Below are positions 1-64,000 of a stretch of DNA of 64,000 bases, piece after piece (position 1 is the stretch's first letter; each line of letters opens with the position of its first letter). The translations under genes and the position numbers were made by a program. The stretch spans positions 1 through 64,000 of the forward strand of contig CACFYZ010000003.1 of NCBI GenBank assembly GCA_902570675.1, written 5' to 3'. Source of the stretch: an uncultured Pelagibacteraceae bacterium (GTDB lineage: Bacteria; Pseudomonadota; Alphaproteobacteria; Pelagibacterales; AG-422-B15). The notes under the pieces were generated by a model that had not been told where the DNA came from, did not search any database, and saw only the letters and a program-made list of their open reading frames with translations.

Positions 1-2
1 TC

Positions 3-707
3 AGAAGAAATAGGACAGGAATGGTCTTCCAGAGGTTCGCTCTTTTCCCTCATCACAATATTATTGATAATGTTAAATTCGGACTAAGTATAAAAAATAT
101 AGAAAAAGCAGAGTCAAATGATAAAGCAATGTTCTGGATTGATAAAGTTGGTTTAAATGGTTTTGAATATAAGTTTCCTAATCAGTTATCAGGGGGCATG
201 CAGCAGAGAGTTGGATTGGCAAGGGCACTTGCAACCGATCCGGATATTCTTTTAATGGATGAGGCTTTTAGCGCTCTTGATCCATTAATAAGAACAGATA
301 TGCAGGATCAATTATTGGAGTTACAAAAAAATCTAAAAAAAACAATTATGTTTATAACACATGATCTTGATGAGGCCTTAAAATTAGGTGATCGTATTTC
401 GATACTAAACGGTGGAAAACTGGTTCAAGATGGTAGCGCTGAAGATATACTACTGAACCCGGCTGATGACTATGTCAAAAATTTTGTAAAAGATGTCAAT
501 CGAGCTAAAGTTTTAAAAATAAAATCGATAATGAATATTTCTGGAGTACAAAACAACTCTGACTCTTTCGTCAAAGTAGATGATAATATAGAGAGTTGCT
601 TACCTAAAATCCTTGAAAGTGAAAATGATTTGAATGTCTTTGATGATAATAATAAATTTGTAGGATTGATCTCGAGAAATAATGTTGCAAATATTTTAAA
701 AAATTAA
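3..707 (+). CDS. proV: Glycine betaine/proline ABC transporter ATP-binding protein (ProV/OpuAA-like), 5' truncated by window edge
   Basis: Frame is open upstream of the listed ATG (RRNRTGMVFQRFALFPHHNI); Q-loop VFQRFALFPH, signature LSGGMQQRVGLARAL, Walker B ILLMDEAFSALD, C-terminal CBS-like tail. Confidence 0.88.
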   Translation, partial: RRNRTGMVFQRFALFPHHNIIDNVKFGLSIKNIEKAESNDKAMFWIDKVGLNGFEYKFPNQLSGGMQQRVGLARALATDPDILLMDEAFSALDPLIRTDMQDQLLELQKNLKKTIMFITHDLDEALKLGDRISILNGGKLVQDGSAEDILLNPADDYVKNFVKDVNRAKVLKIKSIMNISGVQNNSDSFVKVDDNIESCLPKILESENDLNVFDDNNKFVGLISRNNVANILKN

Positions 708-729
708 GGATTAATTCTACTAAATTTTT

Positions 730-3138
730 TTATTGCCTTAAATTTTTACCGGTTTGGTCATAACAAGCATTATCAACAATTGAGGCATTATAAAACTCTC
801 CATTTATTTCAACTTGCAAAACTTCTTTGGATTTTAATAAATCATTGTTCAAGTATGCAAAAGCAATACTTTTTTGCACATAGTGGCCGAAGCCTCCAGA
901 TGTTACATATCCGATACATACTTCATTCTGCATAACAGCTTCATTGCTAGTCACATCTATGTTGTCAGTTTCAATTACCAAGGAAAATAATCTGTGATTG
1001 CTATCATCTTTAACTGCAGCGTCTTTACCAATAAAATCTTTATCCCAATTTATAAATGCAGAAAGGCCAGTTTCTTTTGGAGTATAGTCAGGTCTAAAAT
1101 CTAGTGTCCATGCGCCCCAATTTTTTTCTAGTCTCATAGACATCAAAGCTCTTCCGCCAAAAGGTTTAATGTTGAATTCTTCTCCTGCATCCTCAATAGC
1201 CTCATACAGCTTGATTTGATAGTGTGGAGCTACATATATTTCATATCCCAATTCTCCAGTAAATGACAACCGGTTGACTAATGCAGGAACACCAGCAACA
1301 AACATTTGTCTAGAATCTCTAAATTTAAATGACTCATTAGAAACATCTTCTCTTACCAATAATTGCAGTAAATTTCTAGACTTTGGGCCAGAAATAGCAA
1401 GGCCGTGATAATCATCAGATCTGTTTTTATAAATGACCTCATATTGATCTAGATGTTGTTCAAACCATCGTCGATGCATTTCCTGAGCGGCACCAGATCC
1501 ATAAACCATAAAATGATTTTCACTAATACACGAAACTGTAAGGTCCCCATATAATTTACCTTTTTTAGATAGCATTGGACTTAGTGCTATGCGTCCAACT
1601 TTAGGTATTCTACCTGCCAAAATATAATCCAAAAATTTTCTTGAGTCTTTTCCCTTAAATTCATGTTTAGAAAAATTAGCAATCTCTGTTACTCCAACGT
1701 TTTCTCTTACATTTTTTACTTCATTTGAAACATAGTTATGGGATCGAGAGCGCTTGATAGTTGGTTCTTCGTAAGCATCATCAGGATTATCAGCAAACCA
1801 TAGGACATTTTCGAGTCCAAAGCTGTCACCCATAACTGCTCCCATGTTAACGAAGCGATCATATAAAGCTGTAGTTTTTTGTTTCCTTCCTTTTGGCAAA
1901 GTCTCATTTGGAAATGTCATAATAAATCTTCGCTCATAATTTTCAGATGATTTAATTGTTCCATAATGTGGAGATGCATAATCACCAAACCGTGCGACAT
2001 CCATCGCCCAAACATCTATGGAAGGTTCACCATCAATAATCCATTCTGCAATACATTTGCCAACACCTCCTCCTTGACAGAACCCGGCCATAACACCGAC
2101 TGCTACCCAATAATTTCTCATACCTGGAACTGGTCCAATGAGAGGATTTCCATCAGGACCAAATGTAAAAGGGCCGTTAACAATATTTTTAATTCCTGCT
2201 TTTTCCAAAGCTGGCATTCTCTCAAAACCAATGACTAATCGATCTTGAATATTTTCTAATTTTGGTTCCAACAGTTCATGTCCAAAATCTAATGGGGTTC
2301 CCTGAACTTTCCAAGGAGTAGACTTATGTTCATATGTGCCAAGCAACATGCCTTGTCCTTCTTGTCTAAAATAGATATTACCATCAAAATCAGTTCCAAC
2401 TGGTAGCCTTGTTCCCTTAGGCATCGCTGCTATTTCTGGAATTGTATCAGTGATTAAATAATGATGCTCCATTGGCTGTACAGGCAAATTTAATCCAGCA
2501 AGTTTACTGACCTCTCTCGCCCAAAGTCCTGCAGCATTAATTACAATTTCTGTATGAATATTGCCCTTATCAGTAAACACATCCCAGGTTCCATCTTCTC
2601 TTTGCTTAGTGTCTTTAACCTCAGTATTTGTGTAATAGTTAGCGCCATGAACTTTTGCAGATTTTGCAAATGCATATGTGACACCCGATGGATCTACTTC
2701 TCCATCGATCGGATCCCACAAAGCTGAAATATATTTATTGGGATCGATAAGAGGATTTTTTTTTGCAACCTCCTCTAATGAGATAAACTCTTGATCAAGA
2801 CCCATATATCTGGCTTTTGTTCTTTCTCTTTTAAGATAATCAGACCAAACTTCATTAGAGGCTAAATAAAACCCTCCACTTGGTTTAAAGCCAACTGAAT
2901 GACCTGAAGTCTCTTCAATTTCCTTGTACAAGTTTATTGTATATGCCATCAGTCTGGATATGTTTGGATCTGAAGAAATGACATGAACGTTTCCTGCGGC
3001 ATGCCATGAGGATCCTGCTGTTAATTCTTTTCGCTCAAGGAGAACGCAGTCCTTCACCCCAAACTTTGCTAAATGGAAAAGAATAGAGCAACCTACAACT
3101 CCCCCGCCAATAACAACAACTTTAGCATGAGTTTGCAT
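730..3138 (-). CDS. FAD-dependent dimethylglycine/sarcosine dehydrogenase-like protein with C-terminal GcvT-like aminomethyltransferase domain
   Basis: N-terminal VVVIGGGVVGCSILFHLAKFGVKDCVLLER Rossmann; GSSWHAAGN motif typical of DMGDH/SARDH; C-terminal GcvT-like region (FTGELGYEIYV, RLEKNWGAW). Confidence 0.85.
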   Translation of the reverse strand: MQTHAKVVVIGGGVVGCSILFHLAKFGVKDCVLLERKELTAGSSWHAAGNVHVISSDPNISRLMAYTINLYKEIEETSGHSVGFKPSGGFYLASNEVWSDYLKRERTKARYMGLDQEFISLEEVAKKNPLIDPNKYISALWDPIDGEVDPSGVTYAFAKSAKVHGANYYTNTEVKDTKQREDGTWDVFTDKGNIHTEIVINAAGLWAREVSKLAGLNLPVQPMEHHYLITDTIPEIAAMPKGTRLPVGTDFDGNIYFRQEGQGMLLGTYEHKSTPWKVQGTPLDFGHELLEPKLENIQDRLVIGFERMPALEKAGIKNIVNGPFTFGPDGNPLIGPVPGMRNYWVAVGVMAGFCQGGGVGKCIAEWIIDGEPSIDVWAMDVARFGDYASPHYGTIKSSENYERRFIMTFPNETLPKGRKQKTTALYDRFVNMGAVMGDSFGLENVLWFADNPDDAYEEPTIKRSRSHNYVSNEVKNVRENVGVTEIANFSKHEFKGKDSRKFLDYILAGRIPKVGRIALSPMLSKKGKLYGDLTVSCISENHFMVYGSGAAQEMHRRWFEQHLDQYEVIYKNRSDDYHGLAISGPKSRNLLQLLVREDVSNESFKFRDSRQMFVAGVPALVNRLSFTGELGYEIYVAPHYQIKLYEAIEDAGEEFNIKPFGGRALMSMRLEKNWGAWTLDFRPDYTPKETGLSAFINWDKDFIGKDAAVKDDSNHRLFSLVIETDNIDVTSNEAVMQNEVCIGYVTSGGFGHYVQKSIAFAYLNNDLLKSKEVLQVEINGEFYNASIVDNACYDQTGKNLRQ

Positions 3139-3140
3139 TC

Positions 3141-4181
3141 TTAAGGTGTGAATTCTTTATTTACCTGCTTAAGAGTTTCGTCTGTTCCATGGTGAAAATG
3201 TTTTCTCATGTCCGGCATATATTTCATCGAAATTGGTTTTTTACCAACTGCAACTGACATTTCTCTCACGTGATGTGCTTCGGCGCCACAACAAATTCCA
3301 ATAAAGTTGATATTTTTTTCCATACAGTCTGCAGCAAATTTAGCCATTTCAAAACGATTACAAAAAAGATTATCCAAGGCTACAGGAAATGCATTATTTC
3401 CAGGAATACAATCACATCCATCATCAGAAATATTTAAAAAACCAGGTTCCTTTTCTGTTGTTCGATAAGGCACTGGCAATCCAGCAACATGGCAAGATAC
3501 TTTATCTCTTACTTTTTCTAGAAGTTTCATAGTCATATCTGGCCCTCTATAACAGTTTAAACCAACGACATTTGCACCCAAGTCTTCCATCATTTTACAT
3601 GCATCTTCAGGTGTATGTCCTTCTCTTGTCTTATCTCCCCTGGGTATCGCAAAATTTGTAACTGCAATCATGCCTTCATCTTTGATTGCTTTTAGAGCAA
3701 TTTTCATTTCCTCAGTCCAATTAATTGTCTCAGCGACAATAAAATCAACTCCCGCTTCCTTTGCCCACGCCACTTGTTCCTCATACATTTTCTGACATTG
3801 AATAAGAGATTGTTTATCATTTGGATCATAAATATTTGTATTTGCTACATCTCCACAAACCATAAGATCTAAATCTTTATATTCATTAGCTGTATCTTTT
3901 GCAATTTGAAGAGCATTTTTCTGTAAAGACTCTAATAAATGTTCTTTCCCAATTATTCTTAATTTTTCTCTATGGCCATAATAAGTGAAAGCTTGGACAA
4001 CATCAGATCCTGCTCTTATAAATTCTCTATGTAATTGAGTAACAACTTCTGGGTGCTCTAAAACAACTTCAGGAACAAATCCTCCTGCGGATAAGTAACC
4101 TCTTCGTTCCATGGCGAATAAATAACCTTCAGCACAAATGATTGGTCCCTCATTTAATCTCGTTATCAGATCTTTTTTCAT
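3141..4181 (-). CDS. Homocysteine S-methyltransferase family protein, probable betaine-homocysteine methyltransferase
   Basis: Zn-site motifs VGLNCYRGP and GICCGAEAHHVREM; adjacent to DMGDH-like gene. Confidence 0.82.
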   Translation of the reverse strand: MKKDLITRLNEGPIICAEGYLFAMERRGYLSAGGFVPEVVLEHPEVVTQLHREFIRAGSDVVQAFTYYGHREKLRIIGKEHLLESLQKNALQIAKDTANEYKDLDLMVCGDVANTNIYDPNDKQSLIQCQKMYEEQVAWAKEAGVDFIVAETINWTEEMKIALKAIKDEGMIAVTNFAIPRGDKTREGHTPEDACKMMEDLGANVVGLNCYRGPDMTMKLLEKVRDKVSCHVAGLPVPYRTTEKEPGFLNISDDGCDCIPGNNAFPVALDNLFCNRFEMAKFAADCMEKNINFIGICCGAEAHHVREMSVAVGKKPISMKYMPDMRKHFHHGTDETLKQVNKEFTP

Positions 4182-4292
4182 GAATGCACTCCTAATTTAT
4201 TCAAACAATAAATAAAAAATTATACCTAATTTAATATTCTGTCGAATTAAAAAAATGACAAGGCTATTCTTTTTTGGAATGAATAAGCATTT

Positions 4293-5663
4293 CTAATTTG
4301 AAAACAAACGCTCATCAAGCGGATAAGTAGAAATCGTTTCGTAACCATTATTTGTTACCACACCCTGATCCTCAAGCTTGACCATGTGGTCCCCATTAAC
4401 TTCACCCACTAAAGCCTCGACACAAAGAGTCAGTCCTGGTTCCAGAACAGCGTCAAAGGCATTTTTAACCAAACGGTCTGGGTAGGCGATCAATGGCCAT
4501 TCGTCACACATCCCGACACCATGCATAGGTGATGAATACTTGAGCGCCTGATACTTGTCCTGCAACACGTGCAAAGAATGAGTTAAGTCTTCCATGTGGA
4601 GGCCGGGCTTGAGAAGCCTTGTGTTATAGCGAATGTGTTCTACTGCCTCTGCATAACTCTCGCGCATATTAGCTGGCGCTAAACTATCTCCAATCCACCA
4701 GGTACGACTGAGATCTGCACAAATCCCATAGGGGCCGATCAAATCAGTATCAAAAGCAAGAATTTCGTTCTCAGATATGATCCTTGGCCCACATTCTTGA
4801 AACCATGGGTTGGTGCGTGGCCCTGAAGTAAGCAGTCTTGTCTCAATCCACTCGCCACCTCTTTTAATATTTTCTGCATGGAGTACCGCCCAAACATCAT
4901 CCTCTGTCACACCACCTTTTGGAATTTCTGCGCGTGCAAACTCCTCCATAACTGCCATCGAGCGTTCACAAGAATAAATAGAACAGCGCATTGCTCGTAA
5001 TTCGTGCTCGGTTTTGATAGCTCGTGCACGTTCTGTCACTTCCTCACCGTCACAGTACTCAAGCCCTGCTCGACGGACCGCATCTAAACCTGCAGGCTGA
5101 ATTTTGTCTATACCGACTTGTGTACAACCTGGAGCGTGAGTGGCAATTAAGTCTAGTACCTCAGCTGCGAAAGCGTCAGCTGCTGGCCCAATCCGGTCAC
5201 CACGGGCGAAGTAAAACATGTCCGCACCTGAGCGGCTCTCACGAACAAGTGGATTGTATTGGGCGAGGAATGGTGCGTTTTTATAATCCCAGAGTACCAT
5301 ATACCCATCAGCACAAAGCAAGCACGCCCGGAACGGATTGTGGGTGTTCCACAACTGCATATTTGTCGTGTCAGTTGCATAACGAATATTGAGGGGATCA
5401 AACATCAATAAGCCCCCATAACCCCTGGCTATAATTGCATCAGTCAAGCGTTTGTGTCTGGCTTTGCGCATCTCAGTCAGATCTGGCAATATAAGCCCTG
5501 CATCTTGCCATTCAGCATAGGCTAATGCAGTTGGGCCAATTTCGACACGATCGCCATCATTGATTGTTCCATCGCCCAGATGCAACCCCTGGCTTGGGTC
5601 TATCTTATGATTATCGCTGTAGTAATTATTTATATTTGGTAATATTTTGCGATTTATCTTCAT
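4293..5663 (-). CDS. dddP: DMSP lyase DddP-like (M24-fold)
   Basis: IDPSQGLHLGDGTINDGDRVEIGPT, FDPLNIRYATDTTNMQLWNTHNPFRAC, RGGEWIETRLLTSGPRTNPWFQECGPR, metal-site motifs FDTDLIGPYGICADLSRTWW, MHGVGMCDEWP, CVEALV, KLEDQ; very close to my recollection of roseobacter DddP. Confidence 0.9.
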   Translation of the reverse strand: MKINRKILPNINNYYSDNHKIDPSQGLHLGDGTINDGDRVEIGPTALAYAEWQDAGLILPDLTEMRKARHKRLTDAIIARGYGGLLMFDPLNIRYATDTTNMQLWNTHNPFRACLLCADGYMVLWDYKNAPFLAQYNPLVRESRSGADMFYFARGDRIGPAADAFAAEVLDLIATHAPGCTQVGIDKIQPAGLDAVRRAGLEYCDGEEVTERARAIKTEHELRAMRCSIYSCERSMAVMEEFARAEIPKGGVTEDDVWAVLHAENIKRGGEWIETRLLTSGPRTNPWFQECGPRIISENEILAFDTDLIGPYGICADLSRTWWIGDSLAPANMRESYAEAVEHIRYNTRLLKPGLHMEDLTHSLHVLQDKYQALKYSSPMHGVGMCDEWPLIAYPDRLVKNAFDAVLEPGLTLCVEALVGEVNGDHMVKLEDQGVVTNNGYETISTYPLDERLFSN

Positions 5664-5671
5664 TTTATTAA

Positions 5672-6814
5672 TTAAGGATTAATTCTATTCAAATAATTTA
5701 ATCTACCTACGATCTCATCCCTATCAATATAATATCCTTGGAGGTGTCTATTACCTGAATTGGCATCGTATTCTTTTCTGCCATGCAAGACTCTTCTGTT
5801 ATTAAAGCTAAAAATATCTCCAGCTTCTAATCTGAAATTGATTTCAAATATAGGGTCATGTAGCAATGAAAGAAGTTTACGATATGCTTCATAGAAGCTA
5901 TCCATAACTTCAGGACTGCAATCCATTATTCCCATATAAGCAACGCTGAACCGTATATCATTAAAATCATTGTTGTGATCTAGAGTAAATATGGGTTTAT
6001 GCATTACTCTAATTGTGTTTGCGGTGTAATCTCTATTTACAAATTTTACAGGTGTATCAAGAAGAATCTTGAAATATTCAGTAAAATTTTCTTTCATATA
6101 GCTTGCAACTTTAAATCCATCTAACGCAACTGATTCACCACCGGTTGCATCGTTTATTAAACAATGAAGGAACTGGTAGCCAGGAGCAATTTCATAATAT
6201 GGTAAGTCGATGTGATTTCTTAGAGCTGCAGCTGTATATGCTGAATTATTTGGATTAGGAATGTCGATTACTTCAAATGGTGTTTTAAAAAAAGTTTCTC
6301 TATGATGACTTATATTAGATAGAACATCAAAACCTGACTCTTTTTCAGTGGGTGCATTTTTTACAATTGAAATGCCCTTATAGTGAAGTTGTTCTAACCA
6401 TTTTTTTATTCCTTCATCTCCACTAATAATTTCTTGATAATCTATTTGAATATCTTCAAAATTTGATTGCATACTATTATCCCACAAAAAATAAGGTGAA
6501 CTATATATTTTCTTACTTTTCATCGTGTAACAGTTATGTCGAAGCCATTCGACGTCATAGTGACTTATATGGCCTCCTTCACTCCACTCAATCTCCAACT
6601 GCCCTTTATCATTTATTGTAAACTCTTTTGGGTAAATATTTTCTGAAACATTTAGCAAGTTAAAGGTTCTCTCCCTTGCAGTAGGGTGAACTTCTGATGG
6701 ACAATTATCCCTTAACCATAAAAAATTAAATTTACTCTGCTCACCATCACTCCAATCAATTAGAATCGATTTACCATTCTTTTTTAATGATGATATTGAT
6801 GGATTCTCATTCAT
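5672..6814 (-). CDS. Gamma-butyrobetaine hydroxylase-like Fe(II)/2OG dioxygenase (TauD/TfdA superfamily)
   Basis: N-terminal FLWLRDNCPSEVHPTARER motif of BBOX family; HIDLPYYEIAPGYQFLHC Fe-site motif; RRVLHGRKEY distal His. Confidence 0.85.
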   Translation of the reverse strand: MNENPSISSLKKNGKSILIDWSDGEQSKFNFLWLRDNCPSEVHPTARERTFNLLNVSENIYPKEFTINDKGQLEIEWSEGGHISHYDVEWLRHNCYTMKSKKIYSSPYFLWDNSMQSNFEDIQIDYQEIISGDEGIKKWLEQLHYKGISIVKNAPTEKESGFDVLSNISHHRETFFKTPFEVIDIPNPNNSAYTAAALRNHIDLPYYEIAPGYQFLHCLINDATGGESVALDGFKVASYMKENFTEYFKILLDTPVKFVNRDYTANTIRVMHKPIFTLDHNNDFNDIRFSVAYMGIMDCSPEVMDSFYEAYRKLLSLLHDPIFEINFRLEAGDIFSFNNRRVLHGRKEYDANSGNRHLQGYYIDRDEIVGRLNYLNRINP

Positions 6815-6817
6815 ATC

Positions 6818-7792
6818 TTATTTAAATGTATTATATTTTCTGTCCCAATTCGGAAACTTACCTTTTTGATTCTTATTTAAAGTTTTCATAATTTCAATCA
6901 AAAACAAATCTCTTTGTTTTTCTAGTTCTTTAATATTGAATTTTCCTGCTTGTTTTTTTGTTCCTGAAACCATTGCTTTTTTAAGTTTGTTGGTTAATTC
7001 AGGTGCTTTCAATTTTGTCCAAGGGAGTTTTAGTGCAGGACCAAATTGTTCCAGCATGTGTTTCATGCCAGTTTCTCCACCAGCTAAATGGAACGTTAAA
7101 CAAACCCCCATAAAAGCCCATCTCAATCCAGGACCATAAACAATTGCATCATCAACTTCATCCGTTGATGCTACCCCGTCATTTATAATATGCAAGGCTT
7201 CACGCCATAACGCTTCTTGTAGTCTGTCTGAAATATATCCTTCTATTTCTTTTTGAACAATAAGTGGTCGCATTCCAATATTTTCATATAATTTTTTTAA
7301 TTTTTTAACACTTATATGACTAGTTTTCTTGCCAGCTACAATCTCTACTAGAGGTAATAAGTATACGGGATTAAATGGATGACCTATTAAAACTCTCTCA
7401 GGAAACTTACAAGCCGATTGAATTTTTGATGGTAATAAGCCTGACGAACTAGATGCGATTATAACTCTCTTATCAACTAAATTATCAATTTGTTTGAGTA
7501 TATTTTTTTTAATCTTTTTGTTTTCTGGTGCATTCTCTTGAACAAAAGTTGTATCCTTCAATGCACTAGGTAATTTTGAATAGACCTTAAGATTTCTTAA
7601 TGAGGCATTTCTATTCAAACCGATTTTCTTTAAGCTTTTAAAAGCAGTTCGAACATTTATTTTTAGCTGCTCACGTGAAACACTATTAGGGTCATATGCT
7701 TTTACAGTATAACCTTTAGCTAGAAATCTTGCAGCCCAGCCTGCACCAATTACTCCAGTACCCACAATAGTGATGACTTTATTTTCTCTCAA
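6818..7792 (-). CDS. 3-hydroxyacyl-CoA dehydrogenase family, probable L-carnitine dehydrogenase (unfused form)
   Basis: NAD-binding [46 protein letters not shown]; overlaps the BKACE gene by 4 nt. Confidence 0.83.
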
Positions 7793-8673
7793 ACTTTAAG
7801 CCCAAGTTTTTTTCTGGCTTCATCTGGCCCCATCACATTTGCACCAAGATTACTAATTATTGTAGTTGCTTTTTCAACAAGTTGACCGTTTGAGGCGTAT
7901 ACACCTTTTTCAAGATATAGGTTGTCTTCAAGACCAACTCTAACATTGCCTCCCAAAAGAACCGCTTGAGCAACCATCGGCATTTGATGAACCCCAATTC
8001 CAAAAGCTGCCCAGTTACTGCCCGATGGTAGCATGTCTACCATGTTTTTCATTGAACTGGTATTAGCCGGTGCCCCATAGGGAATGCCAAGACAAATTTG
8101 AAATAGAGGAGGGCTGTCAAGCAACCCTTCGTCATGCATTTGATTGGCAAACCACATATGTCCTGTATCAAAAATTTCTAATTCTGGTTTGACGCCTAAC
8201 TCTTGTATTCTTTTTGCACCAATCCTTAATTGCTCGGGAGTACTAACATAAATCATATTCTCATCACCAAAATTTAGTGTACCGCAATCAAGGGAACATA
8301 TATCGGGTAATATTTTCTCAACGTGACTGAGTCTTTCAATTGCATTAATAAAATCTGTATTCGGTCCAAATTTTAGGAGATCATCCTCAGGCCCAATTTC
8401 AATATCTCCACCCATGCCACTGGTAAGATTTATTATTACATTTGTTCCGCTTTCTTTTATTCGGCTCACAACCTCTTTATACAGATTATCATCTCTCGAA
8501 CCTTTTCCTGTTTTAAGATCTCTAACATGAATATGTGCTATAGCAGCTCCTGCTGATGCTGCTTCGATCGAAGCATTCGCAATTTGTTCTGGTGTAACGG
8601 GTATGTTTGGGTGTTTATTAATCGTATCCCCAGATCCAGTAACTGCACAAGAAATAATGACATTTTTATTCAT
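7789..8673 (-). CDS. DUF849 / beta-keto acid cleavage enzyme (BKACE), probable 3-dehydrocarnitine cleavage
   Basis: [43 protein letters not shown] and [26 protein letters not shown] are family hallmarks. Confidence 0.9.
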
Positions 8674-8712
8674 ATTTTTTTATTAGTTAAAATAAATTAA
8701 TTTACAATATTG

Positions 8713-8724
8713 ATACTATAGTAT
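8713..8724. promoter_or_regulatory. Perfect 12-bp palindrome ATACTATAGTAT in the 67-bp divergent intergenic region; candidate operator
   Basis: Sequence equals its own reverse complement; lies between two divergent start codons (8673 and 8741). Confidence 0.4.
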
Positions 8725-8740
8725 GTAATTATTATCAGGA

Positions 8741-10165
8741 ATGCAAAATCTACAAAAATTTTATATTAATGGAAAATGGATTAATCCTCAATCTAGTAAG
8801 AAAATGCCTGTAGTTAATCCTGCAACGGAGGAGATTATCGGAGAAGTCATATTGGGTAATGAGGAAGATGTGAATATAGCAGTGAATGCTGCTAAGGAAT
8901 CATTTAAAAGTTTTTCAACAACATCCAAAGAAGAGAGGATGGGCATATTAAAAAATATTCGAAAAATTTCCGAAGCTCGATTTGATGATTTAGCTGATGC
9001 CATGACAATGGAGATGGGTGCACCCAGAAAAATGTCGCGCGAGGCGCAAGCTGATGCAGCTATTGGTCATTTAGATGGATTTATTAGTGCATTAGAAAAG
9101 CATGAGGAAAAAATTCAGTTATCTAATACAGACGTATTATTAAAAGAACCAATAGGAGTATGTGGTTTAATCACTCCTTGGAACTGGCCGATAAACCAAA
9201 TCACTTTGAAAGTCTTACCTGTGATCGCAACTGGCTGCACCTCTATTTTAAAACCGTCAGAACATACACCATTGTCAGCAATGGTTTATGCAGAAATATT
9301 AGATGAAGCTGGGGTACCCGCAGGCGTATTTAATTTAGTTCAAGGTGATGGCGAGGGTGTAGGCATAGCTATGTCAAGGCATCCAGATATTGAGATGATG
9401 TCGTTTACAGGTTCTAAAAGGGGTGGAAAGTCAGTTACAATTGAGTCAGCTGAAACAGTTAAAAAAGTTACACTTGAGCTTGGGGGCAAGTCACCAAATC
9501 TAGTTTTTGCAGATTGTGATCTTGAGGAAAAGGTTACTGCTTCAGTAAATGAATGTATGTTTAATACAGGTCAATCTTGTGACGCTCCAACTAGACTACT
9601 AGTTGAAAAAAAATGTTATGATGAAGTTATCACAATTGCAAAAAGAGCAGCTGAAGCAATAAAAGTTGGTGATCCACTTGAGGATGGTGACCACCTAGGA
9701 CCGTTATTTGATAAGATCCAATTTGATAGAGTTCAAAATATGATTCAAGTAGGTATAGATGAAGGAGCTGAATTACTTGTTGGCGGTTTGGGTAAACCGG
9801 AAGGCCTGGAAAAAGGTTGGTTTACAAAACCAACTATTTTTATAAACGTAAATAATAGCATGAGAGTAGCTCAAGAAGAGATCTTTGGCCCTGTTCTTGT
9901 GATTATTCCGTTTGAAGATGAAAACGAAGCAATTGAAATAGCTAATGATACACCGTATGGACTTGCAGCATATTTGCAAACAGGTGACGTGGAAAGGGCA
10001 GAGAGGGTTTCAAGGCAGCTTAGAGCTGGTGGCGTCCACATTAATGGAGGAGGTTATAACTATGGTTCTCCATTTGGCGGCTATAAGGAATCAGGCAATG
10101 GCCGTGAAGGTGGTGACATGGGTCTTGAGGATTATCTTGAAACAAAAGCATTACACATTGCTTAA
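8741..10165 (+). CDS. NAD(P)-dependent aldehyde dehydrogenase family protein
   Basis: LITPWNWPINQI, VTLELGGKSPNLVF, FNTGQSCDAPTRLLV catalytic Cys, EEIFGPVLVI. Confidence 0.93.
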   Translation: MQNLQKFYINGKWINPQSSKKMPVVNPATEEIIGEVILGNEEDVNIAVNAAKESFKSFSTTSKEERMGILKNIRKISEARFDDLADAMTMEMGAPRKMSREAQADAAIGHLDGFISALEKHEEKIQLSNTDVLLKEPIGVCGLITPWNWPINQITLKVLPVIATGCTSILKPSEHTPLSAMVYAEILDEAGVPAGVFNLVQGDGEGVGIAMSRHPDIEMMSFTGSKRGGKSVTIESAETVKKVTLELGGKSPNLVFADCDLEEKVTASVNECMFNTGQSCDAPTRLLVEKKCYDEVITIAKRAAEAIKVGDPLEDGDHLGPLFDKIQFDRVQNMIQVGIDEGAELLVGGLGKPEGLEKGWFTKPTIFINVNNSMRVAQEEIFGPVLVIIPFEDENEAIEIANDTPYGLAAYLQTGDVERAERVSRQLRAGGVHINGGGYNYGSPFGGYKESGNGREGGDMGLEDYLETKALHIA

Positions 10166-10190
10166 AATTTAATTCAAAACAGTAAGATTT

Positions 10191-12131
10191 ATGGGAAAAT
10201 TACTGTGGCAAGCTACAGAACAAAGAAGTAAGCAAGCAAACTTAATCAAATACTATGATTATCTTAAAAAAGATTATTCACTAAACTTTGATTATGATTA
10301 TGACTCTCTATTCAACTGGAGTATAGCTAAACCTAATTTATTTTGGACAAGTCTCTTAAATTATTTCGACATAAATTTTAGTGGAAATTCAAGTCCTGCT
10401 ATAAGTGAAGGTGAAAATATTTATGACAAAAAATTTTTTCCAAACGTTAAGCTTAGCTATAGTGAGAATATCATTAATAATTTAAATTCTAGTCCTATTC
10501 TCTATATAAATGAAAACGGTTTTAAAAAATATTACATAAAAGAAGAAATTATTAATAAAGTAAATGTAATTTCAAAATACTTGAGGTCAATCGGTGTAAA
10601 AAAAGGAGATAGAATAGTCGGTGTTGTAAGCAATAATGCTGAAACATTAATTTCATTTCTTGCAGTAAATTCAATTGGAGCAATATGGTCTTCTTGTTCT
10701 CCAGATTTTGGCGAGCAGGCTATACTAGATAGGTTTAATCAAATAGAGCCAAAAATTTTGTTTTATTCTAGTAATTATGTTTACGGAGGAAAGAAATTCG
10801 AAATTTTAAAAAAAATAAAAAGTATTGAAAGTGTTCTTAATACATTAGAGGAGTCTATATGTATTGATACTTCAGAAAATGATAAAAGTTTTGTTGATAA
10901 AAAACTCAATGATTATGAAGAAAACAATAAAGACTTGGCAGATCTCTTCTTTGAAAGATGCAATTTTAATGATCCAATGTATATATTGTACTCTAGTGGC
11001 ACGACAGGAAAGCCAAAATGCATCCTCCATAATACTGGAGGTCCATTAATTCAGCATTTGAAGGAACAGCAGCTTCACGGCGATATTTCTGAAAATGATA
11101 AGTTATTCTATTTTACTACATGTGGATGGATGATGTGGAATTGGCTTATTTCTGGTCTCGCCTCCAAAGCTACAATAGTTCTCTATGAAGGATCTCCTTT
11201 CTTTCCAAAGCAGGACTCGCTTTTTAAATTAGCAGAAGAGGAGGGAATTACTTGTTTTGGAACCAGTGCAAAGTTCATTGATGCGTTAAGAAATAATCAA
11301 ATTCAAATTTCAAATAATTTTAATCTTACCAAACTGAAAACAATTTTAAGTACAGGATCTCCATTAGTTAGTGAAAGCTTTGAGTATGTATATAGAAATA
11401 TAAAGAAAGACGTTCATTTGGCGTCTATCAGCGGAGGTACTGATATTGTCTCATGTTTTGTCGGAGGTAATCCAACAGGTCCTGTATTTTCAGGGGAGAT
11501 TCAGTGTGAATGTTTGGGAGTCAATGTTGACATATACAACGAAGAGGGTAACCGAACTCTTCAAAAAGGAGAATTGGTATGTAAGTCAGCACTTCCTTCA
11601 ATGCCAATAGGATTTTGGAACGATAGAAATAGAGAAAAATATATAAATTCATATTTTTCAAAATATACAAATATTTGGACACAAGGTGATTACGCAACAA
11701 AAACAGAAAAAAAAGGTTTCATAATTTATGGACGCTCTGACTCAACTCTTAATCCTGGTGGTATAAGAATTGGAACTGCAGAAATATACAGAGCTGTTGA
11801 GAAACTTGATGAAGTAAATGAGTCAATAGTAGTTGGTCAGGAATGGAATAATGATGTCAGGATTATTTTATTTGTAACTCTTAAAGAGAAAATTGATCTG
11901 AATGATGAACTTGTATCAAGAATTAAGGAAAATATTAAAAGTTCAACATCAATCAGACATGTACCCGCTAAGATTATTCATGTTAATGATATTCCTAGAA
12001 CACGCAGCGGTAAGATCGCTGAGCTGACTGTAAGGGATATTATTAATGGTGAAAAAGTGAAAAATATAGAGGCACTTGCAAATCCAAGTTGTCTGTCAGA
12101 TTACGAAAATATTGAAGAATTAGATTATTAA
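10191..12131 (+). CDS. Acetoacetyl-CoA synthetase
   Basis: Adenylation motif ILYSSGTTGKPKCILH; N-terminal ACAS-type region, TTCGWMMWNWLISGLASKATIVLYEGSP characteristic of acetoacetate-CoA ligases. Confidence 0.9.
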   Translation: MGKLLWQATEQRSKQANLIKYYDYLKKDYSLNFDYDYDSLFNWSIAKPNLFWTSLLNYFDINFSGNSSPAISEGENIYDKKFFPNVKLSYSENIINNLNSSPILYINENGFKKYYIKEEIINKVNVISKYLRSIGVKKGDRIVGVVSNNAETLISFLAVNSIGAIWSSCSPDFGEQAILDRFNQIEPKILFYSSNYVYGGKKFEILKKIKSIESVLNTLEESICIDTSENDKSFVDKKLNDYEENNKDLADLFFERCNFNDPMYILYSSGTTGKPKCILHNTGGPLIQHLKEQQLHGDISENDKLFYFTTCGWMMWNWLISGLASKATIVLYEGSPFFPKQDSLFKLAEEEGITCFGTSAKFIDALRNNQIQISNNFNLTKLKTILSTGSPLVSESFEYVYRNIKKDVHLASISGGTDIVSCFVGGNPTGPVFSGEIQCECLGVNVDIYNEEGNRTLQKGELVCKSALPSMPIGFWNDRNREKYINSYFSKYTNIWTQGDYATKTEKKGFIIYGRSDSTLNPGGIRIGTAEIYRAVEKLDEVNESIVVGQEWNNDVRIILFVTLKEKIDLNDELVSRIKENIKSSTSIRHVPAKIIHVNDIPRTRSGKIAELTVRDIINGEKVKNIEALANPSCLSDYENIEELDY

Positions 12132-12147
12132 TCATATATTTTCAAAT

Positions 12148-13242
12148 ATGAGACTAGACTTTGACTCAAACGAATTAAGGGTATTTGATAAAGAGGAAAT
12201 CTTTAAAATACATCCTTTATGGATACGGGAACGATCAACAGAAAAAGGAGAGGTTGATCAAAATTCTTTTCAAAGATTGTATGATCCCGAAAAGATTAAG
12301 CCAGATTTAAAAATAAAAAATGCTCAATTACTAGCAAATAACAAAATGTACATCGAATTTTCAGATAACCACAATGCAACCTATTGTCTAGAAAAGTTGG
12401 TAACAGAAATTACAAGATCTAATATTATGCCGCCAAAGATCTACTGGAATAAAAATGATGTTAAGTTTAAAAAATTTCATTTTGTCGAGGGAGAAAAAGA
12501 AAATTGGCAGTTGTTTGAAATTTTAAAATTTTACCATCAGTATGGGTATGTTGTAATTGAAGGTTTGCCAGCCAAGGATGGAGAAGTGATAAAATTCGCA
12601 GAAAAGATTGGTTTTGTGAGAGAAACTAACTTTGGTAAGTTATTTAATGTTAGGTCTGAGAAACAACCTAATGATTTAGCTTATACGTCGATTGAATTAG
12701 AATCACATACAGATAATCCCTATAGAAAACCAGTGCCATCAATTCAATTTTTATTTTGTATAGAAAACAGTTGTAAAGGTGGAGATTCTACTGTTGTAGA
12801 CGGTTTCAAAGTTGCGGAGGATTTAAAAAAAGAAAATCCTAAAGCTTTTAACATTCTAAAAAACACTTTGATAAACTATAAATTTGAGGATAACGACGCT
12901 ATTTTAGAAAAGACTGGAAAAATTATAAAATTAAGTGCCAGAGGCGAACTAAAACAAATAAAATATAGCAATCGGTTAGACTTTGTATTTTATGATGAGC
13001 CGCATGTTCTTGAAGAATTTTATGCTGCGAAAAGAGTTATGCATCAAATGATTAATTCTGATAAATATATATTACAATTTCATTTAGAGCCTGGTAATCT
13101 ATTAATTATGAATAATTATAGAACTTTGCATGGAAGACGAAGCTATAGCACTTCTGAAGGAAGTCGATGGCTTCAAGGTTTATATATTGATCATGATTCA
13201 GCTGAAAGTAAATACAAACTCCTCGCTAAAGAAGTTAAATGA
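12148..13242 (+). CDS. Fe(II)/2OG oxygenase, BBOX-like; candidate TmpA (2-trimethylammonioethylphosphonate hydroxylase)
   Basis: HTDNPYRKPVPSIQFLFC Fe-site motif, RTLHGRRSY distal His, N-terminal BBOX-like domain without the usual Cys cluster; 4-nt overlap with HD-domain gene. Confidence 0.75.
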   Translation: MRLDFDSNELRVFDKEEIFKIHPLWIRERSTEKGEVDQNSFQRLYDPEKIKPDLKIKNAQLLANNKMYIEFSDNHNATYCLEKLVTEITRSNIMPPKIYWNKNDVKFKKFHFVEGEKENWQLFEILKFYHQYGYVVIEGLPAKDGEVIKFAEKIGFVRETNFGKLFNVRSEKQPNDLAYTSIELESHTDNPYRKPVPSIQFLFCIENSCKGGDSTVVDGFKVAEDLKKENPKAFNILKNTLINYKFEDNDAILEKTGKIIKLSARGELKQIKYSNRLDFVFYDEPHVLEEFYAAKRVMHQMINSDKYILQFHLEPGNLLIMNNYRTLHGRRSYSTSEGSRWLQGLYIDHDSAESKYKLLAKEVK

Positions 13243-13790
13243 AGACAGTCAAGTTTACTCAGATGAAAGATGGGTCAAGAGAAGATTATGAACTATTGGC
13301 TGAATATGAAAAAAGCTATGTACATGAACTCCCTGATCGAATCTTGAACTCATTAAAAAACTTAGACAATTCAGTGGATGGTTATCAAGTTACAAGACTT
13401 GAGCATTCTCTTCAGTCAGCAACTAGAGCGGAAAAAGATGGTGCAGATGAGGAAATGATTGTTGCAACACTATTACACGATATTGGAGATTCTTTGGCCC
13501 CTTATAATCACAGTCAATTAATAGCAGCAGTTTTGAGGCCTTATGTTTCAGAAAAGATCCATTGGATCATGCTACATCACGGTCTTTTTCAAGAATATTA
13601 CTATGCACATCATTTAGGTAAAGATAGGAATTCACGTGATAAATTTAGAGACCACCCTTACTACCAAGATGCGGTTGATTTTTGCGAGAAGTGGGATCAA
13701 AAGTCGTTTGACCCTGATTATGAGTCGTTTCCATTAGAACATTTCGAACCTATGGTGAGAAGATTATTCTCTAAAGAACCAAATTTTTAA
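13239..13790 (+). CDS. HD-domain protein of PhnZ/TmpB type (candidate mixed-valent diiron oxygenase)
   Basis: LEHSLQ...LLHDIGD...YNHSQL...LHHGLFQ...KWDQ candidate metal ligands; H56 to H80 spacing of 24 equals PhnZ H34 to H58 as I recall it. Confidence 0.72.
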   Translation: MKTVKFTQMKDGSREDYELLAEYEKSYVHELPDRILNSLKNLDNSVDGYQVTRLEHSLQSATRAEKDGADEEMIVATLLHDIGDSLAPYNHSQLIAAVLRPYVSEKIHWIMLHHGLFQEYYYAHHLGKDRNSRDKFRDHPYYQDAVDFCEKWDQKSFDPDYESFPLEHFEPMVRRLFSKEPNF

Positions 13791-14914
13791 GCTATTTTTT
13801 TTATGATAACATTCCCGACTGAATAACCGGCTCCAAACGAACAAATGATTGCCAAATCGTTTATATTTAATGAGTGATTATATTTGTGAAAGGCAATGAT
13901 AGAGCCAGCAGAGCTAGTATTTGCATATTCGTCTAGAACAACGGGAGCTAATTCTTTAGGAGCATCTTTTCCTAGAATGTATTTTGAAATCAAAATATTC
14001 ATATTCTCATTCGCCTGATGAAGATACATACATTTTAAATCATTTGCTGATAAATTATTATCTTGCAAATGAGATTTAATTAAATTTGAAACTTCTGGGA
14101 CTACCTCTTTAAAAACTTTTCTTCCATTTTGATGGAATAATTTGTCTGGTTTACCAACACCAATAGGAGATGAATTATTCAAGAAACCATAGTTGTTTCT
14201 TATATTATTTGAAAACTTGGTTAATAATCTTGTACCAATTATTTCATAAGAATTTTCCTTAATATTATTTTCGTCAAGACGTTCAATAATCACTGCAGTT
14301 GCAACATCACCAAAAATGAAATGACAGTCCCGGTCTTTAAAATTTAAATGTCCTGTGCATATTTCAGGATTTATCATTATCGCTGATTTTATACTTCCTG
14401 TTTTGACCATATCAAAAATAGTTTGAATACCAAAAGTAGCTGATGAGCATGCAACATTCATATCAAAAGCAAAACCCTCTATGCCTAATGCGTTTTGTAT
14501 TTCAATGGCAATTGCTGGATAAGCGCGTTCAAGATTTGAACAAGCAACAATTACTGCATCAATATCTTTTGCATTAATATTTGCATTTTTTATTGCATCT
14601 TGAGCAGCTATGACTCCCATTTCTGCTAAATTTGATAATTCTTCTTCAGACCTCTCTCTTAAGTTTGGTCTCATAAAAGAGGTATCTAGAATGCCAGACT
14701 TATTTTGTACATACCTCGATTTAACACCTGATGCCTTTTCAATAAAATCAGCACTGGATTTTTCTAAAGGTTGAATTTTACCAGTATCTATATCATTTGA
14801 ATTTATTTTATTAAATTCATCAACATACTTGTTATATGACTCAACTAATTCCTCATTTGATATTTTTTCTTTGGGAGTGTAGAGACCAGTTCCAGATATT
14901 TGAGCTTTATACAT
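13787..14914 (-). CDS. 3-oxoacyl-ACP synthase III (KAS III) family protein
   Basis: Cys in NVACSSATFGIQ, His in YLHQANENMN, Asn in YANTSSAGS. Confidence 0.88.
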   Translation of the reverse strand: MYKAQISGTGLYTPKEKISNEELVESYNKYVDEFNKINSNDIDTGKIQPLEKSSADFIEKASGVKSRYVQNKSGILDTSFMRPNLRERSEEELSNLAEMGVIAAQDAIKNANINAKDIDAVIVACSNLERAYPAIAIEIQNALGIEGFAFDMNVACSSATFGIQTIFDMVKTGSIKSAIMINPEICTGHLNFKDRDCHFIFGDVATAVIIERLDENNIKENSYEIIGTRLLTKFSNNIRNNYGFLNNSSPIGVGKPDKLFHQNGRKVFKEVVPEVSNLIKSHLQDNNLSANDLKCMYLHQANENMNILISKYILGKDAPKELAPVVLDEYANTSSAGSIIAFHKYNHSLNINDLAIICSFGAGYSVGNVIIKKIA

Positions 14915-14987
14915 ATTCTGAAATTATAAAATCTAAGTGGGTGTTTTAACCAATTAACTTTTTTTTCTAATTGTTACAAATCACAGA

Positions 14988-15014
14988 AAACTGACCCTTT
15001 GGAAGGGTCAGTTT
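14988..15014 (-). terminator. Intrinsic terminator hairpin for the small lipoprotein gene
   Basis: 12-bp perfect stem AAACTGACCCTT / AAGGGTCAGTTT with 3-nt loop; on minus strand ends in TTTTC, 7 nt past the lipoprotein stop. Confidence 0.8.
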
Positions 15015-15021
15015 CTAATAT

Positions 15022-15138
15022 TTATATTCCTGGAATATAAGGAACACCATCACCTTTTACGGTTTCATTAATGCTTTGTAGTGTAGTACACGCTGAAATC
15101 ATAAAACTGAAGGCTAAAACTGTAAGAGTAGTACGCAT
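15022..15138 (-). CDS. Small entericidin-like lipoprotein (38 aa), not in supplied ORF track
   Basis: Hand translation MRTTLTVLAFSFMISACTTLQSINETVKGDGVPYIPGI*; signal peptide with lipobox-like ISAC; followed by terminator. Confidence 0.72.
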   Translation of the reverse strand: MRTTLTVLAFSFMISACTTLQSINETVKGDGVPYIPGI

Positions 15139-15209
15139 GCTGTTTCTCCAATTAATTTATAAACACTATATTTAATTAAGTGCCAATTACAATTAATATG
15201 TTGAGAATC

Positions 15210-15458
15210 ATGAAATTCTATGTGTATATTATTGGAACAATCAACCCTAGAGCCAGAACATATGTTGGTTGGAGTAACGACGTTAATAAAAGAATTAAGG
15301 CTCATAATACTTCGAGAGGTGCAAAATATACAAGAGGAAGTAAGTGGAAACTTCTATACAAGGAGACTTTGAATTCAAAATCTGAGGCGATGAAAAGGGA
15401 ATCAGTTTTGAAAAAAGATCGAAAGTTCAGAACTCAACTCCGAACAAAACTAATTTAA
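15210..15458 (+). CDS. GIY-YIG nuclease family protein (start at internal Met of ORF 15180..15458)
   Basis: FYVYIIG...ARTYVGWSNDVNKRIKAHN GIY-YIG-like core. Confidence 0.8.
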   Translation: MKFYVYIIGTINPRARTYVGWSNDVNKRIKAHNTSRGAKYTRGSKWKLLYKETLNSKSEAMKRESVLKKDRKFRTQLRTKLI

Positions 15459-15872
15459 TGTTCCGTATTCACTTCTTCCCTTTTTCCTAAAACCATACGG
15501 TCCAGCAATATAAATTGTAATAGGTTTAATCCCTGGTTCTAAATCTACACGATGCAAATTATCAGCACTTCGAAAACCAATATAAAATCTTCCTCTCCAA
15601 ATTTTTTCTTTTTTAACATTAGTTTCCCAATAACCACCACTTAAAATTATAGTGATATAAGGAAAAGGATGATTATGTAATCCCACACCGTGATCATTAT
15701 CTAATATGTGGTGAAGAAGAATATTAAAAGGAAACCATTTAGGCCTTTTTCTAAAAAGTAAGTAATATCGTGCGGTCCACGGTTTAGCCAGGTGATATTC
15801 AGAGTGAGATGGACCTCGATCCATCACGACTTTTTTTCGCCCTAATTTTTCTAGTATCTTAAGAAAAAGCAT
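15450..15872 (-). CDS. Hypothetical protein, cupin-like
   Basis: HHILDNDHGVGLHNHPFPYITIILSGGYWE cupin-like metal motif; start trimmed to Met18 of the track ORF because its 5' end overlaps tRNA-Arg. Confidence 0.6.
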   Translation of the reverse strand: MLFLKILEKLGRKKVVMDRGPSHSEYHLAKPWTARYYLLFRKRPKWFPFNILLHHILDNDHGVGLHNHPFPYITIILSGGYWETNVKKEKIWRGRFYIGFRSADNLHRVDLEPGIKPITIYIAGPYGFRKKGRSEYGTLN

Positions 15873-15895
15873 GATACGTGAAATATAGTATAGAT

Positions 15896-15972
15896 GCGTC
15901 CGTAGCTCAACTGGATAGAGCATCAGACTTCGGATCTGAGGGTTGAGGGTTCGAATCCTTCCGGGCGCACCA
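15896..15972 (+). tRNA. tRNA-Arg (anticodon TCG), CCA encoded
   Basis: Acceptor GCGTCCG/CGGGCGC, D-arm AGCTCAACTGGATAGAGC, anticodon loop CTTCGGA, T-arm GGGTTCGAATCC. Confidence 0.95.
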
Positions 15973-15983
15973 AAAAAAATGTT

Positions 15984-16583
15984 ATGAAAATATACAAGCC
16001 ATTTGGACCAACAATAGGAAAAACAAAGCTATCATCAAGAATTGTTGATAGTTTAAATAAGTTTTCCGAAAGCGTCGCTAGAAATAAAAAACTTTCCAAA
16101 AAGTATGATTATGACCATCAACTCATAGGTAGTATGAAGCAGCAATTTAGGATACCAACTAAAGTTCTGAAAACAGGAATTGAAAGACAAATAATTAATT
16201 CTATAAAAGATTATTATAAAAAAACTTTAAATATCAAAGTTAAAAAAATTAAAATCGAAAAAGCCTGGATTGTAAGTCAATACGCAGGTGATTTTAATCC
16301 ACCTCATTTACATAGAGGAAATATAAGTGGAGTTGGCTACTTAAAGATTCCTTCATCTATTAAATTAAATAAAGAAAAAGATTTAGCGGGTTTGATTTCT
16401 TTTTTTGATGGACGTGTTTCTATGCCGAGAAATAGTCCGCCACTCGTTAAACACCGTGAAACATTTAAGCCAAAAACTGGAGATTTATACATTTTTCCAT
16501 CTTTTTTGATGCATGACGTTCATCCGTTTAGAGGAGATGGTGAAAGAAGATGTTTTTCTTTTAATGCCTTTGTCGATGCCTAA
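15984..16583 (+). CDS. Putative 2OG-Fe(II) oxygenase family protein
   Basis: AWIVSQYAGDFNPPHLHRGNISGVGYLKIP and GDLYIFPSFLMHDVHPFRGDGERRCFSFNAF: HxH...H...R pattern. Confidence 0.7.
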   Translation: MKIYKPFGPTIGKTKLSSRIVDSLNKFSESVARNKKLSKKYDYDHQLIGSMKQQFRIPTKVLKTGIERQIINSIKDYYKKTLNIKVKKIKIEKAWIVSQYAGDFNPPHLHRGNISGVGYLKIPSSIKLNKEKDLAGLISFFDGRVSMPRNSPPLVKHRETFKPKTGDLYIFPSFLMHDVHPFRGDGERRCFSFNAFVDA

Positions 16584-17217
16584 GTATTTTCTTATTGAAA
16601 TTCTTAAATTCTCTATAAATTAATTCTTTTGATAAAGCACCTTCTCGAATAATTTTTACTTGTTTATTTTTCGTTTCTACTAAAGTTGACTCTTTAAAGC
16701 TCATATTTCCTTCACTCTCAATTGCGAAAGCAACATCATATGAATTAATAATCATTAACTTACGGAGAGATCTTGTATTTTTTTCACCATGAATATTTGC
16801 ACTTGTTGTTGCTAATGGTCTTTTAATACATTTTATTATTTTTATAACTTCTTTGTTCTTTGGTATCCGTATACCTATCTTTGATAATCTTTTGTCACCA
16901 TTATATATATTTCTTACTTTTTTTCTTAAAACGAGTGTTAACGGTCCTGGCCAATATTTAGAAGCAAGGTACTCTTCAAAAGGTGAAAAAGTAGCTAGTT
17001 TTTTAGCTTCAGTAATTGAGTCAGTAAATAAAATTAGAGGGAATTTTTTAGGCCTTTTTTTTATTTTAAATATGTTTTCAACACCATGAAGACTTTTCGC
17101 GTTCGCTGCAATACCGTAAACTGTATCTGTTGGTATAACTATCGTCTTACCAGCTAGTAGACTTCTTGCTATAATTTTAATATTATTTGGGTTAAGTTTT
17201 ATTATTTTTGATTTCAT
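16561..17217 (-). CDS. tsaC: L-threonylcarbamoyladenylate synthase (TsaC/Sua5 family)
   Basis: GKTIVIPTDTVYGIAANA; KKRPKKFPLILF; PGPLTLVLRKK; TTSANIHGE. Confidence 0.92.
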   Translation of the reverse strand: MKSKIIKLNPNNIKIIARSLLAGKTIVIPTDTVYGIAANAKSLHGVENIFKIKKRPKKFPLILFTDSITEAKKLATFSPFEEYLASKYWPGPLTLVLRKKVRNIYNGDKRLSKIGIRIPKNKEVIKIIKCIKRPLATTSANIHGEKNTRSLRKLMIINSYDVAFAIESEGNMSFKESTLVETKNKQVKIIREGALSKELIYREFKNFNKKILRHRQRH

Positions 17218-17220
17218 TTA

Positions 17221-18165
17221 ATGACACAGACAGCAATATATTTTGACAATAGTTTTAAAGATCATGTATCTACTCTTGATTATCCAGAAAGATCTGATCG
17301 GATAAAAAATATCATTGATTTGATAAATAAAGAAGAATTTAAAAATTTATCAATCTTAAAACCTGATCAGGTTGATTACTCATATATTTATGCTGCACAT
17401 GATAAAGAATTTGTTGATGATACGCTTAACCGATTCCCTAAAGACGAGAAAATTGTTTTTCTTGATCAAGAAACACCCGTATCTGTTGGTTCATTTGATG
17501 CAACATTAAGAGCAGCAGGGGCTGGCATTAATGCAGCTGATAATATTATTAATGGAAACTTTACTAACGCATTTTGTATTGTAAGGCCTCCTGGCCATCA
17601 TGCATGTTATGATCGTTCTATGGGTTTTTGTGTTTTTAATAATGTTGCTATTGCTGCTGAATACTTAATAAGTAAGTATGGCTTAGAAAATATTGCTATT
17701 ATTGATTTTGATGTTCACCATGGGAATGGTACACAGGATATTTTCTACAAAAATTCAAAAGTTCACTATTACTCAACGCACCAGTACCCTTTGTATCCGG
17801 GAACGGGTGATATAAATGAGACAGGTATGGGGAATATTGTTAACGTGCCCCTAAAAGCAGGTACAAATTCATCTCAATATCATTTAGCATTTGATGAAAT
17901 AGTTGTAAAAAAACTTCATGATCAAAAACCAGATTTTCTTATTATATCTGCTGGCTTTGATGCTCATGAAAAAGATCCTCTTGCATCACTAAATCTTGTT
18001 GAAAATGATTTTAAATTGATTACACAAAAGTTGATGAGCATTGCATATCAATACTGTGATAATCGAATTATTTCTATGCTTGAAGGTGGATATGATATAC
18101 AAGCATTAGAACGCTCAATGATTGCACATATAAGAGAATTACAAAATAATGACACAAATTCCTGA
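17221..18165 (+). CDS. Histone deacetylase family protein
   Basis: RPPGHHACYDRSMGFCVFNNVAIAA; IIDFDVHHGNGTQDIFY; ISAGFDAHEKDPLA. Confidence 0.93.
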   Translation: MTQTAIYFDNSFKDHVSTLDYPERSDRIKNIIDLINKEEFKNLSILKPDQVDYSYIYAAHDKEFVDDTLNRFPKDEKIVFLDQETPVSVGSFDATLRAAGAGINAADNIINGNFTNAFCIVRPPGHHACYDRSMGFCVFNNVAIAAEYLISKYGLENIAIIDFDVHHGNGTQDIFYKNSKVHYYSTHQYPLYPGTGDINETGMGNIVNVPLKAGTNSSQYHLAFDEIVVKKLHDQKPDFLIISAGFDAHEKDPLASLNLVENDFKLITQKLMSIAYQYCDNRIISMLEGGYDIQALERSMIAHIRELQNNDTNS

Positions 18166-18382
18166 AGATATAAAAAAGCTATCTTTTGAAAAAGCAATGG
18201 AAGAACTCTCTGATATAGTTGATAATTTAGAGAGTGGAAATATAGATTTGGAAAAGTCCATTGAAAATTATACTCGTGGATCTCAACTTAGAGCGCATTG
18301 CCAGAAAAAATTAGATGACGCAGTTCTAAAGCTTGAAGAAATAAAAATATTGCCTGATGGTAAAGTATCAAAAAAAAAGTGA
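18149..18382 (+). CDS. xseB: Exodeoxyribonuclease VII small subunit
   Basis: SFEKAMEELSDIVDNLESGNIDLEKSIENYTRGSQL. Confidence 0.92.
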   Translation: MTQIPEDIKKLSFEKAMEELSDIVDNLESGNIDLEKSIENYTRGSQLRAHCQKKLDDAVLKLEEIKILPDGKVSKKK

Positions 18383-19201
18383 ATGAAAAATCAAATCATC
18401 AACAACGATTTGAAAATCTTTGCAAAAAAATTTAATAAATTCTTTAAAACAAAATTAGGTAAAGATAAAAATTTACTTAATAAAGCTATGTTATATTCAA
18501 TTAATTCCGGGGGTAAGAGATTTAGGCCTTATTTAGTATATACTTTTGGAAAGGAACTAAATTTATCTCACAATTTAATTTTTAATTTAGCCGCAATTAT
18601 CGAGATGTTGCATAATTATTCTCTCGTACACGACGACTTGCCATCTATGGATAATGATAAATTTAGGCGGGGTAAAAAAACTACACATTACAAATACAAT
18701 GAATATACAGCGATTCTCGCTGGTTGTGCTCTGTTGACTAAATCATACCAAATTCTATCAAGTAAGGCGCTTAGGCTTTCTGATAAGAAAAAAATTAAAT
18801 TAATTGATACTATTAGTAAAGTTTCAGGCGAAAAAGGACTTCTACTAGGACAATATCATGATCTAAGTATTCAATCACCTTCAATAAGTGAAAGGATAAA
18901 AGTTAATAAATTAAAAACTGCCAGATTAATGTCATATTGTTGTCAAGCTGTAGCCATTTGTGCAGGCAAAAATAAAAATATTGAAAATAACTTTAAAAAA
19001 GCTGGTCAATATATTGGTGAAATTTTTCAAATAAATGATGATTTTGTTGACTTCCCTCAAATGCCTAAGCAAGATGCTGAAAAATTGTTAGAATATAAAA
19101 AAATATTAGTTGATAAAATTCATCAAATTTTTCATGTGTTAAAATTAAGAAGAAAAAAAACTTTTTTACTTATTGATTTTGTAAAAGATTTAAAAGTTTA
19201 A
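18383..19201 (+). CDS. ispA: Farnesyl/geranyl diphosphate synthase (IspA-like), short divergent C-terminus
   Basis: [43 protein letters not shown]; second Asp motif INDDFVD. Confidence 0.85.
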
Positions 19202-20283
19202 CCACATTGAGCTCTGTTGCGCATAATATGGTCTGCGAGAACACATGCCATCATTGCCTCAGCAATAGGAACTGCTCTTAGTCCTACACATGGATCATGG
19301 CGACCCTTTGTTGAAATTGTTGTATTTTTAAAATTACTATTAATAGTTTTTTTAGCCTTCAATATTGATGATGTAGGTTTTATCGTGATTGACACATTTA
19401 AGTCCTGACCACTTGATATTCCACCTAAGATTCCCCCAGAGTTATTTGAAGAAAATTTTAGTTTTTTATTCTTACTGGCTCTTAATTCATCAGAGTTTTC
19501 ATCTCCTGATAATTCTACAGCCTCATTGCCAATTCCTATTTCAACTCCTTTAACAGCATTGATACTCATCATTGCAGCTGCAAGATCAGCATCTAATTTT
19601 CCATAAACAGGTTCCCCAAGTCCTGCAGGTACATTTTTAGCATTTACTAGAAGTTTTGCTCCCAATGAGGACCCCTTTTTCCTGGTTGCGTCTAAATATT
19701 CTTCCCAAACTCTGACAATTTTCTTATCAGGACAAAAAAATGAATTTTTTTTGGCATCATTCCAATTAAAATTTTTTTCATTTATAGCAAGCTTTCCAAC
19801 TTGCGTTACAACTCCTTGAATAAGAACATCCTTATTTAGGAGATGGCTTATAACTTTTCTTGCAACTGCACCAGCCGCAACTCTACTAGCTGTCTCTCTT
19901 GCTGAAGAACGCCCTCCACCTCTATAGTCTCTTATTCCATATTTTAAAAAGTAAGTTAAATCAGCATGGCCAGGTCTAAATTTATTCTTTATATCCTTAT
20001 AGTCTTTTGACTTTTGGTCTTTATTCCAAATCAGCAACATAATTGGTGTTCCGGTAGTTTTACCTTCAAATACTCCAGACAAAATTGAAACTTTATCATC
20101 TTCTCTTCTTTGTGTAACAAATCGATTTTTTCCAGGTTTTCTCATATCTAAGTAATTTTGAATATCTTTTTCCTTTAAAGGGATTAAAGGGGGACAGCCA
20201 TCAATAACACAACCGATCGCGATACCATGGGACTCACCCCATGTCGTAAAACGAAAATCCTTTCCAAAAGTATTGAATGACAT
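19198..20283 (-). CDS. aroC: Chorismate synthase
   Basis: [58 protein letters not shown]. Confidence 0.97.
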
Positions 20284-20285
20284 TT

Positions 20286-21266
20286 TTATTTTTCTCTTAT
20301 TATTAAATGATCCACTAATTCAACAAGATACACTTTATATTTACTTCCTTCAAATTTATTAATATTACTTTTGGCTTTTTTGGCAAATTTTCTTACAAAT
20401 TCTGCAGATCTTTCATATGTATTAGTTTTTTTCATGAGACTTAAAATCAAATACAAATCTTTTTTATTTCTTTTTTTCTTTAAGAAAAGCTTAGCAATTA
20501 TTCTTTTTGACTTTTTATCAGACTTACGAAAACAGTGGATTATTGGATAAGTTACTTTTCCTTCAAAAAAATCTTTTCCAATATTTTTTCCCATTTTTTT
20601 TGAATTACCAAAGTAATCTAAAATGTCGTCAGATAATTGAAAAGCCATCCCAAAATTAAAACCAAAATCATTAAATATTTTTTGAGTTTTTCTCTCTTGG
20701 TTAGTGATTATTGTAGGCAAGTAACAAGATATTCTAAATAGTTCTGCCGTTTTAGCATTAATGATAGATAGATACTTTTTTTCTGATAAATTGACATTCT
20801 GATTATTTCCTACGTCTTGTATTTGCCCGCGAGCTAATATAAGCGATGTCTGAGATAATATCTCTAGAAGTTTTAACGACTTATTTTTGACCATTAATTT
20901 AAAAGCTCTACTTAAAAGATAGTCGCCCACTAAAACACTTACTTTGTTTCCCCATATTTCGTTTGCACTCCTTTTTCCTCTTCGAATTTTTCCTGCATCT
21001 ATTACATCATCATGTAATAAAGTTGCGTTATGGATAAATTCGATACATACAGCAAGTGTTACGTCAGCACTTCCTTTATAATTAAGTATTCGTGCTATCA
21101 AGAGGGTGAGAAGTGGTCTGATTTTTTTTCCTTTAGCCTTTATAAGATGGCCCGCTGTTAATGTGATTAATTTCTCTTCGTCTTTGATATTTGTGCTTAT
21201 TTCTTTATCAACTCTCTTAAGGGAACCTTTCAATAAACGAGATAATGATTTTTCAGAAGTATTCAC
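20286..21266 (-). CDS. ispB: Long-chain polyprenyl (octaprenyl-type) diphosphate synthase
   Basis: [48 protein letters not shown]. Confidence 0.92.
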
Positions 21267-21361
21267 TGATATAAGTAATGATGTTGTTTTATATTTAGAT
21301 GTACTTATAATATAGTCTCATATAAATAAAAGTTATTGATTTCTGACAAAAATTCAAAAAA

Positions 21362-22168
21362 ATGAGCTTATTATCCTCTAAAAAAAGAATAAATATAGTC
21401 GGCTTGCGTGGAGTTATCGGCGATCTAGGTAGATTTCAAAAAGGACTAACACTTGAAAACTGCTCTAGTATTTTAGAAAAAGCTTTTACTTTTAAAAAAC
21501 CATCAGTTGTGATTATTAAAATCAATTCCCCAGGCGGATCGCCAGTTCAATCTGAACTAATACACAATCGGATTAAAAATTTAGCAAAAAAAAATAATGT
21601 AAAGGTAATTACAATTGCAGAAGACGTTGCTGCATCGGGCGGTTATATGCTTATGTGTGCTGGAGACATATTAATTGCTAATAAAAGTTCTATCGTAGGT
21701 TCTATCGGTGTTATCAGTGCTTCGTTTGGGTTTAAAAAGCTGATTGATAAATTAGGAATTAAAAGAAGAGTATTTACAAAAGGGGATAGAAAATCTTTTT
21801 TAGATCCTTTTGAAGATGTTTCTAAAAAAGACATAGATAAGCTAATTAAGGTACAGGACAGCATATTTGAAAATTTTAAAGAATTAGTTTTAAAAAATAG
21901 AAAAAAGAAGATAGATCCAAAAAAAGTTTTTAATGGAGAGTTTTGGACTGGTGAGCAAGCAAAAAAAATTGGTCTAGTTGACTCAAACGATGAACTTAAT
22001 TCATATATTGAAAAATATTACGGAAAAAAATTAAAAATAAGAAATATTGAAGAAAAAAAATCCTTTATTAAAAATATTTTAAGTAATCAACTATCAAATA
22101 ACGATCTCGTAGATCGATTAATAGAAGCTCTTAGAGAAAATTCTTTCTGGAGTCGATATGGCCTCTAA
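21362..22168 (+). CDS. S49 family serine peptidase (SppA/SohB-like)
   Basis: [43 protein letters not shown]. Confidence 0.9.
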
Positions 22169-23516
22169 AAATATGGAAGACCTCGTTTCTTTATGTAAAA
22201 GACGAGGATTTATTTTTCAATCGAGTGAAATTTATGGAGGTCTACAGGGTATATATGATTATGGGCCGCTTGGGGTTGAATTAAAGAATAATCTAAAGTC
22301 GTCATGGTGGAAGTCAATGATCTATGATCGTGACGATGTGGAAGGACTTGATGCATCAATTTTGACAAGTCGTCACGTATTAAAATATTCCGGACACGAG
22401 GATACTTTTTCTGACCCTTTAGTAGACTGTAGAAACTGTAAAAATAGATTTAGATCTGATCAATCAGATGACGGTAAATGTCCAGCTTGCGGATCTGATG
22501 ATTTAACTGAGCCACGTCCATTTAACCTTATGTTTAAAACAACTGTTGGTCCTGTCGATGATGGAAGTAATTTTGCATACTTAAGGCCTGAAACTGCCCA
22601 GCAAATTTTTACAAATTTTAAAAATATTTTGGATTCAACCAGCAAATCAATACCTTTTGGAATTGCTCAAATTGGTAAAGCATTTAGAAATGAAGTCACC
22701 CCAGGTAAGTTTATATTCAGAGTAAGAGAATTTGAACAAATGGAACTAGAGTATTTTGTTGAGCCGGGTAAAGACGAAGAATGGCATGAATATTGGGTCG
22801 AAAAGAGACATTCTTGGTGGATTGATCAAGGCATATCAGAAAACAAACTTAAAAAGTTAGTTGTAGAGCCTGCTGACTTATCTCACTACGCAAAAGCAAC
22901 TATTGATCTTATGTATGAATTTCCTCACGGATTGGAGGAATTAGAGGGAATTGCAAATAGGACTGACTTTGATTTAGGGTCGCATACAAAAAATCAAAAT
23001 GAGTTTAAGATATCAGCCAATGTAATAAAGAACGATCAATCAACAACAAAGTTAGGTGTTCAAAATTTAAACAGTAAAGAATGGTATATTCCATATGTGA
23101 TTGAGCCCTCTGCGGGTGTGGATAGAGGTGTATTTGCCATACTGAATGAAGCGTATAATGAAGAATCATTAGAAAATGGAAATAAAAGAATTGTATTAGG
23201 TCTTAAACCACATCTCTCGCCTATAAAGGCAGCTGTTATACCTTTAAAAAGAAATAATGAGGACTTGGTAAATAAAGCAAGCAAAATTAAAGACGAACTT
23301 CAAGCACTTGGTATGGGGCGGGTTATACTTGAAAACTCAGGCAATATTGGAAAAGGCTATAGACGTCACGACGAGATTGGAACGCCAATTTGCATAACTG
23401 TTGATTTTGAAACAATTGAAAATGATACAGTCACTATAAGAGATAGAGACTCAATGTCTCAAAAAAGAGTCTCGTCTAAAGATTTAACCATTGAGTACAA
23501 AAGAATATTTAATTAA
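22158..23516 (+). CDS. glyS: Glycyl-tRNA synthetase, single-chain (alpha2 dimer) type
   Basis: [39 protein letters not shown]...[16 protein letters not shown]...[14 protein letters not shown]. Confidence 0.95.
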
Positions 23517-23978
23517 TTATATGTTTCTTTTTGGAAATTCTATCTTTTGAAAAGGCCATGACTTTTGCAACCAGGCCTTAAAAGTTTTACCTAATTCTGT
23601 CTCAATGCCACTTTCAAGTAAATTTTCTCGAATCCAATAATATGCTTGTACTTCAAATTCAGGATTGCTCGAAGGATAAATATAGCAGCATCCAATGACT
23701 ACATCCTCATTATTTGGCAAAACTACAGTATATGCGAAAGAATGTTTTAGAGAAAACTCTTTTTCATGCCAACCTAGATCAACTAAATTTTCATCTAAAG
23801 TCATACCTATTGGCCAATCACTATCATCCATAAGTTTATGTAAATGTTTCTGACTTTCCATTACTGCTTCATAGTCATTCTTCAGATATTTAATCGTTAA
23901 TGGTCTTAATATGAAACTCTCAGTTACTAATTCCTTAGGAACGTTAAAATCTTTCTTAACGATTGGTCGGCTATACAT
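23517..23978 (-). CDS. GNAT-like N-acetyltransferase
   Basis: LVTESFILRPLTIKYLKNDYEAVMES...VIGCCYIYPSS...VQAYYWIREN. Confidence 0.6.
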   Translation of the reverse strand: MYSRPIVKKDFNVPKELVTESFILRPLTIKYLKNDYEAVMESQKHLHKLMDDSDWPIGMTLDENLVDLGWHEKEFSLKHSFAYTVVLPNNEDVVIGCCYIYPSSNPEFEVQAYYWIRENLLESGIETELGKTFKAWLQKSWPFQKIEFPKRNI

Positions 23979-24821
23979 TTAAATTTCTAAGCCAAAATCT
24001 ATATTTTCAATACTGTGTGTGATCTGTCCCGTTGAAATACGATCAACTCTAGTTTTTGCATACGATTTTAAATTTTTTAAATTAATATTTCCTGAAGCCT
24101 CACAAAGAAATCTATTGCCCACCATTTTTAAACATCTTAAAATTTCTTTTTCAGTCATATTATCCAATAACACAATATCAATTTTTTGATCTAAAATTTC
24201 TTGTAGCTGCTTAATCGTATCAACTTCAACTGTAATCTTTTTCTTTAATTTGGATCTTCTAATTTTTTTTATTTTATCAATGAGATTATCTTCATCACTA
24301 AGATGATTGTCTTTTATAAAATAAAAATCAGATAGAGAGGACCTATTAACATATGCCCCACCTACTGTGAGTGCATATTTTTGCATTTCTCTAATCCCTG
24401 GAATTGTTTTTCTTGTCGAATAAATCTTCACCCCATAAGTTCTTGCAATATCAACATATTTTCTTGTTTTTGAGGCAATACCCGACATCAAACCTAAAAA
24501 ATTTAGAGCAGTTCTCTCTGCTGATAGTATACTTTCTGCGCTACCACTTACGGTTATTATTTTGTCTCCTTTTATTACTTTACTTCCATCTTCCTTCAAC
24601 ATTTTAATTTTTATTGAATTGTCTAGCATTTTAAATGTCTGATAAGCAAATTTTGTCCCACACAAAATTGCACTTTCTTTTACATGAATACTTGCTTTTA
24701 AAGTTGATCTTTTTGAAATTAAAGTCTTTGAGGTAATATCTCCTGATGCACCAAAATCTTCATTCAAAGCGATTCTAATCTTTTCTTTGATATATTTATT
24801 AGCTAACGAGTTTTTCATCAA
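23979..24821 (-). CDS. nadC: Nicotinate-nucleotide pyrophosphorylase (carboxylating)
   Basis: ALNEDFGASGDITSKTLI; TRKTIPGIREMQKYALTVGGAYVNRSSLSDFYFIKDNH; EASGNINLKN. Confidence 0.95.
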   Translation of the reverse strand: MMKNSLANKYIKEKIRIALNEDFGASGDITSKTLISKRSTLKASIHVKESAILCGTKFAYQTFKMLDNSIKIKMLKEDGSKVIKGDKIITVSGSAESILSAERTALNFLGLMSGIASKTRKYVDIARTYGVKIYSTRKTIPGIREMQKYALTVGGAYVNRSSLSDFYFIKDNHLSDEDNLIDKIKKIRRSKLKKKITVEVDTIKQLQEILDQKIDIVLLDNMTEKEILRCLKMVGNRFLCEASGNINLKNLKSYAKTRVDRISTGQITHSIENIDFGLEI

Positions 24822-26412
24822 ATTTTGATCTGTCGGTTTCTAAAATAGTTTTTATGTAATAATCAATATCAGAATATTTGAGATCAAAATGTTTGATTAG
24901 ATCATTATTTGTATCTTTATAATCAGATCTTAAATGACAACCTCTGCTTTCTTTTCTTAAGTAAGCACTTATTATAATGAATTTACACACCAAAAGCATG
25001 TCGTTTAATTTTGCCGAAAGTCCCTTTGATTCCCTCTCAATTTTTAAGACATCATTTAATCCTCGTATGATAGTATCTTTATTTCTTACGATACCCAAAT
25101 TTCTCATCATAGAAGAACGAAGTTGCCATATATATTTTTTGGCTCTAATTTTATTTTTCGTTTTTTCTTTAAATATTTTTATAAACCCTGAGCTTATATT
25201 AATTTTACTATCAATATCTTTATTATTTATTTCTTCCGCAACAATTTTAGCGAAAACAAGTGACTCTAATAATGAGTTAGACGCTAGGCGATTGGCTCCG
25301 TGTATACCAGTAGCTGCAACTTCACCACAACACCACAGGCCTTCAACCGATGTCTGTCCCTTAAGATTAGTTTTTACTCCACCAATGTGATAATGAGCCA
25401 CAGGAAGTATGGGAAGTAAATCTACCTCAGGATCTAAATCTGCTTTTTTGCAATAAGAATAGACTTGAGGAAATCTAGTATTAAAGTTCTTCCCAATATG
25501 TCGGCAATCTAAAAATACTGAGTTTCCTCTCTCAATTTGATTAAATATACTTTGTGCTATGAGATCTCTAGGAGCTAACTCATTTGCAGGATGAGCACCC
25601 AGCATAAATCTTTCTTCATGCTGATTAACTAAATAGGCTCCTTCACCTCTGATGGCTTCTGTTGCAAGTGGTGTTGGGTCAAGACCAAAGTCCAGGCCTG
25701 TGGGATGAAATTGTATAAACTCCATATCTGTGAGAATTGCCCCTGCTTGAGACGCCAATGCAATTCCCTCTCCATACGAACTTCTCGGATTAGTTGTATT
25801 GGCATATAAGCCCCCAAGACCACCCGTCGCTAAAACAACGTGAGTACTTTCAATAACAACATTGTTATTTGGAATATTTTTATCAGTAAATCTTCCTATT
25901 ACACCATAGATTTTGTTTTGATCAGTCATAATGTTGTCGATTGATACATTTTCAAGAACTGTAATGTGCTCGCTTTGTTTGACGTTTTCAATCAGACCTC
26001 TCATGATTTCAAGTCCCGAGCTATCGCCTTTAGATCTGATTATACGATTATGGCTATGAGCACCTTCCAAGCCCAAATTAAAGGACCCATCTTTATTCTT
26101 ATCAAAATTAACTCCATAGCTTTCTAAATCGGCGATAATGTTTTTTGCATTATTAACTACTTTTTCTATCGCATCGGAATTTGCTAAACCTACAGCAGTA
26201 CTTAAAGTATCTTGAATATGGCTTTCGTTACTGTCATCTTTGGAAACAGCTGCTGCTATGCCACCTTGTGCCCAGCTACTTGAAGTATTTATACCAAGTG
26301 AACTTTTTGTAATTATACAAACTTTTCTTGGAGCTAAGTTTAGAGCAACTGTTAATCCTGCTACACCTCCACCGACAACAACTACATCAGGACTGTATAT
26401 AGCATCAGCCAT
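24799..26412 (-). CDS. nadB: L-aspartate oxidase
   Basis: VVVVGGGVAGLTVAL; SSWAQGGIAAA; EFIQFHPTGL; GIHGANRLASNSLLESLVF. Confidence 0.96.
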   Translation of the reverse strand: MADAIYSPDVVVVGGGVAGLTVALNLAPRKVCIITKSSLGINTSSSWAQGGIAAAVSKDDSNESHIQDTLSTAVGLANSDAIEKVVNNAKNIIADLESYGVNFDKNKDGSFNLGLEGAHSHNRIIRSKGDSSGLEIMRGLIENVKQSEHITVLENVSIDNIMTDQNKIYGVIGRFTDKNIPNNNVVIESTHVVLATGGLGGLYANTTNPRSSYGEGIALASQAGAILTDMEFIQFHPTGLDFGLDPTPLATEAIRGEGAYLVNQHEERFMLGAHPANELAPRDLIAQSIFNQIERGNSVFLDCRHIGKNFNTRFPQVYSYCKKADLDPEVDLLPILPVAHYHIGGVKTNLKGQTSVEGLWCCGEVAATGIHGANRLASNSLLESLVFAKIVAEEINNKDIDSKINISSGFIKIFKEKTKNKIRAKKYIWQLRSSMMRNLGIVRNKDTIIRGLNDVLKIERESKGLSAKLNDMLLVCKFIIISAYLRKESRGCHLRSDYKDTNNDLIKHFDLKYSDIDYYIKTILETDRSKFDEKLVS

Positions 26413-27434
26413 TATGAACTGCGACCAATTTCAAGCATTCTATCGATAGAGATACGTGCTTTATTAATAATATCTTTATTCACTTCTACTTGATATTGAT
26501 TATAGCGAATCGCATCTAATATTTTTTTTAACGAAACTCTCTTCATATGTGGACATAAGTTACATGGCCTAATGAACTCAACATTAGGATTTTCAATAGC
26601 AACATTATCGCTCATCGAACACTCAGTGACCATTATTACCTTTTGTGGTTGGTTATTTTTCACGTAGTTGTTCATTCCAGCAGTTGAACCTGAGAAATCA
26701 CTAACTGCTACAACATCTGGTGAACACTCTGGATGAGCCAGAACTACTATATTTTTGTGTTGGTTTTTATATGCTAAAATTTCTTCAGCAGTAAATCTCT
26801 CATGAACTTCACATCTTCCCTTCCATGCGATAATTTCTACATTTGTTTGTTTTGCAATATTTTTAGCTAAGTATTCATCAGGTAAAAAAATTACCTTATT
26901 AGTTCCAAGCGACTCCACCACGTGCTTTGCATTACCAGATGTGCAACAAACGTCAGTCTCAGCTTTAACCTCTGCAGATGTATTAACATATGTTACTACA
27001 GGGACACCTGGATATTTTTGTTTTAGTAAGCGTATATCGTCGGCAGTAATTGACTCAGATAAAGAGCATCCAGCCCTTTCATCGGGGATGAGAACATTTT
27101 TTTCTGGGCTTAAAATTTTTGCTGTTTCGGCCATAAAATGAACACCACAGAGAACAATTGTATCCGCTTTTGAATCTCGAGCTTCATAAGCTAGCTTAAG
27201 AGAGTCTCCAACTATGTCAGATACACAGTGAAATATTTCTGGCGTTTGATAATTATGCGTAAGGATTGCAATATTCTTTTCTTTCTTGAGACGGTTGATT
27301 TCATATATTAAAGGGGCGTGAAATTGCCATTCCACCTCTGGAATAAACTTCTCAACTCGATTATAGAGTTCAGCTGTGGCTTTTTTTACTTCAGAATTAA
27401 AATCTGATGGATATTTTAAATCTTGCCTTAACAT
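26412..27434 (-). CDS. nadA: Quinolinate synthase
   Basis: [60 protein letters not shown] Fe-S cysteines. Confidence 0.97.
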
Positions 27435-27526
27435 CTTTATTATTTAACGTTATTTAATATTACAATTATAGTTAAATGTATATATTTCAACAATATAACT
27501 TAACCGTTGAAAATAGGGGAGTCTGG

Positions 27527-27612
27527 GCCGTCGTGCTGGAATTGGTAGACAGGCTGGTTTGAGGGATCAGTGAACATTGTTCGTGAGAGTTCGAGTCTCT
27601 CCGACGGCACCA
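27527..27612 (+). tRNA. tRNA-Leu (anticodon GAG), CCA encoded
   Basis: Acceptor GCCGTCG/CGACGGC, class II long variable arm, anticodon loop TTGAGGG. Confidence 0.95.
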
Positions 27613-27640
27613 TTGGAAAAAATAGAAAAGAAATGTATTT

Positions 27641-28525
27641 ATGAAATTATTATTTATCGGACCAACAAGAATAGGTGACTCCATTCTCTCGACCTCAATT
27701 CTGAACTACTACCTTGAGAGTAATAAAGAATTTAAATTTACAATTATCACAAGTTCTTATTCAAAGGATTTGTTTGAAAAGTTACCTAATTTAGAAAAAA
27801 TTATCGTTATTGATAAAAGAAATTATGGATTTCATTGGTATAAAATATGGGCCTCAGTTGTATTCAAAAAGTGGGATTTAGTTATTGATATGAGATCGTC
27901 CGCGATTTCATATTTTTTAAATAAAAAAATGAAAATGATATTTAGAGGTAATCATACTGAACATAAGGTTATTCAATTCCAAAAATTTCTTAAGACTCAA
28001 AAACATATCAATCCAAAGATCTGGTATGATAAAGAAGATCAAATAATTAGTGAGGAAAAAATTAATCTCCCGGGACCATTCATTGCATTATCACCATTTT
28101 CAAATTGGTACAAAAAAGACTGGTCTATAAAAAAATATATAGAATTATTCCATCATGACTTTTTTAAAAAATATACTTTAATAATTTCTGGAATTACCTC
28201 AGAAAAAACAGATGATGATGACTTTAATATATTATTAAATCATCCAAATATAAAAGTATTAAATTTGCTTGATACAGGTCTTCGACAAATGATTCCTATA
28301 TTTGAAAATTGCGAATTTTTTGTTGGAAGTGATAGTGGATTAATGCATCTTGCAGCAACAACAAAATGTAAGACATTTGCATTATTCGGACCAACGAATG
28401 AAATTGTTTATAGGCCATGGGGTAACCATAGAGTCATAAAAGCTTATAATTCCTCAAGAGACGATGACTCTTTGAATCTTTCTGTAAATCAGGTATTGAA
28501 TGTAATAAAGGAAGAAATAGTATGA
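27641..28525 (+). CDS. Glycosyltransferase family 9 (heptosyltransferase-like)
   Basis: FIGPTRIGDSILSTSIL; FFVGSDSGLMHLAATTKCKTFALFGPTN. Confidence 0.9.
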   Translation: MKLLFIGPTRIGDSILSTSILNYYLESNKEFKFTIITSSYSKDLFEKLPNLEKIIVIDKRNYGFHWYKIWASVVFKKWDLVIDMRSSAISYFLNKKMKMIFRGNHTEHKVIQFQKFLKTQKHINPKIWYDKEDQIISEEKINLPGPFIALSPFSNWYKKDWSIKKYIELFHHDFFKKYTLIISGITSEKTDDDDFNILLNHPNIKVLNLLDTGLRQMIPIFENCEFFVGSDSGLMHLAATTKCKTFALFGPTNEIVYRPWGNHRVIKAYNSSRDDDSLNLSVNQVLNVIKEEIV

Positions 28526-29832
28526 TTGACTTAATTATTGAAAATGGAACTGTTGTAACTCATAACTCTTCAAGAAAAATTGATGTAGCTATAAAAAATG
28601 GAAAAATCTTTAAATTAGGTAAATTAAGAAATCAAAAAGCAAAAGAGAGAATCGATGCTACCGAACTGTACATAATGCCAGGTGCATTTGATACACAAGT
28701 ACATTTTAGAGAACCAGGAAATACAAAAAAAGAAGATCTCAGGACAGGAAGTTTAGCTGCTGTCGCTGGCGGTATAACATCTGTATTTGATATGCCCAAT
28801 AATAAACCCAGCATTACAACAAAAAAACTTTTTATGACTAAACTTAAAAGGGCAGAAAAGCGAATGCATTGTAATTTTGCTTTTTATTTTGGAGCTGAAA
28901 AAAATAATATAAATGAAATTAAAAAAATTGAAAAAGTCAAAGGCTGTTGTGGGGTAAAGGTTTTTGTTGGATCTTCTACAGGAACTTTGCTTGTTTCTAA
29001 TCATGAGGATATTCGAAAAATTATGAGATCAACTAAAAAGATGATTTCATTTCACTCTGAGGATGAAGATTTATTAAATCAAAGAAAAAAATATATAAAA
29101 AGAGGAAAACCATTAAGTCATAAGGATTGGAGAAATGTTGATACTGCCTTACTATCAACTCGTAAATTAATTAATTCTGCAAATAGAACAAAAAAGAATA
29201 TTCATATTCTTCATATTACGACTGAAGAGGAGGTAAAGTTACTTAGAAAGAATAGAAAATATGTTTCTTTCGAGGTTACACCGCAGCATCTTACTCTCTC
29301 AGCACCAAGTTGTTACAATAAATTAGGAACTTTTGCACAAATGAATCCTCCAATCAGAGAAAAAAAACATCTTAATTATCTTAGAAAAACTCTTGAAGCT
29401 GGTAAGATTGATATAATAGGATCAGATCATGCTCCTCACTTAAAAGAAGAAAAGAAAAAGATCTATCCAAATAGTCCGTCTGGAATGCCAGGGGTTCAAA
29501 CACTGTTACCAATTTTATTAAACGAGGTCGCTAATAAATTCATCTCAATTCATGAAGTTGTAAAGCTGACAAGTTACAATCCTAAGAAAATATTCAAAAT
29601 TAAGAATAAAGGACTTATAAAAATAGGATATGATGCAGATTTAACAATCATTGATTTAAATAAACGTAAGAAAGTACTTAACAAAGATATGCAAACAAAG
29701 TGCGGATGGTCACCTTTTCATGGAACATCACTTCAAGGATGGCCAGTAGGCACTATCATCAACGGTGAAAAGGCATATTGGAAAAACAAAATTAATAAAA
29801 AAGTTTTTGGTAAGCCAATACTATTTAACTAA
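28522..29832 (+). CDS. pyrC: Dihydroorotase (class I)
   Basis: MPGAFDTQVHFREPG; GGITSVFDMPNNKPSITT; FEVTPQHLTLS; IGSDHAPH. Confidence 0.94.
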   Translation: MIDLIIENGTVVTHNSSRKIDVAIKNGKIFKLGKLRNQKAKERIDATELYIMPGAFDTQVHFREPGNTKKEDLRTGSLAAVAGGITSVFDMPNNKPSITTKKLFMTKLKRAEKRMHCNFAFYFGAEKNNINEIKKIEKVKGCCGVKVFVGSSTGTLLVSNHEDIRKIMRSTKKMISFHSEDEDLLNQRKKYIKRGKPLSHKDWRNVDTALLSTRKLINSANRTKKNIHILHITTEEEVKLLRKNRKYVSFEVTPQHLTLSAPSCYNKLGTFAQMNPPIREKKHLNYLRKTLEAGKIDIIGSDHAPHLKEEKKKIYPNSPSGMPGVQTLLPILLNEVANKFISIHEVVKLTSYNPKKIFKIKNKGLIKIGYDADLTIIDLNKRKKVLNKDMQTKCGWSPFHGTSLQGWPVGTIINGEKAYWKNKINKKVFGKPILFN

Positions 29833-30605
29833 CCTTTTGCAATAAACGAAGTATTTTTGTATTTTGGCTTGCCATATCGAAGTATTTTTCTGTCTAAGGT
29901 TCTTATTCGACCACCTGCGAATCTTAAAATCGCATCACCAGCTGCAGTATCCCACTCCATGGTAGTTCCATATCGAGGATAGACATTTGCAAGACCATGT
30001 GCAATATAACATAATTTAATTGAACTACCTGAACGTAAAATTTTATTAGCATTAAATTTTTTTAAAATCATTTCTTTTGCCTTTATCATCTCTTTTTTTG
30101 CAAGTGAGTGTGATCGGCTTATTACAATTATATTCTTTTCCCTTTTTTTTATTTTGATTTTCTTAAGATTTTTTTTCACCCCTTTTTTTGTTAGTTTTGT
30201 AAAATATGAACTATTTCCTTTTGTGAAATATAATTTATTTTTTACAGGCATATAAATTATTCCGTAAATAGGTTTCCCATTTTCAATTAATCCGATATTA
30301 ATTGTAAATTCACCGTTCTTTTTGAGAAATTCTTTTGTGCCATCGAGAGGATCTACAAGCCAAAAATTTTTCTTTTTGGTACTTTTATTTTTGTCGTTTT
30401 CTTCAGAAATAATAGGAATCTTTGGAAAATTTATTTTCAGGCCCCTACAAATAATCTCGTTTGCCTTTAAATCAGCATTAGTAACGGGTGTGTTATCTTT
30501 TTTATAGCTTTTGATAATTTTATTATTATATATCTTTAATATTTCCTGACCCGCAGTATGAACAAGAGAGATTAAAATTTCTGATTGTTTTTCCGATATT
30601 TTCAT
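29829..30605 (-). CDS. cysQ: 3'(2'),5'-bisphosphate nucleotidase (inositol monophosphatase superfamily)
   Basis: TPVTNADLKANEII; PIISEEN; WLVDPLDGTKEFLKKNGEFTINIGLI; MEWDTAAGDAIL. Confidence 0.93.
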   Translation of the reverse strand: MKISEKQSEILISLVHTAGQEILKIYNNKIIKSYKKDNTPVTNADLKANEIICRGLKINFPKIPIISEENDKNKSTKKKNFWLVDPLDGTKEFLKKNGEFTINIGLIENGKPIYGIIYMPVKNKLYFTKGNSSYFTKLTKKGVKKNLKKIKIKKREKNIIVISRSHSLAKKEMIKAKEMILKKFNANKILRSGSSIKLCYIAHGLANVYPRYGTTMEWDTAAGDAILRFAGGRIRTLDRKILRYGKPKYKNTSFIAKG

Positions 30606-30676
30606 AAAAAAATGATTACTTGTAAAATAGACATTATGATAAATATATTATAGTTACCATACGTAAATTTAAAGAT

Positions 30677-31771
30677 ATGAATAATACAGCGAATGATATT
30701 AAACTTGTTGATCCAGTAGTTGTTGCTATGTCAGGGGGAGTAGATTCATCTGTTGCTGCCGCACTAATGAATAATAAGAATGACAATGTCATAGGCATTA
30801 CACTTAGACTTTACGATGAAAAAAAAGTATTGAAATCAAAGACCTGCTGTTCAGGAGCAGATATTATGGATGCGAGAAAAATTGCAAATAATATAACAAT
30901 TCCACATTATGTATTAGACTATGAAAAAACTTTTAAAGAGAATGTTATTAATCCATTTATCAAAGAATATGAAGACGGCAAAACACCAATTCCGTGTATT
31001 AGTTGTAACGATAAAATAAAATTTCTAGATTTGTTAAAATTTGCTAAAAGTATCAATGCTAAGAAATTGGTTACGGGCCACTATATAAAAAAAATAAAAG
31101 TAGACGGTGAGTGGAGGTTATATATTGCTGAAGACTCTGACCGTGATCAATCTTATTTTTTATTTTCATTAAATAAAAAAGACCTTGATTTTATTGATTT
31201 TCCATTGGGAGATTATAAAAAAAACGAAATAAGAGATATAGCTTATAACTTAAATTTTCATCTTTATGATAAAAAAGATAGCCAGGACATCTGTTTCGTT
31301 CCGGATGGCAATTACAAGAATTTTGTTAAAAATAAAGTTAAGTCAACTAAAGGTGAAATAGTTGATGTAAATGGCAAATTTCTAAATCAGCACGAAGGTA
31401 TACATAATTTCACAGTTGGGCAAAGAAGAGGTCTAGGAATATCGCAAGAAAAGCCATTATATGTAAAAAAAATTGAGCCTCAATCAAATAGAGTGGTTGT
31501 AGCATTCAAAGATGAAATAAAGTGTAAAAGTATCAATCTTGATCGAGTTAATTTATTTACTGATTTAAGTAATAAAAATATTTTTGTTAAGGTCAGATCA
31601 ACAGGAAGATTACTTAAAGCTAGTATTGGTCAATTATCAGACAACTCAGCTGTAATCAATCTTGAAAGACCAGAGTCTGCTATTTCTCCAGGGCAAGCAT
31701 GTGTTTTCTATGATATTGATGAATTAGGAACTCGCTTATTAGGGGGAGGATGGATTTCTTCGACTAAGTAA
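30677..31771 (+). CDS. mnmA: tRNA-specific 2-thiouridylase
   Basis: VVAMSGGVDSSVAAALM; PCISCNDKIKF; DSQDICFVPDGNYKNF; FTVGQRRGLGI. Confidence 0.97.
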   Translation: MNNTANDIKLVDPVVVAMSGGVDSSVAAALMNNKNDNVIGITLRLYDEKKVLKSKTCCSGADIMDARKIANNITIPHYVLDYEKTFKENVINPFIKEYEDGKTPIPCISCNDKIKFLDLLKFAKSINAKKLVTGHYIKKIKVDGEWRLYIAEDSDRDQSYFLFSLNKKDLDFIDFPLGDYKKNEIRDIAYNLNFHLYDKKDSQDICFVPDGNYKNFVKNKVKSTKGEIVDVNGKFLNQHEGIHNFTVGQRRGLGISQEKPLYVKKIEPQSNRVVVAFKDEIKCKSINLDRVNLFTDLSNKNIFVKVRSTGRLLKASIGQLSDNSAVINLERPESAISPGQACVFYDIDELGTRLLGGGWISSTK

Positions 31772-31913
31772 AAAAAAAAATTAAATTTATATCTCCACTA
31801 CATCATCTATTTAGTTGCAATATTAATTGGCACCACAATATTTAGTAATCTATCAAAAAAAAAGTATTATTTTTTTATTACCCTGTTATTAAACATTAAA
31901 AAATTAATATAAA

Positions 31914-33113
31914 TTGTTGAAAAACATTATGAATATTATTTATCGTAAATTAATTGGTTCAATCATAGTTCTTGTTTTACTTACAGGTTGTAGTAATTCA
32001 TTCATCCAAGGCCAAGGATTTTTTCCTACTGAACTTCCTTTTCAAAATTCTAACAACTCACCCATTCAAACTAATATAAATTTAAAGTTAGTCGATATAA
32101 ACAATGTGCCCATCCAAGTACTTGATAGTATGCCAAAAATTAGTTCAGCTAAAATTCCTGCTGATTTAAGAAATATTATTTTTTCAAGCAAGATAGATAA
32201 TACTTATCCTACATACTTAATTGGTCCTGGAGATAAAATTAAAATAGAATTCCCAACAGATAGCAATGTTAATAATATTACAACAAAAGGTCTAAAAGTT
32301 GATGCTTACGGAGAAATAGAATTCCCATATTTAGGTAGTTATAAAATATCTGGCTTCAATGCTCGCGAAGCTGAAGATTTGCTAGAGATTGCTTTATCAG
32401 AGCTATATGTTAACCCAGAGGTTTATCTAACTATACAAGAATTCAATAGTAACAAAATATTTGTTAGCGGAACGAAGCAAAGTGGCAGTAGTGAAACAGA
32501 TCCATCTCTATCAATTGAAACTACAGTAGTTAATTTAGATGATGTACCTATGACAATAATCCAAGCACTTAATAGTGCGGGTATTAAATTCAGCGAAGCA
32601 AGCCCAAATCCTTTTTTAATTTTAAAAAGAGGCGCATCTAATCATATTGTTGATTTAGGATTTATCACAAACGATGCTGATCCAAATATTTACGTGAAAA
32701 ACAATGATTTTTTGTATCTTCCAAATACACAGTCACAGAAAGTTTATCTTACCGGAGCTGTAAATTCAGATACGATTATAGATTATCCTTCAACAATGAC
32801 ATTATCTGAAGCCTTACTAAGAAGTAATATTGATAAGCAAAATGCAAATCTTGAAGAAATATACGTATTGAGAGTTAACCAAACAATAAACAACGCATTT
32901 TATGGATCAGCTTATAAATTAAATTTTAAGTCGCCAACTAGTCTCGTTACAGCAAGTAACTTTTATTTGCTTGATAGAGACATAATTTTTGTAAGCTCTA
33001 GAAAGCTTGCAAGATGGAATCAAACTATGACTACGTTATTGAATTCACTTGATTTTATAAATTTATGGAAATCATATAAACCTATTAATTCAGACGTGTT
33101 CAGATCACAGTAA
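31914..33113 (+). CDS. Polysaccharide export outer-membrane lipoprotein (Wza/BexD-like)
   Basis: Lipobox VLLTGCSN; IGPGDKIKIEFP; GEIEFPYLGSYKISGFNAREAEDLL; SLBB-like repeats. Confidence 0.85.
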   Translation: MLKNIMNIIYRKLIGSIIVLVLLTGCSNSFIQGQGFFPTELPFQNSNNSPIQTNINLKLVDINNVPIQVLDSMPKISSAKIPADLRNIIFSSKIDNTYPTYLIGPGDKIKIEFPTDSNVNNITTKGLKVDAYGEIEFPYLGSYKISGFNAREAEDLLEIALSELYVNPEVYLTIQEFNSNKIFVSGTKQSGSSETDPSLSIETTVVNLDDVPMTIIQALNSAGIKFSEASPNPFLILKRGASNHIVDLGFITNDADPNIYVKNNDFLYLPNTQSQKVYLTGAVNSDTIIDYPSTMTLSEALLRSNIDKQNANLEEIYVLRVNQTINNAFYGSAYKLNFKSPTSLVTASNFYLLDRDIIFVSSRKLARWNQTMTTLLNSLDFINLWKSYKPINSDVFRSQ

Positions 33114-33114
33114 A

Positions 33115-35787
33115 ATGAATATCCAGCAAAGTACCGTATCTGAAAAAGAAATTAGTCTTATTGATTTATTTTATAAATCTATAAATATTCTTTTTTCACT
33201 AAGAAAAACTATTTTAATCTTATTTACTATATCACTAGTTGTTGGTTTCTTTAGTACAAGCTCAATAAAACCAATATTTACTGCAAATACAAGAATATTG
33301 ATTGAGCTTCAAAATGAAAATCTTAAAAATGAGCAAAATATTGATTTCTCATCTTTGAATAAAAGTGCAATACAAACAGAGATTGAAATAATGCGTTCAA
33401 GTGCATTTATTCAAAATGTTATTGATAATACAAGAATTGAAATCCCAATATTTCAGATCACAAGCGAAAATTCGTCAGTAATTACAAGAGCTGCATACTA
33501 CATATCTAAATATCTCAGCTTACAATATTTAATGAATATATTTAGTCAGTCTGCTCATGACATTAAAAATGCATCTATTTCCAAAAGTATTGATGTCGTT
33601 TTAGATACAATTGTGAGTAGTATTGATTTAAATAAAATAGAAGAAATAAGGGATAAAATAATTACTGAATATGATCTAACAATAAAACAAAGCGATAGAT
33701 TAAATAAATTTATTTCGGACTTTCAATCTGGTTTCCCACCGAGTTCAGATAAAATAATGCAATTCGCTTATAGCGTACTTAAGTACAATGGATACTCTGA
33801 GTTTGATATTTTCGAATTAGCTAAAGAATATTTACCTGAAAACATAAAATTAACAGATGATCAACTAATTGCTAAACTTGAGCAATATAGAAATAATTCT
33901 GACTTAAGTACAACTTTTGAAATTTCTAAAATTGATCAAAATGTAATTAATACTGATTTAAGTACTACTGATAAAAATGATTATTTTGATAGAACAAAAA
34001 CAAATAATTTTGATTTATCTAAGATTTCATGGATAAGATCAAACTTAAATATTTACAAAGATAAAAATTCAAACTTATTGAATGTACAGTTTTCCTCAGT
34101 GGATCCATTTACAAGTATTTTATTATCAAATGAAGTGGCGCAAGAGTATTTGAGCTACCAGCGAATAAGTAAAGAAAGCGCAGGTTTTTTTACAGCTGAA
34201 TATTATCAAGAAAAAATTGATGAAATTAGAAAAACACAAGAGATACTAAGTAAAAAAATACTTGATTTTGAAAAAGACAACGAATTCTATAATACAAAGG
34301 TTAATGATCTTGAATCTGAAATAAATCAAAATCAAAATGAATTACGTGATTTACAATTTGATAAAGATGAAAAACTTAAAATCTTTAAAATTAAACATCC
34401 TGAAATAATAAAAATTATTGATAAGGAAAAAATTTTAACAAAAAGGATTGATGAATTAAATTTTAGCGTTAATCAAACAAGAGCTATACAAAGTCAATTA
34501 TCTGATTATATTTCTGAAAAAGATGTTAATGATCAGCTAATTGCAACCTATTTAAATAAGCTTCTAAGTGTTTCTTCATTCAATCAATCGGATGCCAAAA
34601 TAATGGAAAATGCTGAAAATGCAAGTTTCATAAATAAGAACGATGCATTAGAGAGGCTTTTAATTTCTATTGTAATTACAATAATATTAGTTATCGGTTA
34701 TGCATTATTAATTGTACTCCTAGATATATTAAGCCTTCAAAATAAGGTTCAACTTATTTCACAAATTAGATTCTATACTAAAAAAACTCCTTCAGGCACT
34801 ATTCCTCACCTTCGGGACTTTGTCCTACAAAAAAGTAAACTTTCCAAAGAAATATTTGAAAATAAATTTCTTGAAGAAAACTTAAAAAAGATTTTATTGA
34901 CCTTAAGATCAAATGCAAAATTTAGAAAAAAAACCTATTTAATTAGCTCATCTGCAACAGCTGAAGGCAAAACTTCTGTTACTTTTCTTCTTGGTCATAT
35001 TACATCACAATTAAATAAAAAAGTTTTACTGATTGATATGGATGTTGAAAAAGCATCACTTTCAAATATGCATAGTATTAAAAATAACTATGGTTTTTAT
35101 GAATACTTAAATAATAAATCAAAACGAATATCAGTTACTAACCTAATCATGAAGACTAAAAATAAATATGATATTATTCCTGCAGGAAATAAAAAAGGAA
35201 ACCAAAATCTCTCCTTTGAACAAATAAAAATTAAAAGATTTATGAATTTAATTAAAATGCTTGAAAAAAAGTATGACTATATTTTTTGTGACTCAATGCC
35301 CTTAAATTATCAACCCGAATTAATACCTTTTACATCACTTATTAATACAATATTGACGATAAGACATAATAAAACCTCTGTTGCTTCACTAAAATTTGTA
35401 ATGAATGAGTATAATAAAATGGATTTAGAACAGCCTCAGACCTTATTCAATGATATAGATTTTAAAAGTTCACGAGTTTTTAGAATGACTAAATACAATT
35501 CTGATGAATTGGGTACTGGCGGATACGGTTATGGTTATGGTTATGGTTATGGCTATGGCTACGGCTATGGCTACGGCTACGGCTACGGATATAGTGCCAA
35601 TAAAAAGACTCATAAGAATATACTTGATAAATTCATTTTTAATCTAAAAAAAATAAGATTTAAAAATTTGCAAAATATTAATCCAGCAAGAAATCAGATG
35701 TATTTGAAGATTTTAAGAAATATGGAAATATTATTTAGTAGAATTTACAAAATACTAAACAAGTTTTTTGAACGATTAGCAAGGTGA
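33115..35787 (+). CDS. Wzz/Wzc-like polysaccharide co-polymerase with C-terminal BY-kinase-like ATPase domain and Gly-Tyr repeat
   Basis: Two TM regions flanking a large periplasmic coiled-coil region; Walker A SSSATAEGKTSVT, A' VLLIDMDVEKAS, B-like YDYIFCDSMP; (GY)12. Confidence 0.85.
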   Translation: MNIQQSTVSEKEISLIDLFYKSINILFSLRKTILILFTISLVVGFFSTSSIKPIFTANTRILIELQNENLKNEQNIDFSSLNKSAIQTEIEIMRSSAFIQNVIDNTRIEIPIFQITSENSSVITRAAYYISKYLSLQYLMNIFSQSAHDIKNASISKSIDVVLDTIVSSIDLNKIEEIRDKIITEYDLTIKQSDRLNKFISDFQSGFPPSSDKIMQFAYSVLKYNGYSEFDIFELAKEYLPENIKLTDDQLIAKLEQYRNNSDLSTTFEISKIDQNVINTDLSTTDKNDYFDRTKTNNFDLSKISWIRSNLNIYKDKNSNLLNVQFSSVDPFTSILLSNEVAQEYLSYQRISKESAGFFTAEYYQEKIDEIRKTQEILSKKILDFEKDNEFYNTKVNDLESEINQNQNELRDLQFDKDEKLKIFKIKHPEIIKIIDKEKILTKRIDELNFSVNQTRAIQSQLSDYISEKDVNDQLIATYLNKLLSVSSFNQSDAKIMENAENASFINKNDALERLLISIVITIILVIGYALLIVLLDILSLQNKVQLISQIRFYTKKTPSGTIPHLRDFVLQKSKLSKEIFENKFLEENLKKILLTLRSNAKFRKKTYLISSSATAEGKTSVTFLLGHITSQLNKKVLLIDMDVEKASLSNMHSIKNNYGFYEYLNNKSKRISVTNLIMKTKNKYDIIPAGNKKGNQNLSFEQIKIKRFMNLIKMLEKKYDYIFCDSMPLNYQPELIPFTSLINTILTIRHNKTSVASLKFVMNEYNKMDLEQPQTLFNDIDFKSSRVFRMTKYNSDELGTGGYGYGYGYGYGYGYGYGYGYGYGYSANKKTHKNILDKFIFNLKKIRFKNLQNINPARNQMYLKILRNMEILFSRIYKILNKFFERLAR
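35521..35592 (+). repeat. In-frame hexanucleotide tandem repeat (GGNTAY)12 encoding (Gly-Tyr)12
   Basis: 72 nt read directly: ggatacggttatggttatgg...ggctacggatat. Confidence 0.97.
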
Positions 35788-35840
35788 GCTTTATTCCTCT
35801 TGAAAATACTCTTTATATTCTTTATAGATTTTCTAACTCA

Positions 35841-35917
35841 GGCGGGGTAGCTCAGTTGGTTAGAGCGGAGGAATCATAATCCTTAGGTCGGGGGTTCAAA
35901 TCCCTCTCCCGCTACCA
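35841..35917 (+). tRNA. tRNA-Met (anticodon CAT; elongator type judged by overall similarity), CCA encoded
   Basis: GGCGGGGTAGCTCAGTTGGTTAGAGC, anticodon loop ATCATAA, T-arm GGGTTCAAATCCC. Confidence 0.93.
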
Positions 35918-37035
35918 AACTTTGTTGATACATCTAAATATTCATTTATCTTATTTTTCCATGTATATTTTTCAAAAGCTAATTCTTTTCCTCTTCTTCC
36001 CAACTTTAAACACAATTCTTTGTCTGTTAATAATTTTTCTAAATTTTTCGTGATTTCATTCTGATTTCCTGAAGAACACAGTAAGCCAGTTTCATTATTT
36101 ATAATTGCATCAGAAATACCGCCGCTGTCTGACCCTAAAGAGGGTAAGCCATGAAATGCAGCGTCTATATATACCATTCCAAATCCTTCAACTGACTGCC
36201 CAACTTCTATAGGAGTCATTGCAAAAACATCAGATAAATCAAGCAAAATACTTTTCTCAGGTTCTGTTATCCAACCTAAAAATATAATATTTTTATTAAT
36301 ATTAAGTTTTCGCGCATAATCTCTTAAATTTTTTTCATAAGGCCCACTACCTGCTATGACATACAATAAATTAGGAAACTTATGAATTATTTCTGAAATT
36401 GCTTTGATTATAAATTTATGACCTTTTCTTTCCTCTAATCTTGCAAGAGTAACTATAACTGGTTTTTTTTGATTAACTAAATTTCTAATTTCTATAACTT
36501 CATCATCTTTTATTTTAGTTTCATAGAGATCAATACCAGGATGAATGATGCGAATTTTGCTTTCATCAATATCAAGGGAATCAATTATTAAATCTTTTGT
36601 ATAATTTGAATTGGCAATTACACTATAGGCTTTATTATAAGACCTTCTTATTCTTTTAAATTTATAATTCTTAATTCCATTAAAATTCTTACACTCTTTT
36701 TTTGGAATCTCTGTACCATGAGCAAGTACAATAATTCGATTAAAAGTAAAATTTATTGACTCAATACTTTTCCATGAATCTGCAAATATAGCTTCGACTT
36801 TATTCGTATGGACTATTTTCTTTAAATATCTAGCCTTCTGGATTCGCCTAATTGGTTTCCAGATATTGAACCTTTTTATTTTATAATTTTGATCATTATC
36901 AGATTTCTGCGTAGGACCATCTGCTAGAACTAAAACTTCTTTTCCTAAATTAGACAGTGCTTCTGCCATTCCTGTCATTAATGACTCTATACCACCTATT
37001 TTGGGAGCAAAACATTGAGTTGTGATAATGATCAC
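35896..37035 (-). CDS. Glycosyltransferase family 4 (GT-B)
   Basis: CFAPKIGGIESLMTGMAEAL; RIIHPGIDL; VTLARLEERKGHKFIIKA; EGFGMVYIDAAFHGLPSLGSDSGGISDAI. Confidence 0.93.
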   Translation of the reverse strand: MIIITTQCFAPKIGGIESLMTGMAEALSNLGKEVLVLADGPTQKSDNDQNYKIKRFNIWKPIRRIQKARYLKKIVHTNKVEAIFADSWKSIESINFTFNRIIVLAHGTEIPKKECKNFNGIKNYKFKRIRRSYNKAYSVIANSNYTKDLIIDSLDIDESKIRIIHPGIDLYETKIKDDEVIEIRNLVNQKKPVIVTLARLEERKGHKFIIKAISEIIHKFPNLLYVIAGSGPYEKNLRDYARKLNINKNIIFLGWITEPEKSILLDLSDVFAMTPIEVGQSVEGFGMVYIDAAFHGLPSLGSDSGGISDAIINNETGLLCSSGNQNEITKNLEKLLTDKELCLKLGRRGKELAFEKYTWKNKINEYLDVSTKFGSGRGI

Positions 37036-37045
37036 TGAGAATTAT

Positions 37046-37606
37046 TTATTCTTTCCATTTAATAGAGCATCCAATACTAGGAATTTGACTCTTAGGACCT
37101 TCACCTGTTTCAGAAACTTGAACCATTGCTTCTAAAAGTTCTTTTCTTGCGCCAGGAATAATCTCCATTTTAGATTCTTCAAGTCGACCTCTGTATTGAA
37201 GCTCATCTTTATTATTAAATCCAAAAAAATCAGGAGTACATACTGCATTATAATTTCTACCAACAATTTGAGACTCATCATAAATGTATGGAAATACAAA
37301 ATTATGAATATCTGAGAATAATTTCATATTATCAAAAGAATCTTCAGCTCCGTATTTCGGGTCATTAACGTCATTAGACATAACTGCAGCTATTCCAATT
37401 CCTTTATCTTTTAATACTGTAACATCCTCAACTATCCGATGTATTACTGATTTTACGTAAGGGCAATGATTACAAATAAACATGATAAGAGTACCATTAG
37501 AACCCCGAACATCATTGAATGTATAATATTTTCCATCTACTCCTATAAGATTAAATTCAGGAGCTTTCCATCCAAAATCACAAATAGGCGTTTCTAAAGC
37601 AACCAT
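37046..37606 (-). CDS. Thioredoxin-fold redoxin family protein
   Basis: APEFNLIGVDGKYYTFNDVRGSNGTLIMFICNHCPYVKSV. Confidence 0.85.
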   Translation of the reverse strand: MVALETPICDFGWKAPEFNLIGVDGKYYTFNDVRGSNGTLIMFICNHCPYVKSVIHRIVEDVTVLKDKGIGIAAVMSNDVNDPKYGAEDSFDNMKLFSDIHNFVFPYIYDESQIVGRNYNAVCTPDFFGFNNKDELQYRGRLEESKMEIIPGARKELLEAMVQVSETGEGPKSQIPSIGCSIKWKE

Positions 37607-37676
37607 AATTTTTCTTTCTATTGATTTAATATCTGGTTATCATGACTATATTTCTAACTAAACTAAAAAACAATAA

Positions 37677-38207
37677 ATGATCTATTCACTTGGTGAAAAA
37701 AAAATTAATAGAGATAATATGGATTTTTGGGTTGCGCCAAACGCCGCGGTTATTGGAAGTGTGATACTTAAGAAAAATTCAAGTATTTGGTTTGGAGCTG
37801 TTTTACGAGGAGACAATGATCCAATTATACTTGGTGAAAATTCAAATATTCAAGATAATTCGGTATGTCACACTGACGATGGAATGCCTTTGCTAATTGG
37901 AGACAATGTGACGATCGGTCATAAGGTAATTCTTCATAGTTGTTCCATAGGCAATAATTCACTTATAGGAATGGGTTCCACAGTTCTTAATAGAGCGAAA
38001 ATTGGTAATAATTGCTTTGTAGGTGCAAATACTTTAATTACTGAGGGTAAGGAATTTCCAGACAATTCACTGATTGTTGGATCACCAGGGGTTGTAAAAA
38101 GAGAATTGACTGATATGGAAAAGAAGATAATTGAACTTAGTGCTTTTCACTATGTTCAAAATATGAAAAAATTTAAAGATCAACTAAAAATTGATGAAAG
38201 TGATTAG
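37677..38207 (+). CDS. Gamma-carbonic anhydrase family hexapeptide-repeat protein
   Basis: IWFGAVLRGDNDPIILGENSNIQDNSVCHTDDGMPLLIGDNVTIGHKVILHSC. Confidence 0.92.
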   Translation: MIYSLGEKKINRDNMDFWVAPNAAVIGSVILKKNSSIWFGAVLRGDNDPIILGENSNIQDNSVCHTDDGMPLLIGDNVTIGHKVILHSCSIGNNSLIGMGSTVLNRAKIGNNCFVGANTLITEGKEFPDNSLIVGSPGVVKRELTDMEKKIIELSAFHYVQNMKKFKDQLKIDESD

Positions 38208-39869
38208 ATGATAGATTTTGATTATATAATAGCTGGTGCAGGTTCGGCAGGATGCGTTTTAGCCAACAGGCTCTCAAGAGATCCAAACAACAAAGTACTC
38301 CTCATAGAGGCTGGGGGAACTACATGGCATCCATTTGTGAAAATGCCTGCAGGTGTACTTGAACTGATGTCAGGAGAAGGTGCCGGTAAATACTATAACT
38401 ATGGTTATTGGACTGAGGGTCAACCACACTTAAACAATAGAAAACTTTTTTTTCCTCGCGGTAAAGGTTTAGGTGGCTCTAGTAATATAAATGGGATGCT
38501 TTATGTAAGAGGGCATTCTCGAGACTATGATATCTGGAGGCAATTGGGTAATGAAGGATGGTCATATGAGGAAGTGCTTCCTTATTTCAAAAAATCTGAA
38601 AAAAACGAAAATGGAGCCTCTGAATATCATGGGAGTGATGGCGAATTAAGTGTTCAAAATCCTGTATTTGAAAATAATCCACTGCATAGATGTTTTTTAA
38701 ATGCAGGTAAGGAAGCTGGATATAAATACATAGAAGATATTAATCAGTATGATAATGAGGGTTTTGGACCTTGTCCTCAGACAATTTCAAATGGCTATAG
38801 AGCAAGTACGAGCTTTTCATTTCTTAATCCAGTAAAAGATAGAAAAAATTTAACAATTGCTACTAATTCGACAACCAACAAGCTATTATTTGATGGCTCT
38901 AAATGTGTTGGTCTTGAGTATATAAAAGGTAAAGAAATAATAAAAGCATATGCTGACAGAGAAGTCATTGTTTGCGGTGGGGCAATAAATTCTCCTCAAA
39001 TACTACAACTCTCAGGAATTGGTAAAGGGGACTATATAAAAAAATGGGGTCTAAAGGTTGTTGCTGATCTCCCGGGAGTAGGAGAAAATTTACAAGATCA
39101 TTTAGATGTATTATCTCACTACGAATGTACTCAGCCTGTAACAGAAGCTAAATATACTGCGGGTGGACTCGCTGTATTTCGAATGGCTACTATATTAACT
39201 CAATGGATGTTAACAAAAAAAGGTCCTGGAAACGACATTGGCTTGTCAGGAGTATCTTTTTTAAAAACAGACGATACATTAGATTTACCTGATATTCAGA
39301 TGCATTTTATAGGATCACTTTTGAAAGATCACGGTAAAACAAGACCAGACTCCCACGCATTTAGTAATCATGTCTGTATGCTTCGACCTGAGAGTAGAGG
39401 TTACATAGCACTGAAATCACTTGACCCAACAGTTCCTCCAATAATACAGCCCAATTATTTTGCTACGCAAAAAGATCGAGATACCCTTATTAAGGGTGTG
39501 CGAATGTCGCGCGAGATCATGAATCAGTCAGCTTTTGATGAATACAGAGGAAAAGAAATTACTCCAGGAGTTCATGTCCAGTCAGATAGTGAAATTGAAG
39601 AATTCATCAGAAGTGCTGCTGAAACTATTTATCACCCTGTTGGAACTTGCAAAATGGGTACTGATGAGCATGCAGTTGTTGATGACAGATTGAGAGTCAG
39701 AGGAGTCGAAAATTTAAGGGTTATTGATGCATCTGTAATGCCAACATTAATTGGAGGCAATACCAACGCGCCAACAATAATGATAGCGGAGAAAATTGCT
39801 GATCATATTTTAGGAAATGATTTTCTTCCTCCACAACACGTAAGTTATAAAGATCAAAACGCAGCATAA
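38208..39869 (+). CDS. GMC family oxidoreductase (choline/alcohol dehydrogenase-like)
   Basis: FDYIIAGAGSAGCVLANRLSRDP; FPRGKGLGGSSNINGMLYVRG; YHPVGTCKMG; GNTNAPTIMIAEKIAD. Confidence 0.92.
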   Translation: MIDFDYIIAGAGSAGCVLANRLSRDPNNKVLLIEAGGTTWHPFVKMPAGVLELMSGEGAGKYYNYGYWTEGQPHLNNRKLFFPRGKGLGGSSNINGMLYVRGHSRDYDIWRQLGNEGWSYEEVLPYFKKSEKNENGASEYHGSDGELSVQNPVFENNPLHRCFLNAGKEAGYKYIEDINQYDNEGFGPCPQTISNGYRASTSFSFLNPVKDRKNLTIATNSTTNKLLFDGSKCVGLEYIKGKEIIKAYADREVIVCGGAINSPQILQLSGIGKGDYIKKWGLKVVADLPGVGENLQDHLDVLSHYECTQPVTEAKYTAGGLAVFRMATILTQWMLTKKGPGNDIGLSGVSFLKTDDTLDLPDIQMHFIGSLLKDHGKTRPDSHAFSNHVCMLRPESRGYIALKSLDPTVPPIIQPNYFATQKDRDTLIKGVRMSREIMNQSAFDEYRGKEITPGVHVQSDSEIEEFIRSAAETIYHPVGTCKMGTDEHAVVDDRLRVRGVENLRVIDASVMPTLIGGNTNAPTIMIAEKIADHILGNDFLPPQHVSYKDQNAA

Positions 39870-39872
39870 ATT

Positions 39873-42050
39873 TTGACTAAATTATTATTTGCATCTTTTG
39901 GTATAGCAATCATCTTTACCATCACTGTCGTGACGGTTAATCAATATAATACCAGAAATTATAAGCCAGAAATTTTTATTGAAATCGAAAAAAATTATTC
40001 TTACGAAATCAATCGAGATAAATTTGGTGTGCCACATGTTTATGGTGCTAAAGATAAAGATGCTGCCTTTGCCTTTGCTTTAGCGCAAGCTGAAGATGAC
40101 CTAGAGCATGTTGAAATGATGATGAAAATGTCTCGTGGAGAACTCTCAAATTTTACCATTAATTCAAATTCTATTGCTGCACTCTATACACTGATCACAG
40201 GCAAAGGAGATATTTTAGAAAACTTGGAAGCAATTGAGGGTGTCGAATTAGATTTTTTATTCAAGTTCTTTAATGTTAAAGAAACAGTAACACAGAAAAT
40301 TGACGAAATACCCAATGAGACCATAGAATATATCAAAGGCTACGCTGATGGTCTTAATTTTTATGCAGCAAAAAATCCTAATTTAGTTGACCAATCCTTG
40401 TACCCCGCAACAGTCAGGGATCTTGTAGCAGGAATGACATTTAGAATGCCTTTATTCTATGGAATTGATCATTCTATTTCTGAACTAATAAGTTTAATGG
40501 ATGATGAAGTCAAAGAAGTTGTTAGAGTAAATAACGCTCTTTCCAATAATCATGTTGTTGCCAGTATTAATTCATATTTCAAACCATCTGGTTCAAATGC
40601 CTTTGCTGTTGCAAAAAGTAGGTCACAAGATAATGAAACATTACTTGTTATTAATTCTCATCAACCTCTAACCGGCCCTGTTGCTTGGTATGAAATTCAT
40701 TTAAAAAGTGATGAAGGTTTGAATATTATGGGAGGCACATTTCCAGGATCTCCATTTATTCACGTTGGATTTAACGAAAACCTTGGGTGGGGTGCAACCG
40801 TAAACCAACCTGATTTAGCAGATATTTATAAATTAGATTTAAATCCACGTGACAATAATCAATATCTATTGGATGGAAAATGGGAAAATTTCAAAGAAAT
40901 TAATCAAAATTTTAAAGTAAAATTATTTGGACCTTTTAGTATTAACTATCCAATCCCGATGCATTATTCAAAACACGGTCCAGTACTAAAAGATAACAAT
41001 AAAGCTTATGCCTTAAGGTTTGTTGGTATGCATGATGTAAATCACTCAACCGCATGGTTAAAAATGAATAAATCAAAAAATTTAAGTCAATGGTTAGAAG
41101 CCTTAAAGATGCAAGAGATAGCTAGTCTAAATTTAGTTTATGCCGATAAAGAAGATAATATTTATTTTGTTCACAACGTAAAATCTCCAATACGTAATTC
41201 AAACTATGATTGGAAGAAAGTTTTACCTGGAAATGATAGTAGTTTGATTTGGATGGAGTTTCATCCTTTTGAAAATATACCTCAGATATTAAATCCAAGT
41301 TCAGGGTATATATTTAGTACTAACCAAAATCCTTTTTTTGTGACTGCCAATGAGAATAATCTTATGCCTGAAAATTATAATCCAACGATGGGCTTTCAAA
41401 CTAGAATAACAAACCGAGCATATAGAGCTTATGAATTACTCGATAAGGATACATCGATATCATTTAATGAAATCAGTCAATACAAGCACGATAACAAATT
41501 TTCTTATAACTCACGACAATATCGATTCATGAGTGAAATATTTAATCATAAATTCTCTGATAAAAAATTAATAAATGCACAAGAATTTTTAGCTGAATGG
41601 GACTTAGGAACAGACTCTAATAATTTACACGCTGCTTTTGGCGTTTGCATACTATCTCCTGAATGGTTAGCGGAAATAACGCGAGAACCTCAACCAGATC
41701 CTATTTTGACGTTTACAAATTGCGTAGACGAATTTTATAAAAATTTTGGCACACTAAGTATCAAGTGGAGTGAAGTTAATTTTCTCGAAAGAGGCTCAAA
41801 ATTAGTCCATATTCAAGGAGGTCCAGATGTATTACGAGCCATTTATGCTCCTAGGAGTGAGGATGGAATTTTAAAAGCGGTTGCAGGTGATGGACTCTAT
41901 ATACACTTAAAATGGGACAGAAACAAAAAACAGATTTCAAAAAGTATACATCAATTTGGCAGTGCTACGATGAATGTGAATTCACCTCATTACGATGATC
42001 AAATCAACTTATTTGCTAATGAGGAATTAAAGGATACTTTTTTTAATTGA
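39873..42050 (+). CDS. Penicillin acylase family protein (Ntn hydrolase), TTG start
   Basis: DKFGVPHVYGAKDKDAAFAFALAQAEDDL; nucleophile region KPSGSNAFAVAKSRS; LLVINSHQPLTGPVAWYEIHL; GFNENLGWGATVN. Confidence 0.9.
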   Translation: MTKLLFASFGIAIIFTITVVTVNQYNTRNYKPEIFIEIEKNYSYEINRDKFGVPHVYGAKDKDAAFAFALAQAEDDLEHVEMMMKMSRGELSNFTINSNSIAALYTLITGKGDILENLEAIEGVELDFLFKFFNVKETVTQKIDEIPNETIEYIKGYADGLNFYAAKNPNLVDQSLYPATVRDLVAGMTFRMPLFYGIDHSISELISLMDDEVKEVVRVNNALSNNHVVASINSYFKPSGSNAFAVAKSRSQDNETLLVINSHQPLTGPVAWYEIHLKSDEGLNIMGGTFPGSPFIHVGFNENLGWGATVNQPDLADIYKLDLNPRDNNQYLLDGKWENFKEINQNFKVKLFGPFSINYPIPMHYSKHGPVLKDNNKAYALRFVGMHDVNHSTAWLKMNKSKNLSQWLEALKMQEIASLNLVYADKEDNIYFVHNVKSPIRNSNYDWKKVLPGNDSSLIWMEFHPFENIPQILNPSSGYIFSTNQNPFFVTANENNLMPENYNPTMGFQTRITNRAYRAYELLDKDTSISFNEISQYKHDNKFSYNSRQYRFMSEIFNHKFSDKKLINAQEFLAEWDLGTDSNNLHAAFGVCILSPEWLAEITREPQPDPILTFTNCVDEFYKNFGTLSIKWSEVNFLERGSKLVHIQGGPDVLRAIYAPRSEDGILKAVAGDGLYIHLKWDRNKKQISKSIHQFGSATMNVNSPHYDDQINLFANEELKDTFFN

Positions 42051-42087
42051 ACTTGTAGAAAAAAAATAAATATATAAAATTTTAGAT

Positions 42088-43653
42088 ATGTTATTACATG
42101 AGCATTTAGAAAAAGGCGCAGAAAAAAAACCTAATTTTTCTTTTTCTGAGTTTGAAAATAAAAGTTTGTCTTATCATGAGGCAAATTTACTAAGTAATAA
42201 GTTAGCAAACAAATTAGTTGACGAAGGTTTACAAGTTGGTGACCGTTTTGCATTTCTGGCAAAAAATTGTACTGAAATGGCAATTATGTATTACGCAGCT
42301 TCCAAAGTGGGAGTAGTGCCTGTGCCTCTTAATTATCGATTAGCAGATCAAGAATGGTCTTACATTATTAATGACTCGAAAGCTAAGCTTATAATCGTAA
42401 AAGGAAATGAATACGCAAATAGAATTAATATGATTAAATCAGAATTATTGGATGTAAAAAAATATGTTTCAATAGAGTTGGAAGAACCAATCAATGATTT
42501 TAGTGATTTTTATAATTGGATTTCAGATAGTTCAGAGACAAAACCAACAAGAAACGTCATCGAGGAAGACGATGTCTATCAAATGTATACAAGTGGAACA
42601 ACAGGTCATCCAAAAGGGGCAATTCTCCTTCAAAGAAATGTCGCAGCAAATATAAGGCAATATTTAGATAGACTAACTTTACCAAATCCATCAAGGACTC
42701 TTCTTGTAGCACCAATGTACCATGCTGCAGCCATGATTAATATGTGCGGTTGTATAGCACTTGGTGGAACAATTGTGATTCAAGAAGATTTTATTCCTCA
42801 AAATGTTGTTGATTGTTTAGCAAATGAAAAAATTACACATACAGTGCTGGTCCCTGCAATGATACAGGCCTGCCTTGTCTCAGTTCCCAATGTTGAAAGC
42901 AACGAGTATAGTAACTTAGATCAAATACATTACGGTGCTTCACCTATTGCTCCAGAGACACTCAAAAGAGCAATGGATGTATTTAAATGTAAATTCGGGC
43001 AGGGATTTGGGATGACAGAAACTGTTGCCGTAATCTGCCTTATGACGCCTGAGGAACATATTAGAGCGCTTAATGAAAAACCAGAATTACTTAAATCTTG
43101 TGGTAGGCCAGCAATTGATACTCAAGTTGAAATTAGAGATGATGACGATAATCCTTTACCAATTGGAGAGGTTGGTCAAATCTGTGCGAAAGGCCCTCAA
43201 ATTATGAAAGGCTATTGGAATAAAGATGAGGAGAGTCAAAAAGCACTTAAAGGTGGCTGGATGCATACTGGGGATGCAGGACGAATGGATGAAGAAGGAT
43301 TCGTATTTATACAAGATAGGATAAAGGATATGATTGTTTCTGGTGGAGAAAATATTTATTCTACTGAAGTAGAGGCAGCTTTATTTGCTCATCCAGATGT
43401 TTTAGATGCAGCCGTGATCGGAATTCCAGATGAAAAATACGGTGAGGTTGTAAAGGCCTGCATTGTTAAAAAAGAAGGATCCAAAATTAGTGAGGATGAT
43501 TTAATTAATTTTTGTAAAGATAGAATAGCGAGTTATAAAAAGCCTCAATCGATTGATTTCATCGATGAGGTGCCCAGAAATGCAAGCGGGAAAGTATTAA
43601 AAAAAGTGCTAAGAGAACCGTATTGGAAGGGTCAAGATCGTCAGGTAAGTTAG
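42088..43653 (+). CDS. AMP-dependent acyl-CoA synthetase/ligase
   Basis: YQMYTSGTTGHPKGAILL; FGQGFGMTET; GWMHTGDAGRMDEEGFVFIQDRIKDMIVSGGENIYS; PRNASGKVLKK. Confidence 0.93.
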   Translation: MLLHEHLEKGAEKKPNFSFSEFENKSLSYHEANLLSNKLANKLVDEGLQVGDRFAFLAKNCTEMAIMYYAASKVGVVPVPLNYRLADQEWSYIINDSKAKLIIVKGNEYANRINMIKSELLDVKKYVSIELEEPINDFSDFYNWISDSSETKPTRNVIEEDDVYQMYTSGTTGHPKGAILLQRNVAANIRQYLDRLTLPNPSRTLLVAPMYHAAAMINMCGCIALGGTIVIQEDFIPQNVVDCLANEKITHTVLVPAMIQACLVSVPNVESNEYSNLDQIHYGASPIAPETLKRAMDVFKCKFGQGFGMTETVAVICLMTPEEHIRALNEKPELLKSCGRPAIDTQVEIRDDDDNPLPIGEVGQICAKGPQIMKGYWNKDEESQKALKGGWMHTGDAGRMDEEGFVFIQDRIKDMIVSGGENIYSTEVEAALFAHPDVLDAAVIGIPDEKYGEVVKACIVKKEGSKISEDDLINFCKDRIASYKKPQSIDFIDEVPRNASGKVLKKVLREPYWKGQDRQVS

Positions 43654-45098
43654 GCTGTAGCCGTGCCACCGACAGTCAAATTTTCAATTAACATTGTCGG
43701 CTGTCCAACACCAACTGGCACACTCTGACCATCTTTTCCACAAGTTCCTATTCCAGTATCCATTTTAGAGTCATTGCCTACCATTTTTACTCGGTTTAAT
43801 ACATCTGGACCATTTCCAATCAATGTGGCGCCTTTTACTGGATTTGTTACTTTTCCATCTTCAATTTTGTATGCCTCTGTGCAGGTAAATACAAATTTTC
43901 CACTTGTAATGTCTACCTGACCTCCGCCAAAATCAACAGCATATAAACCATTTTTAACAGTCTTAAGAATTTCTTCAGGGTGACGATTGCCCGAAAGCAT
44001 ATAAGTGTTAGTCATCCGAGGCATTGGAAGATGGGCATAACTTTCTCGTCTGCCGTTACCTGTGGGGCTAACGCCCATTAATTTTGAATTCAACCTGTCT
44101 TGCATATAGCCGGTTAATATTCCATTCTCAATCAACGTCGTACAGTTTGTTGGAGTACCTTCGTCATCAACACTTAATGAACCCCTACGAGAATCAATGG
44201 TTCCATCATCAACGACTGTAACTGACTTATCAGCAATTTTTTCACCCATTAAATTAGAGAATGCAGATGTTTTTTTTCTATTAAAATCGCCCTCTAGGCC
44301 ATGTCCTATTGCTTCATGCAGCAGAACACCAGGATATCCAGGACCCAATACAACATCCATTTCACCTGCAGGTGTATCAATTGAAGTGAGATTAATCTCG
44401 GCTTGATTTATAGCTTCATCAACTTGGTTTTGCCAATGAGAAGCTTCAAGAAATTTTGCATAATCAACCCTACCACCAGAGCCTCTGCTTCCATTTTCTT
44501 GCCGACCATCTTTTTCAAGAACGATAGAAATGTAAAGCCTAACTAATGGACGTAAATCTTCAATCATGATTCCGCCGGGCCTATAAATTCTCACAGCCTG
44601 CCACTCTCCATTTAGTGAGGCTGAAACCTGTTTTACATTAGGGTTTTTAGAACGAGCATATTCGTCAATTTTTTTTAGCACATCCACTTTTTCAGAGAAA
44701 TCTGTTTCATTGATAGGGTTAATTTCATGGTAAAGTTTTCTATTGGTTTTTGAAAAGTTTGCATTAAAGTTTGCATTATTGTCTTTAGTAATAAAGTTTA
44801 CAGTATCACTTGCTTTCCTTAATGAACTTTCATCTATGTCGGATGAGTGAGCATAACCTGAACTTTCGCCAGCAATTGCCCTTAAGCCAAATCCTTTTGA
44901 TGTATCAAATGATGCACTTTTTAATCTCTGGTCATCATAGACAAAACTCTCACTTTCACAGAATTCCATAAACAGTTCTCCATCATCTGCTTTATGTAAA
45001 GCGTCTGAGACTATATTATCGACCTTTTTATTGTCTAAATTGCTGCGGGTGAAGAATAGACTGTCGTTAGAGTGATTCTTAATTTTGTTATCATTCAT
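43650..45098 (-). CDS. tldD: Metalloprotease TldD
   Basis: GVLLHEAIGHGLEGDFNRKKTSAFS HExxxH; GTCGKDGQSVPVGVGQPTMLI. Confidence 0.95.
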   Translation of the reverse strand: MNDNKIKNHSNDSLFFTRSNLDNKKVDNIVSDALHKADDGELFMEFCESESFVYDDQRLKSASFDTSKGFGLRAIAGESSGYAHSSDIDESSLRKASDTVNFITKDNNANFNANFSKTNRKLYHEINPINETDFSEKVDVLKKIDEYARSKNPNVKQVSASLNGEWQAVRIYRPGGIMIEDLRPLVRLYISIVLEKDGRQENGSRGSGGRVDYAKFLEASHWQNQVDEAINQAEINLTSIDTPAGEMDVVLGPGYPGVLLHEAIGHGLEGDFNRKKTSAFSNLMGEKIADKSVTVVDDGTIDSRRGSLSVDDEGTPTNCTTLIENGILTGYMQDRLNSKLMGVSPTGNGRRESYAHLPMPRMTNTYMLSGNRHPEEILKTVKNGLYAVDFGGGQVDITSGKFVFTCTEAYKIEDGKVTNPVKGATLIGNGPDVLNRVKMVGNDSKMDTGIGTCGKDGQSVPVGVGQPTMLIENLTVGGTATA

Positions 45099-45262
45099 AG
45101 ATTATAAAATATTATATTTAGTTTGTTATTACAAAATATATCAAGAAAACGCTGAAAACTAGCAAAAATTGCGTCAAACTGTCGCAAAATTATGAGTAGT
45201 TAACAGCATTTTAAGCAGTATATTAACTAGTAACTAATTAGCAAAATTCAATAAAATACTAA

Positions 45263-46090
45263 ATGAATCACATTATTAAAATATTGTTTTTTTTAATTAT
45301 TTCCACTTCGGCATTCGCTAATGAGGGAATATCTGAAAATTGGCAATTAAGTTTCCAACAACCAGCAACTGACTTGATGTCAGATATTATCTCTTTTCAC
45401 AGTTATATCCTCATGCCTATCATCACTGGAATATCCTTATTAGTTTTAGGTCTTTTACTCTACATTATGTTCAGATTTAACAGTAACCGTAATCAGATAG
45501 CTTCAACAACTACACATAATACGACGATTGAAATACTATGGACTGTTATACCTGTTATACTTTTAATTATAATTGCAATCCCATCATTTAGATTATTATA
45601 TGTTTCTGAGACTATACCGAAAGCTGATTTAACAATTAAAGCAATTGGCAATCAATGGTACTGGACGTATGAATATCCGGACTTTGATGACATATCTTTT
45701 GATGCAAACATGCTTCTCGAACACGAACTTTCGGACCCTAAATTAAGATTATTAGAAACTGATACTCAAATAGTAGTACCGGTAGATAAAGTTGTAAAAC
45801 TTCAGATCACCTCAGCTGATGTATTGCATGCTTGGACAATACCTGCTTTTGGAGTTAAAATGGATGCAGTACCTGGAAGACTTAATGAGACATGGTTTAA
45901 GGCAAATAAAGAAGGTATTTATTATGGTCAGTGTTCTGAACTTTGTGGTCCAAAACATGCGTTTATGCCAATTAATGTAAAGGTCGTATCAGATAAAGAA
46001 TTTGAGGAATGGTTAAATTTTGCAAAATCTGAATATGCATCTATAAAAGTTGATTATTCTATAGATGTATTTGAAATGGCCAAAAAATAG
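45263..46090 (+). CDS. coxB: Cytochrome c oxidase subunit II
   Basis: NTTIEILWTVIPVILLIIIAIPSFRLLY; CuA site YYGQCSELCGPKHAFMPI. Confidence 0.97.
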   Translation: MNHIIKILFFLIISTSAFANEGISENWQLSFQQPATDLMSDIISFHSYILMPIITGISLLVLGLLLYIMFRFNSNRNQIASTTTHNTTIEILWTVIPVILLIIIAIPSFRLLYVSETIPKADLTIKAIGNQWYWTYEYPDFDDISFDANMLLEHELSDPKLRLLETDTQIVVPVDKVVKLQITSADVLHAWTIPAFGVKMDAVPGRLNETWFKANKEGIYYGQCSELCGPKHAFMPINVKVVSDKEFEEWLNFAKSEYASIKVDYSIDVFEMAKK

Positions 46091-46119
46091 AATATTTTAG
46101 ATACAGGAGATAATTGTAA

Positions 46120-47730
<1,611 letters not shown>

Positions 47731-47738
47731 AATACACA

Positions 47739-48668
47739 ATGGCAAATGTAACCTCAGTTTCTAATAAACAGGAATTCGGGCTTAGTAAACACATCCTTAA
47801 AGTAGCTCAGTACATTTCTCTTTTAAAACCAAGAGTAATGTCATTATCAATATTTACAAGTTTTGTTGGCATGATAATAGCGCCAGGTAGTTTAAGCATT
47901 GTTACAGGGTTTCTAGCCATACTTGCTATTTCAATTGGTTCCGGAGCATCTGGTGCTTTAAACATGTGGTATGAGCGAGATACTGATAAGTTAATGAATA
48001 GAACTAAAGAAAGGGTATTGCCAAGAAATAAAATAAGTTCCAATGGGGCTCTTATTTTTGGACTTTTGCTCTCAATTTTTTCTGTTGTCTTACTTTTTTA
48101 TGCATCAAATATAGCAGCTGCTTGTCTTCTTATGCTAACGATAACTTTTTATATTTTTGTCTATACAATCTGGTTAAAAAAAAGAACGCCACAAAATATA
48201 GTTATTGGTGGAGCTGCAGGAGCTTTCCCCCCAATGATTGGGTGGTCAGTGGTCACTGGAAGTATTTCTTATGAAATATGTTTACTATTTTTGTTAATTT
48301 TTCTTTGGACACCTCCCCACTTCTGGGCGCTAGCCCTCTATAAATCCAATGATTACAAAAATGCAGGTATTCCGATGATGCCGTTAGTTGTTGGAAAACG
48401 TAAAACAATCAATCTCATAATCTTATATTCGCTGTCTCTTTTGCCGGTAACATTAATAATGAGCTCTTATTATTCTTTATTCTTTGGGATTTTATCAACA
48501 GCCTTGAGTGGAATTTTTGTATATTTGGCGTTTGATCTACGAAAATCATATCTTCAAAAAAGACTTTTTGAGAAAAAGGCGCAAATGCTTTTTTATTTTT
48601 CAATTATCTATTTATTTAATGTTTTTTCTATACTTTTAATAGATAACTTACTTTGGAATATTTCATAA
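47739..48668 (+). CDS. ctaB: Protoheme IX farnesyltransferase
   Basis: LLKPRVMSLSIFTSFVGM; NMWYERDTDKLMNRTKERVLP; TPPHFWALALYKSNDY. Confidence 0.96.
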   Translation: MANVTSVSNKQEFGLSKHILKVAQYISLLKPRVMSLSIFTSFVGMIIAPGSLSIVTGFLAILAISIGSGASGALNMWYERDTDKLMNRTKERVLPRNKISSNGALIFGLLLSIFSVVLLFYASNIAAACLLMLTITFYIFVYTIWLKKRTPQNIVIGGAAGAFPPMIGWSVVTGSISYEICLLFLLIFLWTPPHFWALALYKSNDYKNAGIPMMPLVVGKRKTINLIILYSLSLLPVTLIMSSYYSLFFGILSTALSGIFVYLAFDLRKSYLQKRLFEKKAQMLFYFSIIYLFNVFSILLIDNLLWNIS

Positions 48669-48772
48669 TGAATAAAAATACAAAGAGAAAAAACTTAATA
48701 ACAGCATTAATACTTGTTTTTTTTGTAGCTCTCTTCTTTTCCTACACAGTTTATCAGTTGAGTAATATTTAA
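48668..48772 (+). CDS. Small single-TM protein (34 aa) in cox operon, CoxF-like position; not in supplied ORF track
   Basis: Hand translation MNKNTKRKNLITALILVFFVALFFSYTVYQLSNI*; abuts ctaB stop and ctaG start. Confidence 0.75.
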   Translation: MNKNTKRKNLITALILVFFVALFFSYTVYQLSNI

Positions 48773-49315
48773 ATGAACAATACTAAATCTTATAATAATA
48801 ATAGTATAACCGCTCTCTGGCTTATTGGGGTCGTCCTTGCGATGATTGCATTAGCATATGCGTCGGTACCGTTGTACAACTACTTTTGTAAAGTTACAGG
48901 TTTTGGCGGTACGCCAAGTGTTGCTTCATCAGAAAGTATTTACTCTATTGATAAAACAATTGATGTAAGGTTGGACTCTAATCTTGGCTCTACTTTAGAT
49001 TGGCAATTTTATCCTGAACAAAGAGTTCATAAAATAAAAATTGGTGAGAACAAACTTATCAATTACGTTATTGAAAATAATACAGACCAGACTCTTAGTG
49101 GAACTGCTGTATATAATGTTTCTCCAACAGAGGCAGGAAAATATTTTAATAAAATTGAGTGTTTTTGTTTTCAAGAAACGATGCTTACAGCTAATGAAAC
49201 TAAAATTATGCCAGTCTCATTTTTTATAGATCCTGAAATCGAAAATGATAAATATATTGCAGATTTATCTGAAGTGACATTGTCCTATACCTTTTATGAA
49301 AACAGTGATACATAG
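48773..49315 (+). CDS. ctaG: Cytochrome c oxidase assembly protein CtaG/Cox11
   Basis: ASVPLYNYFCKVTGFGGTP; KIECFCFQETMLTANETKIMPVSFFIDPE. Confidence 0.95.
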   Translation: MNNTKSYNNNSITALWLIGVVLAMIALAYASVPLYNYFCKVTGFGGTPSVASSESIYSIDKTIDVRLDSNLGSTLDWQFYPEQRVHKIKIGENKLINYVIENNTDQTLSGTAVYNVSPTEAGKYFNKIECFCFQETMLTANETKIMPVSFFIDPEIENDKYIADLSEVTLSYTFYENSDT

Positions 49316-49321
49316 CCTGAC

Positions 49322-50122
49322 ATGAGTTCAGAAAATTCCAAAAGATCTCACGAATATCATTTAGTTGACCCAAGCCCTTGGCCACTTTTTGCATCTATAG
49401 GTTCTCTAATCGCATGTATTGGCGCTGTAATCTATTTTAGATCGGGTGATTTATGGATGATGTTAATTGGTCTAGCTATTGTCATATACGTAACATATAT
49501 GTGGTTTAGAGATGTCATTATCGAAGGTGAGAAACAGGGCCATCATACACCAGTTGTGCAAATTGGCCTAAGATACGGGATGACTTTATTTATTGCATCT
49601 GAAGTGATGTTTTTTGTTGCTTGGTTTTGGGCATACTTTAATGCCAGTCTATTCCCAACTGAGCAAATTGGCTCAGTTTGGCCACCAGCTGATATCCATT
49701 TAATGGATCCATGGCACATACCATTAATAAATACTCTCATTCTTCTTTTATCTGGAACTACAGTAACATGGGCTCATCACGCTCTCTTGGAAGGCAATCG
49801 TAAAGAATTAATTCAGGGTCTATGGTGCACTGTAGGCTTAGGGGTTATTTTTACAGGTTTCCAAGTATATGAATATATGCATGCGGATTTTGCTTTTTCG
49901 GGGCATATATACGGGGCAACATTTTACATGGCAACAGGCTTCCATGGTTTCCATGTTCTAGTCGGCACTATTTTTTTAATTGTTTGTTTAGGCCGTTCAA
50001 TCGCAGGTCATTTTAAATCTGATCATCACTTTGGATTTGAAGCCGCAGCTTGGTATTGGCACTTTGTTGATGTAGTCTGGCTATTTCTTTTTGCAGCGAT
50101 TTATGTCTGGGGATCTTATTAA
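49322..50122 (+). CDS. coxC: Cytochrome c oxidase subunit III
   Basis: HEYHLVDPSPWPLFAS; GMTLFIASEVMFFVAWFWAYFNASLFP; GFHGFHVLVGTIFL; WHFVDVVWLFLF. Confidence 0.97.
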   Translation: MSSENSKRSHEYHLVDPSPWPLFASIGSLIACIGAVIYFRSGDLWMMLIGLAIVIYVTYMWFRDVIIEGEKQGHHTPVVQIGLRYGMTLFIASEVMFFVAWFWAYFNASLFPTEQIGSVWPPADIHLMDPWHIPLINTLILLLSGTTVTWAHHALLEGNRKELIQGLWCTVGLGVIFTGFQVYEYMHADFAFSGHIYGATFYMATGFHGFHVLVGTIFLIVCLGRSIAGHFKSDHHFGFEAAAWYWHFVDVVWLFLFAAIYVWGSY

Positions 50123-50136
50123 ATTAAAATAGTCTT

Positions 50137-50835
50137 TTGATTAAAAACCTCTCCTTTCACTTTATTTTTATTTTTACCATTATTTTTTTATTAATGCTTG
50201 GTTATTGGCAGACGCAGAGGCTAGAGTGGAAAAATAATTTAATAAACTCAATACAGCAAAACTATTCAGAGTACTTAGAAGAATTCCCTTTTCATGTTGA
50301 TAATTCAAATGAATATGAATTCATGAAGGTTGTAGCAAGTGGATATTTAAAATTTGAAAACACGATGTATTTTTACAGATCAAATTTGAATGGTGCCTCT
50401 GGTTTTGAATTAATCGTACCTATGCAAACGGAGGAAAATAAATTTGTATATATAATTTTAGGTTGGATACCATACGAAACAAAACAAAACTTTGATATAT
50501 CATCATTAGATAATTTTGATTTATTTGAAGCTGAAGGTGCATTGATATATTCGAAAGAGAGAAAGCCTCTTATTCCACAAAACGACTATGTATCGAATAT
50601 TTGGTACTTAATGAATACAGAAGAAATGGATCAGTATCATAAAATATCATCAAGTAGGTATATGATAAAATTGCTTGATCAAACTAGATTTGAAAACCTT
50701 TTAATCGAGTTTGAACCATCTAATATTACCAATAACCATCTTCAGTATGCAGTTACATGGTTTCTTTTATCAATTGTAATAACTGTAATGTACATGTATT
50801 ACATTAGGCGAGGAGCGAAGAAAGATGAATTATAA
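50137..50835 (+). CDS. SURF1 family cytochrome oxidase biogenesis protein, TTG start
   Basis: LLMLGYWQTQRLEWKNNLI; ILGWIPY; HLQYAVTWFLLSIVITVMYMYYIRR; position after coxC. Confidence 0.88.
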   Translation: MIKNLSFHFIFIFTIIFLLMLGYWQTQRLEWKNNLINSIQQNYSEYLEEFPFHVDNSNEYEFMKVVASGYLKFENTMYFYRSNLNGASGFELIVPMQTEENKFVYIILGWIPYETKQNFDISSLDNFDLFEAEGALIYSKERKPLIPQNDYVSNIWYLMNTEEMDQYHKISSSRYMIKLLDQTRFENLLIEFEPSNITNNHLQYAVTWFLLSIVITVMYMYYIRRGAKKDEL

Positions 50836-52210
50836 AAGTACTAGGGGAAGTAAAAAATTTAATTTTAAAGATATATTATTTTCTGGTCTTGCTGAAGATG
50901 GAGGGTTATTTGTGCCAATTGAATGGCCTCAAGTAAATCTTAGAGAAATTGAACGGAACATAACTTATCCTAAATTAGCAACAAATATAATCAAACCTTT
51001 CGTTCATGATGAAATAAGCACTAAAGACCTCGATAACTTAGTTGAAAACGCATATTCAAATCAATTTTCCAAAGGTGAAATTATATCATTTAAAAATTTA
51101 GATACTAATGAGGTTATTGTTGAATTATTTAATGGCCCCACTTTGGCATTTAAAGATTTTGCAATGCAATTATTAGTTCCTATATTTGACTATTTTCTAG
51201 ATATAGAGAAAAAAAAACTTAATCTTATTGTAGCAACTTCTGGCGACACAGGTTCGGCCGCAATTGATGCAGTAAGAAAAAGTAAAAATATAAACATATT
51301 TTGTCTTTTTCCAAAAGGGAGAATTTCTGAATTTCAAAGAAGACAAATGTCAACAGTTACAGAAAAGAATATATTTCTATGCGAGATAGATGGAACATTT
51401 GATGATTGTCAAAAAATTGTAAAGGAAATATTGAAAGATTATAAATTTAGTGTGCAAAATAAAATATCTGCAGTCAATTCAATTAATTGGGCTAGAATTA
51501 TTATTCAATCAGTTTATTATTTTTATACTTATATAAAATTCAATAACAATAATGAAAACAAAGTAAATTTTTCTGTACCCACAGGAAATTTTGGTGATAT
51601 CTATGCAGGATATGTTGCCTATAAGATGGGTTTGCCTGTAAATAGATTAATAATTGCAACAAATGAAAATGATATCCTGGATCGTTTTATGAAATCAGGT
51701 ATATATAAAACAGATTCAGTTGTAAAAACTACAAGTCCCAGCATGGATATTCAAATTGCAAGTAATTTTGAAAGATTACTTTACGAAGTATTTGATAAAT
51801 CTGAGAAATTAACTGCGTCTGAGATGTTAAAATTTGAAGTGAATAAAACTCTTAAAATTAACATAGATAACTCTAATGATACTCTTAGTGCCTTCTCTTC
51901 CTGTAAAACTACAATGGATGAAATTGAGGAAATTATAAAAAATATTTATCATAATTTTGGATATGTTTTGGATCCACACACAGCGACTGGACTAAATGCT
52001 TCAAGAAATCATAACGACACCCAGCATTTAAACTTTGTTTTATCAACTGCTAATCCAATAAAGTTTTCAGATACTGTTGAAAAATGCTTAGGAAACAAAT
52101 TAGATTTATTAAGTAATTTCAGTAATTTATTTACTTTAGATGAGAGAATTTATAAAGTAGATAACAATATTCAAAGTATTAAAAATTTCATAAAAATTAA
52201 TAAATTATAA
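50825..52210 (+). CDS. thrC: Threonine synthase
   Basis: YKSTRGSKKFNFKDILFSGLAEDGGLFVP; LFNGPTLAFKDFAMQLL; VATSGDTGSAAIDAV; VPTGNFGDIYAGYVA. Confidence 0.95.
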   Translation: MNYKSTRGSKKFNFKDILFSGLAEDGGLFVPIEWPQVNLREIERNITYPKLATNIIKPFVHDEISTKDLDNLVENAYSNQFSKGEIISFKNLDTNEVIVELFNGPTLAFKDFAMQLLVPIFDYFLDIEKKKLNLIVATSGDTGSAAIDAVRKSKNINIFCLFPKGRISEFQRRQMSTVTEKNIFLCEIDGTFDDCQKIVKEILKDYKFSVQNKISAVNSINWARIIIQSVYYFYTYIKFNNNNENKVNFSVPTGNFGDIYAGYVAYKMGLPVNRLIIATNENDILDRFMKSGIYKTDSVVKTTSPSMDIQIASNFERLLYEVFDKSEKLTASEMLKFEVNKTLKINIDNSNDTLSAFSSCKTTMDEIEEIIKNIYHNFGYVLDPHTATGLNASRNHNDTQHLNFVLSTANPIKFSDTVEKCLGNKLDLLSNFSNLFTLDERIYKVDNNIQSIKNFIKINKL

Positions 52211-52212
52211 TA

Positions 52213-52797
52213 ATGTCTTTTTTAACAACTTATTACCCAAAAAAATTAAATTTTGAAATTAATGGTTCTAAGATTTTTTTAAGGCCACCAGACTATAAAG
52301 ACTGGAATGAATGGTCTGATTTAAGAGAAAAAAACGAGAAGTATTTGAGGCCATGGGAACCTAGTTGGTCTCCAAATGAATTAGCACGAAGTTCTTTTGT
52401 AAAAAGAGTAAGGTATTTTGAAAAACTAGCAATTGAAGAAAGAGCATATTCTTTCCTAATTTTTAAAAGCGACGATAAGAATTTAATCGGTGAGATAAAT
52501 ATAAATAACGTACAACGTGGAGTTGTACAGTCATGCTCAATAGGTTATTGGATAGCTGAGCCAAGAGTGGGCCAAGGTTTTATGACTGAAGCAATTTCTT
52601 TGGTAAAGAACTTCATTTTTAATGAGTTAGAACTTCACCGTATTGAAGCTGCATGCTTACCAAGAAATTTACGCTCACTTAGGACACTTAAGAATAATGA
52701 ATTTATGAAAGAGGGTTTGGTAAGGAAATATTTAAAAATAAATGGAAAATGGGAGGATCATATTCTTTTGTCTTGTATTAAAGACTCGAATAAATAG
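52213..52797 (+). CDS. GNAT N-acetyltransferase (RimJ-like)
   Basis: LRPPDYKDWNEWSDLREKNEKYLRPWEPSW; IGYWIAEPRVGQGFMTEAI; LHRIEAACLPRNLRSL. Confidence 0.92.
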   Translation: MSFLTTYYPKKLNFEINGSKIFLRPPDYKDWNEWSDLREKNEKYLRPWEPSWSPNELARSSFVKRVRYFEKLAIEERAYSFLIFKSDDKNLIGEININNVQRGVVQSCSIGYWIAEPRVGQGFMTEAISLVKNFIFNELELHRIEAACLPRNLRSLRTLKNNEFMKEGLVRKYLKINGKWEDHILLSCIKDSNK

Positions 52798-52806
52798 TAT
52801 CTTATT

Positions 52807-53292
52807 ATGTCATTAAAACCAGGTGATAATATTCCAAATCAAAAACTTGTAATCATGGATAAAGAGAAAGGTCCCCAACCTTTTTCTTTAGATGAATTTT
52901 GTAAAGGAAAGAAAATAGTATTATTTGGCGTTCCAGGTGCTTTTACACCAACATGTGCAAGAAATCATTTACCAGGATATATTGAAAAAGCTCAAGCTAT
53001 AAAAGGTAAGGGCGTCGCTGAAATACTTTGCTTCGCGACAAATGACATATTTACTATGACTGCTTGGGAAGAAATGTCAGGGGCTATTGGTGAAATAGTT
53101 TTTTTATCTGATAGTAAAGCTAAATTTTCAAAGTTATTAGGAACAGATTTTCCAGACAGTTTTGGAACATCGATTAAAACAAAAAGATGCTCAATGCTTA
53201 TAACAAATGGTGTCATCGAACAATTCTTTGTAGAAAGTGAAGATGGCGTTGTTGATGTTAGCAGTGCAGATCACATGCTTACTAGTCTCTAG
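52807..53292 (+). CDS. Peroxiredoxin (Prx5-like)
   Basis: KKIVLFGVPGAFTPTCARNHLPGYIEKA; CFATNDIFTMTAWEE. Confidence 0.94.
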   Translation: MSLKPGDNIPNQKLVIMDKEKGPQPFSLDEFCKGKKIVLFGVPGAFTPTCARNHLPGYIEKAQAIKGKGVAEILCFATNDIFTMTAWEEMSGAIGEIVFLSDSKAKFSKLLGTDFPDSFGTSIKTKRCSMLITNGVIEQFFVESEDGVVDVSSADHMLTSL

Positions 53293-53723
53293 ATCATTAT
53301 CGCTGAAGTTGCTAACTTATCAGCTATTTCGTTACCGAAATTTCCAGAATGTCCTTTGACCCACTGCCATTCTATGTTTCTATTTGATACAAGTTCATCA
53401 AGTTCTTGCCACAATTCCTTGTTTTTTACTGGTTTCTTTTGCGATGTTCTCCAATTATTTATCTTCCAATTCTTTATCCATTCCTGAATGCCCTGCATAA
53501 CATATTTTGAGTCTGTAAAAATGACTAACTTAGTTTCGTTACTTACATATTTCAAAGCTTCAATTACCGCTCTTAACTCCATTCTATTATTAGTCGTACC
53601 TTCCTCTGAACCACTTAATTTTACACTTTCATCGTTCAGTTCAATGTAAACACCCCATCCACCGCTACCGGGATTGCCAGCGCATGCTCCATCGGTATAT
53701 ACATGTATCTTATCAGAGGCCAT
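53289..53723 (-). CDS. rnhA: Ribonuclease HI
   Basis: VYTDGACAGNPGSGGWGVYIE; TNNRMELRAVIEAL; IFTDSKYVMQGI; WVKGHSGNFGNEIAD. Confidence 0.97.
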   Translation of the reverse strand: MASDKIHVYTDGACAGNPGSGGWGVYIELNDESVKLSGSEEGTTNNRMELRAVIEALKYVSNETKLVIFTDSKYVMQGIQEWIKNWKINNWRTSQKKPVKNKELWQELDELVSNRNIEWQWVKGHSGNFGNEIADKLATSAIMI

Positions 53724-54690
53724 ATTCGTTTGCTTTTTTTACAGTCTGGTGAAATTTGAGTTTCAATAAATATTCATTTGGATTTTTTTTTAAAATTAAT
53801 TCACTATCAGCGTGAGTATGGAAATCAATTAATCTTGTTAGTAGATATCTTAAAGCTGATGCCCTAGTGAGAAGTGGAAGAGCGTCAACCTCTTCTATTG
53901 AAAATTTTCTGTATTCATTATAACTCTTTAATAGATATTTAGCTTTTGTCGGATTAAACTCATTATTATTCAATTCAAAACACCAAGCATTTAAGCATAT
54001 AGCTATTTCATAAGCATAAAAATCATTGCAAGAAAAGTAAAAATCAATAATACCAGAAAGTTCATTTCCATCAAAAAAAATATTATCTGGAAAAAGGTCA
54101 GCATGGATAATGCCTGATGGTAAATCTTTATTAAGTTCTCTATACAGAAAATAATATTCCTTATTTAAAAATTTAATTATCTCAGTATCTAAACCATTCA
54201 AAGTCTCTAGCTTTTCTAATAATTTTTGCAACTTGAAGAAGCCTAATTCATTTTCTCTGATTATATTGATTCTAGCTGATGCATTATGCATTTTTGCCAC
54301 TGTCGCTCCTAATGATGAGCAGTGTGATGGCTGTATCTTATCAATTGATTTTCCAGACATAAATGAAGTAATTACTGCGTGTTTGCCATTTAATTTATTT
54401 GAAAAATTATTATCTTGATCTTTTATAACCTCTGGACATTTAATGTTAGCGCTATTTAAATGATTCATCAGGTTAAAGAAAAAAGGGAGATTTTCTTGGT
54501 TTGTTCGTTCTTCAAATAATGTAAGAATTAACTTTCTTTTCTCTGTCTCTAACAAGTAATTTGAGTTCGAAGTCCCGCTTTTAATTCCATTAAATCTAAT
54601 AATTTCTTCAATGTTATACTTGCTTAAGAAATCACTTAATTCTTCATTGGTTACTTTAGTGTATACAGCCATGAGATATTTATATCTCAA
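53713..54690 (-). CDS. thrB: Homoserine kinase (ThrB2/APH-fold type)
   Basis: MAVYTKVTNEELSDFLSKYNIEE; GIKSGTSNSNYLLET; GIIHADLFPDNIFFDGNELSGIIDFYFSC. Confidence 0.94.
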   Translation of the reverse strand: MRYKYLMAVYTKVTNEELSDFLSKYNIEEIIRFNGIKSGTSNSNYLLETEKRKLILTLFEERTNQENLPFFFNLMNHLNSANIKCPEVIKDQDNNFSNKLNGKHAVITSFMSGKSIDKIQPSHCSSLGATVAKMHNASARINIIRENELGFFKLQKLLEKLETLNGLDTEIIKFLNKEYYFLYRELNKDLPSGIIHADLFPDNIFFDGNELSGIIDFYFSCNDFYAYEIAICLNAWCFELNNNEFNPTKAKYLLKSYNEYRKFSIEEVDALPLLTRASALRYLLTRLIDFHTHADSELILKKNPNEYLLKLKFHQTVKKANEYGL

Positions 54691-54712
54691 TAAAAGATAA
54701 TTAAATAATAAA

Positions 54713-55207
54713 TTATGATTTGAGTTTATATATTTGATTTATTGACCGACTTATAAGCTTACTTGAGCCTTGCTCAGTTAAGTTTTCATCAATAAGTTTT
54801 TCAGCAATATTAATTGAATTAAGTACTATTTCTTCATTAACTTTAGAAATAGCAATTTTTTCTGCCCGTGAAATTTTCTCTATTGCTTGCTGCTCTGCTC
54901 TTTTAATAAATTCTTGAGCCTTCTCCTTGGAAGTAGTTTCATGGTTTTTTGCAATCTCCTTTGCTTGATCAATTATTTTTTTTGCTTCTTCGTCTGCTGA
55001 TTGAACTTTTCTTTCGTACTCGGCTAAATGTGAATTTGCCTCTTCCTTTAATTTTCTTGCTTCATCCAACTCGTTTTTAATTTTATTAATCTCTCCATCT
55101 AATAAATTAGCTATCATTGAAGGAGCTTTGATTACTAAGCCAATCACAATAAATATTATAAAAGCAACTAAAACCCACGAAGATGGATCAGAAAAAAAAG
55201 AAGACAT
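54713..55207 (-). CDS. atpF: F0F1 ATP synthase subunit b
   Basis: Single N-terminal TM, coiled-coil, position in F0 operon. Confidence 0.9.
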   Translation of the reverse strand: MSSFFSDPSSWVLVAFIIFIVIGLVIKAPSMIANLLDGEINKIKNELDEARKLKEEANSHLAEYERKVQSADEEAKKIIDQAKEIAKNHETTSKEKAQEFIKRAEQQAIEKISRAEKIAISKVNEEIVLNSINIAEKLIDENLTEQGSSKLISRSINQIYKLKS

Positions 55208-55225
55208 TATATTTTATATTTCATT

Positions 55226-55777
55226 TTAATTTAATTTTTTTAGGATTTCATCGTCATTTGGAGTTTTATCAAGATATTTGACTATAATTTCTTTTACAGT
55301 TTCTAAAGTCGCATTTCGCACTTCATTGATGGACTCTTTCTCCCTTGACTTAATCATTTCTTGAGACTTTTTGATCATTTCTTCAATTTTCTTCTCATTT
55401 TCTAATTTTAAATTTTCAAAATACTCATTCATTTGGCTCTTAGACTCGGAAATTATAGTACTTGCATTTTGTGATGCTGAACTCATTTGTTCTTCATATT
55501 TCTCATGTATACCTGTGGCTTCAGAATTAAATTTTTCAGCTTCATTAATATCGTTGGATATTTTGTCTTTACGCTCTTCTATTGTGGTACTTAATTTAGG
55601 TATAACTACTCTCCACATAAAAATATAAAGTATTGTGAATGTTATTACTAACCAAAATAACTGAGACGGAAATGTTGTAATATCCATTTGCGGAAGGCCA
55701 GTAGAACCCTGACCTTCAGCTGCAAATATGGTATGACTCGATAGCAATAAAATAAAAATTTGAACCAAAATTTTCAT
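55226..55777 (-). CDS. F0F1 ATP synthase subunit b'
   Basis: GLPQMDITTFPSQLFWLVITFTILYIFMWRVVIPKLSTTIEERKDKI; upstream of subunit b. Confidence 0.93.
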   Translation of the reverse strand: MKILVQIFILLLSSHTIFAAEGQGSTGLPQMDITTFPSQLFWLVITFTILYIFMWRVVIPKLSTTIEERKDKISNDINEAEKFNSEATGIHEKYEEQMSSASQNASTIISESKSQMNEYFENLKLENEKKIEEMIKKSQEMIKSREKESINEVRNATLETVKEIIVKYLDKTPNDDEILKKLN

Positions 55778-55781
55778 TTAT

Positions 55782-56773
<992 letters not shown>

Positions 56774-56784
56774 GATATTATTTT

Positions 56785-57069
56785 TTAGTGATTTTGGAGA
56801 CTTTTTGCAACCCTAAAAACGTTCATAATACCTGCTGCACTTCCCAATAAGAAAAATACAATTATGAAAAATGGTCTGGTATCAAAATAATTATCAATCA
56901 AGATACCAATCCCCAAGCCAACAGCCATGGCTGCGACAATTTCAACCACAACTTTCATAATCTTCCCAAGAGGTTTAGGGGCTTCTACCACAGGCTCTTC
57001 TATTTTTTCTTTTGCTTCCTGAATTTTCTTCTTTAGTGATTTTAAATTCTCATCTGGGGCTTTTATCAT
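56785..57069 (-). CDS. atpI: ATP synthase protein I
   Basis: Two TM segments; GLGIGILIDNYFDTRPFFIIVFFLLGSAAGIMNVFRVAK; upstream of atpB. Confidence 0.85.
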   Translation of the reverse strand: MIKAPDENLKSLKKKIQEAKEKIEEPVVEAPKPLGKIMKVVVEIVAAMAVGLGIGILIDNYFDTRPFFIIVFFLLGSAAGIMNVFRVAKSLQNH

Positions 57070-59657
57070 GCAACAGCCCCAATTTCCTCAGCTTTCTTCA
57101 GGTCAACAGAGACAATTTGACTAACACCTCTTTCTGCCATTGTCACTCCAAACAAACGATCCATTCGTGACATAGTAAGAGCATGGTGAGTAATTATTAG
57201 AAATTTAGTGTTTGTTTTTTCAGTTATGCTGTCAAGAAGTCCACAAAATCTATCAACGTTTGCATCGTCTAGCGGCGCATCAACCTCATCTAAAACACAT
57301 ATTGGTGATGGATTTGTTAAAAATACTGCAAAGATTAATGAGAGTGCCGTAAGAGCCTGTTCACCTCCTGACAGCAGGGACATCGATTGTAATTTTTTAC
57401 CTGGAGGACTGACCATCATTTCTAATCCAGCTTCAAGAGGGTCATCAGCGTCAACCAGTTCCAAATGAGCTTTGCCTCCATTGAAAAGTTTTACAAATAC
57501 ATCTTTAAAGTGTGAATTAACTAAATCAAACGCTTTTAGCAGTCGCGTACGTCCTTCCTTATTTAAATCCTCAATTGATACTCTCATTTTTTTTATGGCA
57601 TTTTCTAAATCATCTTTTTCAGTAGTCATTTTTTCTAGTTCATCGTCAATTTCTTTTGTTTCAAGATCTGCCCTTAGATTGACAGCACCCATAGTTTCTC
57701 TTTGTTGTTTTAGTCGATCTAATCTTATTTCAGTTCGCTCTTGATTTTTTCTCATAGTATCAAGATCCTCGTTGATTGAGAGTGTATTGATAAGGTTACT
57801 AGGCAGTGAATTAAATTTATCTTGGGATTCAATTTCTAATTCTTTTAATCTTGACTCTGCAAGTTCTTTTGTTGCCTCAGTTCTCCCTTTTGACTCTCTT
57901 ATATTTGCCAAATCATTTTGAGCTTTTCTCAAGTTTTCTTCAATTTTTTTTAGTTCATTGTCTGCTTCAGCCAGTCTATCAGAAGCAAATTGCCTTTCAG
58001 TTTCTGCAAAACCTTTTGTTTCAATAAGTTGTCCTCTTCTTTGAGCAATTTCTTCCGGTCGGCTAGAAATTTTCTCAAGTTCAGCTTCAGATTTTATTTT
58101 TCTTTCCGATAGTTTATTTATTTGATCCTGACTTGAATTAATTGTCTTGTTTAATCTTTGAAATTCATACATCCAATCACTTTGTTTTTGTTCCACATCT
58201 TTTTGTCTTAACTCCTCTCTAAGTTGCAATGAGAGCGTAGCAGCATTCTTGGCATCATTATTGGCCTTATCATAATTAATTTTAGCATTCTCTGATGTCT
58301 TGTTGGCTTCAATCACTTTTTGATTAATTTCATTATAATCTTCGTAAAATCTTTTGCTAAAAATCTCTGTCCAGTTAGCAGGGTTATCATAACCCTCCAC
58401 ATCTTTTAGAGTTGATGATCTTGATTTAAGATTTTCTGAATTAATTAGCGTATTTTGCCATTCGTCTCTTCTAGAATTTTTTATTTGATTATATTGTTCT
58501 ATTTCCTGATCTAGATTAGAAATTTTACCTTCTAGATTATCTTTCTCTGATTTTAATTGGTCAATTATTTCATTACTGATTTCAGTGGTTTTATCTTCGT
58601 TGTCTAAATCTCTTCGAGAATTTAAAGTAGCCAGGTCTTTGGTTGCATCCTCTAATTGAAACTGCTCTCTTTCACTATCGCTAATAATTTGTTGAATTGA
58701 ATTTTCTAAATTTCTTTTTTCATCCTTTATTCTTTCCTCTTCCTGATCTAAGGTATCTCTTTCAAGGTTGATGCGATTTAGTTTTGCCGCTGCTTCAATT
58801 TCTTTTTCACGAAGAGGCTTTATTTTTTCATTTGCTCTAAGTTGCTCGCTAGTTGCTTGAGTTACTTGTAACGTGTATTTTTGTATTTGCGTCTCACTAT
58901 CTTTAAGGTTCTCATCGGATTTCTCGAAAGAATCTTTTAATGATGACCATTTCAAAAATAAAACAATTCCTTCTAATTTATTTATTTCTGAAGAGATTGA
59001 ACGATATGTTTCAGCTTGTTCAGCCTGTTTTTTTAAGCTGTTGATTTGATTAGTCAGCTGCTTCATCAGATCTTTTACTCTTTGAAGATTTGTTTCTGCA
59101 CCTTTTAACTTCAGCTCAGCTTCGTGTCTCCGGGAGTGGAGACCGGAGATACCTGCAGCTTCCTCAAGAACAGACCTCCTATCAATTGGCTTTGCATTAA
59201 TAAGTGCTCCAACACGGCCTTGACTAATGAGAGAAGGTGAGTGAGCACCAGTAGAGAGGTCAGCGAATAGTCTTTGAACATCTCTAGCACGAACATCCCT
59301 TCCGTTAATTTTATAATCTGAGCCTTTTTCAACTTCAATTTTTCTTTTTATTTGTATTTCTGTTTGGTCGTTAAATTCTGATGGAGCTTTACGTTCTTCA
59401 TTGTCTAAAAATATTGTCACTTCAGCATTATTCCTCGCCGGTCTATCTGCTGTTCCTGAGAAAATAACATCTTCCATTCCGGAACCTCGCATACTTTTCG
59501 CAGAAGTCTCACCCATACACCAACGTAGTGATTCAACAACATTTGATTTTCCACACCCATTAGGACCTACAATACCGGTTAAGCCGTTTTCGATTATAAT
59601 CTCTGTTGGATCTACAAAAGATTTAAAGCCTAGAATTTTAATTTTTTTAAATTTCAT
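57066..59657 (-). CDS. smc: Chromosome segregation protein SMC, short (863 aa), no recognisable hinge
   Basis: KILGFKSFVDPTEIIIENGLTGIVGPNGCGKSNVVESLRWCMGE; LLSGGEQALTALSLIFAVF; ICVLDEVDAPLDDANVDRF. Confidence 0.95.
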   Translation of the reverse strand: MKFKKIKILGFKSFVDPTEIIIENGLTGIVGPNGCGKSNVVESLRWCMGETSAKSMRGSGMEDVIFSGTADRPARNNAEVTIFLDNEERKAPSEFNDQTEIQIKRKIEVEKGSDYKINGRDVRARDVQRLFADLSTGAHSPSLISQGRVGALINAKPIDRRSVLEEAAGISGLHSRRHEAELKLKGAETNLQRVKDLMKQLTNQINSLKKQAEQAETYRSISSEINKLEGIVLFLKWSSLKDSFEKSDENLKDSETQIQKYTLQVTQATSEQLRANEKIKPLREKEIEAAAKLNRINLERDTLDQEEERIKDEKRNLENSIQQIISDSEREQFQLEDATKDLATLNSRRDLDNEDKTTEISNEIIDQLKSEKDNLEGKISNLDQEIEQYNQIKNSRRDEWQNTLINSENLKSRSSTLKDVEGYDNPANWTEIFSKRFYEDYNEINQKVIEANKTSENAKINYDKANNDAKNAATLSLQLREELRQKDVEQKQSDWMYEFQRLNKTINSSQDQINKLSERKIKSEAELEKISSRPEEIAQRRGQLIETKGFAETERQFASDRLAEADNELKKIEENLRKAQNDLANIRESKGRTEATKELAESRLKELEIESQDKFNSLPSNLINTLSINEDLDTMRKNQERTEIRLDRLKQQRETMGAVNLRADLETKEIDDELEKMTTEKDDLENAIKKMRVSIEDLNKEGRTRLLKAFDLVNSHFKDVFVKLFNGGKAHLELVDADDPLEAGLEMMVSPPGKKLQSMSLLSGGEQALTALSLIFAVFLTNPSPICVLDEVDAPLDDANVDRFCGLLDSITEKTNTKFLIITHHALTMSRMDRLFGVTMAERGVSQIVSVDLKKAEEIGAVA

Positions 59658-60268
59658 TATTTGATTAACTTATCGATTATTTTCTCAAATTTTTTAAACG
59701 GCATATTACCTTCGTACAACTTACCATTAATCAAAAATGAAGGAGTTGAAGCAATATTAAAATTTTCTACAGCATCTATTCTCATAGTTAAAATATAATC
59801 TGTTATGTTGTCATCATTAATACACGCATCAATTTCATCTTTAGATAATCCAAATAATGATCCATACTGAGATATCGCTTTTGTACTATTCTCCAGTACA
59901 CGATCACTTTGATTGGTTACAATCCATTTTTTTTGATTTTGAAATAATAATTTATCTAACGCAAAAAAATCTTTTGCGTCAACACAGTGCAAAAGTTTAA
60001 AAGCATTAAGATCAACAGCATTGAGTGCAAAAGGTCGTAATTCAAATCGAACTTGTCCTGAATCTATGTATTTTTCTTTTAATGAAGGAAAAACATCGTT
60101 AGCAAAGTCTGCACAATGACTGCATGTCAGTGACCTATATTCAACAATTGTAACTGGGGCATTTTCATCCCCTATGAACATGCTATCCAGATTGTTACTT
60201 GCTGAAATAGCCCCACTTGCTAAAAAAACGGCCCAAAATAATATAAAATAAATGAATCTGCCTATCAT
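59657..60268 (-). CDS. DsbA-family thiol:disulfide interchange protein
   Basis: Signal peptide; GDENAPVTIVEYRSLTCSHCADFANDVFPSLKEKYID; IASTPSFLINGKLYEG. Confidence 0.93.
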   Translation of the reverse strand: MIGRFIYFILFWAVFLASGAISASNNLDSMFIGDENAPVTIVEYRSLTCSHCADFANDVFPSLKEKYIDSGQVRFELRPFALNAVDLNAFKLLHCVDAKDFFALDKLLFQNQKKWIVTNQSDRVLENSTKAISQYGSLFGLSKDEIDACINDDNITDYILTMRIDAVENFNIASTPSFLINGKLYEGNMPFKKFEKIIDKLIK

Positions 60269-60383
60269 TAAAAAACTATATTTTGCTGTTTAATAAAATT
60301 TAAGTACAACATGTTGATTATAATAATTTTTTTTTAATTTAACAGTGTTAATAGGGGATAAGTAATTCTTAATTTTGTTAAAA

Positions 60384-60858
60384 TTAGGACTTTATTATCT
60401 TAGAAGCTAATTTCTCGAAGTTTTTTTTCAGTTCTGGATAGTGTTCTAGTTCATCATAAATCTTATGATTGTCTTTAACTAATTTATTTAATGTATTGAA
60501 TTCAATATGTTTTTTTTCTTTATCTTGTAATAATTTTGCCTGTATTAGCTCAATTCTGTTAATTGCCTCATAGCCAAAAAAAGAATTTATCTCATTAATA
60601 ATTTTTGCTTTTTCGTGATCGAATGCAAAAGCTATACTTCTATCAACTTTGACGACAAGAGTTCCAGTCTTGTTTGAAGATGATTTACTTGCTTTTAGTC
60701 GAACAGGGACTGTCAAATGGTCAAACTTATTGCCAACAATCCTTTTCCAATTTGAGAGCAGTTCAATTTCAAAAAAACCTCTTGTTTCTAAAATTTTCTT
60801 TACCTTGTTAGGCAAAAAGTTTGATAAAATCTGAGGACCATTTAGTTTTTTATATGAC

Positions 60859-60860
<2 letters not shown>
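60384..60860 (-). CDS. DUF721/DciA-like protein (start placed at internal MSYKKLNGPQ)
   Basis: ETRGFFEIELLSNWKRIVGNKFDHLTVPVRL; conserved mutY-DUF721-dsbA-smc order. Confidence 0.8.
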
Positions 60861-63040
<2,180 letters not shown>

Positions 63041-63095
63041 TCAAAATGATTCTGCGGTCAATAGTAATTTAGAATCAATAACTTATTAAATATTC

Positions 63096-63701
63096 TTAAT
63101 TCAATATCTTGTGTATTGGACTGAATGATTTTCGATGTATAGGGGTAATCCCGTACTTTTGAATTGCTAAAAGGTGCTCTTTTGTTCCATATCCAGAGTT
63201 TTTTTCAAATCTATAATCAGGATAAATCTTCGAATAATTTAACATCAATTTATCTCTGTGATCTTTTGCAATAATAGAGGCAGCTGCAATTGAAATAGAT
63301 TTACTATCTCCTCCTTTTATGGGCCGTATATCAAGCCCGATTTTTGGAACATAAATACCATCTACTAATACTATTCTTGGGATACTACTTAAAGACTCAA
63401 TTGCGCGTTTCATAGCTAATAATGAGGCCTGTAAGATATTGATTTTGTCTATTTCTTTCACACTACTTGTGCCAAAGGCATAAATACTGTTCTTCTTTAT
63501 TTGGCCAGCAATAAATGACATTTGAGTTTTTGCTATTTTTTTAGAGTCTTTTATTCCATCTGGAATATTTTGCTTATCTAATATAACAGCTGCAGCAATC
63601 ACAGGACCAGCTAGAGGGCCTCTGCCTACCTCGTCAACTCCAGCCAATGGCTCGCAATAGCAAGCTTCAAACCCTACAAGTCTATTTTCGTTATCTCTCA
63701 A
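63096..63701 (-). CDS. rnhB: Ribonuclease HII
   Basis: LAGVDEVGRGPLAGPVIAAAVIL; DSKKIAK; SIAAASIIAKDHRDKLM; SGYGTKEHL. Confidence 0.97.
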   Translation of the reverse strand: MRDNENRLVGFEACYCEPLAGVDEVGRGPLAGPVIAAAVILDKQNIPDGIKDSKKIAKTQMSFIAGQIKKNSIYAFGTSSVKEIDKINILQASLLAMKRAIESLSSIPRIVLVDGIYVPKIGLDIRPIKGGDSKSISIAAASIIAKDHRDKLMLNYSKIYPDYRFEKNSGYGTKEHLLAIQKYGITPIHRKSFSPIHKILN

Positions 63702-63708
63702 CTTAGTT

Positions 63709-64000
63709 TTAAACTCGACTCTTCAAATTTTTTAAATCTTCCCATGAAAATTTTTTTTGGGCTGGTTGTCTCAATAAAAATGCAGGATGAAAAGTTGGCA
63801 GCATTGGATATTTTTTTCCATTTATTTCTATATCAACCCACTTGCCCCTGATTTTTGTAATACCTTCTGAATTTTTGATAAGTGCGTAAGTTGCTGTGCT
63901 TCCCAATAAAAGGATTGCGCTCGGATTAATTATTTCGATATGCTTCTTTATCATTGGGAGGCACATATTAATTTCATTGTCAGTAGGTCGTCTATTATTT
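63709..64000 (-). CDS. Family 4-like uracil-DNA glycosylase, C-terminal part; 5' end lies beyond the window
   Basis: Frame open past listed ATG to window end (NNRRPTDNEINMCLPMIKKHIEIINPSAILLLGSTA); TFHPAFLLRQPAQKKFSWEDLK. Confidence 0.88.
   Translation of the reverse strand, partial: NNRRPTDNEINMCLPMIKKHIEIINPSAILLLGSTATYALIKNSEGITKIRGKWVDIEINGKKYPMLPTFHPAFLLRQPAQKKFSWEDLKNLKSRV

Follow-up and report, generated by a model that had tools for sequence, protein, structure and literature searches.

The described system closest to the gene pair analysed here is TmpA/TmpB of Leisingera caerulea (PDB 6npb-6npd and 6npa), in which a BBOX-superfamily Fe/2OG oxygenase with an aromatic cage is directly followed by an HD-domain diiron protein. 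Three TmpA residues, N187, N287 and R288, touch the phosphonate (PMC9296572). PhnZ, TmpB and MIOX act by oxidising a carbinol carbon, with cleavage of the bond next to it; a YxxE substrate loop has been described in HD oxygenases, and the known enzymes act on phosphonates or myo-inositol (reviewed in PMC8177086). Another BBOX-superfamily enzyme, N-epsilon-trimethyllysine (TML) hydroxylase (TMLH), has an aldolase partner and no HD partner, and its Asp231 is thought to bind the alpha-ammonium of TML (PMC7764450).

The overlapping gene pair and its oxygenase

The window, which is the whole stretch of 64,000 nucleotides that was analysed, comes from a SAR11 (Pelagibacteraceae) genome. On its plus strand it carries a gene for a 364-residue Fe/2OG oxygenase (P0001; positions 12148..13242), placed in the BBOX/TmpA superfamily by NCBIfam scores and predicted structure and assigned to its 'Asp clade', followed by a gene for a 183-residue HD-domain protein (P0002; 13239..13790), which is predicted from its structure model and PDB matches to be a mixed-valent diiron oxygenase and is assigned to a new family. 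As described in the initial annotation, the reading frames share 4 nt, an ATGA stop/start overlap at 13239..13242 on the plus strand. Close relatives of P0002 were found in uncultured Pelagibacteraceae. Because the HD protein is conserved at 54-97% identity across SAR11, SAR86, Pseudomonas and other Alphaproteobacteria, and because the oxygenase gene lies immediately 5′ of the HD gene in most SAR11 and Pseudomonas cases, we conclude that the pair is not a chance feature.

The initial annotation had read the pair as TmpA/TmpB, converting 2-(trimethylammonio)ethylphosphonate (TMAEP) into glycine betaine and phosphate. It was right as to the kind of module, a two-step non-heme-iron system like TmpA/TmpB and PhnY/PhnZ, and as to a betaine/carnitine locus and a probable quaternary-ammonium substrate. 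Membership in the TmpA/TmpB family was not supported for either protein. P0001 is best matched by the TmpA model (NF049936) at 341.5 bits, under the curated cut-off of 400 bits, with 20 genuine TmpA proteins scoring 437-592 bits. It also falls below the cut-offs of the BBOX model (TIGR02409; 287 against 415 bits) and the TMLH/TMLD model (TIGR02410; 181.8 against 268 bits). The predicted structure (pLDDT 91) has TmpA as its top PDB match (6npb; E 3e-36) and BBOX as its second. In a 66-sequence tree with TmpA and BBOX, a comparison already proposed with the initial annotation, genuine TmpA formed one clade (support 99/96) from which P0001 is excluded; P0001 falls in the sister clade (100/99), which is also separate from BBOX. 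The tree program flagged some long branches, and the flagged long-branch pair (human BBOX and SAR86 rows) lies away from the split between TmpA and the Asp clade. P0001 had also been said to lack a Cys close to its LWIRE motif and to have diverged from the second BBOX-like gene of the window (5672..6814), and both statements are correct. The product of that second gene does have a Cys there, a single one and not the cluster once attributed to it; the CPCxxC cluster present in human and Pseudomonas marincola BBOX is missing from it.

The residues of P0001 that align with TmpA N187, N287 and R288 are Asp176, Asn275 and Arg276, so that the first of the three is changed. Asp176 (codon 12673..12675, plus strand) corresponds in the alignment to BBOX Asn191, TmpA Asn187 and TMLH Asp231; Arg276 (codon 12973..12975, plus strand) occupies the TmpA Arg288 position and is followed by an invariant acidic residue, [DE]278. 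Within a non-redundant set, all 31 Asp-clade sequences, 22 of which adjoin a new-type HD gene, have Asp at the first position, and all 18 TmpA proteins paired with a canonical HD protein have Asn; the SAR86-type pairs (n=4) have Asn there but have lost the aromatic cage. Among 28 cage-bearing Asp-clade sequences, the R288 position is R/K in every case, as is Asp/Glu two positions past it, and N287 is kept in four. P0001 itself retains the cage, as F/F/Y. BBOX shares the superfamily and the cage but differs from P0001 in its Asn at 191, also found in orthologues of the second BBOX-like protein of the window, in having Ala/Trp at the TmpA Arg288 position and in having no HD partner. A bacterial protein above the TMLH cut-off (L307; 299 against 268 bits) also has Asp at the Asp176 position (KDTAYT), and the comparison with TMLH rests on PMC7764450 and this protein. 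The alignment suggests a site that combines an Asp to bind a cation, an Arg to bind an anion and a cage for trimethylammonium, and hence a quaternary-ammonium amino acid, not a phosphonate, as the substrate. The Asp and Asn sequences were rejected as independent support, as the tree shows a single split between them.

The HD-domain protein

Six residues of P0002, unchanged throughout 41 homologues, line up with the diiron ligands of PhnZ and TmpB: His56, the first ligand (13404..13406), the His80-Asp81 dyad (13476..13481), His91 (13509..13511), His114 (13578..13580) and Asp153, the last ligand (13695..13697), all encoded on the plus strand. The PhnZ-like ligand set of the initial annotation held for these residues and failed for His113. 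That residue was rejected, being His in 11 of the 41 homologues only, and His114 is taken as the ligand because His113 is not conserved. The structure model of P0002 (pLDDT 95) matched PhnZ and TmpB first, with E values of 6e-7 to 7e-6 for the ten top PDB matches. MIOX came next (E 2e-2), so that the 11 best matches are all PhnZ/TmpB/MIOX; no other match lies below E 0.02 and the first known HD hydrolase appears only at E > 0.1. Because the six ligands align and the fold matches PhnZ/TmpB and then MIOX, the model supports the view that P0002 is a diiron oxygenase of the PhnZ/TmpB/MIOX type. MIOX resembles P0002 as an HD diiron oxygenase that cleaves a C-C bond; unlike P0002, with which it shares 13% identity, it is longer, acts on a sugar alcohol and has no hydroxylase partner.

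P0002 scores far below the cut-offs of the TmpB model (NF049941; 47.5 against 300 bits) and the Phn-HD model (TIGR03276; 49 against 215 bits), and both matches cover residues 46-87 only. The YxxE loop is absent, with V46 and Y49 in its place (Y49 in 41/41 homologues). HDxGD replaces HDxGH in 41/41, Asp84 (13488..13490, plus strand) standing where PhnZ and TmpB have His after HDxG. The Lys of the HxxxK(RYL) motif is an invariant Gln118, and P0002 has no counterpart of the LS..S..QGG segment found in the PhnZ/TmpB type. We take the Lys of HxxxKRYL and the QGG segment to be responsible for phosphonate binding in PhnZ and TmpB. PhnZ1 and the PhnZ of PhnY/PhnZ thus share fold and ligand set with P0002 but not their phosphonate-site residues; PhnY is a member of another oxygenase family. 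Judged by its sequence, P0002 belongs to an HD family other than TmpB/PhnZ. TMAEP as the substrate is accordingly left without support in either protein, the phosphonate-site Asn being Asp in the oxygenase and both the YxxE loop and the phosphonate-site segment being missing from the HD protein.

Gene neighbourhoods in the window and in other genomes

Genuine TmpA above the NCBIfam cut-off, with Asn at the phosphonate-contacting position, was present in 20 genomes. A canonical HD partner, with a YxxE loop and a Lys after the fourth His, adjoins TmpA in 19 of the 20 loci; these 19 HD proteins have HDxGH in 17 cases, YxxE in 16 and HxxxK in all. In addition to genuine TmpA with its canonical HD neighbour, the new HD is encoded in ten sampled genomes (G060, G103, G107, G119, G123, G135, G175, G265, G304 and G366), and the source genome of the window has a canonical PhnZ1-like HD protein of its own, encoded beside phnX, phnC, phnD and phnE on another contig. 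This co-occurrence speaks against reading the new pair as a second TmpA/B. No phnD or phnX match was found in the 27 new-pair loci examined.

Within the window, the pair is preceded on the plus strand by genes for an aldehyde dehydrogenase (8741..10165; Pfam Aldedh) and an acetoacetate-CoA ligase (10191..12131; TIGR01217, 756 bits, cut-off 521), which ends 16 nt upstream of the pair. The minus strand encodes a BKACE-family enzyme (7789..8673; Pfam BKACE, 322 bits) that, given its neighbour, probably cleaves 3-dehydrocarnitine; an L-carnitine dehydrogenase-like protein (6818..7792; 372 bits against its best NCBIfam model, PRK07066, whose cut-off is 414); and the second BBOX-like oxygenase (P0003; 5672..6814), a probable gamma-butyrobetaine hydroxylase whose best NCBIfam score, against BBOX, is 311 bits (cut-off 415). 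A sarcosine/dimethylglycine-type demethylase is also encoded on the other strand, beyond these three genes. The DMSP lyase DddP (4293-5663, minus strand; NF043017, 786 bits, cut-off 600) sits within this betaine/carnitine locus of a SAR11 genome. Also on the minus strand, a homocysteine S-methyltransferase-family protein (3141-4181) scored poorly against all models; it may be connected with a demethylation of glycine betaine that has been described in marine bacteria (PMC12478193). A ProV-like ABC ATPase is encoded at 21-707.

Six families have carnitine genes next to the new HD gene: SAR11, Pseudomonas marincola, Defluviimonas, G335, f11 and G580. The order in P. marincola, whose pair is at L083:8820-10597, is SBP-BKACE-CDH-thioesterase-BBOX-oxygenase-HD. 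In f11 it is BKACE-HD-carnitine 3-dehydrogenase, followed by genes for an acyl-CoA dehydrogenase, a CoA ligase and a crotonobetainyl-CoA hydratase-like protein, and this operon is gamma-butyrobetaine-consuming. In several SAR11 groups, a betaine-type ABC transporter is encoded ahead of the pair. As proof against TMAEP the carnitine neighbourhood was rejected as decisive: two genuine TmpA/B loci of one family (L251 and L253) also adjoin carnitine genes, and location alone is therefore not decisive.

In the carnitine operons of f11 and Defluviimonas, the HD gene has no adjoining oxygenase gene. Our search found no Asp-clade oxygenase for the HD protein in the f11 genomes. Such an oxygenase is encoded unlinked to HD in G698, G619 and G580, the first two being SAR11-order genomes with an unpaired HD gene. 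Canonical TMLH was rejected as an unlinked partner, since a single protein exceeded its cut-off (L307:9232-10362, in G060) among 398 sampled Pseudomonadota genomes. A PhyH-type hydroxylase was likewise discarded as a general partner of lone HD proteins; among the f11 genomes searched, only one had a strong match, and this was not near the HD gene.

Candidate substrates and reactions

We regard it as moderately probable that the two enzymes form an oxidative module that acts on a quaternary-ammonium alpha-amino acid, and this class is firmer than the exact substrate. By analogy with described enzymes, we tentatively propose TML as the substrate, with cleavage between C2 and C3, an assignment that in our judgement falls somewhat short of an even chance. 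In the first step, the cage of P0001 would hold the trimethylammonium group, Asp176 the alpha-ammonium and Arg276 the carboxylate, and the enzyme would hydroxylate TML at C3 to give 3-hydroxy-TML. P0002 would then abstract the C3 hydrogen and cleave the C2-C3 bond with O2; if the chemistry of PhnZ, TmpB and MIOX is applied to 3-hydroxytrimethyllysine, the products would be gamma-butyrobetaine, glyoxylate and ammonium. Gamma-butyrobetaine could be converted to carnitine by P0003, carnitine to 3-dehydrocarnitine by the L-carnitine dehydrogenase-like protein, and 3-dehydrocarnitine to betainyl-CoA and acetoacetate by the BKACE-family enzyme. The acetoacetate-CoA ligase would consume the acetoacetate released by this cleavage, and the pathway would end in glycine betaine and acetoacetyl-CoA.

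Several observations count for TML: the Asp at the TMLH Asp231 site, the retained cage, the HD ligands together with the absence of the YxxE, HDxGH and HxxxK motifs, the fold of P0002 (PhnZ/TmpB first, then MIOX, which cleaves C-C bonds), the carnitine neighbours, among them the f11 operon that consumes gamma-butyrobetaine, and the rarity of canonical TMLH (1/398 Pseudomonadota genomes). Free TML (laminine) occurs in seaweeds (PMC3890275). Against TML we count that P0001 is overall nearest to TmpA and not to TMLH; that genuine TmpA/B can adjoin carnitine genes (L251, L253); that the single Asp/Asn split makes the sequences non-independent; that SAR86 pairs keep the HD protein with an oxygenase lacking the cage; and that there is no solved structure of an HD site holding an amino acid. 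Since f11 has the HD gene with no detectable Asp-clade oxygenase, a different hydroxylase must also be assumed there.

The broader proposal is a widespread bacterial route from TML to gamma-butyrobetaine, in which TML would be hydroxylated and an HD diiron oxygenase would then cleave its C2-C3 bond, in place of the aldolase and aldehyde dehydrogenase of eukaryotic carnitine synthesis, with a C-C-cleaving, amino-acid-specific HD branch in SAR11; we offer it tentatively, at somewhat under an even chance. The open-licence literature yielded nothing relevant on HD oxygenases acting on amino acids or on bacterial trimethyllysine breakdown. If true, C-C cleavage in a methylated amino acid would broaden HD oxygenase chemistry, provide an aerobic bacterial route to gamma-butyrobetaine and tie the free trimethyllysine known from seaweeds to the catabolism of glycine betaine in SAR11, which are abundant marine heterotrophs.

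The same type of module could act on another substrate, either a shorter trimethylammonium amino acid, such as 2-amino-4-trimethylammoniobutyrate, from which glycine betaine would arise directly, or a betaine that is cut beside its carboxylate. Asp176 and Arg276 point to an amino acid and leave its chain length unfixed, TmpA hydroxylates the second carbon from the nitrogen, as would suit a shorter chain, and downstream genes handle glycine betaine too. The occurrence of the HD gene in gamma-butyrobetaine-consuming operons is a better fit to a C4 betaine product. To our knowledge, shorter trimethylammonium amino acids are little documented, which we also count against this alternative; we consider it unlikely, though with an appreciable chance of being correct.

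That carnitine or some other intermediate of the pathway is the HD protein's own substrate, with the oxygenase as an accessory, would account for the f11 and Defluviimonas operons in which no oxygenase gene adjoins the HD gene. Those operons already contain the full dehydrogenase/BKACE route, and the SAR11-order genomes G698 and G619 hold an unlinked Asp-clade oxygenase, so we think this improbable. A slightly smaller chance is given to P0001 as a TML hydroxylase with P0002 as a non-oxidative lyase, analogous to hydroxy-TML aldolase, and the aldehyde dehydrogenase making gamma-butyrobetaine. The aldehyde dehydrogenase gene is indeed upstream on the same strand as the pair, and HD-domain lyases exist, such as Ddi2 (PMC8177086). 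P0002 keeps the full set of six diiron ligands and has the fold of an oxygenase, however, and the aldehyde dehydrogenase is missing in some related loci: in L067 no such gene separates BKACE from AACS, and none was detected in the P. marincola and G335 loci.

Conversion of TMAEP by the pair as TmpA/TmpB is very unlikely. TmpA is the top family model and top PDB match of P0001, the Arg288 equivalent and the cage are kept, and the locus handles glycine betaine; these points are outweighed by the Asp at the N187 contact throughout the clade, the loss of N287 in most of its cage-bearing members, the four motifs missing from the HD protein (YxxE, HDxGH, HxxxKRYL and LS..S..QGG), the position outside the TmpA clade and the ten genomes that hold genuine TmpA/B plus the new HD. 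In phosphonate surveys, genes of the Asp clade should be left out of tmpA/tmpB counts. Least probable of all, and barely credible, is that P0002 is a common phosphohydrolase with no connection to the oxygenase, since the generic Pfam HD match (23 bits), the sole Pfam match of P0002 above cut-off, is set against a tight, conserved pairing of overlapping genes and against hydrolases that appear only at E > 0.1 among the structure matches.

Other arrangements of these genes were also observed. SAR86 and related gammaproteobacteria (L104, L105, L107 and L109) pair the new HD gene with the cage-less oxygenase, which has F/H/H at the cage positions; this loss suggests that the same HD module serves a different substrate there. 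A PhyH-family oxygenase, an unrelated hydroxylase, is encoded directly upstream of the new HD gene in Rhodobacteraceae-type genomes (L100, L143, L146, L149, L150 and L154). In several SAR11 genomes the HD gene stands alone directly 3′ of a purF-like gene (L071, L073-L076, L079, L085, L090 and L095). The source genome encodes a third BBOX-superfamily oxygenase (L228:7674-8756, on contig C7 of G000) of the Asp type with an altered cage, W/A/M; relatives of this oxygenase adjoin BKACE/CDH genes (L218) and a new-type HD gene (L168). Finally, a Pseudomonas aeruginosa plasmid from a cystic fibrosis lung (L194; NZ_CP115240.1) carries an Asp-type pair alongside genes for a choline-type binding protein, choline dehydrogenase, aldehyde dehydrogenase and a CoA transferase.
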